Origin: Candidatus Eisenbacteria bacterium
GTDB lineage: Bacteria; Eisenbacteria; RBG-16-71-46
Direction: 5' to 3'
NCBI GenBank assembly: GCA_020847735.1
Contig: JADLBL010000005.1
Coordinates: 1 to 48,811, forward strand
Length of the DNA stretch: 48,811 bases
Under the pieces are notes generated by a model that ran no database searches, was not told the DNA's origin, and saw only the letters and a list, made by a program, of their open reading frames with translations. Of the stretch, positions 1 through 48,811 are shown piece after piece; position 1 is the first letter of the stretch, and each line of letters opens with the position of its first letter. Made by a program: the position numbers and the translations under genes.

Positions 1-18
1 CCCGCGAATCGCTGCGTC

Positions 19-79
19 GCAGGGCTGGCCAGCTTCCTCGACGTGTCACCGACACGACTGCGTCGCTGGCCAGCCCTGC
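19..79. repeat. Large nested inverted repeat at left edge
   Basis: A perfect 15-bp inverted repeat (GCAGGGCTGGCCAGC at 19-33 and its complement at 65-79) encloses a second hairpin, CGTGTC-ACC-GACACG at 42-56. The nonamer CTGCGTCGC also occurs as a direct repeat at 12-20 and 58-66. No T-tract follows, so it is not a typical intrinsic terminator. It could be the 3' end signal of a gene outside the window or a dispersed palindromic repeat. Positions 80-247 show no gene of their own. Confidence 0.6.
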
Positions 80-247
80 TCCTTGCGCTTCACGGGCATC
101 CGTCACTCTCGGCTCACGGTTCATGAACAGGTCGGGCCAGGAATTGCGGCGGGCGCGCCGCGCTTGACCGCGCCGCGGGGTGTTGGCAGGTTGGGACGTG
201 CCGCTCCCCGCGCGTTCAGGGATGAACCGTCCACAAGGGAGATCTTC

Positions 248-892
248 GTGAAGAAGTCCTTCGTGCTCTTCGTCGCCCTCGCCGTGGCAGGGACGCTGGC
301 GGCGGCCGGCGCCCGCGCCCAGGCGTTCGGCCAGTATTCCGGCGCCACCACGCTCGGCATGAACACGCGCCTGTTCGGCGCCTACGGCTCGTTCACTCGC
401 AGCGAGTCCGAGTTGCTCGCGCAGCTGCGGCTCAGCTTCTATCCGAACGTGGACTTCGGTTTCCAGGGCGGGCTCTCGCGGGTCAGCGTGCTCGACCGCT
501 CGCGCACCTCGATCAAGGTCGGCGGCGACTTCAAGGGCATGGTCGTCCACCGCGGCGACGCGGCGCCCTTCGACCTGTCGCTCGGCGCCGCCCTCGGGGT
601 CAGTTCCGCCGAGGACTTCAACCTGCTCAGCATCGGGCCCCAGGCGGTGGCGAGCCGCACGTTCGGCAGCCCCGGGCGTGCCAACGTGACGCCCTATGTG
701 GGAGCGTTGCTGCTCTTCACGCGCAGCGATCTCAACAACGCCAACGACACCGACGTCTCGGTGCCCCTGCGTTTCGGCGCCGAGTACGCTCCGAACCCGG
801 ACATCCGGCTGGTGCTCGAGCTCGGCGTGGCGGTCAGCGACCGCATCAACGACGATCTCAAGTTGACCGTGGGGGCCAACTTCCCGTTCTGA
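248..892 (+). CDS. Secreted outer-membrane beta-barrel-like protein
   Basis: A 214-residue protein of unknown function, probably located in the outer membrane. The start is GTG at 248, because AAGGGAG (235-241) lies six bases upstream and a clean signal peptide follows (MKKSF, then a hydrophobic stretch, then an ARA-Q cleavage region near residue 24). A longer reading from 83 adds residues unlike a leader. The mature part alternates hydrophobic and polar residues in many short beta strands and ends in an aromatic residue (NFPF), as OmpW/OmpA-type barrels do. No enzyme motif is visible. It precedes the origin region as a single gene. The location is inferred from composition and the terminal Phe. 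Confidence 0.75.
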   Translation: MKKSFVLFVALAVAGTLAAAGARAQAFGQYSGATTLGMNTRLFGAYGSFTRSESELLAQLRLSFYPNVDFGFQGGLSRVSVLDRSRTSIKVGGDFKGMVVHRGDAAPFDLSLGAALGVSSAEDFNLLSIGPQAVASRTFGSPGRANVTPYVGALLLFTRSDLNNANDTDVSVPLRFGAEYAPNPDIRLVLELGVAVSDRINDDLKLTVGANFPF

Positions 893-986
893 GCCGGCGG
901 CACCGCCAGGGCCACCGCGTGGGCCGATCGCCGCGTGGTTCACAAGCGATTGCCATGCATGGCCTTGCCGCATCAGGTTTCGGTCC

Positions 987-1015
987 TTGTGACGCCTTTT
1001 GGCCAGTGCTAGCCT
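987..1015 (+). promoter_or_regulatory. Candidate sigma-70 promoter upstream of dnaA
   Basis: TTGTGA at 987-992 and TAGCCT at 1010-1015 are separated by 17 bases. The -10 fits the TANNNT form common in GC-rich genomes, and the same TAGSCT hexamer recurs before other genes here (17299, 18236, 26308). The transcript would have a leader of about 350 bases before dnaA that runs through the DnaA-box region. Confidence 0.35.
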
Positions 1016-1029
1016 CTCGCCCCTCGCGA

Positions 1030-1375
1030 AGGCCGGCTCGTGCCGGCCACGCGCGAGACCTCTCGGCATGACCGGCAAAACAATACAAAATAACAAGTTA
1101 CATGGCTGGCGCGCCATTGGCTGCCATGCCGTGGTGGTGCCGAGCATCGCCATCCCGGCCCCCGTGTGGATAACCTGTGGAGGACACACCTATCGACGAC
1201 ACTCAAACCTCTTGTTCGCTTGGCTTTCCATAGTTTCAGTTCAATGTGAGTAGTTCCCGCTTCAGGTTTCCACAACCGCCCCCTCCCCAAGGCCCGCGAC
1301 CGCGATTGAACGCCGTTCTCGCCGCCTCGAACCCTGTGGAGAAAGCTTCAAACCATTTCTGCAAGGACCGTGGAT
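1030..1375. other. dnaA upstream region with DnaA boxes (left half of a possible bipartite origin)
   Basis: There is no gene between 893 and 1375. A palindrome GCCATGCATGGC lies at 952-963 and a GGCCGGC-TCGT-GCCGGCC hairpin at 1031-1048. An AT-rich stretch at about 1075-1102 is conspicuous in this GC-rich DNA. TGTGGATAA at 1165-1173 is an exact reverse-orientation DnaA box, TGTGGAGGA at 1176-1184 is a weaker neighbour, and TGTGGAGAA at 1335-1343 has one mismatch just before dnaA. This supports DnaA binding, either for dnaA autoregulation or as one lobe of a bipartite oriC. The dnaA start is decided by AAGGA at 1363-1367. Confidence 0.65.
1165..1173 (-). promoter_or_regulatory. Consensus DnaA box
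   Basis: The complement reads TTATCCACA, an exact match to the standard DnaA box. A degenerate copy follows two bases later at 1176-1184. Confidence 0.8.
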
Positions 1376-2773
1376 ATGGCCGTCCCGCCAGTGCAACCGG
1401 AGGAGCGGACGCGTCTCTGGGAGCAGGTCCTCCTGTCTGTCAGGTCAAGGCTCGTCAGTCACCAGGCGTTCGAAACCTGGATCAGGCCGATCGTGGCCCG
1501 CGAGCTCACGCCCCAGCTGGTCGATCTCGAAGTCCCCAACGCGTTCTTCGTGGACTGGATCCACGAACACCACCTCTCGACCCTGCGTGTCGCCCTGCAT
1601 GAAGTCCTGGGCACGACGCCCCGCGTGCGCTTCACTCCACGCGAACTCGTCGCCCCCGCGCCACCCGCCCCCGCCAGGCCCGCGTCGGCCTCGCCGGCGC
1701 CGGGCGGGGCGAACGCGGCCGCACACGCGAACCGTCCGTGGGCCGAGAACCCACTCAACCCCCGCCTGACCTTCGAGTCGTTCGTCGTCGGCGGGAGCAA
1801 CCGCTTCACCCACGCGGCCTGCCGCGCGGTCGCCGAACGGCCGGGCGAGGTCTACAACCCGCTGTTCATCTACGGCGGCTCGGGCCTGGGCAAGACGCAC
1901 CTGCTGCACGCCGTGGGGCACGCGGTGAAGAACGCCCGTCCTGAAGCGCGCGTCCAGTACGTGCCGGCCGAGCGCTTCACGAACGAGATGATCTTCGCGA
2001 TCCAGCGCGGCCAGACGCTGACGTTCCGGAACCGCTACCGGAACATCGACGTGCTGCTCCTCGACGACGTTCAGTTCCTCGCCGGCAAGGAGAGCACCCA
2101 GGAGGAGTTCTTCTACACGTTCAACGCGCTCCGCGACGCGCACAAGCAGATCGTCGTGTCCGCCGACAAGGCGCCTCGCGACATCGGCCATCTCGAGGAG
2201 CGCCTGATCTCGCGCTTCAACCAGGGGCTCGTCGCCGACCTCCAGCAACCGGATCTCGAGACCCGAATCGCCATCCTGCGGAACCGCTGCGAGCAGGAGG
2301 GCGCGGGGGTCCGCCTGCAGGACGACGTGCTGCTGCTGCTCGCCGACCGCGTCCGGGGCAACGTGCGCGAACTGGAAGGCTGCCTCGTGCGGCTGTTCGC
2401 CTGGGCGTCGCTCGTGAAGCAGGAAATCACGCTCGATCTGGCCGAGGAGGTTCTGGGCCAGTACGTCGGGGTCGAGCCCGACCACCTGCAGCCCGAGCGC
2501 ATCCTGACCGCCGTGGGGGAGAAGTTCGGGGTGAAGGGCGAGGCGCTGGTCGGCAAGCGCCGAACGCAGGCGGTCGCGTTGCCGCGGCAGGTGGCGATGT
2601 ACCTGATGCGCCAGCTCACCGACCTCTCGCTCGCCGAGATCGGGCGGGCGTTCGGGGGCCGGGACCACACGACCGTCATCTACGCGTGCGAGAAGATCGC
2701 GGACCGGATCAACACCGAGGACGCCTTTCGCGAGAAGGTCAACGGCCTGATTTCCACGCTCGCCTCGGGATGA
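1376..2773 (+). CDS. dnaA: Chromosomal replication initiator DnaA
   Basis: DnaA binds DnaA boxes, melts the origin and recruits the helicase machinery. The 465-residue length is normal for the family. Domain I covers about residues 1-90 and is followed by a short Ala/Pro-rich linker. The AAA+ domain has Walker A GGSGLGKT near residue 167, Walker B LLLDDVQF, and the sensor region. Domain IV carries the DnaA signature GRDHTTVIYACEKI near the C terminus. A GTG at 1370 is also in frame, but AAGGA at 1363-1367 is only two bases from it and eight from ATG 1376, so ATG is preferred. DnaA boxes on both sides suggest autoregulation. Confidence 0.98.
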   Translation: MAVPPVQPEERTRLWEQVLLSVRSRLVSHQAFETWIRPIVARELTPQLVDLEVPNAFFVDWIHEHHLSTLRVALHEVLGTTPRVRFTPRELVAPAPPAPARPASASPAPGGANAAAHANRPWAENPLNPRLTFESFVVGGSNRFTHAACRAVAERPGEVYNPLFIYGGSGLGKTHLLHAVGHAVKNARPEARVQYVPAERFTNEMIFAIQRGQTLTFRNRYRNIDVLLLDDVQFLAGKESTQEEFFYTFNALRDAHKQIVVSADKAPRDIGHLEERLISRFNQGLVADLQQPDLETRIAILRNRCEQEGAGVRLQDDVLLLLADRVRGNVRELEGCLVRLFAWASLVKQEITLDLAEEVLGQYVGVEPDHLQPERILTAVGEKFGVKGEALVGKRRTQAVALPRQVAMYLMRQLTDLSLAEIGRAFGGRDHTTVIYACEKIADRINTEDAFREKVNGLISTLASG

Positions 2774-3000
2774 GCGGTGAGTAACCTGTGGACGGCTGGG
2801 GAGAACGGCTCCCGGGTCGGAAGTGCGTCGGAGGGCGGCCGGTTTGTCGTGGAAAGCGCGGCGCTTGTCCACGGCCTGCCGGATCGCCCGAAGACCTTGA
2901 CCACAAGGCGCTTGGCGCGGTCCTCGTGCCGATCTCCACAAACTCCACGGCGCCTACTACTACTAGGTTTCTAATTACTTGAAAAAACAAGTAGTTAGAA
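2774..3000. other. Putative oriC core: DnaA boxes, GC cluster, CTA triplets, AT-rich inverted repeat
   Basis: The dnaA-dnaN gap has the layout of a bacterial basal unwinding system. DnaA-box-like sites are TTGTCCACG (2865-2873, one mismatch), TTGACCACA (2897-2905, one mismatch) and ATCTCCACA (2932-2940, two mismatches). A short GC cluster (2948-2953) follows. Then come four CTA triplets at 2954-2965, which on the opposite strand are the TAG repeats of a DnaA-trio. Next is an AT-rich segment with an 11-bp inverted repeat, CTAATTACTTG (2971-2981) and CAAGTAGTTAG (2988-2998), whose arms pair with one G-T wobble across an A6 loop. The order box, GC cluster, trio, AT-rich matches the known architecture. 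Function is inferred. Confidence 0.75.
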
Positions 3001-3024
3001 GCCTTTCCCTGGGCTTGAAATCGC

Positions 3025-3053
3025 TTGCAGCCCCGGTATTCGCTGCCTATGAT
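3025..3053 (+). promoter_or_regulatory. Probable sigma-70 promoter of dnaN
   Basis: TTGCAG (3025-3030) and TATGAT (3048-3053) are 17 bases apart. The -10 matches the consensus at five of six positions; the -35 keeps TTG. The predicted start near 3060 gives a leader of about 90 bases before dnaN. Confidence 0.55.
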
Positions 3054-3149
3054 GCAGCCGCCTTCCTCCAAGCCCCTTCGCGCGGCCCGACTCGCGACGG
3101 CGGAAGCTGCGGAACGACATGAAGTTCCTACTTGTCAGGGAGTGACCGA

Positions 3150-6545
<3,396 letters not shown>

Positions 6546-6546
<1 letters not shown>

Positions 6547-7154
6547 TGCGCATTCGACCGCTCCTGCTGGCGGCGCTCCTCGCGGCGGCCGCAGCGCCAC
6601 GGGCGCGTGCCGCCGTCCCGCTTCCCGAGCTGCTGCTCGCGGGCGGCAGGACGTTCGCCGTCACCGGCCATCCGAGCGATGGCGGCGTGTCGTTCTCGAT
6701 GGCGGTGATGTGGCCGTTCGCCGAGCGGCTGCGCTTCGGTGTGCAGGCGTACGCGGACGACATCGGCTCCGAGCTCGTCCAGCTGTACGACCCCAACGAC
6801 GGCACGCCCTTGGGCACCGCGGCGGAATCGCACCGCTGGGCCTGGGGCGCCGCCTGGCGCGCCGACGCGGACGTGTGGCGCCGCGGCCCGTGGGCCGGGG
6901 GCGTCTCGGGTGCGTTCGGCGCGTGGCGCGTCGAGGACGATCGCCGCGGCCGGACCTACGCCGCCGGCAGCTCGGTCGGGTTCCGTCTGGGTGCGGACGT
7001 GCGGCGCTCGCTCGGGCGCGGCAGGGATCTGGGCGTCGAAATCAACTACCACCGCCTCGACCAGAGCAAGGCGGCCGCCTGGCAACACGTGGGGCGATAC
7101 GCCTCGGCCGCGATCCAGTTCCGCTGGGCCGGCGGGGGCGACAACGACCGATGA
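6546..7154 (+). CDS. Exported beta-rich protein between gyrB and gyrA
   Basis: A 202-residue protein of unknown function. The signal peptide is typical (MRIRP, Ala/Leu-rich core, ARA cleavage near residue 22). The mature region has alternating beta-strand patterns and aromatic girdle-like residues and ends AIQFRW followed by a short tail, suggesting a small outer-membrane or periplasmic beta barrel. Its ATG lies inside the gyrB stop (TGATG) with no Shine-Dalgarno of its own, so it is probably translated by reinitiation. An envelope protein locked between the two gyrase genes is unusual. It could also be a lineage-specific passenger gene. Confidence 0.7.
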
Positions 7155-7229
7155 TCGCGCGGAGGAGCCGGGGTGCGCAGGATGCGCGCCGGATCGCCGG
7201 CGGCCGCGTAACGGGGAGAGGATGACCAC

Positions 7230-9746
7230 ATGGCGCTGAACGACCGGTCGAAGATCGTCGAGATGAACATCGAAGACGAGATGAAGACCAGTTACATCAA
7301 CTACTCGATGTCGGTCATCGTCTCGCGCGCGCTGCCGGACGTCCGCGACGGCCTCAAGCCCTCGCAGCGACGGATTCTGGTCGCGATGAACGACCTGAAC
7401 CTGGCGCCGGGGCGCGGCTTCCGCAAGTGCGCCAAGATCGCGGGCGACACGTCGGGCAACTACCACCCGCACGGCGAGGGCGTCGTGTACCCGACGCTCG
7501 TGCGCCTCGCGCAGGACTGGGTCCTTCGCTATCCGCTCGTGGACGGCCAGGGCAACTTCGGCTCGATCGACGGCGACGCGCCGGCCGCCATGCGCTACAC
7601 CGAGGCCCGCCTGACCGCGCTGGCGATGGAGATGCTCGCCGACCTCGAAAAGAACACGGTGGACTTCCGGCCGAACTACGACGAGACGCGCGAGGAGCCC
7701 ACGGTCCTGCCGTCGGTGGTGCCGAACCTGCTCGTCAACGGCTGCTCGGGAATCGCCGTCGGCATGGCGACCGAGGTCCCGCCGCACAACCTGCGAGAGA
7801 TCTGCGACGCGATCGTCGCGATCATCGACCGGCCCGAGCTGGAGACCGAGGAGCTGCTCAAGATCGTCAGCGGCCCGGACTTTCCGACCGGCGGCATCAT
7901 CTACGGGACGCAGGGCATCCGCGATTGCTATCGCAGCGGCCGCGGCATCATGAAGGTGCGTGCGCGGGTTCAGGTGGAGGAGGGCAAGGGCGGCCGCATG
8001 AGCCTCGTCGCCACCGAGATCCCGTTCCAGGTGAACAAGGGCTCGTTGCTCGAGAAGATCGCCGACATGGTGCGCGACGGGAAGGTCGCCGGCATCAGCG
8101 ACCTCCGCGACGAGTCCGACCGCGACGGCATGCGCATCGTGATCGAGCTCAAGAAGGACGCGAATCCCAAGGTCGTCCTGAACAACCTGTTCGTCCACAC
8201 GCCGCTGCAGACCTCGATCGGCGCGATCATGCTCGCGCTGGTGGACAACCGGCCGCAGGTCCTGACGCTGCGTGCCATTCTCGACCAGTACATCCGCCAC
8301 CGGCGCGAGGTCGTGCGCCGGCGGACGGAGTTCGACCTCGCCGAGGCGGAGCGCCGCGCGCACATCCTCGAGGGTCTCAAGATCGCGCTGGACCACCTCG
8401 ACGCGGTCATCGCGCTGATCCGCAAGTCGAAGGATCCCGAGACGGCGCGCGAAGGCCTGATGAAGGAGTTCAAGCTCTCGGAGATCCAGGCCAACGCGAT
8501 CCTCGAGATGCGGCTGCAGCGCCTGACCGGCCTCGAACGCGAGAAGATCGAGAAGGAATATCTCGAGGTCATCCAGCTCATCGAGAAGCTCCGCTCGATC
8601 CTGGCCAGCGAGAAGAAGATGCTCGGCATCATCCAGGACGAGGTGCGCCGCCTGCGCGAGAAGTACGGTGACGATCGCCGTACGCAGATCGTGGCGGAAG
8701 AGGGCGAGATCAACTACGAGGACACCATCGAGCAGAAGGACATGGTGATCACGATCTCGCACGCGGGCTACATCAAGCGGCAGGAGGTTTCCGCGTACCG
8801 GGCGCAGCGCCGCGGCGGCAAGGGCGTGATCGGGGCGCGCACCAAGGACGACGACTTCATCGAGCACCTGTTCGTCGCGAACACGCACGCCTACCTGCTG
8901 TTCCTGACGGACCGGGGCCGTTGCTACTGGCTCAAGGTGCACGAGATCGAACAGGCCGGCCGCATGGCCAAGGGCCGCCCGCTGGTGAACCACCTCGAGG
9001 GCCTCGGCCGGGACGAGAAGGTCCAGGCGGTCGTGGCGGTCAAGACGTTCGACGACCAGCACTACCTCGTGTGCGCGACGCGCAAGGGCCTCATCAAGAA
9101 GACGGTGCTTTCGGCCTACGGCAACGTGCGCAAGGCGGGCATCAACGCGGTGCTGCTCGAGGAGGGCGACGCGCTGATCGAGGCGGTCATCACCGACGGC
9201 ACGCAGGACGTCATCCTGGCCAAGAAGAAGGGGCTCGCGATCCGCTTCCACGAGAACGAGGTGCGCGCCATGGGCCGGACCGCCTACGGCGTGAAAGCCG
9301 TGACGCTCGACGACGAGCAGGACGAGGTCGTGAGCATGGTCGGCGTCAAGCGGCAGGCCACGCTGCTGGCGGTGACCGAGAACGGTTACGGCAAGCGCAG
9401 CGAACTGGCCGAATACCGCGTGTCGCACCGCGGAGGCAAGGGCATCATCACGATCAAGACCACCGAACGGAACGGCGACGTGGTCGCGGTGAAGGAGGTC
9501 GTGGACGGCGACGAGCTCATGATCATCACCCGCCAGGGCCAGATGATCCGCATGCCGGTCAAGGGGATCTCGGTGCTCGGACGCAACACCCAGGGCGTGC
9601 GGCTCGTGAACCTCGCGGAGCCGGCCGAGGGCGAGCTGCTGCCCGACGCGGTGTCGGGCGTGACGCGCGTGGTCTCGGAGGACGACGACAACGGCGGCGA
9701 CAACGGCGAGAACGCCGCCGCCGGGGACGGACCCGTCGAGGCGTGA
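7230..9746 (+). CDS. gyrA: DNA gyrase subunit A
   Basis: GyrA is the DNA-cleaving and wrapping subunit of gyrase. The 838-residue length is normal. The catalytic Tyr is Y123 in [10 protein letters not shown]. The GyrA box QRRGGKG near residue 526 shows this is a gyrase and not topoisomerase IV. Beta-pinwheel repeats follow, then an acidic Asp/Asn/Gly tail. The quinolone-contact positions differ from E. coli: Ser83 is Gly84 here and Asp87 is Pro88. Start ATG 7230 follows a purine-rich GGGGAGAGGA block. The 75-base gap after the preceding gene holds no further gene. Confidence 0.97.
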
Positions 9747-9753
9747 CGCGCGC

Positions 9754-10395
9754 ATGACGAAGATCTCGGAATCCACGGTCAGCCGCTTGTCGCACTACTA
9801 CCGCGTCCTCGAGGAGGTCGCGGCGGAGGGCGGCAAGGTCGTCTCGTCGCAGCTGCTCGCCGAGCGCGAAGGCATCACCTCGGCGCAGGTGCGCAAGGAC
9901 CTGTCCTGCTTCGGTTCGTTCGGACGGCGGGGGCTGGGCTACAGCGTCGAGCATCTGCGTTCCCAAATCCGCGTGATCCTCGGCCTCGACCGACGCTGGC
10001 GGGTCGCGGTGGTGGGGGCGGGGCACATCGGCTCGGCGCTGCTCTCGTACCGCGGGTTCGAATCGCAGGGTTTCGACATCGTCGCCGTCTTCGACTCCGA
10101 CCCGAAGCAGGTCGGTCGCACGGAGGGGGTGCTGACGGTCCGGCACGTGTCGCAACTCTCGGCCGAGGACGCGATCGACATCGGCGTCATCGCGACGCCC
10201 GTGCGCGCGGCGCAGGAAGTGGCGGACGCGCTCGCCGCGGCGGGCGTGCGCGGCATCCTCAACTTCGCGCCGCGCAAGCTTCGCGTGCCCGACGAGGTCT
10301 GGGTGCGCACGGTGGACATGACGACCGAGTTCGAGAGCCTGTCGTTCGCGCTCTCGCAGCCGCACGTGGCGCGCCGGAGGCGGGCGGCCGGGTGA
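9754..10395 (+). CDS. rex: Redox-sensing transcriptional repressor Rex
   Basis: Rex represses fermentative and respiratory genes and is released by NADH. The 213-residue length is typical. The N-terminal winged helix carries the QVRKDLSCFGSFGRRGLGY recognition region (near residues 47-66). A Rossmann fold follows with the VVGAGHIGSAL dinucleotide loop near residue 87. The C-terminal swap helix is present. Start ATG 9754 comes seven bases after the gyrA stop, so the two are probably cotranscribed. Its stop overlaps the following transporter start (GTGA). Confidence 0.95.
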   Translation: MTKISESTVSRLSHYYRVLEEVAAEGGKVVSSQLLAEREGITSAQVRKDLSCFGSFGRRGLGYSVEHLRSQIRVILGLDRRWRVAVVGAGHIGSALLSYRGFESQGFDIVAVFDSDPKQVGRTEGVLTVRHVSQLSAEDAIDIGVIATPVRAAQEVADALAAAGVRGILNFAPRKLRVPDEVWVRTVDMTTEFESLSFALSQPHVARRRRAAG

Positions 10396-11279
10396 GCCCG
10401 CGGGGCGGCGAGGCCCCCGCGGTCGCGGCCATGGTCGCCGCGACGCTGCTGTGGGGCGGCACCTTCGTCGCGATCCGCGACACCGTCGTTGCGATTCCGC
10501 CAGCGATGCTGGTGGGCGCGCGCTTCGCGGCGGCCGCCGCCGTCTTCGCCCTCCTCGTCGCGGCGCGCGGGCGCGCTCCGGCTGCTCGCGACGTGTGGGC
10601 GGGCCTGGGCACCGGGGTGCTCATGCTGGGCGGTTACTACTTCCAGGCCGAGGGCCTGCGCTTCACCTCGGCCGGCAGCTCGGCCTTCCTGACCTGCGCC
10701 GGAACCCTGCTCGCGGCGTTCCTGGCCTGGCCACTGCTCGGCCAGCGACCCGGAGGCATGCTCATCGCCGGGATCGCGCTGGCGCTTGCGGGCTCGGCGC
10801 TGCTGTCGCTGCGGGAAGGCCTGCGCCTTGGGCGGGGGGAACTGCTGACGCTGCTCGGCGCGGCGATCTACGCGCTGCAGGTCGTGGCGCTCGGCCGGTT
10901 CGCGCCCGCGGCGGACCCGCTCGTGCTCACGGGCGCCCAGGCGCTGACCGTCGCGCTCGCGCTCGCGCCTTCGGCGCGCGAGGCGCCCGCGGCCTTCGCC
11001 GCGCTCGGCACGGAGGGGTGGCTGCGGTTCGGGTATCTCGCGATCGCCGGCAGCATGCTCGCCCCGCTGCTGCAGGTGCTGGCGCAGCGGCGCCTGCCGC
11101 CCGGGCGCATCGGGCTGCTGTTCGCGCTCGAGCCGGTGTTCGCCGTCGCCTTCGCGCTCACGATCGGCGCCGAGCGATTCGAGTCCCGCTGGTGGCTGGG
11201 CGCCGGACTCATCCTCAGCGCGGTCGTGATGGTGGAGTGGCGCGCGGGCGCTTCAGAATCCCGGCCAGCCAGGCCGTGA
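10392..11279 (+). CDS. EamA/DMT-family transporter
   Basis: A 295-residue integral membrane protein with about ten hydrophobic helices in two EamA halves, the usual drug/metabolite transporter layout. The first half opens with the characteristic W-G-x-T-F block (LLWGGTFVAIR); the second half ends with LEPVFA near residue 245. The substrate cannot be told from sequence. Start GTG 10392 overlaps the rex stop, indicating coupling. The last 65 bases overlap, tail to tail, the gene on the opposite strand that ends at 11215. Confidence 0.88.
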   Translation: MSPRGGEAPAVAAMVAATLLWGGTFVAIRDTVVAIPPAMLVGARFAAAAAVFALLVAARGRAPAARDVWAGLGTGVLMLGGYYFQAEGLRFTSAGSSAFLTCAGTLLAAFLAWPLLGQRPGGMLIAGIALALAGSALLSLREGLRLGRGELLTLLGAAIYALQVVALGRFAPAADPLVLTGAQALTVALALAPSAREAPAAFAALGTEGWLRFGYLAIAGSMLAPLLQVLAQRRLPPGRIGLLFALEPVFAVAFALTIGAERFESRWWLGAGLILSAVVMVEWRAGASESRPARP

Positions 11280-12690
11280 CGCGGCCGCCCTCGGCGGCAT
11301 CCGCGCGGAAGAGCGCCGCGCCGTGGCCGGGCATGCGCGAGTCGGCCACGCGCGTCTGCGTGGGCGGCAGTTCGGCGACGATCCGTTCGATCGCCAGGTT
11401 CTCGAACACGTTCTCGGGTCCGGACTCGAAGAAGGCCGGCGTGCCGGAGCGCGCGAGCGTCGCGCGCAGCCAGCCGCGTTCGGTCGGCGCGATCTCGGGG
11501 CCCGCGAGCAGCACGGCGAGCAGGCGCGGGTCGTCCGCGGAGGCGAGCACCGCGGCCATCGCCGCCGGCCCCACTCCGACCGCGAGCCCGCGGGGCGAGG
11601 CGGTCCCAGCCGCCCGCGCGGCGACCGAGAGGGTCACCGACAGGTCGCGGGCGAGCCGGCGCTGCGTGCCGTCCTGCCCGTCGGTGCGCAGCAACGCCGC
11701 CGGTTCGGTCGCGGAGGCCGAGCGCCGCACGCCGCGCGGATCGAGCAGGACGACGGCGAGACCGCCACGGCGCAACTGCACGATCAGGCTGTCGCAGGCG
11801 ACGAGCGCTTCGCCCTCGATGGGCGCCGTCACGACCGCGATCGGCGCTTCGCGGGGGCCCGGCAGATACCAGGCGGCGAGCGCCGCACCGTCCTCAGCCT
11901 TCACGGTCAGCAACCTGGCGCCGAGCCCGACGAGCCCGGCGAGCTCGGTCGTGTCCGCACGGAGAATGGCCGACTGCTGCCAGTGGTCGTAGTCGGTGCC
12001 GATCGGCCTTCCGACCGAGGCGGCGCGGGCGAGCCGGGTCACTTCGGGATCGCGCCCGCGCGTGTCGGCGACCAGCGGCGAGGCGAGGCGCCAGGCCGCG
12101 TCGCCGTCGCCGGCGGCCAGCGCGAGCGGCGCGAAACGCCACGCCCACAGCGGCCGCCGCGCGATGCCGGCGTGCGGACGGAACAGGGGCGAGCGCCGCG
12201 CGTCGAGGATGGGCGAAAGTGCGGCGGCGTCGCCGCGCTGGGTGCGGATCCAGGCGTCGCGCAACCTCACCTCGTCCGTGAGCCGGCCCAGGGGCTGGGC
12301 GGCGAGCCGGGCCGCGAGCGCCGCGGCGCTGTCGAGATCCCCGGCGGAGCGTCGCGCGATCCTCAGGTCGATCTCCGCGAGCGTCTCCTCGAGGTTTCCG
12401 CGCAGCGCGCGCGCACGCCCGAACGCCACGAGCGCGCTGTCGGCGTGGCCCGCCCGCTCCCAGCTGACGCCGGCCCAGTACCACGCCTCGCCGGCGTCGA
12501 GCGCGTCGGCGCTCACCGAGTCGGCGTGCGCGAGCAGTCGGGCGCGCAGGTCGGCCGGATCGTCCGCGGCGAACAGCAGGTTCTGAACCGGAGAAGCCGG
12601 CTCGGCGGCGGAGAGCGCGGCGCGGAGCAGCCCCACCAGCGCGAGCACGAGGGCGGCGACGAACGTACGCGGGAACGACGGGCGGAACAT
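11215..12690 (-). CDS. Exported TPR-like protein with a degenerate alpha/beta-hydrolase domain
   Basis: A 491-residue protein with a signal peptide (residues 1-28). An Ala/Arg-rich helical region (about 45-190) resembles TPR repeats. The C-terminal half (about 260-490) has an alpha/beta-hydrolase pattern: VVTAPIEGEA, VVLLDPRGVRRS, a nucleophile-elbow-like GVGPAA, LLAGPEI, and a late GHG. The expected Ser of GxSxG is Gly, so a serine-hydrolase function looks lost. The start is ATG 12690, preceded by AAGGGAG. The start overlaps the stop of the upstream ABC ATPase (TGATG), so it is the third gene of an ABC operon. Function unknown. Confidence 0.72.
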   Translation of the reverse strand: MFRPSFPRTFVAALVLALVGLLRAALSAAEPASPVQNLLFAADDPADLRARLLAHADSVSADALDAGEAWYWAGVSWERAGHADSALVAFGRARALRGNLEETLAEIDLRIARRSAGDLDSAAALAARLAAQPLGRLTDEVRLRDAWIRTQRGDAAALSPILDARRSPLFRPHAGIARRPLWAWRFAPLALAAGDGDAAWRLASPLVADTRGRDPEVTRLARAASVGRPIGTDYDHWQQSAILRADTTELAGLVGLGARLLTVKAEDGAALAAWYLPGPREAPIAVVTAPIEGEALVACDSLIVQLRRGGLAVVLLDPRGVRRSASATEPAALLRTDGQDGTQRRLARDLSVTLSVAARAAGTASPRGLAVGVGPAAMAAVLASADDPRLLAVLLAGPEIAPTERGWLRATLARSGTPAFFESGPENVFENLAIERIVAELPPTQTRVADSRMPGHGAALFRADAAEGGRVTAWLAGILKRPRATPPSRPR

Positions 12691-13421
12691 CAGGCACTCC
12701 CTTCGGGACGGACGATGTCGAGGAACAGACGCTCGAGCCGCGAATGCTGCTCGTCGGGCGCGCCCCAGTCGGCGCGTGACAGCGAGCCCGCGACGCGGCC
12801 CGCGCGCAACAGCACGACGCGGTCGCACAGCCTCTCGACCGTTTCGGTGACGTGGCTGGAGAACAGGACGGCCGTTCCGCCGCGCGCCAGCGCGCGCAAC
12901 TCGGCCTTGGCCTCGATGGCCGAGGGGGCGTCGAAACCTTCCAGCGCCTCGTCGCACAGCAGCACGGCGGGCCGGTGCAGTATGGCGGCGAGGAACGAGG
13001 TCTTCTTGCGCATCCCGTGCGAGTAGCCGCGCACGGGGTCGTCGAGCCGCTCGTCCATGTCGAGCCGCCGCGCCAGCTCGCGGGCGCGATCGCGGGCCCC
13101 GTCGGGCGCGAGCCCGCGCACGGCGGCGACGAAGGCCAGGTGTTCGGCCGAGGAGAGCTCCTCGTGGAACGTCGGCTCCTCGGCGGCGTAGCCGAGCTTC
13201 GCACGTGCCGCGAGCGGCTCGGCCCAGACGTCGTGTCCGCCGATCCGCACCGAGCCCGCATCCGGCGGCTGCAGTCCGGCGGCGGCGCGCAGGAGCGTGC
13301 TCTTGCCCGCGCCGTTGGCGCCGAGCAACCCGACGATTTCGCCGGCCCGCACGTCGAGCGAGACGTTGTCGAGCGCGAGCCGGTCCCCGTATTCGCGTCG
13401 CAGGCCGCGGATCTCGATCAT
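12690..13421 (-). CDS. ABC transporter ATP-binding protein
   Basis: A 243-residue nucleotide-binding subunit. Walker A is GANGAGKS (residues 34-41), the signature is YSHGMRKK (133-140, a variant of LSGGQ), Walker B is VLLCDEAL (154-160), and the switch His lies in LFSSHVTE. The Q-loop Gln is Glu81, as in several CcmA/Ecs-like exporters. Start ATG 13421 overlaps the stop of the permease gene (ATGA), and its stop overlaps the next start. It therefore energises the membrane protein encoded at 13418-14650. The substrate is unknown; the variant signature and the permease size point to an EcsAB/ABC-2-type exporter. Confidence 0.92.
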   Translation of the reverse strand: MIEIRGLRREYGDRLALDNVSLDVRAGEIVGLLGANGAGKSTLLRAAAGLQPPDAGSVRIGGHDVWAEPLAARAKLGYAAEEPTFHEELSSAEHLAFVAAVRGLAPDGARDRARELARRLDMDERLDDPVRGYSHGMRKKTSFLAAILHRPAVLLCDEALEGFDAPSAIEAKAELRALARGGTAVLFSSHVTETVERLCDRVVLLRAGRVAGSLSRADWGAPDEQHSRLERLFLDIVRPEGSA

Positions 13422-14650
13422 CGCGCCGCCTTCGGACGCCACCAGGCAGGCAGGCGAATCGAGGAATGCGCGACCGCGGCGGCGAGCACGAACCAGCCGA
13501 GCAACGGCATCATCAGGCTCGCGACCAGCGCGACGCCGAGCCAGGACAGGTAGACCGACTCGGCCGCGTCCGCCTGCGGAACCAGCGTGAGGGAGCAATG
13601 GAGTCCCAGCACGGCGAGCGCGAATCCGATCGCCGCCCACGCCGGAACGAGCACGAGCCGCGCCGCCGGCGGCAGGCCGGCCGCCGCCAGCGCGTTCGCC
13701 GCCGCGATCGCCGCCAGCGCCGCGCCCAGCGGCAACGCGCGCGCGCCCCACGCGTCGGCCAGCGAGATCGGCAGCGGCCGGTGCAGGTCCGCGGGCTCGG
13801 CGCAGGCGCGCCGGATCGCCCACAGTCCGAGCGAGGCGGAGACGGGCAGGAAGAGCGCGAAGGCCTGCGCGCGGCGCAGCATCGGCTCGGCTCCGTCGAA
13901 CCAGGCGGCGAGACCCGCGAGCGCCAACACGGCCACGAACGCGAGCCGCACGCGTGAGGGGCCCGGCCTCGCGGAGGCGAGGCGGTCGAGCCGCCGCAGC
14001 GCCCGCGCGGGCGTGCCGGCGGCCCAGGTCGCGGGCGCGACGCGCGGTGCGCCGGAGCGGCGGGGCTCCGCGGCGAGCCACGCCGCGTGCGCGGTCAGGC
14101 GGCGCTCCGGGGCGCGCGCGGGTCGCGAGAGGCGTCGTGTGAGCGTGGCGGCCGCGCGCGTGGCGAGCGACCAGGCGAACGCGAACGCGACGCCGGACGC
14201 GAACAGCCAGCTGGCCGGCAGCAGCCCCAGACCCGCGAGCAGCGCGGCCGCCGCGGGAGGAAGCACGGCGAGCGCGGGCCGGCGGGCCTCGGCGGCAAGA
14301 TGGGCGGTCATGAGGGCGGGCTCGGCCGGCAGCGCCAGCCACTCGGGGCCGGGCCTGCGATCGAGCATGGCGGCCACGCGTTCGGCCGTGAGCAGCGCCG
14401 CGGCGAGCGCGAGCGCCGCCAGCACGACGCCCAGCAACAGCTCCGCGGCCGGCGCGCCGTGGTTGCGACGCAGGCTGTCGAGCGGAATCCGAACGCGCCA
14501 GTAGGCGAAGGCCGAGACGATCGCCGTGATCGCGACCACCGTGAGGTGCAGCCGCGCTCCCGCGCCGGCCAGTCGCCGCCGGACGAGCGAACGGCGCAGG
14601 TCGCGGAAGGCGCCGGCGGCCGTCACGGGTGAGGGATTTCCGGGCTTCAT
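13418..14650 (-). CDS. ABC-type membrane permease (Ecs/ABC-2-like)
   Basis: A 410-residue, very Ala/Leu-rich membrane protein with about ten predicted helices (for example near residues 33-53, 69-88 and 118-165, and several from 215 to 400) separated by Arg-rich cytoplasmic loops. It has no sequence motif of its own. The assignment rests on overlapping the ABC ATPase gene (ATGA) in one operon. Start ATG 14650 precedes a short basic cytoplasmic N terminus; no clear Shine-Dalgarno is seen. The start region faces the divergent deacetylase gene, 65 bases away. Confidence 0.72.
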   Translation of the reverse strand: MKPGNPSPVTAAGAFRDLRRSLVRRRLAGAGARLHLTVVAITAIVSAFAYWRVRIPLDSLRRNHGAPAAELLLGVVLAALALAAALLTAERVAAMLDRRPGPEWLALPAEPALMTAHLAAEARRPALAVLPPAAAALLAGLGLLPASWLFASGVAFAFAWSLATRAAATLTRRLSRPARAPERRLTAHAAWLAAEPRRSGAPRVAPATWAAGTPARALRRLDRLASARPGPSRVRLAFVAVLALAGLAAWFDGAEPMLRRAQAFALFLPVSASLGLWAIRRACAEPADLHRPLPISLADAWGARALPLGAALAAIAAANALAAAGLPPAARLVLVPAWAAIGFALAVLGLHCSLTLVPQADAAESVYLSWLGVALVASLMMPLLGWFVLAAAVAHSSIRLPAWWRPKAAR

Positions 14651-14715
14651 GGGCGGCGGCGATGGCGGCGCACGGGCCCGTTGCGGCCGGCGCGCGGCGC
14701 GGTCATCCTGCGCGC

Positions 14716-15615
14716 ATGAGCTCGCGACCGGCGGTGGTGTGGTCCCGGGGCTACGCGTGCGATCTCGGCACTCATGTCTTTCCGACCGAGAAGTACGGGC
14801 TCGTGTACCGCGCCCTGGAGGCTTCGGGCGATCTGCGTGGCGCGGACGCGCTCGAGCCGCCTCCGGCGACGCGCGAACTGCTCGCGCTGGCCCACGAAGC
14901 GGCCTACCTCGACGACCTCGAAGCGCTGCGCTGGACCGTGCGAACGATGTATTCCGAGTTGCCGCTCGAGGAGCCGATCGTGCGCGCGTCCGCACTCGCC
15001 GCCTCGGGCACCGTGCTCGCCGCGCGCGAAGCGCTGCGTCGCGGGGCGGTGGCGCACGTCGGCGGCGGTTTTCACCACGCGTACGCGGGGCACGCCGAGG
15101 GTTTCTGCTACCTCAACGATCTCGCGGTGGCGGCGTGCGCGGTGCGGGCCGAGCGCCTCGTGGAACGCGTCGCGGTGGTGGACCTCGACGTCCACCAGGG
15201 CAACGGAACGGCGCATGTCTTTCGCGACGAACCGGAGGTGTTCACGCTCTCGCTGCACCAGACGAACAACTATCCCGAACCCAAGGAGCGGGGCGATCTC
15301 GACGTCGGGCTCGCCGACGGCGCGGACGACGCGGCCTACCTGCTCGCGCTCGACCCGGCGCTCGAGCGTGTCTGGGCCCACAAGCCCCAGCTGGTGCTCT
15401 ACCAGGCAGGGGCCGATCCCTACCGGGACGATCAACTGGGCGGACTCGCGCTCACGTTCGAGGGACTCGAGGCGCGCGACGAGCGGGTGCTGGCCGGATG
15501 CGCGTCGCGCGGCATTCCGGTGGTGACGACGCTCGGCGGCGGTTACGCCCGGCAGCGGGACGACACCGTGCGCATTCACGCGGCGACCTGCCGTCGCACG
15601 CTGCGACTGTCCTGA
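14716..15615 (+). CDS. Histone deacetylase superfamily (acetylpolyamine/AcuC-type) hydrolase
   Basis: A 299-residue zinc-dependent deacylase of the arginase/HDAC fold. The active site is intact: the His pair H120-H121 in GGGFHHA, GFCYLND, the zinc ligands D158 and H160 in DLDVHQGNGT, D234 in YQAGADP, and the late GGGY Tyr. In bacteria the substrate may be an acetylated polyamine, acetoin-pathway enzyme or other small amide; none is indicated by context. Start ATG 14716 is the first plausible one and gives the usual N terminus, although no Shine-Dalgarno is clear. It is divergent from the ABC permease. Confidence 0.92.
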   Translation: MSSRPAVVWSRGYACDLGTHVFPTEKYGLVYRALEASGDLRGADALEPPPATRELLALAHEAAYLDDLEALRWTVRTMYSELPLEEPIVRASALAASGTVLAAREALRRGAVAHVGGGFHHAYAGHAEGFCYLNDLAVAACAVRAERLVERVAVVDLDVHQGNGTAHVFRDEPEVFTLSLHQTNNYPEPKERGDLDVGLADGADDAAYLLALDPALERVWAHKPQLVLYQAGADPYRDDQLGGLALTFEGLEARDERVLAGCASRGIPVVTTLGGGYARQRDDTVRIHAATCRRTLRLS

Positions 15616-15974
15616 GGAGTTCGGGCGCGCGGAAACGTGTCGCCACTCCCCGGAGGGGGCGGGATCGGGAGGAGGAGGGCCGTCTCCCGTTGCGGAAGGA
15701 ATGGAGGGGGGGTTCCCGTGACTGCGCCCGAGAGGGCGTCACCGGGGCCGGGTGACTCGGACGCCTGCAGCCCCTTCACCGCACGGCCCTCGAGTCCTCG
15801 CGCGGAAACCTCGCTCGGGTCTTCCACGCCCCTGGTCCCTCGGGCGGACGCCGTGCAGCGAACGACGTCCCGGATCGGGTCGGGAGCTCCCTGCCAAGGA
15901 GGCCTCCCTGCCCGGCTGCGCCCAAAGTCTGTGCCCGCACGCGTCCGTCCGTCAAGAGCCGATGCGACGCCGGC
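15616..15974. other. Convergent intergenic gap without a recognisable gene
   Basis: A 359-base, purine-patterned GC-rich stretch lies between two converging genes. Short open frames cross it, but they lack a ribosome site, run into the 3' ends of the neighbouring genes and have Arg/Ser/Pro-rich shadow composition. I see no terminator with a T-tract, repeat or RNA gene. Confidence 0.5.
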
Positions 15975-17162
15975 TCAGCGTTTCCGTTTCGCCGTCGAGG
16001 GTTTCGACTCGGACGGCCCGAGGATCTCGAGCGAAGCGTCGTCGATCCAAAGCGTTCCGTGCACCGGCGCGTTGAGCATCATCCACGCCCAGATGAGCGC
16101 GGCGTCCGCGGGCACGTCGAACTCGGTGGAGGTGTAGGTCCAGTCGAACGTGCCGGTGAGCTGCTGCGTGGTGCCGGAAACCTGCTTGTCCTGGATCGTG
16201 TGCGAGGCGACGAGAACGAACGCTCCCGCCGTGAGGCTGTCGCCGCGGAACCAGCCGCTGATGCGCACGCGCTTGCCGCGCAGCGCGTCGGCACGCACCG
16301 GCTGGCAGACACCCGCGCGCGCCGAAACGACGCCGTCCTCGAGCCGCGAACACTTCATGCTCACGCGCCCGGAGTGGGCGACGGTGGTGTCCGGCTCGAT
16401 GCGCGCACCCTCGAAGGGCGGAATGGACCACTCCCATGCGAGCGCGCCGTCCTCGAATCCGGGGTCGGCGAGCACGTTGACACCGGGGGCGATCGCGGGC
16501 TCCGGAGCGGTCGGCTCGAGCGTGAGGGATGCGTCGTCGTAGAGGACCTGGCCGGTGCCGAGCAGTCCGCAGCGGACGAACAGCACGTTGGTGCCCGGCC
16601 GGACGATGATCCGCGCCTCGCGTCGCACCCAGTCGGTCCGGGGGTCCTCGAACTGAATGCGCTGCCAGCCGAAGTCCCGCAGCGGATCGGAGAGCGGATT
16701 CAGCCCCAGGCGGCTCAGGGCTTCGTCGCGCGCCACGCCCCAGATCTGGGCCATCTTCGTGACCGTGTCCCGATAGGCCTGCGCGAGGATGTAGGCGCGG
16801 CCCTGCAGTCCGTTCGTTCGGGTCCACACCGAGAAGACCGCGGTCTTGCCCCAGGCCTCGCGGCCGACGAGGATCGTCTGGCTCCAGTTGTGGCCCATCC
16901 AGTAGAGCGTGCTCGTGTTCGCCACGTTCACGCTGTAGTTGCCACCGTGGACCATGAAGGTGTCGCGCCCGAAGAACACCGTCTCGAGCCCGGCGTTCGA
17001 GGTATCCCACGCCGCGGGCATCCAATCGGAACCCGCCTGGCGCTGCTCGAAGCCCGGGTTGGCGAGCAGATTTCGGGACGGGGCCGCCGACGCCGGGGCC
17101 TGCGCGAGCGCCGGCGCGAGGGCCGCGAGCGCGAGCACGCGAATCAGGGACGACAGGCGCAT
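15975..17162 (-). CDS. Secreted protein with two carbohydrate-binding-like jelly-roll domains
   Basis: A 395-residue exported protein. After a signal peptide (residues 1-26), two related beta-sandwich modules start with the same hallmark: NLLANPGFEQ near residue 30 and NVLADPGFEDG near residue 225. Each ends with an Asp-Asp-Ala-Ser-Leu strand (YDDASLTLEP, IDDASLEIL), the pattern of CBM4/9-type galactose-binding-like domains. No catalytic domain is attached. The C terminus is basic (TAKRKR). Start ATG 17162 follows ACGGAAA. A candidate promoter lies at 17230-17258. It may bind polysaccharide at the cell surface; this is inference from the fold. Confidence 0.75.
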   Translation of the reverse strand: MRLSSLIRVLALAALAPALAQAPASAAPSRNLLANPGFEQRQAGSDWMPAAWDTSNAGLETVFFGRDTFMVHGGNYSVNVANTSTLYWMGHNWSQTILVGREAWGKTAVFSVWTRTNGLQGRAYILAQAYRDTVTKMAQIWGVARDEALSRLGLNPLSDPLRDFGWQRIQFEDPRTDWVRREARIIVRPGTNVLFVRCGLLGTGQVLYDDASLTLEPTAPEPAIAPGVNVLADPGFEDGALAWEWSIPPFEGARIEPDTTVAHSGRVSMKCSRLEDGVVSARAGVCQPVRADALRGKRVRISGWFRGDSLTAGAFVLVASHTIQDKQVSGTTQQLTGTFDWTYTSTEFDVPADAALIWAWMMLNAPVHGTLWIDDASLEILGPSESKPSTAKRKR

Positions 17163-17229
17163 GGAGATTTCCGTTCGTGGAGGAGTCGGGGAGCGTGCGG
17201 GTGCACGGTGCGCGGCGGGGCGAAGGAAA

Positions 17230-17258
17230 AGTATCCGGACCGCCCGCGCGCGGTTCAA
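17230..17258 (-). promoter_or_regulatory. Candidate promoter of the jelly-roll protein gene
   Basis: On the minus strand TTGAAC (17258-17253), a 17-base spacer and GATACT (17235-17230) form a sigma-70-like promoter. The leader before ATG 17162 would be about 60 bases. It is arranged back to back with the promoter at 17275-17304, and both use the same -35 TTGAAC. Confidence 0.45.
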
Positions 17259-17274
17259 GCGCAAACTCACGGGT

Positions 17275-17304
17275 TTGAACAGTCCTGACGCGCTCCTATA
17301 GCCT
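17275..17304 (+). promoter_or_regulatory. Candidate promoter of the metallophosphoesterase gene
   Basis: TTGAAC at 17275-17280 is followed after 16 bases by TATAGC (17297-17302), or after 18 bases by TAGCCT (17299-17304). Start codon TTG 17339 lies about 30 bases beyond the predicted transcription start. Confidence 0.5.
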
Positions 17305-17338
17305 TCGGGCGCATTCACCCCACGCACGGGAGACCGGC

Positions 17339-18205
17339 TTGGCCGACTGGCTCTTCACCTCCGACCTGCACGGGCAGGGCGATTACTACGAACAGGCGCT
17401 CGCGCTCGCGGAGTCCGGCCGCCCTCGCGTCCTGATCCTCGGCGGCGACCTCGGGCCGCACCCGTCGGGCGCCGAGGGCGTGCGCCGGCACCGGCTCTTT
17501 CTCGAGGGCTTCCTCGTCGAGTTCGCCCGCCGGCTGCGCGAGCGCACTCCGGAGACGGCGCTCGTGCTGCTCATGGGCAACGACGACTGCGCCTCCAACC
17601 ACGACGTGCTCGACCGGCACGACGGCGACCTGTGGCACGTCCTGCACGAGCGCGTGCTGGAGTTCGACGGAGTGCGCGTCGCGGGATCCTCGTTCGTGCC
17701 GATCACGCCTTTCCGGCTCAAGGACTGGGAGCGCTGGGAGGACGGCGGCGAGGAGTCGCCGCCCCAGCTCGCCGGCTGGGTGAGCGAAGCCGGAGGCGCA
17801 CGCGAGTTCGCGTTCGATCCCGCGGCCCGCACGCCGACGATCGCCGACTCGCTCGCGATGCTCGCGGGCGCCTGCGACCCGGCCGCAACGCTGTTCGTGC
17901 TGCACTCGCCGGCGCGCGGCACGAAGTGCGATCTCGTGCACGGGGGACACCATGTCGGTTCGCGGGCCATCCGTCGCTTCGTCGAGGAGCGCCGGCCGAG
18001 ACTCGTGCTGAGCGGGCACATCCACGAGTCGCCGCGCGTTTCGGGCGCATGGAAGGACACCCTCGGCGAAACGGTCCTCGTGAACCCGGGACAGTTCGGG
18101 AGCCGGCATCTCGCGGCCGTGTGGTTCGACCCCGCGCGTCCCGCCGAGACCCTCCGGCACACGGTGATGCCGGCGACGGGCACCCGAGACCGCACATCGT
18201 TCTGA
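17339..18205 (+). CDS. Calcineurin-like metallophosphoesterase
   Basis: A 288-residue cytoplasmic protein of the metallophosphoesterase superfamily. Metal-binding motifs are visible in order: SDLHG (D9, H11), GGDLG (D37), GNDD (N81), a His in VLHSPARG, and SGHIHES near residue 222. The third motif reads Asn-Asp where the family normally has Asn-His, so the usual general-acid His is missing. The start is TTG 17339 with GGGAG at 17328-17332 six bases upstream; it places the first strand (WLFTSDLHG) directly at the N terminus. The substrate (phosphoester or nucleotide) is unknown. Confidence 0.87.
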   Translation: MADWLFTSDLHGQGDYYEQALALAESGRPRVLILGGDLGPHPSGAEGVRRHRLFLEGFLVEFARRLRERTPETALVLLMGNDDCASNHDVLDRHDGDLWHVLHERVLEFDGVRVAGSSFVPITPFRLKDWERWEDGGEESPPQLAGWVSEAGGAREFAFDPAARTPTIADSLAMLAGACDPAATLFVLHSPARGTKCDLVHGGHHVGSRAIRRFVEERRPRLVLSGHIHESPRVSGAWKDTLGETVLVNPGQFGSRHLAAVWFDPARPAETLRHTVMPATGTRDRTSF

Positions 18206-18211
18206 CGTCGG

Positions 18212-18241
18212 TTGGCGGGGGATGTCGCGGCGGGCTAGGCT
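18212..18241 (+). promoter_or_regulatory. Candidate promoter of thioredoxin-like/exonuclease pair
   Basis: TTGGCG (18212-18217) and TAGGCT (18236-18241) are separated by 18 bases, the same pattern as at 987, 17275 and 26284. ATG 18297 lies about 50 bases beyond the expected start site. Confidence 0.4.
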
Positions 18242-18296
18242 TTCCACTCGATCTCGCACCCCGGCGGGCTCCCCGAACATCCCCGAAGAGGGCCTC

Positions 18297-18800
18297 ATGT
18301 CCATGCTCGCCCGCATGCTCCCCGCGCTGTTGCTCACGTGCACTCTCGCCGGTTCCGCGGCGGCGGTGGAATGGAGAGACTGGAACGCCGGCCTTTCGGC
18401 GGCGGCGGCCTCGGGCCGGCCGGTCCTCGTGGACGTCTACACGGACTGGTGCGGCTGGTGCCGGCGGATGGATCGCGACGTTTACGGCCGCGCGGACGTG
18501 GCCCGCTACCTGAGCCGGAAGTTCGTCACCATCCGCCTGAACGCCGAGAGCTCGGAGTCGGTCACGTATCGCGGCCGCAGCATGACGGCCCGCTCGCTCG
18601 CTTCGTCGTTCGACGTTTCGGGTTATCCGACGAGCCTGTTTCTCACCTCGGACGGCGAACACCTGGTCAACGTGCCCGGCTACGTCGAGGCCGGCCGCTT
18701 CCTGCTGCTGCTGCGCTACGTCGGCGACGGCCACATGGAGCGCGGAGTGAAGTGGGACGAGTTCGTGAAGCGCTCCGCCGCGCAGGGCGCCGCGCGATGA
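18297..18800 (+). CDS. Exported thioredoxin-fold protein (thioredoxin_7/DUF255-like)
   Basis: A 167-residue thioredoxin-like protein exported by a signal peptide (residues 1-23, AGSAAA cleavage region). The redox motif is WCGWC (C52, C55) in VDVYTDWCGWCRRMD, and the cis-Pro loop is GYPTSLFL. This resembles periplasmic disulfide reductases of the DsbD-gamma/thioredoxin_7 group. Start ATG 18297 is preceded by GAAGAGG; a second Met two codons later is possible. The stop overlaps the start of the exonuclease gene (ATGA), so a periplasmic redox protein and a nuclease are translated together, an odd pairing. Confidence 0.85.
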   Translation: MSMLARMLPALLLTCTLAGSAAAVEWRDWNAGLSAAAASGRPVLVDVYTDWCGWCRRMDRDVYGRADVARYLSRKFVTIRLNAESSESVTYRGRSMTARSLASSFDVSGYPTSLFLTSDGEHLVNVPGYVEAGRFLLLLRYVGDGHMERGVKWDEFVKRSAAQGAAR

Positions 18801-19393
18801 GCCTGCTCGCGGGCCAGCGACTGCTCGCGGTGGACACCGAGACGACGGGCATGTCGCCCGAGTCCGGTCACCGGCTCGTCGAGGTGGCGCACGTCGGGAT
18901 CGTGGACGGCGTGTTGCTCGAAGGCTGGTCGAGCCTCGTGCGCCCGGGGCGCGCGATCCCGCCCGACGCCTCGCGCGTGCACGGCATCACCGACGAGATG
19001 GTGTCGCGGGCCCCGGAGCCGCGCGTCGTCGCGCGGGAACTGCGCGAGGCCTGCGGTGAACAAACCCTCGTCTTTCACAACGCGCCATTCGACCTGCCGT
19101 TCCTCGACCAGTTGTTCCGCGAGACCGGGACGCCGGCGCTGCTCGGTCCGGTCGTGGACACCCTCGGCCTGGCGCGCGGGCTGGCGGGCAGCGGCGGCAA
19201 CTCGCTCGGAGCCCTGGCCGCGCGGCTCGGGCTGCCGCCCGAGCCGGCGCATCGGGCGCTGGGCGACGCACGCACCACCGCACGGCTCCTGCTGGCGCTC
19301 GTGCAGCGCTGGGAGCGCGAGAAGGGCATCCGCTCGCTCGCGGAGCTGGCGGCGGTGAGCCAGGACGTGATGCGCGCGACCGCCCGACGCTGA
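18797..19393 (+). CDS. DnaQ-like 3'-5' exonuclease (DEDDh family)
   Basis: A 198-residue stand-alone exonuclease domain. The DEDDh residues are seen in DTETTG (Exo I), HNAPFDLPFLD (Exo II) and HRALGDARTT (Exo III with His and Asp). It resembles the PolC/DnaQ epsilon exonuclease, used in proofreading or repair. No clamp-binding pentapeptide is obvious; the C-terminal helix (EKGIRSLAELAAVS) could bind a partner. Start ATG 18797 overlaps the stop of the thioredoxin-like gene. Whether this is the true polymerase III epsilon cannot be told from the window. Confidence 0.9.
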   Translation: MSLLAGQRLLAVDTETTGMSPESGHRLVEVAHVGIVDGVLLEGWSSLVRPGRAIPPDASRVHGITDEMVSRAPEPRVVARELREACGEQTLVFHNAPFDLPFLDQLFRETGTPALLGPVVDTLGLARGLAGSGGNSLGALAARLGLPPEPAHRALGDARTTARLLLALVQRWEREKGIRSLAELAAVSQDVMRATARR

Positions 19394-19491
19394 GTCCGCG
19401 CGGTCGCCCTCCACCGGCGGCGCGAGCGCCGCGGCCCGGCCGGGTGTTAGGCTCCGCGCCGAACGCATCGCCCACCGAACCCGGAGCGCCC

Positions 19492-19977
19492 ATGCCCACC
19501 CAGCCCGTCCTCGAGCCCGGCGCCGAAGCCCCGGACTTCAGCCTGCGCGGCCCCGGCGGGGTCTTCTATTCGCTGTCGGAGTTCCGCGGCGAGCGCCACG
19601 TGCTGGTGGCGTTCTTCCCGCTCGCGTTTTCGCCCGTGTGCTCGCACCAGCTGCCGGAACTGCAGGCCGCGCTGCCGCAGCTCGAGGCGGCCGGCGTCAC
19701 GGTGCTGGGGGTCAGCGTGGACAGCCACTTCGCGAATGCCGCGTTCGCACGCGCGCTGAAGCTCGGGTTTCCGCTGCTCTCGGACTGGGGCCGCGACACG
19801 AGCCGCGCCTACGGGGTGCTCGATGCGCGCGCCGACACGAGCGGACGCGCGCTGTTCCTGGTGAACCGCGAAGGCCGCCTCGTCTGGAGCGAGATCAGCG
19901 ACGACCCCGAATCGATCGAGCAGGTTCCGAGCCCGGAACGCGCGCTCGCGGCGCTGGCCGCCGCGCCGCGCGACTGA
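19492..19977 (+). CDS. AhpE/BCP-type peroxiredoxin
   Basis: A 161-residue peroxiredoxin that reduces peroxides. The peroxidatic Cys is C50 in FFPLAFSPVC (the PxxxS/TxxC motif). The AhpE-like SHQLPEL follows, and no clear resolving Cys is present, so it is probably a 1-Cys enzyme recycled by an outside thiol. Start ATG 19492 has GGAG five bases upstream; a longer reading from 19444 adds an unlikely leader. The neighbouring thioredoxin-like gene (18297) could be related functionally, but export of that protein argues against direct recycling. Confidence 0.9.
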   Translation: MPTQPVLEPGAEAPDFSLRGPGGVFYSLSEFRGERHVLVAFFPLAFSPVCSHQLPELQAALPQLEAAGVTVLGVSVDSHFANAAFARALKLGFPLLSDWGRDTSRAYGVLDARADTSGRALFLVNREGRLVWSEISDDPESIEQVPSPERALAALAAAPRD

Positions 19978-20002
19978 CGCGCGACGGGCCCGCCGTCCCG
20001 CC

Positions 20003-21358
20003 ATGACGAGCCGCGAAGCGCCCGTGGTGCTGGTCGTCGCGAAGGACGCGACCGGTCCGCGCGCGCTGGTTGCGGCCCTGCGGGCGCGCGGATTCGAGGT
20101 GGTGTTCGCGCACGATGGCGAGAGCGGCCTCGGGGCGCTCGAGAAGGCTGGCCCGAGCGCGGTGGTGTGCGAGTTGCGCTCGTCGCGGATCGACGGGCTC
20201 GCCGTGCTCGCGCGCGCGACCGACCTGCGTCCTTCGCCCGTCGTCGTGCTGGTCAGCGACGGACCCGACTTCGAACTGGCCGTCGAGGCCATGCGCCGCG
20301 GTGCCTGGGACGTGCAGGCACAGCCACTCCACCACGACCGGCTGATCGAAGCACTGCGCCGGGGGCTCGAACATCAGTCGCTCGCCGCGCGTGTCGCACG
20401 CATGGAGGGCGAACTCGACCGACGCTTCGGCCTCGGGGCGCTGGCCGGACCCTCGCGGGCGATCCGGAGGGTGCGCGACCAGGTGCGGCAGGTCGCCTCC
20501 TCGCGCGCGGCGGTGCTGGTCGAGGGCGAGCCGGGGACCGGCAAGAGCGTCGTCGCGCGCGCGCTGCACCGCGCGAGCACGCGCCGCGAGGGGCCGTTCG
20601 TGTGGGTGGACTGCGCCGCGCTGCCCGACTCGCTCGTGGATGCTGAGCTTTTCGGAGCCGCGCCCTCCGGCGGCGCACCCGCTCGGCAGGGCCGCTTCGA
20701 GCAGGCCGACGGCGGCACGCTGTTCCTGGACGGCGTGGACTCGCTGCCGGCGCGGGCGCAGAGCCTGCTGTTGCGCGCGCTCACGGAGCGGGCCGTGACG
20801 CGCCCCGGCGACGCGGCCACCCGGCGCGCGGACGTTCGCGCGGTCGCCGCGACGACACGCGACCTCGCGGCCGACGCGCGCGCGGGCGCGTTCCGCGAGG
20901 ACCTGCTGTTCGCCCTCGGCGTGGTGCGCATCACCCTGCCGCCGTTGCGTGCCCGCCGCGAGGACATCCCCGCGCTGGCCGAGGAGATCCTGCGCGAGAG
21001 CGCTCGCGAGCACGGCCGCCGCCTGCGCCGCCTGACGCGCGGCGCGACGGAGCAACTCGCGGCCTGGGACTGGCCCGGAAACATCACCGAACTCAAGAGC
21101 GCGCTCGAGGGGATGCTCGTCGCCGCGCCCGGCCGCGGGGCGCTCGACGTCAGCGCGCTTCCCGAGCGCCTTCGCGCTCCGGCGCGCGCGGCCGCCCCGC
21201 TGCGCGTCGAGGTGGGCATGACGCTCGCGGAGGCCGAGCGCCAGCTGATCGAGTCCACGTTGCGCCACGCGGGAGGCAGCAAGCCCAGGGCGGCGGCGAT
21301 GCTCGGCATCGGCCTGCGCACGCTCTACCGCAAGCTCGACGACTACTCCGGGCGCTGA
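20003..21358 (+). CDS. Degenerate NtrC-type response regulator (sigma-54 activator-like)
   Basis: A 451-residue protein with receiver, AAA+ and Fis-type HTH domains. The receiver lacks the acidic pair (A13-K14-D15), has Glu57 at the phosphoacceptor position and Gln107 instead of the conserved Lys. In the AAA+ domain Walker A GEPGTGKS (175-182) is intact. However, the GAFTGA sigma-54 loop is replaced by a three-residue-shorter PSGGAPA stretch (221-227), Walker B is LFLDG rather than LFLDE (G244), and the second arginine-finger position is Ala304. The HTH (SKPRAAAMLGIGLRTLYRKL) looks functional. It probably binds DNA but may not activate sigma-54. Compare the intact paralogue at 38210. Confidence 0.9.
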   Translation: MTSREAPVVLVVAKDATGPRALVAALRARGFEVVFAHDGESGLGALEKAGPSAVVCELRSSRIDGLAVLARATDLRPSPVVVLVSDGPDFELAVEAMRRGAWDVQAQPLHHDRLIEALRRGLEHQSLAARVARMEGELDRRFGLGALAGPSRAIRRVRDQVRQVASSRAAVLVEGEPGTGKSVVARALHRASTRREGPFVWVDCAALPDSLVDAELFGAAPSGGAPARQGRFEQADGGTLFLDGVDSLPARAQSLLLRALTERAVTRPGDAATRRADVRAVAATTRDLAADARAGAFREDLLFALGVVRITLPPLRARREDIPALAEEILRESAREHGRRLRRLTRGATEQLAAWDWPGNITELKSALEGMLVAAPGRGALDVSALPERLRAPARAAAPLRVEVGMTLAEAERQLIESTLRHAGGSKPRAAAMLGIGLRTLYRKLDDYSGR

Positions 21359-21482
21359 ACGGCGCCAGCGCGAATGGGTCCGCCCCGCCCGGGCGAGCGG
21401 GGCCGGAATCCACCTCAAGTCGGCCAACGCCCGGCGCCGATAACGCGGCTGGACCGTCAGCCCCGCCACGGAGAATCGCCCG

Positions 21483-22535
21483 ATGGGCCAGCCCGACCCG
21501 ATCGAAGAACCGCCGGACGACGCCACGCCCGCCCCGAAGGACGAGGCGCGCGCCGACTGGCTGTGCGGTCCGGAGGAAGGTCTCGAGGCGGAGCTGCTGC
21601 GGCGCGACGCACACGCGACGCCCGCCCCGAAGCTCTTCCGCCCCGGCGCCGACGCGGCCGCCGAGCCGCCGGCTTCCCACTCGCGGCCGCGGCGGGAGGA
21701 GGGCGCCGAAGAACCCCAGGCCCTGCGACTCGTGCTTCCTCCATCGGCCGAGATGCCGGCGCCACGACTTTCACGGCCCGGCGGCCCCGACGAACCCGGC
21801 GCGGACGCTGCCGGGCTTCCGCTGCCGGGAATCCCGCTCTCGAAGCGGACCGTGCCCGGAGCGCCGGCGGCTCAACCGGACGAACCGGGCACGCTCTCGC
21901 ACGGGCCCACGATGCTGTGGGAGCCGGGCGCCAACAGCGTGCCCATGCTCCACCGCGAAGCACCCGCGACGCCGGCGGCCGGCGCGCGCGCCGCGCAGGC
22001 GGCCGCGGCGAGTCCGCTCGACTTTCCGATGGACGACGCCGAGGAACGCGCGCGAGCGACCCGCGAAGCCGCCGAAGCCGCCGCTGCCGCGGCGGAACTC
22101 GCGGCGCAACCCCACACGGTCGTGGCCCCCGAGGCGTTCGATCTCAAGGACGCACCGGCGCCCTGGTGGATGCAGTTGCCGCAGATGCTGCGCGAGGACC
22201 GCAAGGTGCAGGTGCTCGCCGGCCTGATCGTGGTGCTGCTGATGACGCTGCTGTTCTGGCCGCGCGAAGGGAAGTCGATCTCCATCGCCGGCATCCGCCA
22301 CGACGCCGCGCGCTACGACGGACAGAACGTACGCGTCTCGGGTCGCGTCGGCGAGATCTTCGAGGTGGGTGGCGGCCACGCCTACTACCTGCACCAGGGC
22401 CGCGACACGCTGGTCGTGTTCACGCGCAGCCGGACACCGCGCCGCGGCCAGGGCGTCACCGTCTTCGGCATGCTCAGCACCGGCTACCTGAACGGCCAGG
22501 CCGGCACCGCGCTCTTCGAGGCGCCGAAGCACTGA
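21483..22535 (+). CDS. Membrane-anchored protein with long disordered N terminus and C-terminal OB-like domain
   Basis: A 350-residue protein of unknown function. Residues 1-235 are Pro/Ala/Glu-rich and low in complexity, so probably disordered and cytoplasmic. One membrane segment follows a Trp-Trp (near residues 241-259, VLAGLIVVLLMTLLFW). The outside C-terminal 90 residues look like a small OB-fold or SH3-like barrel, with alternating strands in GQNVRVSGRVGEIFEVGGGHAYYL and VTVFGMLSTG. ATG 21483 gives the frame its N terminus; no Shine-Dalgarno is strong. It follows the degenerate regulator, in the same direction, by 124 bases. Confidence 0.7.
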   Translation: MGQPDPIEEPPDDATPAPKDEARADWLCGPEEGLEAELLRRDAHATPAPKLFRPGADAAAEPPASHSRPRREEGAEEPQALRLVLPPSAEMPAPRLSRPGGPDEPGADAAGLPLPGIPLSKRTVPGAPAAQPDEPGTLSHGPTMLWEPGANSVPMLHREAPATPAAGARAAQAAAASPLDFPMDDAEERARATREAAEAAAAAAELAAQPHTVVAPEAFDLKDAPAPWWMQLPQMLREDRKVQVLAGLIVVLLMTLLFWPREGKSISIAGIRHDAARYDGQNVRVSGRVGEIFEVGGGHAYYLHQGRDTLVVFTRSRTPRRGQGVTVFGMLSTGYLNGQAGTALFEAPKH

Positions 22536-22913
22536 GGTGCCCGCCGGCGGCGCCGCCGCCGCGCTGACGCTCCGCGCGCGAAGGCCGTCGTCCCCCACTG
22601 CGGCAAGCCGACCCGATCGCCAGACGCGCGTTGCCATTCTGGCAAGACAACCATTGGCCGGCTCCTGTCCGCCGGGCTTGCCACGGCCTAAACCATTGTA
22701 ATTACGCGCGTGAAAGAGTTGGCAACAATCCAACTTGAGCGACCGTCGCGTGCACATTAGTTTGTGCGGCGTTGGGCGCCGCGAAGGATTCAACCCTCGC
22801 AGGCCGGCCCATTCGAATCGCCGACACAACAACGCCACGCGCATTCGCGACCGCTTCGCGCGGCCCGACGCGATGCGGGCGGCGAACCCACCCATCACGA
22901 GGAGGAATCTGCG
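22536..22913. promoter_or_regulatory. groESL control region with TTGCCA palindromes, no CIRCE
   Basis: No gene is present here. TTGCCA-TTC-TGGCAA (22631-22645) is a perfect 6-3-6 palindrome, and a further CTTGCCA half-site lies at 22677-22683. AGTTGG-N7-CCAACT (22717-22735) is a second inverted repeat. Possible core promoter parts are TTGAGC (22735-22740) with TAGTTT (22758-22763) 17 bases on; the match is weak. The HrcA operator CIRCE (TTAGCACTC-N9-GAGTGCTAA) is absent. Heat-shock control by another factor is possible, but unproven. A strong GGAGGAA site precedes groES. Confidence 0.45.
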
Positions 22914-23204
22914 ATGAACGTCCAGCCTCTCGCCGACCGCATCCTGGTCCGCCGGATCGAGGAGCAGGAGACGATCCGCGGCGGCATCATCATTCCGGAC
23001 ACCGCGAAGGAGAAGCCGCAGGAGGGTGAAGTGGTCGCCGTCGGACCCGGCCGCCTGACGGAGGACGGCAAGCGGATCGCGCCCGAGGTCAAGAAGGGCG
23101 ATCGCGTGCTGATCGGCAAGTACAGCGGCACCGACGTGAAGATCGAAGGCACCGAGTACGTGATCCTGCGCGAGGACGAAGTCCTCGGCGTTCTCAGCAA
23201 GTAA
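22914..23204 (+). CDS. groES: Co-chaperonin GroES
   Basis: The 96-residue heptameric lid of the GroEL chaperonin. Family hallmarks are the N-terminal [10 protein letters not shown] strand, the mobile loop with its [13 protein letters not shown] segment (residues 23-35), and the C-terminal [13 protein letters not shown]. Start ATG 22914 is preceded by GGAGGAA. It forms the usual two-gene operon with groEL, 60 bases downstream, which has its own GAGGAG site. Confidence 0.98.
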
Positions 23205-24905
<1,701 letters not shown>

Positions 24906-24940
24906 TCCGAGCTTCCGCCACGGCGGCACCAGACGGACGA

Positions 24941-24980
24941 ACGGTCCCGGGAATGGATTCCCGGGACCGTTTCGTTCTTA
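24941..24980 (+). terminator. Rho-independent terminator of groESL
   Basis: ACGGTCCCGGGAA (24941-24953) and its perfect complement (24958-24970) form a 13-bp stem with a TGGA loop, followed by TTCGTTCTTA. The T-rich tail overlaps the stop codon of the convergent GNAT gene, so the hairpin may serve both strands. Confidence 0.88.
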
Positions 24981-25463
24981 GTCGCCGCCGGCCTCGCGCG
25001 TCATCTCGACCATTGTGTGGCGAAAACCGAGCCGCTCGAACAGCCGCTGAGCGGACTCGTTGCGCGCGGCGCTCAGCAGCACGACGCGGGGCGCGCCCCG
25101 GGTTTCGAGCCAGCGAATCGCGGCGCGCACGAGTCGCGAACCTGCCCCTGCCCCCCGCTCCGCCGGGTCCACGAACACGTCGTGCAGGTAGCCGCAGGCG
25201 GCGCGCAGTTCCTTCCAGCTCGTGGGCTCGAGGCCCGCGTACGCGTACCCGATCACGCACCCGGCGCGCTCGGCGACGAGCACCACGCACTCCGGTTCGG
25301 CGAGCTGCGAGACGAGGAACCTTCCGTAGCCGGCCTCGGGGTTTTCCCCCCGCATGAACCGCAGCGGATCGAACTCGTGGTGCTGGCGCATCAGCGCCCC
25401 GCCGTAGCGGCCGAGCGCCTGTTCGTCGGCCGGCGTCGCCGGGCGGACCCTGGGCTCTTCCAA
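24978..25463 (-). CDS. GNAT-family N-acetyltransferase
   Basis: A 161-residue acetyl-CoA-dependent acyltransferase. The GNAT fold shows the beta-4 strand VIGYAYAGLE, the acetyl-CoA loop VDPAERGAGAGSRLVRAA (motif A, R/Q-x-x-G-x-G/A near residues 98-110), and the late NESAQRLFERLGF helix (motif B). The acceptor substrate cannot be predicted. Start ATG 25463 gives the normal beta-1 (VRPATPADEQAL). It converges on groEL at the shared terminator and lies 57 bases downstream of the deoD stop, in the same direction. Confidence 0.88.
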   Translation of the reverse strand: MEEPRVRPATPADEQALGRYGGALMRQHHEFDPLRFMRGENPEAGYGRFLVSQLAEPECVVLVAERAGCVIGYAYAGLEPTSWKELRAACGYLHDVFVDPAERGAGAGSRLVRAAIRWLETRGAPRVVLLSAARNESAQRLFERLGFRHTMVEMTREAGGD

Positions 25464-25520
25464 GACGCCTCCCTCGCGCCGGTCGCGGACCCGCCGGCCT
25501 CCCGGGCGGGAACGCGCGGG

Positions 25521-26246
25521 TTACCGGCCCGGAACGGGCTCCGCGAGCGCCGTCGCCAGCGCGATCCGGATCATCGCGTCGAAGCTCGTGCGCCGCGCGT
25601 CCGGCGGAAGGTGCTCCCCGCGGCGGATGTGGTCCGACACGGTCAGCAGCGTGAGCGCCCGCACGCCGTACTCGGCCGCCATGCCGTAGAGACCGGCGGC
25701 CTCCATCTCGACGCCGAGAATGCCGAACTTCTCGACCACGTCGAAGATTTCCGGTTGCGGCGTGTAGAAGAAGTCGGTCGAGAACACGTTGCCCACGCGC
25801 ACCGGAACCCCGGCCGCACGCGCGGCGGACACCGCGCGCTCGACCAGCCCGAAATCGGCGAGGGCGGCGAAGTCGTGACCGAGGAACCGCACGCGGTTCA
25901 CCTTCGAGTCGGTCGAGGCCCCGAGGGCGACGATGACGTCGCCGAGCTTCACGTCACCCGCCAGCGCCCCGCAGCTGCCGACGCGAATCAGCGACTTGAC
26001 GCCATACTCGCGCACCAGCTCGGTGGCGTAGATCGAGCACGACGGAATGCCCATGCCGTGCGACATGACCGAGACGGCCCTGCCCTGGAACGTGCCGGTG
26101 TATCCCCAGGCGTTGCGCACCTCGGTCACCCGCCGGGCGTCCTTGAGGAAGGTGTTGGCGATGTGCTCGGCGCGCTGGGGATCGCCGGGCATGAGGACGA
26201 TGTCGGCGAAGTCGCCGGGCCGGGCGCTGATGTGCGGTGTGGACAT
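25521..26246 (-). CDS. deoD: Purine-nucleoside phosphorylase, DeoD type
   Basis: A 241-residue hexameric purine nucleoside phosphorylase, which splits purine (deoxy)nucleosides with phosphate for salvage. Visible residues are H5 at the N terminus, the phosphate loop [15 protein letters not shown], the ribose-site EMEAAGLY, and the catalytic Asp in TVSDHIRRG. Start ATG 26246 has no Shine-Dalgarno; the -10-like TAAAGT (26260-26255) is only eight bases upstream, so the mRNA may be leaderless. The downstream neighbour is a GNAT gene. Confidence 0.95.
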
Positions 26247-26283
26247 GGGCGGGGACTTTACCGGATTGCGGCCCGCTCCGCAG

Positions 26284-26313
26284 TTGACCCGCGGGAGCGC
26301 GGACGACTAGCCT
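26284..26313 (+). promoter_or_regulatory. Candidate promoter of the transglutaminase-like gene
   Basis: TTGACC (26284-26289) and TAGCCT (26308-26313) are 18 bases apart, matching the TTG-N17/18-TAGSCT pattern seen elsewhere in the window. ATG 26438 lies about 118 bases beyond the expected start; the leader contains a GCGGCCC-CC-GGGCCGC repeat. Confidence 0.45.
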
Positions 26314-26437
26314 TTTCGCCTCTCGAAACCGTGCGGGCGTCCCCCCGGGGGGCTCCCGGGCCCGAGTCCGGCGCGGCCCCCGGGCCGCAGGGCGGTGCGG
26401 ACTTCCGACCGAACACAGGGCAACCGGAGGCGATTCC

Positions 26438-27301
26438 ATGGCGGGCGTGAACGGCGGGAGCCCGGGGCGAAGGATCGCCCTCGTGGCCGTGCTGTTCGCG
26501 AGCCTCCTGCCGGCGGCAGGGTTCGCCCTGCGGCAGCGCGGAGAGGACGCGGCCGTGGACCGCTACCTGCGCGCCCACGATCTTGCCGGGCTGCCGGTGA
26601 CGCAGGCGACGGCCGTACGGGTGGCGCGGACGGTGCGCGCCGACTTCGTGTGCGACCGGGCGAAGTGGAAGTCGCTGGACTACGCGCACCGGCCCTTCCT
26701 GCGCCACGAGACCGCCTGGCTGCTGGCCGCGCGCGAGGGCCTGTGCGGCGAGGGCACGCGCGTGATCGTCAGCCTGCTGCAGCGTCTCGGCTTCGACGCC
26801 ACACGCGTCACGCTCTACGACCGGCGCCTCCAGGGCGTGCACACGCTCGTTTCGATCCGGCTCGGCGGACGCGAGATCCTCGTGGACTCGATCAACAGCG
26901 CCGACAGCGTCACGCAACTGCTCGACCGCGGCGACACCTCGACCCGGGATTTCCGGGTCGCCGGCTATTCCGGCGACGTCCTCGACCGCGACGCCATGAC
27001 GCGGGCGCTGGCCGAACGCGACACGGCCGACGCCGACCCGCTGCGTGCGCATTTTTTCGGCGCGTACCGCGTGTACTCGTACGAAGCGCTGCCGATGTCC
27101 AAGCTGCTCGCCCGCGCGGGCCTGAACTGGCGCGTCTTCAATCTTTCCCGTCCGCCGGCGTGGATGTCCGTCCTCGCCGAGCGGCCCTTCGCGATCAAGG
27201 CGGTGGCGGCGCTGGCCCTCGCGGTCGTGTTCGACGCGGTCGTGCTGGCGTGGGTGGTGGCGCGCCGCCGCGCGCGCCGCCGCCCCGCCGCGCACGCTTG
27301 A
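26438..27301 (+). CDS. Membrane-anchored transglutaminase-like protein
   Basis: A 287-residue protein with an N-terminal membrane segment or uncleaved signal (12-30) and a second one near the C terminus (about 252-273), followed by a strongly basic tail. Between them is a transglutaminase/cysteine-protease-like core: C103 in EGLCGEGTR, H135 in GVHTLVSI and D150 in ILVDSIN, spaced as in the Cys-His-Asp triad. It may cleave or crosslink peptides on the outer side of the membrane. Start ATG 26438 is preceded by CGGAGG. The target is unknown. A methyltransferase gene follows. Confidence 0.75.
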   Translation: MAGVNGGSPGRRIALVAVLFASLLPAAGFALRQRGEDAAVDRYLRAHDLAGLPVTQATAVRVARTVRADFVCDRAKWKSLDYAHRPFLRHETAWLLAAREGLCGEGTRVIVSLLQRLGFDATRVTLYDRRLQGVHTLVSIRLGGREILVDSINSADSVTQLLDRGDTSTRDFRVAGYSGDVLDRDAMTRALAERDTADADPLRAHFFGAYRVYSYEALPMSKLLARAGLNWRVFNLSRPPAWMSVLAERPFAIKAVAALALAVVFDAVVLAWVVARRRARRRPAAHA

Positions 27302-27374
27302 CGGCGCGTCCGGCGCACCCGACCTTCGCCGCCCGCAACGTCCTGCTCGTCACGCTTCGTTCCCCGAGGGCCGA

Positions 27375-28076
27375 ATGGGTTCCCTGCGAGAGTTCGCGGT
27401 CCGCCTCGCCGACTACGAAAACCCCCGCTCGCTGGGTTCGCGACTCCGCCGCCGCCGCCTGCGGCCGCTGCTCGGCCTGCTGACCCGCCTCCACGCGCGC
27501 CACGGCGAGGTGCGCGTGCTCGACGTGGGCGGGACGCGCGAGTACTGGTCCATCCTGCCCGATTCGGCGTGGAGCACGTTCCGACTGCACGTCTCGGTGC
27601 TCAACCTGCCGGGCATGGCGCGCGGCGCCGAAGACGGGCGCTTCGCGTTCCTCGAAGGGGATGGCTGCAACCTCGCGGGCATCGGTCCGGAGGCGTTTCA
27701 CCTCGCGCACTCGAACTCGGCGATCGAACACGTCGGCGAGTGGCCGCGCATGGCGGCGTTCGCCTCCGAGCTGCGCCGCGTCGCCGCCGCCTACTACGTG
27801 CAGACACCGTACTTCTGGTCGCCGTTCGAGCCGCACTTCATGTGGCCGTTCTTCCACTGGCTGCCGATTCCGCTGCGCGCGAGGCTGCTCATGTCCACGG
27901 ACCTCGGCCAGTACGACCGGCGCCACGACGCGGCCGAGGCCATCCGGCTCGTCGAGGAAGTGCGCCTGGTGGACGGCTGGATGATGCGGGCGCTGTTCCC
28001 CGAGGCGCGCTTCGAGATCGAACGCGTGCTGCTCGTGCCCAAGTCCATCATCGCCATCGGCGAACCGCGCGCCTGA
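27375..28076 (+). CDS. Class I SAM-dependent methyltransferase-like protein
   Basis: A 233-residue protein. The SAM-binding strand-loop VRVLDVGGTREYW (near residues 47-59) corresponds to motif I; FLEGDGCNL and the acidic/His motif SNSAIEHVGEW (near 114-124) correspond to later motifs, as in Methyltransf_11. The region YYVQTPYFWSPFEPHFMWPFFHWLP is rich in aromatics and may form a membrane-facing or acceptor surface, similar to glycan- or lipid-modifying enzymes. Start ATG 27375 follows GAGGG. It is convergent with the lipoprotein gene at 28108. The substrate is unknown. Confidence 0.78.
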   Translation: MGSLREFAVRLADYENPRSLGSRLRRRRLRPLLGLLTRLHARHGEVRVLDVGGTREYWSILPDSAWSTFRLHVSVLNLPGMARGAEDGRFAFLEGDGCNLAGIGPEAFHLAHSNSAIEHVGEWPRMAAFASELRRVAAAYYVQTPYFWSPFEPHFMWPFFHWLPIPLRARLLMSTDLGQYDRRHDAAEAIRLVEEVRLVDGWMMRALFPEARFEIERVLLVPKSIIAIGEPRA

Positions 28077-28107
28077 CGCCCCGGAGGGCGGCGGCGCGCG
28101 GGCCGGT

Positions 28108-29046
28108 TCACAGCCGGATGGTGAACTCCTGGACGGCCTCGCCACCGCCGGGGTCGGTCGCGCGCAGGCGCACGGAGTGCTCGCCGCGCCGATCGGCGCC
28201 CGTCGGCAGTTCCCAGCGCACGTCGCCCTGCGGGCTGACCGTCATTCCCGCGGGCCCCTGCACCAGCGAATAGACGAGCGGGTCGCCATCCGGGTCGGAG
28301 GCGCTGGCGCGGTACTCGAACGTCGCGTCGGCGGCCTTCGGGGCCAGCGGCTGCGACGTGAACGCCGGCGGGTGGTTCTCCAGGGTGAAGGCGGCGGTCG
28401 CTTCGAGCGACGCGGCGTCCTCGTCGTGCGCGACCGCGCTGAGCTCCACGCGATCGCCGCGCGCGAGCCGGGCGGCGGGGAGGCTCGTGCCGTTCGCGCC
28501 GCGGACCGGTTCGCCGTTCACCGACCAGCGGCATTCGAGACGCGGGGTGTCGCCGTCGGGATCCACGCTCTCGGCCCTCGCGCGCAACTGGGGGCCGGCC
28601 GGGTCGTTCTCGAGCGCGATGCCGAGGTTCGTGATGCGCGGGGCGGAGTTCTCGATCCTCGTCTCGGCGCTCAGCTCGCGGGCGTGGCCGCCGGCGGCCG
28701 CGGGCACCGTGACCCACACGGCGATCCGGTCTCCCTTCGAGAAGTTCGACGGCTCGAGCTCGGGGCCGGTGACGCCTTCGAGCTGTCGGCCGTTGCGTCG
28801 CCATTCGAAGCGCAAGGTCGCCGGGTCGGGCCCGTCCTCTCCGAGCGTGGCCAGCAACCGCGTGCCCGAGAACGCGGGCGCCGGCGAGAGGCGCAGCGTC
28901 GCGCCGCCGTAGCCCGCGGAGAGGGCCGCGGTGCGCGGCGACTGCGCGCAACCGGCCGACAACAGGCAGGCCAGCGCGAGCACGGCGGCGGCCGCGAGCG
29001 GCTTTTCCGTGCCGGGGCCCCGGGCTTCCGTGCGCGCGGCGGTCAT
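28108..29046 (-). CDS. Lipoprotein with cadherin/PKD-like repeats, distal gene of pilus operon
   Basis: A 312-residue lipoprotein: signal segment AAVLALACLLSAGC with lipidated C33. The rest is a run of beta-sandwich repeats. Each bears the linker NxxPxI/F (ENSAPRI, ENHPPAF) and the calcium-type Asp motif DPDGDTP or DPDGDPL, as in PKD or He_PIG/cadherin-like domains. It could be a surface partner of PilY1. Start ATG 29046 overlaps the stop of the preceding gene (ATGA). It is the last gene of the fimT-pilVWX-pilY1 operon, in the position where pilE often sits in other species. The role is inferred from position. Confidence 0.77.
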   Translation of the reverse strand: MTAARTEARGPGTEKPLAAAAVLALACLLSAGCAQSPRTAALSAGYGGATLRLSPAPAFSGTRLLATLGEDGPDPATLRFEWRRNGRQLEGVTGPELEPSNFSKGDRIAVWVTVPAAAGGHARELSAETRIENSAPRITNLGIALENDPAGPQLRARAESVDPDGDTPRLECRWSVNGEPVRGANGTSLPAARLARGDRVELSAVAHDEDAASLEATAAFTLENHPPAFTSQPLAPKAADATFEYRASASDPDGDPLVYSLVQGPAGMTVSPQGDVRWELPTGADRRGEHSVRLRATDPGGGEAVQEFTIRL

Positions 29047-29438
29047 CGGGGCGCGTCGGCCGGTTCGATGCCGGTGGTGCCGCGCGTGCTCCAGGCGGCG
29101 GGGCGCACGATGACGCTCTGGACGATGAACGTCTCGCGCACCCGGACGCCCGAGACGGTCGCCACGCGGTCGAAATACGAAGTGCCGGACGGCATGGCGC
29201 CGCGGCCGAGCTCGAAGATGCGCACGTCGGGCGCGACCCGGTAGGTGACACCGTCCACCCGCATCTCGGAGGCGATCGGGCCGTTCAGCTGGCCGGAGAA
29301 CGTGGTCACGCGCGACTGCAGGCGCGGGCTCGCGAGGGTGCGGCGCAGCCGCGCGTTCTCGCCGGCGACCGCGGCGGTGACGAGCGCCGCCGTGGACGCG
29401 AGCGCGAGGACAAGGATGACGCCGGAAGTGTGGCGCAT
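29043..29438 (-). CDS. Small exported protein in pilus operon
   Basis: A 131-residue protein of unknown function. An N-terminal hydrophobic segment (residues 6-25, GVILVLALASTAALVTAAVAG) acts as signal or anchor. The remainder is beta-rich (VDGVTYRVAPDVRIFELG; VSGVRVRETFIVQSVIVR), resembling a small OB-like or barrel fold. The start is ATG 29438 with AGAGGAG upstream. It starts 11 bases after the pilY1 stop and overlaps the lipoprotein gene start, so it is cotranscribed. It could be a pilus-assembly accessory protein. Confidence 0.68.
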   Translation of the reverse strand: MRHTSGVILVLALASTAALVTAAVAGENARLRRTLASPRLQSRVTTFSGQLNGPIASEMRVDGVTYRVAPDVRIFELGRGAMPSGTSYFDRVATVSGVRVRETFIVQSVIVRPAAWSTRGTTGIEPADAPR

Positions 29439-29449
29439 GGTCGCTCCTC

Positions 29450-32155
29450 TCAGTTCCACTTCTGCCGCCAGGAGCGCACGACGAGCCGCTTGAGGCCGGC
29501 GTTGAAGCTCTTGGTGAGCAGGCTGGCGTTGGACGACTGCAGGACGAGCTGTTCGTTCACGATGTCCACCGACGGGTCGGCGAGGATGCCCGCGCCCTTC
29601 GACTCGACGCGGCCGGCGGTGGTGTTGTTCTCGGAGCCGTTGGCGTTGCTCGGGGCCGAGCCGTCCTTGTAATCGAAGCTGTAGAGCCACGACTCGCCGC
29701 CGTCCATGCACGAGCCCGAGTTCGGCCGGAACGAAGGCACGTAGACGGTTCCGGCGATCAGGGCGGGGCGGCGCGTGACGCGCTCGCCGCTCGCCTGCAC
29801 GAGGGTCACGAACCAGCCGCTCTTGCCGCTCGTCACCGCGGAGATGCTGGACGTCTGGTCCACGAGGTTCGAGGCCGAAACCGTCGCGCCCGAACCGTCG
29901 TCCACGATGCCGTAGAACGCCTGCGAGTCGGTGTTGGAGAGGTCGGCGTCCGCGAGGTAGCGGCCGGTGCCGAAGAACACCATCACGCGGCCCTGCTGGT
30001 CCATGGTCAGCACCGGCGCGGCCTGGATCGGCTTGCCGGCGTCGAAGAGCAGCGTCGCCGACCACGGGTTCGACTGGAGGTTCACGCGCCACACGCGGCC
30101 CGCGAGGTCGGCGAGGTAGAGCAGGTCGTCGTAGCCGTCGAAGTCGGTGTCGATCGCGGTCGCCTTCGTCAGCTTGTTGTTCGCCACGGCGGACCCGAGC
30201 GCGAGCGTCGAGAGGACCGAGCCGTTCGCGGGGTCGAGCACCAGCAGGCTCGCCTGCGACGCGGCGGCGGCGAGCCCGGTTCCGACCGCCAGCACGTGGC
30301 GGTTGAGCGTCCGGTCGCGCACCAGCGTCGGGGTGTTCCACGAGCCCTTCAGGGCGCCCAGGTCCACGTCCCACAGGACCTGGACGTTGCCGGCGGCGGG
30401 ATCGGTCACGTCGAGCGCGAACAGACCGCTGCCGCCGCGCTCCTGGCCGCCGACGAGCACCGTCTTCCACCCGCCGTTCACGTACAGATCGAAGACGGTG
30501 GGCGTGAGGTTCACGAAGAACTCGTGGCAGTAGGAGGGACTCATCAGGTCGCGCAGCTTCGGCAGCGCCGTGCGGGGGACGTAGGCCCACTGCTCGGAGC
30601 CGGTCGTCGCGTCGAAACAGTGCAGCATGCCGTCGTTCGCGCCCACGTAGAGCATCTCCGGCCGCGCCGCGTTGGCCGCGCGGAAGGCCGCGTAGTTGAG
30701 GAACGGATTGAAGCCGGTCGGTTTGCCGACCATGGCGGGCGCCGCGTCCACGATGTCGCCGAGCTTCCAGTTTCCGCGGTCGCGCGTGCCCGTGACGGCG
30801 TTTCCGCGTGCGTAGTCGATGATCTGGCCGGCGTCGGTCACGTCCGCGGCGCCGAGCAGCGTCATGAGCGAGGCCGCGCTGCCGCTGGTGAAATCGGTCC
30901 GGTTGGTGCCCGTGGAGGACGTGTAGATGGTCCGGCTGCCGGCGCTGCGCCCCTGAAGCTGGCCGCCCGCCTCCCAGACCGGGGCGTCGCCGGCCTTGTA
31001 GGGCAGGTCATAGGCTTCGAGGAAACCGCGCCAGGACTGCGACTCGAAGCGCGCCCGGAAGAGACGGTTGTTCGTGCGGTCCTCCGCGGAGACGACCGAC
31101 ACCGATGCCGAGGCCGCCATCTGCGCGGCGATCAGGTCGAAGACCTGGTCGAGCGCCGCGGCGAGGCCGGCGGCGTTCTTGACGCTGAAGTAGGCGCCGC
31201 CGCCGTTGGCCGCGGTGGACTGCAGGATCGGCGCGTCGAGGTCGCAGCCGATCACGTAGGTCGTCGCGTTCTGGAAGCCGTCGAGGTCCGGGCGCAGGTC
31301 GTTGCGGTACAGGTAGGCGGCGACGTCGTCCACGTAGCCCGAGCAGTCCATCGAGTTCGGCATGCCGGTGCCCATGGACGTGCAGTTGCCGGGGTCCTGG
31401 CCGTCCTGGTCGTAGTCCTGCAGGTAGGCCGGCACGTTCAGGTCCTTCGTCGGGAAGCCGTCCGTCACCATGACGATGAACGTCTTCTCGCAGCTCGCCT
31501 GGATCGGGGCCGAGGCGCCGGTGGTGCTGAGGTAGTTGAGCGTTGTCACCATCGTCTCGGCGAGCGGCGTATAGGAGTTCGCGTCCACCGCGTTCACCTG
31601 CGACTGGATCGTCGCCGTCGCGGTGCCCATCGGCGAGAGCAGCGAGCCGCCGTTGTCGCCGTTGAAGATCATCACGCCGAAATCGGCGCCCGAGCCGCTG
31701 CCGATGACCGTGTTCACCGCCTGCTTGGCCATCTGGATGCGGGTGACCGCCGGGATCGCGGCGCGCTGCGTCGCGGTGGCGTGGAAGAACACCCAGTTCA
31801 GGTAGTTGCCGTTGTACTGGCCGCGCTCTCCCTGGTCGCTGTTCACGAGGTAGGCGCCGGGCGACGTCGGCCAGCCGGAGTTGAAGCTCGACGGCGTGTA
31901 CGTGCCGTCGGAGGAGACGTTGTAGGTCGAACCGCTCGTGAAGTTGCCGGTGTAGGTCACGCCCGGGTCGTAGTCGTCCGAGCACATCGCCTCGTTCATG
32001 CTGTACGAGCTGTCGAGGATGATCATGACCTTGGCGCGGCCCCCCGAGCTGCTGACCACGAGCGGCGGGTCGCACGCGGCGAGAACCGGGCCCGCGATCG
32101 CGAGCCCGGCCGCGACGAAGCAGGCGAGCGCGTGCGCATGAAGTCGGGTTCGCAT
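29450..32155 (-). CDS. pilY1: PilY1-type pilus tip adhesin
   Basis: A 901-residue exported protein of the PilY1 family, which supports type IV pilus assembly, adhesion and surface sensing. The signal peptide covers 1-27. A von Willebrand A domain follows with MIDAS motif DSSYS (D48, S50, S52) and an acidic TDGFPTKDL strand. The C-terminal half is the PilY1 beta-propeller (GANDGMLHCFDATTG, GGQERGGSGLFALD, VFFGTGRYL), with the calcium-type loop DTDFDGYDD near residue 665. Length is shorter than the roughly 1160 residues of Pseudomonas. Start ATG 32155 is preceded by AGGAGG and lies one base after the pilX stop. Confidence 0.93.
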   Translation of the reverse strand: MRTRLHAHALACFVAAGLAIAGPVLAACDPPLVVSSSGGRAKVMIILDSSYSMNEAMCSDDYDPGVTYTGNFTSGSTYNVSSDGTYTPSSFNSGWPTSPGAYLVNSDQGERGQYNGNYLNWVFFHATATQRAAIPAVTRIQMAKQAVNTVIGSGSGADFGVMIFNGDNGGSLLSPMGTATATIQSQVNAVDANSYTPLAETMVTTLNYLSTTGASAPIQASCEKTFIVMVTDGFPTKDLNVPAYLQDYDQDGQDPGNCTSMGTGMPNSMDCSGYVDDVAAYLYRNDLRPDLDGFQNATTYVIGCDLDAPILQSTAANGGGAYFSVKNAAGLAAALDQVFDLIAAQMAASASVSVVSAEDRTNNRLFRARFESQSWRGFLEAYDLPYKAGDAPVWEAGGQLQGRSAGSRTIYTSSTGTNRTDFTSGSAASLMTLLGAADVTDAGQIIDYARGNAVTGTRDRGNWKLGDIVDAAPAMVGKPTGFNPFLNYAAFRAANAARPEMLYVGANDGMLHCFDATTGSEQWAYVPRTALPKLRDLMSPSYCHEFFVNLTPTVFDLYVNGGWKTVLVGGQERGGSGLFALDVTDPAAGNVQVLWDVDLGALKGSWNTPTLVRDRTLNRHVLAVGTGLAAAASQASLLVLDPANGSVLSTLALGSAVANNKLTKATAIDTDFDGYDDLLYLADLAGRVWRVNLQSNPWSATLLFDAGKPIQAAPVLTMDQQGRVMVFFGTGRYLADADLSNTDSQAFYGIVDDGSGATVSASNLVDQTSSISAVTSGKSGWFVTLVQASGERVTRRPALIAGTVYVPSFRPNSGSCMDGGESWLYSFDYKDGSAPSNANGSENNTTAGRVESKGAGILADPSVDIVNEQLVLQSSNASLLTKSFNAGLKRLVVRSWRQKWN

Positions 32156-32156
32156 G

Positions 32157-32603
32157 TCAGTAGCCCTCCTTGAACGGCCGGGTGGCCCCGAGCTCGACGG
32201 CGGACTCCGCCTGCTGGGCGCTCGCGCCGCTCGCTTCGACCACGTACTCGTAGTTCCGGTAGTCGAGGCTGTACCCGGGCAGGAAGCGCCGGCGCACGTA
32301 GCGCACGTCGAACTTGTAGCGGTTGTCGTTGCTGAGCGACGTGAAGGCGGTGGACACGGACACGTGGCTCGAGGTGTCCACCAGCGAGGGCGGATTGCCC
32401 TGGCGCCGGATCCAGGCCACCCCCGCCTCGCCCGCCGCGTCGGCCGAGTAGAACGCGCGGTTGTTCGAGTACTCCGTGGACTCGGTGCGCTTCTCGCCGG
32501 TGACGATGTTCATCACCACCAGGGCCAGCACGGCGAGGGCGGCCAGCACCCCCAGCACCAGGACCATGGCGGCTCCGCGTTCGTCGTTCATGCGCGTCGT
32601 CAT
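32157..32603 (-). CDS. pilX: PilX-like minor pilin
   Basis: A 148-residue protein with PilX-type N terminus: NDERGAAMVLVLGVL followed by a long hydrophobic helix and the EYSNNRAFYSADAAGEAGVAW segment that closely follows PilX_N. As in PilX, Glu5 of canonical pilins is absent. The start ATG 32603 is chosen because GGAGGA lies eight bases upstream. ATG 32645 is in frame and overlaps the pilW stop (ATGA) but would add 14 residues. It precedes pilY1 directly. Role: minor pilin that primes pilus assembly, inferred from family and operon. Confidence 0.85.
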   Translation of the reverse strand: MTTRMNDERGAAMVLVLGVLAALAVLALVVMNIVTGEKRTESTEYSNNRAFYSADAAGEAGVAWIRRQGNPPSLVDTSSHVSVSTAFTSLSNDNRYKFDVRYVRRRFLPGYSLDYRNYEYVVEASGASAQQAESAVELGATRPFKEGY

Positions 32604-32641
32604 GAGGGGTGTCCTCCGGGTGGCTTCGGGGGTGGGCCGGT

Positions 32642-33244
32642 TCATCGGTTGCGCAGCGTGATCCGGGTCGAAAGCGTCATCGGGGCGGAGTCGCGGTTCT
32701 CGGTCGTCACCGTGAGTCCGATGGCGGCGACGCGGGCGGCGTTCGCAGGGCTGAGGGGCAGCGGAGTTATCGGCTGCCCGGCCGCGTCGAAGTAGGCGAA
32801 CTGCAGGTCGCGCACGTTGGCCAGGACCGTCGCCGGGCCCGCGCCGGGGTCGCGGGTCACGACGCCCGTGGTGTCCACGAAGTGGTAAGTCACGTCCTCG
32901 GAAGGCTCGGCGGTCTGGATCGTCCCGTCGCCGTTCAGGTCGGCGCGCACGCGCACCAGGTGCGAATCCGCACTCACGACGGCCGTGATGCCGACGGGCG
33001 GGCTGCTCGGGTCGGCGCCGGCCTGCCGCAGCTCGGTGGTCATGAGCGCGAGCGCCTGCCGGCTCGAGGCCTGGACCTCGGCGCGCCGGACGGTGCGTCC
33101 CTCGACCCGGCTCGTGGACAGCATGATGCCGGTCACGACCATCAGCACCACGCCGAGAATGCTCATCGTGACGAGCAGCTCGACCAGCGTCATGCCGCGG
33201 GCCGATTCGAGACGGTGGGCGGACCGAATCACGGGGCACCTCAT
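32642..33244 (-). CDS. pilW: PilW-like minor pilin
   Basis: A 200-residue type IV prepilin. The cleavage motif is ARG-MTLVE with Glu5, followed by a hydrophobic helix LLVTMSILGVVLMVVTGIML. The globular part carries an Asp-rich DLNGDGTIQTAE turn and beta strands with YFDAAGQPITPL, typical of PilW. Start ATG 33244 overlaps the pilV stop (ATGA). The order fimT-pilV-pilW-pilX-pilY1 matches the minor pilin operon of Pseudomonas. Confidence 0.88.
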   Translation of the reverse strand: MRCPVIRSAHRLESARGMTLVELLVTMSILGVVLMVVTGIMLSTSRVEGRTVRRAEVQASSRQALALMTTELRQAGADPSSPPVGITAVVSADSHLVRVRADLNGDGTIQTAEPSEDVTYHFVDTTGVVTRDPGAGPATVLANVRDLQFAYFDAAGQPITPLPLSPANAARVAAIGLTVTTENRDSAPMTLSTRITLRNR

Positions 33245-33615
33245 CGCTTCGCCAGCAGGTTGAGGAGTTGGACCGAGCGGGCCTCGCCGTGCTCGGACCA
33301 GCGAACGGAGACGTTCACGCGCCGCAGGCCGACGTCCACGGAATCCACGGCGGTCCACCAGTTGAAGCCGTCGGCCGACCCGGAGTCCGTCTGAGCGGCG
33401 GCGAAGCCGGCGCCGCGGGCGATTTCCATGCGGGTCTGGGCAACCTGGAGGGCGCGCGTGTGGCGGCCCGTCGCGTACACGTCGGTGGACGAGCGCGTCT
33501 GCACGGCCGACAGGGCGAGTACGCCGATGGCGACCACGACGAGCACCACCATGAGCTCGATGAGCGAGATGCCGCGCTCGTTCGCGGGCGGGGCCGTGTG
33601 GATACGCTCAGTCAC
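33241..33615 (-). CDS. pilV: PilV-like minor pilin
   Basis: A 124-residue prepilin. The motif ERG-ISLIE (Glu5) leads a hydrophobic helix LMVVLVVVAIGVLALSAVQ. The short globular domain ends VRWSEHGEARSVQLLNLLAKR, as in PilV/type II pseudopilins. The start is taken as GTG 33615, with GGGAG eight bases upstream; ATG 33630 is in frame but has no ribosome site. It overlaps the end of fimT by a few bases, and its stop overlaps the pilW start. Confidence 0.84.
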   Translation of the reverse strand: MTERIHTAPPANERGISLIELMVVLVVVAIGVLALSAVQTRSSTDVYATGRHTRALQVAQTRMEIARGAGFAAAQTDSGSADGFNWWTAVDSVDVGLRRVNVSVRWSEHGEARSVQLLNLLAKR

Positions 33616-34030
33616 GGGAGACGCTCCCATTGGAGGACAGCCGCAGGACGTCCGAACGGCGGCTGTCGCTGACGGTGATCGTGACGGACTCGGTGAGTCC
33701 CCACGGATAGAACGTGGCGGTGTCGGTGGACGCGCAGGCGACGCCGCGGGGCAGTTCGCGCGTGCGCACGACCTTCGCCGGCGAGACGCGGACGATGGAG
33801 TAGGTGTTCGAAGCGAACTGGATCTCGTAGGTCCTGCGCTGCGCGGTCGAGAGCGACCGCGCGTACCGAAGGTCGGATTGCAGGGTGCTCAGGGCCCCGT
33901 TCAGGCGGGCCGTGCGAAGCTGGCCCCCGATGGTCGGGACCGCGATCGCGAGCAGGAGGCCGAAGACCGTGATCACGGTCATCAGCTCGAGAAGCGAGAA
34001 GCCGCTCGCATCGTGCCGGGTCGTCCGCAT
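33608..34030 (-). CDS. fimT: FimT/GspH-type minor pilin
   Basis: A 140-residue prepilin: cleavage motif ASG-FSLLE with Glu5, then LMTVITVFGLLLAIAVP. The following GspH/FimT block has the RLNGALSTLQSDLRYARSLS helix typical of the family. Start ATG 34030 is supported by GAGGAGG eight bases upstream. A longer frame from 34135 overlaps the sigma-54 promoter and is rejected. It is the first gene of the pilus operon. Confidence 0.9.
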   Translation of the reverse strand: MRTTRHDASGFSLLELMTVITVFGLLLAIAVPTIGGQLRTARLNGALSTLQSDLRYARSLSTAQRRTYEIQFASNTYSIVRVSPAKVVRTRELPRGVACASTDTATFYPWGLTESVTITVSDSRRSDVLRLSSNGSVSRD

Positions 34031-34117
34031 CGGGCTTGCCTCCTCGGGTTCGGGAAGACGGGGGGCCTTCCGGTGGATCGTGGCCATCGCCGGCCGGTGG
34101 TTCGAAAGGAGGTCAGC

Positions 34118-34132
34118 GCAATCGAGGTGCCA
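34118..34132 (-). promoter_or_regulatory. Sigma-54 promoter of the fimT-pilV-W-X-Y1 operon
   Basis: On the minus strand the sequence TGGCACCTCGATTGC (34132-34118) matches the sigma-54 consensus TGGCACG-N4-TTGC at every position except one C for G. The GG and GC elements have the required ten-base spacing. A start site about 12 bases on would give a leader of some 75 bases before fimT ATG 34030. The rest of the 34031-34384 gap holds no gene, only a terminator-like hairpin at 34334. Confidence 0.8.
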
Positions 34133-34333
34133 CACGCGACGACCTCGCGGAAAATTTCCGGCGGCACCGAGTTTTCAGCACTTGCGGGATTTCGCGTCGC
34201 GCTGCGCTGAAGAACGCAATGGCACGCCTTGCGAAGTGCGGCGCGGTCCCGCGGCGTCCCACGGGAAATGGCCCAGGGATCGGAGAGGGTGGGGGGCGTC
34301 ACCCAGCCGGTTCCGCGCGCCGCCGAAACGAAC

Positions 34334-34360
34334 GCGGCCCCGGTGATGGCCCGGGGCCGC
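34334..34360 (-). terminator. Terminator-like hairpin after the 34385 gene
   Basis: GCGGCCCCGG (34334-34343) and CCGGGGCCGC (34351-34360) form a perfect 10-bp stem with a seven-base loop. Read on the minus strand it is followed by GTTCGTTTCGG. It lies 24 bases past the upstream gene's stop and separates that gene from the pilus operon promoter. Confidence 0.6.
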
Positions 34361-34384
34361 GCACGGCGCATTGCAGGATGAAAC

Positions 34385-35029
34385 CTAGTCCCGGTCCTCC
34401 ATCTCGTCCGGGTTGTCCACCGCGGTCGTGTCGCCTCGTTCGACGTGGAGAAAGACCCACACCCGGCGCCAGCGATTGAGGTCGGTCCTGGCCGTGACCG
34501 AGACGCCGAAGCGGTCCTGCCGGGGGTGCAGCGGCACGCGATACTGGACCCGCCAGGTGTCCGTGCCGGCATCGCGCACGAACGGCAGCGGCTCGTCCCG
34601 CCCGTCCGACAGGGCCACCTGACTCACGTCCGTCGTGCCCACGACCCTGAACTCGACGACCTCGCCGGGCGCGACCAGCGTGTCCGGCACCGTCACCGAG
34701 AGGTCCGGCGGGAGACCTTCCTTCACCGCCAGGTCGCCCGCGGAGAGCCCCGAGGCGACCGGCGCGGAAGCCACCTGCGTGCCCGCCGCCTGCGAGGGCG
34801 TGGCCGCTGCCGGGCTCGCGACCGCGGCGCTCGATTCCGCCGCGGCCCCGCCGCCGCCGCGATTGCCGCAGCCGGCGAGCGCCAGACCCGCCGCCACGGC
34901 GGCCGTGAAGAGCACGGTGAAGAGCCCGACCGTGCGCGGCCAGCGCGCCGCTTCCGTCCCCTGCGCTTCGTACCCGTCGCCGTCCGCGAACCGCTCGCGG
35001 ATCTCCGTCACTTCGTTCCGCTCCCGCAT
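34385..35029 (-). CDS. Membrane or lipoprotein-like protein upstream of pilus operon
   Basis: A 214-residue protein of unknown function. It has 30 polar residues, a hydrophobic segment (about 33-54, ending LALAGCGNRGGGG), an Ala/Ser/Pro linker, then a beta-sandwich domain of about 110 residues (LSVTVPDTLVAPGEVVEFRVVG to VWVFLHV) ending in an acidic tail. LAGC resembles a lipobox, but the long N-terminal extension is unusual, so it may instead be an inner-membrane anchor. Start ATG 35029 follows GGAGGAG. A sigma-54-like site with a mismatched -12 lies at 35146-35133. A terminator-like hairpin follows the gene. Confidence 0.65.
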   Translation of the reverse strand: MRERNEVTEIRERFADGDGYEAQGTEAARWPRTVGLFTVLFTAAVAAGLALAGCGNRGGGGAAAESSAAVASPAAATPSQAAGTQVASAPVASGLSAGDLAVKEGLPPDLSVTVPDTLVAPGEVVEFRVVGTTDVSQVALSDGRDEPLPFVRDAGTDTWRVQYRVPLHPRQDRFGVSVTARTDLNRWRRVWVFLHVERGDTTAVDNPDEMEDRD

Positions 35030-35292
35030 GACACCCGCTCCTCCGGCCCGGGTGAGTTACCGCCGGGGCCGCCGTGCCGGGTTCGGCCCCGATCGTCGGG
35101 CGGTTCGTGCCGCCCTCGCGCGGTCACGTATTCCAAGTGGCGTGCCGTACTGACAATCGCTTGGCGCGCAGACGATTGGCAGAATCGGGCCTACTCGGGA
35201 CATCGTTGCTTGTGTCACGATGGACACGCCGAAGCGGCGCCCGAGGGTGCGGGAGCGTCCGCATCTGAAAGTGCGACGGGGGGTTTCCTCGA

Positions 35293-36495
35293 GTGTGGAG
35301 CATCGGACACGCTGGCGACGAGACGACGCACACGCGCCGCGGTGGGAGGCGGGCCACGCGCCTCATCGCGCGCGGAGCGCTCTTGTGTGCGTTCTCGATC
35401 GCGCTGCTCACGCCGCGCGCGGGTGAGGCGGCGCCGTCTGCGCCCCGCGTCGTCTGGGTCGCGCAGGAGCGCGTGTATCTCGCCGCCCCGGACTCCGGCG
35501 CCATCGTGCCGGGGATGCTCGTGCGCATTCTCGACCGGCATCGCGAGCTGGCCGTCGGCAGGATCGAGCAGGTTCTGGACGGCACGCTCGCGAGCGTGCG
35601 CCTCGAGCACGGCCGCATCGAAGCCGATGAGCGCCTCGCGCGTCTCGAGGTGCGTCTCGAGCCCGCGCCCCTCCTGCCCGTCGCGACGCTGCGCGTCGGC
35701 CTGCCGGCCTCCGTGCGTCGCGCGCTCGTGCCGCCCTGCGCCTCGCCCGGGATCGAGCCGGCGACGCTGCCTCGCGACTACCGAAGCGAGCCGCTGCCCG
35801 GCGGCGGCCTGCGGCTGGTCGCGGCGGACTCGCTCGCGCCCACGACGCGCTGGCCCGACACGCTGATCGTGCGGACGTTCGGAGACCGGACCGACGAGGA
35901 GATCGCACTCGAGAGGGGCGATCTGGATATGGCCGTCTTCTGGCCCGGCGAGCCCTCGGCGCGACTTCGCGAGCTCACCTCCGGTTTCGAGTTGCTGCGC
36001 GGGCAGCTCGCGCGCGGGCGGATCGTCGCGCGCACGCGGCCGGGCACGTCAGCCCCGCCGCACGCGCGCGTCGCGGCCGACCTCGCGAGGTTGAACGAGA
36101 TGGTGTTCGGCTTCGATCTGGAGCTTCTCCCGCGCGGCGATGACGGGTCCGGCCCGCGGGACACCTCGATCTCGCACACGGCCGGCGAAGGCGGGACGGC
36201 CGCTCCCGGCTACGAGGTGGACCGGCGACTCCCGGGCTGGGCGGCGCTCGAAGCGTTCCTCAACCGCGGCCGGCCCGCCGCCGGCGCCGTCCGTGTCTCG
36301 ATCGGGTGGGAGGACCTGTCGCCGGCGCGCACCGACGCGCTCGTCGCCGGCGATCCCGGACTGCGCCTCGAGCGCGTTCTCGCGATCCGCTGTCCCGTGC
36401 TGTGCGCACGGGCACGCGCCGCCGACGTGCAGGCGCTCGGGGCCGACGCGTTCGCGAACCTGCTCCAGTGCGCTCCCGGGACGGAACGGCGATGA
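35293..36495 (+). CDS. Exported protein coupled to NtrY-like kinase
   Basis: A 400-residue exported protein of uncertain function, beginning at GTG 35293. A basic N terminus precedes a signal segment (about 26-46, GALLCAFSIALLTPRAGEAA). Part of the mature region resembles family-5 substrate-binding proteins: TLIVRTFGDRTDEEIALERGDLDMAVFWPGEP reads like the fold where peptide-binding proteins list transport state. It may sense a periplasmic ligand for the kinase. Its stop overlaps the kinase start (ATGA), so the two are tightly coupled. No Shine-Dalgarno is clear. The substrate-binding reading is tentative. Confidence 0.65.
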   Translation: MWSIGHAGDETTHTRRGGRRATRLIARGALLCAFSIALLTPRAGEAAPSAPRVVWVAQERVYLAAPDSGAIVPGMLVRILDRHRELAVGRIEQVLDGTLASVRLEHGRIEADERLARLEVRLEPAPLLPVATLRVGLPASVRRALVPPCASPGIEPATLPRDYRSEPLPGGGLRLVAADSLAPTTRWPDTLIVRTFGDRTDEEIALERGDLDMAVFWPGEPSARLRELTSGFELLRGQLARGRIVARTRPGTSAPPHARVAADLARLNEMVFGFDLELLPRGDDGSGPRDTSISHTAGEGGTAAPGYEVDRRLPGWAALEAFLNRGRPAAGAVRVSIGWEDLSPARTDALVAGDPGLRLERVLAIRCPVLCARARAADVQALGADAFANLLQCAPGTERR

Positions 36496-38209
36496 ACTCG
36501 CTGCGCGTGCGGCTGATCGCGGGGTTCGCGCTCGTCGCCATCGTGCCGCTCGCCGTCGCCATGCTGCTGATCGGTCAGCGCCTGCAGTCCACGGTGCGCG
36601 CGCAGGCGTCCGCGCGGCTCGCGTCGGCCCTGCACGTGATGCGGGCACAACTCGACGACGACGCGGACCGGCTGACCGGACGGCTGGCGCTGCTCGCGGA
36701 CGACGCGCAGCTCAAGCGCCTCTACCTGGTCGAATCCGCGGGAGGCGCGTCATTGCGCGAGCAGCTCGCGACGCAGCAGTACCTGCTGGGCCTCGACTAC
36801 CTTTATGTCGCCGACACCGCGGGCGCCGTCGTCGCCGACGGGGGTGCGGCGCCGCTGGCCCGCCCGCGCCCGGGTCGCGAGCCCGTGGACGCGGCGACGC
36901 TCGCGCCCCGGCGCACCCCGGGCCTCGAGTTCGCGCCGCCGGCCGCCGGCCGCGCGCTGGCGCTCGATGCGGCGGCGACGATCACCTATCGCGACGCGCC
37001 GGTCGGGCTCGTGCGCGGGGGCCTGCTGCTCGACTCGCTCCGCCTCGCGGAGCTTCGCGAAACGAGCGGGGTGGAGCTGGCGCTGTGGGACTCCGCCGGC
37101 CGGCCGCTGGCCGGCACGCTGCCCGGGGCCGCGGCGCTCGCGGCGCGGGGAGGAAGCGGGCCCGAACGCATCCGCCTCGGCGGCGCCTCGTACTTCGCAC
37201 GGCGCGACACGCTGTCTCCGGGCGGCGGCCCGCAGGTGCGGATCGCGGGGCTGGTGCCGACCGCCGGAACCGACGCGACGCTCGCGGCGCTGCGCACGAC
37301 CACGCTCGTGATCGCGCTGCTCGCCGGAGCCGTCGCCGTGCTGCTCGGACTCGCCTGGTCTCTGCAGGTCTCGCGGCCGGTCGAGCGGCTGGCGGAGTTC
37401 TCGCAACGCATCTCGCGCGGCGAATGGGACGAACCGCTCACGCTCGCGAGCGTCCGCGAGGTGCAGGCGCTGGTCGCGGCGCTCGAGCGCATGCGGGCGG
37501 ACCTGCGCGGTTACCGCGAGCGGCTGGTGGCGAACGAACGGCAGGCGGCCTACGGGCAGATGGCGCGCAAGGTGGCGCACGAGATCAAGAATCCGCTCAC
37601 GCCGATCGCGGTGTCGGTCGCCGACCTCAAGCGCTCGTACGAACAGGGCCGGCCCGACTTCCCGCAGATCCTCGACCGGGCGGTGCGCACGATTGACGAG
37701 GAGGTCCAGTCGCTCAAGCGCCTGCTGAAGGAGTTCTCGGACCTCGGCCGCTTCCCTCCGCCCGCGCCCGCGCCGTGCGATCCGGGCGCGCTGCTCGCGG
37801 AGGTCGGCGCGCTGTTCGCGCACGAGTCGGCGGAAGGCCGGCTGGTGCTCGCGCCCCCGGCCGGGCCGATCGTCGCTTCCGCCGACCGCGCGCAACTGCG
37901 GCAGGCGCTCGTCAACCTCGTGCAGAACGGCCTCGACGCCGCCGCGCCGGACGGCCGGGTCCGCCTCGCCGCTCGCGCCGCCGGCGGTTCGCTCGAGCTG
38001 GTCGTCGCGGACGAGGGCCCGGGCCTGAGCCCGGAGCAGAAGGCGCGGCTCTTCGTGCCCGGCTTCACGACCAAGGCGCAGGGAAGCGGGCTCGGGCTCG
38101 TCATCGTCGAGCGCATCGTCACCGACCACGGCGGCACGATCGAAGCGGACTCCGCGCCCGGGCGCGGCACGTCGTTCACGATCCGGCTGCCGCTTTCGCG
38201 AGGAGCCTG

Positions 38210-38210
<1 letters not shown>
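36492..38210 (+). CDS. NtrY-like sensor histidine kinase
   Basis: A 572-residue membrane sensor kinase. TM1 covers about 7-28 and TM2 about 273-294, enclosing a roughly 245-residue extracytoplasmic sensor region. A HAMP domain follows (VSRPVERLAEFSQRISRGEW). The phosphorylated His is H363 in RKVAHEIKNPLTPI. The N box NLVQNGLDAA, G1 DEGPGL and G2 GSGLGL complete the ATPase. The H box and the partner match NtrY. It is coupled on both sides: ATGA with the exported protein gene and TGATG with the regulator. It presumably phosphorylates the regulator encoded next to it. Confidence 0.93.
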
Positions 38211-39556
<1,346 letters not shown>

Positions 39557-39673
39557 CGCCGCGCCGCACCGTTCGCCCGCGCCCGCCGGGGCTGATAACT
39601 TGCCGGCTCGGTTCGAACCCCACCCACCCGACGCATGCACCCGGCGCCCCGCGCCCGTGACAGGAGTTCCGCC

Positions 39674-42532
<2,859 letters not shown>

Positions 42533-42558
42533 GCCGGCGCGCGAACGCCGAAACGCGG

Positions 42559-42590
42559 GCGGCCCCCGGGACCGCGCCCGGGGGCCGCTT
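42559..42590 (+). terminator. Rho-independent terminator-like hairpin after gcvP
   Basis: GCGGCCCCCGGG (42559-42570) pairs perfectly with CCCGGGGGCCGC (42577-42588) around an ACCGCG loop, giving a 12-bp GC stem. Only two Ts follow. It lies 26 bases past the gcvP stop and before the convergent SDR gene, so it may act in both directions. Confidence 0.72.
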
Positions 42591-42608
42591 CCCGCGGCGG
42601 GCCCTTCC

Positions 42609-44195
42609 TCACCACGGCGTCGGCCGGTAGTCCTTCAGGAATTGTCCCCAGACGTGCACGCCGGTGTTGGCGCCGGCGACGATCGGGTCGGTGATGCGCG
42701 CCGCGCCGTCCACGATGTCGAGCGGCGGCGCGAAGCGGTGCTCGACCGCCTTGCGCTCGGCGATCACGGCCGGGTCCTCGTCGGTCACCCAGCCGGTGTC
42801 CACGCTGTTCATGTGGATGCCGTCGTGGAAGTAGTCGGCCGCCGAGGTGCGCGTCATCATGTTGAGCGCGGCCTTCGCCATGTTCGTGTGCGGGTGCCGC
42901 GTGGTCTTGGCCTTGCGGTAGAACTGACCTTCCATGGCCGAGACGTTGACGATGTGCTTGTCGCGTTCCGGCGTCCGCGTCATCAGGGGCTTGAGGCGCG
43001 CGTTGAGCACGAACGGCGCGACCGCGTTGACGAGCTGCACTTCGAGCAGCTCGACCGACGAAACCTCGTCGAGCAGCAGCCGCCAGGAGTTGCGCCCGCG
43101 CAGGTCCACCTGCTGCAGGTCCTGGTCGAGGCGTCCCCGCGGAAACAGGTCCTGCTGCGCCCGCCGCTCCTCGGGCAGCAACCGCACCTGCGAAAGCTCG
43201 GCGGCGTGCGTGAGGCCCGCCACCTCATGGAGGGCGCGATCCGCCGCGACGGGCGGCGCGCCCGGGCCCTCGGGCAGCAGGTGATAGCCGCGCAGGCCCT
43301 CGTAGGCCCCGAGCAGCCGGCGCACTTCGGGCCGCAGGTGCGCGTGCGAGGCGGTCTCGCCCGCGAGCATGTGCTCGTAGTACTCCGGCGGCCGGCGCAC
43401 CGTCTGGCAGGCGTTGTTGACGATGTAGTCGAGCCGGTCGCGCGTCGCCAGCAGGTGACGGCAGAAGGCCTCGACGCTCGGCGTGTGCCTCAGGTCGAGC
43501 CCGAAGATCTCGAGACGGTCACGCCACCCGGCGAAATCCGGCTCACGCGCGTAACGCTCGGCCGAGTCGCGCGGAAAGCGCGTCGTCACGATGAGCCGCG
43601 CACCGCACCGCAGCAGCTTGAGACCGGCCTGGTAGCCGATCTTGACGCGGCCGCCGGTCACCAGCGCGACGCGGCCGCGCAGGTCGGCCAGCTCGCCGCG
43701 CTTTCGAAGGTTGAACTCGCCGCATTCCGGGCAGAGCTGGTCGTAGAACGGATGCAGCGTCGTGTAGTCGCGTTTGCAGACGTAGCAGTTCTGCTCCCGC
43801 TCGGCGACGGTGTTCGCGGGATCGGCCACCTGATCCTCGGGCGAGAACTCCCTGGCGCCCGCCGGCAGCGCCGCGTCGGGCGTCGTGAAGACGGGCCGGC
43901 GGCGCAGCGTGCGGATGCCCGAGCGCTCCAGCGCGCGTTCATCCCGCTCCGCCGCCCGTTCCTTGCGCGCGCGCGCCATCTCCTTGACGAGCCGGCGCCG
44001 GTCGGCGGGAGTCGGGTGATAGACCGTGCCGGCGGCGGTGGCGAGCCGCCGGCGTTCCTCGCGGGTGAGCGGTTCGAGCAGCCGCCGGTTCGCGGCGATC
44101 TGCTCGAGCACGGTGAGCGCCTCGCGCAGCCGCTCGGGCGTTGGCGCGGGCGCGCTCGAATCGGCGGCCCGCGGAGCGTCGTCGGGATTCGTCAT
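42609..44195 (-). CDS. Zinc-ribbon/SDR fusion oxidoreductase lacking the catalytic Tyr
   Basis: A 528-residue protein. Residues 1-130 are charged and helical. A zinc ribbon follows with C137/C140 and C155/C158 (CYVC...CPEC). From 172 on is a short-chain dehydrogenase: TGGRVKIG (180-187), the NNA motif at 260-262, and NVSAMEG with Ser419. The catalytic YxxxK position reads T437-N-M-A-K441, so Tyr is replaced by Thr. An insertion of about 100 residues (about 270-370) is also unusual. Start ATG 44195 begins MTNPDD. A NAD(P)-binding or pseudo-enzyme role is possible; the substrate is unknown. Confidence 0.85.
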   Translation of the reverse strand: MTNPDDAPRAADSSAPAPTPERLREALTVLEQIAANRRLLEPLTREERRRLATAAGTVYHPTPADRRRLVKEMARARKERAAERDERALERSGIRTLRRRPVFTTPDAALPAGAREFSPEDQVADPANTVAEREQNCYVCKRDYTTLHPFYDQLCPECGEFNLRKRGELADLRGRVALVTGGRVKIGYQAGLKLLRCGARLIVTTRFPRDSAERYAREPDFAGWRDRLEIFGLDLRHTPSVEAFCRHLLATRDRLDYIVNNACQTVRRPPEYYEHMLAGETASHAHLRPEVRRLLGAYEGLRGYHLLPEGPGAPPVAADRALHEVAGLTHAAELSQVRLLPEERRAQQDLFPRGRLDQDLQQVDLRGRNSWRLLLDEVSSVELLEVQLVNAVAPFVLNARLKPLMTRTPERDKHIVNVSAMEGQFYRKAKTTRHPHTNMAKAALNMMTRTSAADYFHDGIHMNSVDTGWVTDEDPAVIAERKAVEHRFAPPLDIVDGAARITDPIVAGANTGVHVWGQFLKDYRPTPW

Positions 44196-44314
44196 GGCGT
44201 GGAAGGGTAGTCGAGCGGCGCCGCGCGGCCCAGCCGTGGCGGGCGGGACGCGTCCGCCAAAAAAGGTCCCGCGATCCCCCCGGGGGAGTGCGCAGCGGCC
44301 GCCACCCCGCGGCG

Positions 44315-45811
44315 TCACGGCGTGGGCGCGCCTCCGGCCTCGGGCCCCCACACGGTGACGCTCCCGAAATGCCGCGAGCGGCCCGCCGCCGCCGAGTCGA
44401 ACAGCGCCGCCGCCTCGGTTCCGTTGCGCCCGCCGTGGCGCACGCGCACGCCCCACCAGCGGCTGCCCGCCGGACGCGGCTCGCCGAACGCCGCGGGCCC
44501 GACGCGCAGCGAGTCGGCGATCACGAGCGCGCCCTCGTAGTAGGGGAACTTCGCGTCGAACCACAGCAGCTGGATGCGCGCCAGCCGCGGTTCGTGATGG
44601 ACGAGGAACAGCAGCGCGTGCGTGTCGGCGCAGAACACGATGTCACCCGGGCGCACGGAGCCGCGCAGCAGGCGGTTCGCGCTCGCCAGGTCGGCCGCCT
44701 CGCCGTAGGGCCCGCGCAGCGCGATCGAACGCGTCTCCATGCCGAGCAGCCCCACGAACAGCAGCCACGGCGCGAGGCGGACCGGCGCGGACCGGTCCCG
44801 CGCGAGGTCGGCCAGCGAGACGAGTCCGGCGGCCGCGACCGCGAGCAGCGGCGGGACCGCGTAGTACATGTAGCGCGCCGTGAAGACGTGCGCGCCGCGC
44901 GTGCCGAGCCAGTAGGCGGCGAGCACCGGCGCCACCCCGACGAACGCGAGGAACGCCGCGGGCCGGCGGTCCGCGGCGCGCCGGAACGCGAGCGCGCCGA
45001 GCGCGAGAAAGACCGGGATCAGGTAGGTGACGCTCCCGGAGGCGTGGCGCAGCCAGTCACGCAGGTCGCGCGCGTCGGGCGGCCCGGTCCAGTGATCGGC
45101 CTCGAGCCGGGCGTTCTGCCGCAGGAAGGTCGGCAGTTGCGGCAGGAACAGCGCCGCGACGACCAGGTGCAGTCCGATCCAGCCGAGCGCGCGCCGGCGC
45201 GTTCCGTCCGTGCGCCAGGCCAGCAGAAGTCCGGCCAGCCCGGTGAAGGCGAGAATCAGCCCCGAGAGGTAGTGCGTGTAGAGCGCGAGCGTCGCCGCCA
45301 CGACGTAGCCCGCCGCGTACCGCGCGCCGCCGGCCGACAGCCAGCGCCACGCGAGCCACCAGGCGGCCGTGAGCTCGAGCCAGAAGAGCGCGTAGACGCG
45401 CGCCTCCTGCGAGAAGTAGACGTGCACAGGGTGAACCGCGAGCAGCGCGGCCGCCACGAGGCCGGCGCGCGCGCCGAAGGCGGCGCGGCCGAGCAGGAAC
45501 ACGGCGACGATCGTCGCGAGCCCGAAGCCGACGGACAACGAGCGCAGCCACGGCGTGGACTCGCCGCCCAGCGCCTCCCAACCGGCGACCAGCAGCGTGT
45601 GCAGCGGGGGATGGACGTCGCGCGCCATGCGCGCGATCACCGCGGCGGCGCCGCCGCGGGCCGCCCACGTCGTGTAGATCTCGTCGAACCACATCGGCGC
45701 GCGCCCGGATTCGAAGACGCGCGCCACGGCTCCGGCGACGAGAATGGCGCCCAGCGCCGCCCGGTGGGCGGGGCGCAGGCGCTGGGGATCGGTGGGTGAG
45801 TCCGGCTTCAT
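44315..45811 (-). CDS. GT39/ArnT-like membrane glycosyltransferase
   Basis: A 498-residue polytopic glycosyltransferase of the PMT/ArnT (GT-C) type, using lipid-linked sugar. The first membrane helix spans about 19-33 and leads to the acidic catalytic loop MWFDEIYTTW (D43-E44), then HPPLHTLL (H67) and the late SQEARVYAL motif. About 11 helices are predicted, with a soluble C-terminal domain of about 100 residues outside. The acceptor may be a protein, lipid A or polysaccharide. Start ATG 45811 abuts a hairpin (45813-45842) and lacks a Shine-Dalgarno, so translation may depend on that structure. Confidence 0.85.
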   Translation of the reverse strand: MKPDSPTDPQRLRPAHRAALGAILVAGAVARVFESGRAPMWFDEIYTTWAARGGAAAVIARMARDVHPPLHTLLVAGWEALGGESTPWLRSLSVGFGLATIVAVFLLGRAAFGARAGLVAAALLAVHPVHVYFSQEARVYALFWLELTAAWWLAWRWLSAGGARYAAGYVVAATLALYTHYLSGLILAFTGLAGLLLAWRTDGTRRRALGWIGLHLVVAALFLPQLPTFLRQNARLEADHWTGPPDARDLRDWLRHASGSVTYLIPVFLALGALAFRRAADRRPAAFLAFVGVAPVLAAYWLGTRGAHVFTARYMYYAVPPLLAVAAAGLVSLADLARDRSAPVRLAPWLLFVGLLGMETRSIALRGPYGEAADLASANRLLRGSVRPGDIVFCADTHALLFLVHHEPRLARIQLLWFDAKFPYYEGALVIADSLRVGPAAFGEPRPAGSRWWGVRVRHGGRNGTEAAALFDSAAAGRSRHFGSVTVWGPEAGGAPTP

Positions 45812-45812
45812 G

Positions 45813-45842
45813 GGATGCGGTCCTCGCGGGCGGACCGCATCC
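45813..45842 (-). promoter_or_regulatory. Hairpin between trx operon and glycosyltransferase start
   Basis: GGATGCGGTCC (45813-45823) and its perfect complement (45832-45842) form an 11-bp stem with an 8-base loop. It ends at the stop codon of the small Cys-rich gene and, on the other side, one base before ATG 45811. It may be a terminator for thioredoxin transcripts or a structure controlling the downstream start. No T-tract follows. Confidence 0.55.
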
Positions 45843-46048
45843 TACTTCCGCAGCAGGCGCTCCCACCACGAGCGGCCGCCGCCGGCGGCGCGGCGCGCCG
45901 CCCGGGCCGCGCGGCGCGCCGCCTCGCGCTCCTCGCGGCAGCGGCAGCGCAGCTCGCGCGGCACGTCGGCCAGCACCATCTCGATGTGCATCCCGCACCC
46001 GGCATACGTGGGCTTGCCGCAGGTGCGGCAACTGGTCCGGTAGCACAT
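45842..46048 (-). CDS. Small Cys-rich protein paired with thioredoxin
   Basis: A 68-residue protein. The N-terminal half has six Cys (C2, C7, C10, C18, C35, C37) including CRTC and a CGMH motif, suggesting a zinc-binding or redox-active mini domain. The second half is a basic Ala/Arg helix ending GGRSWWERLLRK. Start ATG 46048 lies two bases after the thioredoxin stop (TAG, 46053-46051), so translation is coupled. No family is recognised; it may bind metal or be a thioredoxin substrate. Confidence 0.65.
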   Translation of the reverse strand: MCYRTSCRTCGKPTYAGCGMHIEMVLADVPRELRCRCREEREAARRAARAARRAAGGGRSWWERLLRK

Positions 46049-46050
46049 GG

Positions 46051-46437
46051 CTAGGCGCCGCCCTCCGGCGGGCCGCCGGACTTCGCTTCCTCGGCGATCG
46101 CGCGCCGGACCTCGGCCATGTCCAGCGCCTTCGCCTTTTCGACCACCTCGTCGAGCGCCGCCGCGGGCAGCGCGCCCGCCTGCGCCATGAGCAGCACGCC
46201 GTCGCGAATCACCGCGAGCGTCGGGATGCCCTGCACGTTGAACGCCGCCGCCAGCTCGGGCTGGGCTTCGGTGTCGATCTTCCCGAACACCACGTCGGGA
46301 TGCCGGGACGAGGCGGCCTCGAAGACGGGTCCGAACGTGCGGCACGGGCCGCACCAGCCCGCCCAGAAGTCCAGCAGGACGAGGCCCTGCCGGACGGTGG
46401 ACTCGAAGTTGTCGCGGGTGACTGAAATGGTCGGCAC
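46051..46437 (-). CDS. Thioredoxin
   Basis: A 128-residue thioredoxin with the classical site WAGWCGPC (C29, C32), the cis-Pro loop GIPTLAVIRDG, and Asp24 in LLDFW. A 20-residue C-terminal extension follows (DMAEVRRAIAEEAKSGGPPEGGA). Start is GTG 46437, preceded by AAAGGAGAT six bases upstream; no ATG precedes it in frame. The acidic tail is longer than in E. coli. It is cotranscribed with a small Cys-rich protein. Confidence 0.93.
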   Translation of the reverse strand: MPTISVTRDNFESTVRQGLVLLDFWAGWCGPCRTFGPVFEAASSRHPDVVFGKIDTEAQPELAAAFNVQGIPTLAVIRDGVLLMAQAGALPAAALDEVVEKAKALDMAEVRRAIAEEAKSGGPPEGGA

Positions 46438-46591
46438 GAAGGATCTCCTTTCGGCCAGTAGGAGTCGGCCGGCGGCAAAAGGATTCGCGGCCGGTGCCGG
46501 GCCGCCGGCTCCGTCGGCGTGCCGGGGTTTCGACCCCGCAGCGCCGGGGGCGAAGGCGATCCCGCGTCCGCGTGCTACCGTGCCCCCTTCC

Positions 46592-47845
46592 ATGTCCCTG
46601 CTCCCCGATTCGCCGGCGCTGGCCGCGCTGCGCCATCGCAACTTCCGGCTGCTCTGGTTCGGCCAGCTCGCCTCCACGGCCGGCTCGATGATGCAGAACG
46701 CCGCGCTGCTGTGGCACGTCTCGCTGCTCGTTCCGCCGCACAAGCGCGGCCTCGCCCTCGGCCTGGTGGGGCTCGTCCGCGTCGTGCCGATCGTCGGCTT
46801 TTCGATGGTCAGCGGCGTGCTGGCCGACGCCCTCGACCGCCGCCGGCTCATGCTGGTCACGCAGACGGGTATGGCCCTCGCGGCGGGCACGCTCGCCTGG
46901 CTGGCCTTCTCGGGCGCGCGCTCGCCCTGGCCGCTCTACGTGCTCGCGGCCGTCGGCTCGGCCTTCGGCTCGTTCGACGGCCCCGCGCGCCATTCGCTCA
47001 TCCCGACGCTGGTGCCGCGCGAGGACCTGCCCAACGCGCTGGCGCTCAACTCGCTCATGTTCCAGGCCGCCTCGGTCGTGGGCCCCGCCGCGGGCGGGAT
47101 CGTGATCGCCGCGCTGGGCGTCGGCTGGGCGTACCTGCTCAACGCGCTGTCGTTCCTGTGCGTGATCGGCGCGTTGCTGCTGATGCGCGAGGTGCCGGGG
47201 CGCGGGCCGGGACATTCGCCCGACATCAGCCTGCGCGCCGCGCGCGAAGGTTTCGCGTTCGTGTTCCGCACGCCGCTCATCCGCTCCACCATGCTGCTCG
47301 ATTTCGTGGCCACGTTCTTCGCCTCGGCGACCGCGCTGCTGCCGATCTACGCGCAGGACATCCTGCGCGTCGGCGCGCACGGCTACGGCCTGCTCGCGGC
47401 CGCGCCGTCGGCGGGCGCGCTGCTCATGAGCCTCGTGCTCGCGCCGGCCATTCCGCACATCGACCGCCGCGGCCGGGTCCTTCTGTGGGCGGTGGCCGGC
47501 TACGGGCTCGCGACCATCGCCTTCGGCGTCTCGCGCTCGTTCGCGCTCACGTTCGCGTGCCTCGCCGTCACCGGCGCGGCCGACACCGTGAGCACGGTGA
47601 TCCGCAACATCGTCCGCCAGCTCACGACCCCCGACGCGATGCGCGGGCGCATGACGAGCGTGAACATGATGTTCTTCATGGGCGGGCCGCAGCTCGGCGA
47701 GCTCGAGGCGGGCCTGGTGGCGAACGCCTGGGGCGCGCCGATCTCGGTGGTGACGGGCGGCATCGGCTGCCTGCTCGCGACCGGCTGGATCGCGGCGCGC
47801 ACGCCCGAGCTGCGCGCCCACCGCCGGGAGGAGACGACCGGCTGA
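46592..47845 (+). CDS. MFS exporter (EntS/MFS_3-like)
   Basis: A 417-residue major facilitator with 12 predicted helices. Motifs typical of MFS_3 are FRLLWFGQLASTAGSMMQ in TM1, the A-motif GVLADALDRRRLM after TM2, and the TM4-5 loop GPARHSLIPTLVPREDLPNALALNS. Such proteins export siderophores or drugs. Start ATG 46592 has no Shine-Dalgarno; a -10-like TACCGT (46576-46581) is ten bases upstream, hinting at a leaderless message. The direction changes from the thioredoxin operon here. Confidence 0.92.
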   Translation: MSLLPDSPALAALRHRNFRLLWFGQLASTAGSMMQNAALLWHVSLLVPPHKRGLALGLVGLVRVVPIVGFSMVSGVLADALDRRRLMLVTQTGMALAAGTLAWLAFSGARSPWPLYVLAAVGSAFGSFDGPARHSLIPTLVPREDLPNALALNSLMFQAASVVGPAAGGIVIAALGVGWAYLLNALSFLCVIGALLLMREVPGRGPGHSPDISLRAAREGFAFVFRTPLIRSTMLLDFVATFFASATALLPIYAQDILRVGAHGYGLLAAAPSAGALLMSLVLAPAIPHIDRRGRVLLWAVAGYGLATIAFGVSRSFALTFACLAVTGAADTVSTVIRNIVRQLTTPDAMRGRMTSVNMMFFMGGPQLGELEAGLVANAWGAPISVVTGGIGCLLATGWIAARTPELRAHRREETTG

Positions 47846-47888
47846 CGCGCGACCGCGCCTGCGGGCCACGGAACCGAGGGAGGACGGC

Positions 47889-48410
47889 ATGACCTCGAGC
47901 CTGATGATCAATCGCGCCCCCGTGATGACGCTGTGGGCGGCGGTCGTCGCCGAGCGGCTCGGATACGACCACGCCGCGGCGCTCACGCTCGGCAAGGCCG
48001 TCGCCGGCATGAACGCCGCCGCGAAGGCGCGCCGCCTCAGGCTCGCCGAGCCCGCGAAGGAGCCGGCGGGGAGGAAGAAGCCGCCGCGCGAGCGCACGGT
48101 CGAGCTGCTCGGCCGGTTGGTGCCGGTCGTCGAGACGAAGTCGGGCCTGCGGGCCGTCGCGAAGGAGCGTCCGGAGGACCCCGCAGCCGTCGAGCGCTAC
48201 CTGGCGGGCAAGTTCGGCGACGCGCTCGAGGACGTGCGCACGGCGTTCCGCGCGCTCGCGCGCTCGCGCACTCCGGCGGCGCTGGCCGCCGAGGCCTACG
48301 CGCTCTACGAAGCCTTCCGCCCCGCGATCCCCGAAGGTGTCCGCGGCTGGGGCGCGGCGGGCCGGCTCGACCTGGCGCTGGTGCGCAAGCTCGCGACGGC
48401 GCGGAGGTGA
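47889..48410 (+). CDS. Conserved-looking helical protein of unknown function
   Basis: A 173-residue soluble, helix-rich protein I do not recognise. The N-terminal half (MINRAPVMTLWAAVVAERLGYDHAAALTLGKAVAG) resembles an annotated but uncharacterised bacterial family in which INRAP.LTLWA is the most fixed part. A basic linker (RKKPPRERT) follows, then a second helical half. ATG 47889 has GGGAGGACGGC before it. It follows the MFS gene by 43 bases in the same direction, so may be cotranscribed. Confidence 0.6.
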   Translation: MTSSLMINRAPVMTLWAAVVAERLGYDHAAALTLGKAVAGMNAAAKARRLRLAEPAKEPAGRKKPPRERTVELLGRLVPVVETKSGLRAVAKERPEDPAAVERYLAGKFGDALEDVRTAFRALARSRTPAALAAEAYALYEAFRPAIPEGVRGWGAAGRLDLALVRKLATARR

Positions 48411-48455
48411 GCGGGCGCCGCGGCCGGGCGGCTGATGCCGAACCGCCAAGAGTCC

Positions 48456-48480
48456 TTCAGCAGGCTGCTGAAAAAAGACC
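48456..48480. mobile_element. Terminal inverted-repeat-like end of a decayed insertion sequence
   Basis: TTCAGCAG-G-CTGCTGAA is a 17-bp palindrome at 48456-48472 followed by an A6 run to 48476. CAGGCTGCTGAAAAAA is the style of end seen in IS5/IS1182-like elements. It lies about 115 bases beyond the 3' end of the transposase remnant, at the expected outer boundary. The other end is outside the window. Positions 48477-48587 hold only remnant sequence. Confidence 0.55.
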
Positions 48481-48587
48481 GAAACGCATGACCTTGACCA
48501 CCCCGACGAAGATCGGCCGTGGGCGGACAGCCCCGGCTGGGTGGGCTCCGAGAGGGTGGCACTCGTTTCGCTTCTGCTGCGATGGCT

Positions 48588-48811
48588 TCATCGTTCCGGC
48601 TCGATGCTCTTGAAGCTGCGGTTCGCCCGCACCAGCGTGCCGTCCTGGCTGACGTGGTGGCCGGTCACCAACCCCTTCGTCACTGCCCCGGCCACGACGG
48701 GGGCAAACAGCCAGCGGAAGATCTCGCTCTCCTTAGAACCGCTGGTTGTGGTTCTTCGTGAACGTCGTCGCGTGCCCCACCTCCGACTCCAGGTCCAGCC
48801 CCGGGAACCGC
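48588..48811 (-). pseudogene. Frameshifted, truncated IS5/IS1182-like transposase remnant
   Basis: Read on the minus strand from the window edge the frame gives RFPGLDLESEVGHATTFTKNHNQRF and then a TAA. After a one-base shift at 48735 it continues KESEIFRWLFAPVVAGAVTKG, LVTGHHVSQDGTLVRANRSF, KSIEPER and stops at 48588. The T-FTKN and (V/S)DGTLVxA blocks are typical of the DUF772 part of IS5/IS1182 transposases. A single inserted T at 48735 breaks the frame, and the rest of the catalytic domain before the element's end is missing. The gene is dead and truncated; the 5' part lies beyond the window. Confidence 0.7.

Follow-up and report, generated by a model that had tools for sequence, protein, structure and literature searches.

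A probable basal unwinding system between dnaA and dnaN of Candidatus Eisenbacteria and a conserved opposite-strand motif at its far edge

The window, that is, the whole stretch of DNA analysed here, is the complete 48,811-bp contig C5 of a bacterial genome available as 27 contigs (3.66 Mb), for which a DnaA comparison gives MAGs of Candidatus Eisenbacteria as the nearest named relatives. The genes dnaA and dnaN are followed by dciA, which adjoins dnaN and encodes a helicase-loader domain, and 3' of dciA gyrB and then gyrA were identified by reading (Table 1). The DnaD domain (PF07261) was not found in the Eisenbacteria genome by a search that gave control matches in B. subtilis and L. lactis, and the DnaD-domain protein of a DnaD recognition element (DRE) system is thus missing.

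Table 1. Features of the dnaA-dnaN locus, with positions in the window (a dot marks features without strand)
Feature	Position	Strand	Basis or remark
Two DnaA boxes 5' of dnaA: TGTGGATAA perfect, TGTGGAGGA 2 mismatches	1165-1184	-	box scan
Further DnaA boxes upstream of dnaA	1266-1274 and 1335-1343		box scan
dnaA	1376-2773	+	PF11638, PF00308, PF08299
DnaA box TTGTCCACG	2865-2873	+	2 mismatches to TTATCCACA
DnaA box TTGACCACA	2897-2905	+	2 mismatches to TTATCCACA
Better BUS box ATCTCCACA	2932-2940	+	2 mismatches to TTATCCACA; 13 bp to trios
Weak tandem BUS box AACTCCACG	2941-2949	+	4 mismatches, which PMC8287927 allows for a tandem box
GC spacer GCGC (4 bp)	2950-2953	.	sequence
Four DnaA-trios: CTA on top strand, 3'-GAT-5' on bottom strand	2954-2965	-	sequence
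Least stable 40 bp of window, presumed unwinding segment	2958-2997	.	duplex stability
Inverted repeat (arms 2965-2981 and 2988-3004)	2965-3004	.	AT-rich segment
Opposite-strand trio-like motif TAGTTAGAAG	2992-3001	+	position conserved across class
Presumed dnaN promoter (CTTGCAG, 17 nt, TATGAT)	3025-3053	+	family conservation by reading and profile
dnaN	3150-4301	+	PF00712, PF02767, PF02768
dciA, helicase-loader domain	4313-4573	+	PF05258; adjoins dnaN

DnaA boxes were counted as sites with at most two mismatches to the reference TTATCCACA, and the numbers expected were derived from dinucleotide shuffles. The dnaA-dnaN gap contains four such sites against 0.38 expected (maximum 3 in 200 shuffles), and the region upstream of dnaA contains another four against 0.68 expected, one of them perfect; thus the locus is rich in boxes on both flanks of dnaA. 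The better of the two boxes next to the trios is directly abutted by the weak box AACTCCACG. Just 3' of the dnaA stop codon, at 2777-2792, lies a conserved GTGGA-N-A-N-CC-N-GTGGA pair of reverse-oriented box-like sites.

The trio array corresponds exactly to CTACTACTACTA, which has one other copy in the 3.66-Mb genome; this second copy (contig C11) was rejected as a trio array, since it sits in a coding stretch and encodes YYYY. Nowhere else in the 48.8-kb window does a strong trio array have a box of at most two mismatches 16 bp away or less. The presumed unwinding segment has a duplex stability of -43.3 kcal/mol against a window mean of -65.7 kcal/mol (sd 4.1) and a GC content of 25% against 71%. 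At its far edge lies an inverted TAG motif, TTAGAAG in the window's family and TAGTTAGAAG in the window, where it forms an inverted repeat with 2965-2981; read 3' to 5', the top strand here gives GAAGAT, i.e., two trios directed back into the bubble. The weak tandem box, the inverted repeat, and the TAG motif were all absent from the preliminary description of this DNA.

In a set of 47 genomes of the class the region 3' of dnaA was read in 43 loci, and a box with a trio array was found there in 39 of them, ten arrays having been re-anchored manually where the automatic score picked a neighbouring position. No array was found in L034, L036 (G035), and L121 (G027), where dnaN does not stand beside dnaA in the available sequence or the contig ends. 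In a genome of the same family (G016; L015/L044) the dnaA-dnaN gap is devoid of both boxes and trios; it keeps the right-hand half (TTCTTATTG...GGTTAGAG), which may reflect either a natural deletion or a fault in the assembly. Within the family the mean identity is 0.74-0.78 in the 20-bp blocks spanning 2934-2993, which is above most of the gap except its two ends. In the family the dnaN leader at 3114-3147 (ACATGAAGTTCC...GTCAGGGAGTGACC) also ranks with the most strongly conserved stretches of the gap and could be a leader or a translation-control element, for which Rfam gave no match.

According to the published rule for the basal unwinding system (BUS), a box with at most two mismatches lies 0-16 bp from the trios or is accompanied by a weaker tandem box, and at least three trios (3'-NAN-5') follow, GAT being typical nearest the box; in the same survey the better box most often lay 13 bp from the trios (PMC8287927). 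At the Eisenbacteria locus the box ATCTCCACA with two mismatches lies 13 bp from four 3'-GAT-5' trios, with AACTCCACG as a tandem box of four mismatches; CTA is on the strand of the TTATCCACA-type boxes, the boxes are 5' of the trios, and the segment beyond is the least stable of the window. The preliminary description had placed box-like sites at 2865, 2897, and 2932, a GC cluster, CTA triplets at 2954-2965, and an AT-rich segment in the order of a Bacillus-type origin, and each of these elements was recovered at its position, the layout being backed by order, spacing, strand, class-wide conservation, and duplex instability and weakly by local GC skew. Against it count the facts that the boxes are two-mismatch sites, that the perfect box sits upstream of dnaA, and that G016 has neither boxes nor trios. 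On balance, the stretch 2865-3001 is very probably the unwinding half of the chromosome origin and a BUS, as judged from its anatomy and conservation. The further proposal that such a layout would be noteworthy in a Gram-negative-type, GC-rich lineage is outdated, since 85% of 2,070 origins were predicted to carry a BUS, which was also demonstrated in the Gram-negatives H. pylori, S. elongatus, and D. radiodurans (PMC8287927). Thus the system is of a known kind, merely extended, as expected, to one more uncultured candidate phylum.

The GC skew gives weak support for an origin at dnaA. In the window it switches from negative to positive close to dnaA; in G005, a relative of the same family, the minimum of cumulative skew over 87 kb falls at the end of dnaA. 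Among other relatives G026 is locally consistent, G009 weakly so, and G001 flat, and G032, a relative available as a single contig, showed no switch at dnaA in a coarse sampling of twenty 20-kb pieces. Because of this mixed picture the support for the origin is positional and comparative. The result for G032 could be taken to favour a true origin elsewhere, for example, on contig C8, where half of the six DnaA boxes of the genome that match TTATCCACA perfectly form a cluster (three sites at 122.5-122.9 kb). There, however, the GC skew changes from positive to negative, the wrong direction for an origin, and a neighbouring serine-recombinase-like gene (by reading) gives the cluster a mobile-element-like context, on which grounds C8 was rejected as an alternative origin; an origin away from dnaA is regarded as very improbable. 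In its own right, the C8 cluster (L003-L005 of genome G000), with three perfect boxes and serine-recombinase-like and HTH genes, looks like a box-carrying mobile element.

Across the class the position of the opposite-strand motif is conserved. Counted from the first CTA, 31 of 38 class genomes have a TAG that begins at +30 to +43, against a shuffle mean of 11.9 (maximum 22 in 2,000 shuffles), and 26 of 39 have one that begins at +36 to +42, against 6.5 (maximum 17 in 2,000). These figures overstate the independent evidence, because the position windows were picked once the alignment had been viewed and one family supplies 18 of the 39 genomes. When all triplets were scored in all 7-wide windows, TAG was the joint commonest (27), tied with TCT near the trios; with one genome per family the signal was weaker but retained (8.2 of 11 against 4.6, P 0.009). 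As a fairer control, 25 trio-bearing origins outside the class were scored with the same window, and TAG at +30 to +43 was not above chance among them (8 against 6.7, P 0.34). An opposite-strand TAG as a general property of the BUS was rejected on this result.

Two observations outside the class may be added. In Nitrospinota (L046, L050, L059, and L073) the element AATAGTAAT is constant at +43/44 from the first CTA, an opposite-strand TAG within one narrow group only. In Nitrospirota (L087 and L110), where the array is upstream of dnaA, AGAAGAAG-like purine runs lie on the opposite strand beyond the trios, possibly as a parallel case.

In one other family of the class (L123, L124, and L128) the TAG is followed, at the standard BUS spacing of exactly 13 bp, by a reverse-oriented box with one or two mismatches; in shuffles an equally good box anywhere at 0-16 bp appeared in 1-3% of cases for each locus. 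L119 has a mirrored box 9 bp beyond the TAG. No mirrored DnaA box beyond the TAG was found in the window or its family, and as a class-wide feature such a box was rejected, the mean mismatches being 3.89 against 4.14 in shuffles without significant excess; hence it is confined to a few relatives. In the open-licence PMC literature, as far as searched, the class-specific opposite-strand motif is undescribed, and neither a description of a convergent second trio set nor a paper on Eisenbacteria origins was found there.

The conserved motif could also be explained without any second contact, by a plain Bacillus-like BUS in which TTAGAAG is the conserved edge of another feature, such as an upstream element or a regulator site belonging to the dnaN promoter, and this explanation falls only a little short of an even chance. 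It is favoured by the missing mirrored box in the window's family and by a conserved promoter-like CTTGCAG-N17-TATGAT, seen by reading and profile 18 or 28 bp beyond TTAGAAG in the family; in the window this presumed promoter did not reach the threshold set for the consensus scan. On the other hand, TTAGAAG holds its place at +40/41 from the first CTA in the family while the promoter distance shifts by about 10 bp between subgroups, and the TAG motif is also present in families with dnaN several hundred bp further off. A hairpin or cruciform formed by the inverted repeat, which would keep the bubble open or receive the primosome, is improbable: the hairpin is strong in the window (z -4.15) and in L008, L009, L012, L027, and L030, but over 39 relatives the mean z is -0.44 and six values are below -2, the TAG being retained nonetheless, so that as a conserved feature it was rejected. 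A terminator and a known RNA family were rejected likewise, as the scan for terminator-like sites and the comparison with Rfam families returned none. Thus the conserved thing is the motif and its distance.

The mechanism proposed for the BUS at 2865-3001 begins with DnaA, which would nucleate on the tandem boxes at 2932-2949, aided by neighbouring boxes. The DnaA oligomer would then spread across the GC spacer onto the bottom-strand trios and from there melt the AT-rich 2958-2997, where DciA may assist helicase loading in the opened segment. TTAGAAG, at its roughly fixed distance, would offer DnaA or the loading machinery a further contact, on the top strand; that this right-hand motif acts in strand capture is a tentative suggestion from its conserved position. 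Equally speculative is the complete arrangement with two convergent DnaA-trio elements, one per strand at the edges of the AT-rich segment, in which DnaA and DciA might capture both strands for DnaD-independent loading of the second helicase and mirror-image BUS copies (TAG and box at 13 bp) would persist in some relatives. A DciA lineage with no DnaD domain and with a positionally conserved opposite-strand trio-like motif provides a concrete and testable alternative to the role proposed for DnaD in Bacillus.

Among the known systems the Gram-negative BUS of H. pylori, S. elongatus, and D. radiodurans likewise consists of a box and trios, which were shown to be required for strand separation there (PMC8287927), whereas the Eisenbacteria BUS is predicted from its sequence. 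The B. subtilis oriC BUS (DnaA-boxes 6/7 and DnaA-trios; PMC6669920, PMC8287927) shares with it the tandem boxes and the short GC spacer, the top-strand CTA trios (5'-CTACTATTACTTCTACTA-3' in B. subtilis), the AT-rich DNA, the placement between dnaA and dnaN, and boxes 5' of dnaA; the B. subtilis origin is bipartite, and the Eisenbacteria locus similarly has boxes on both sides of dnaA. The Eisenbacteria system differs in its weaker boxes, its very GC-rich host, the replacement of DnaD by DciA, and the added motif on the opposite strand, some 40 nt away from the first trio. In B. subtilis the DRE lies opposite the trios and was proposed to guide loading of the second helicase via DnaD (PMC10201434). 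Both the DRE and the Eisenbacteria motif are thus on the strand opposite the trios; the DRE, however, is formed by the complementary sequence of the trios themselves and is recognized by DnaD, whereas the Eisenbacteria motif, in a genome with no DnaD domain, is a separate element about 40 nt away.
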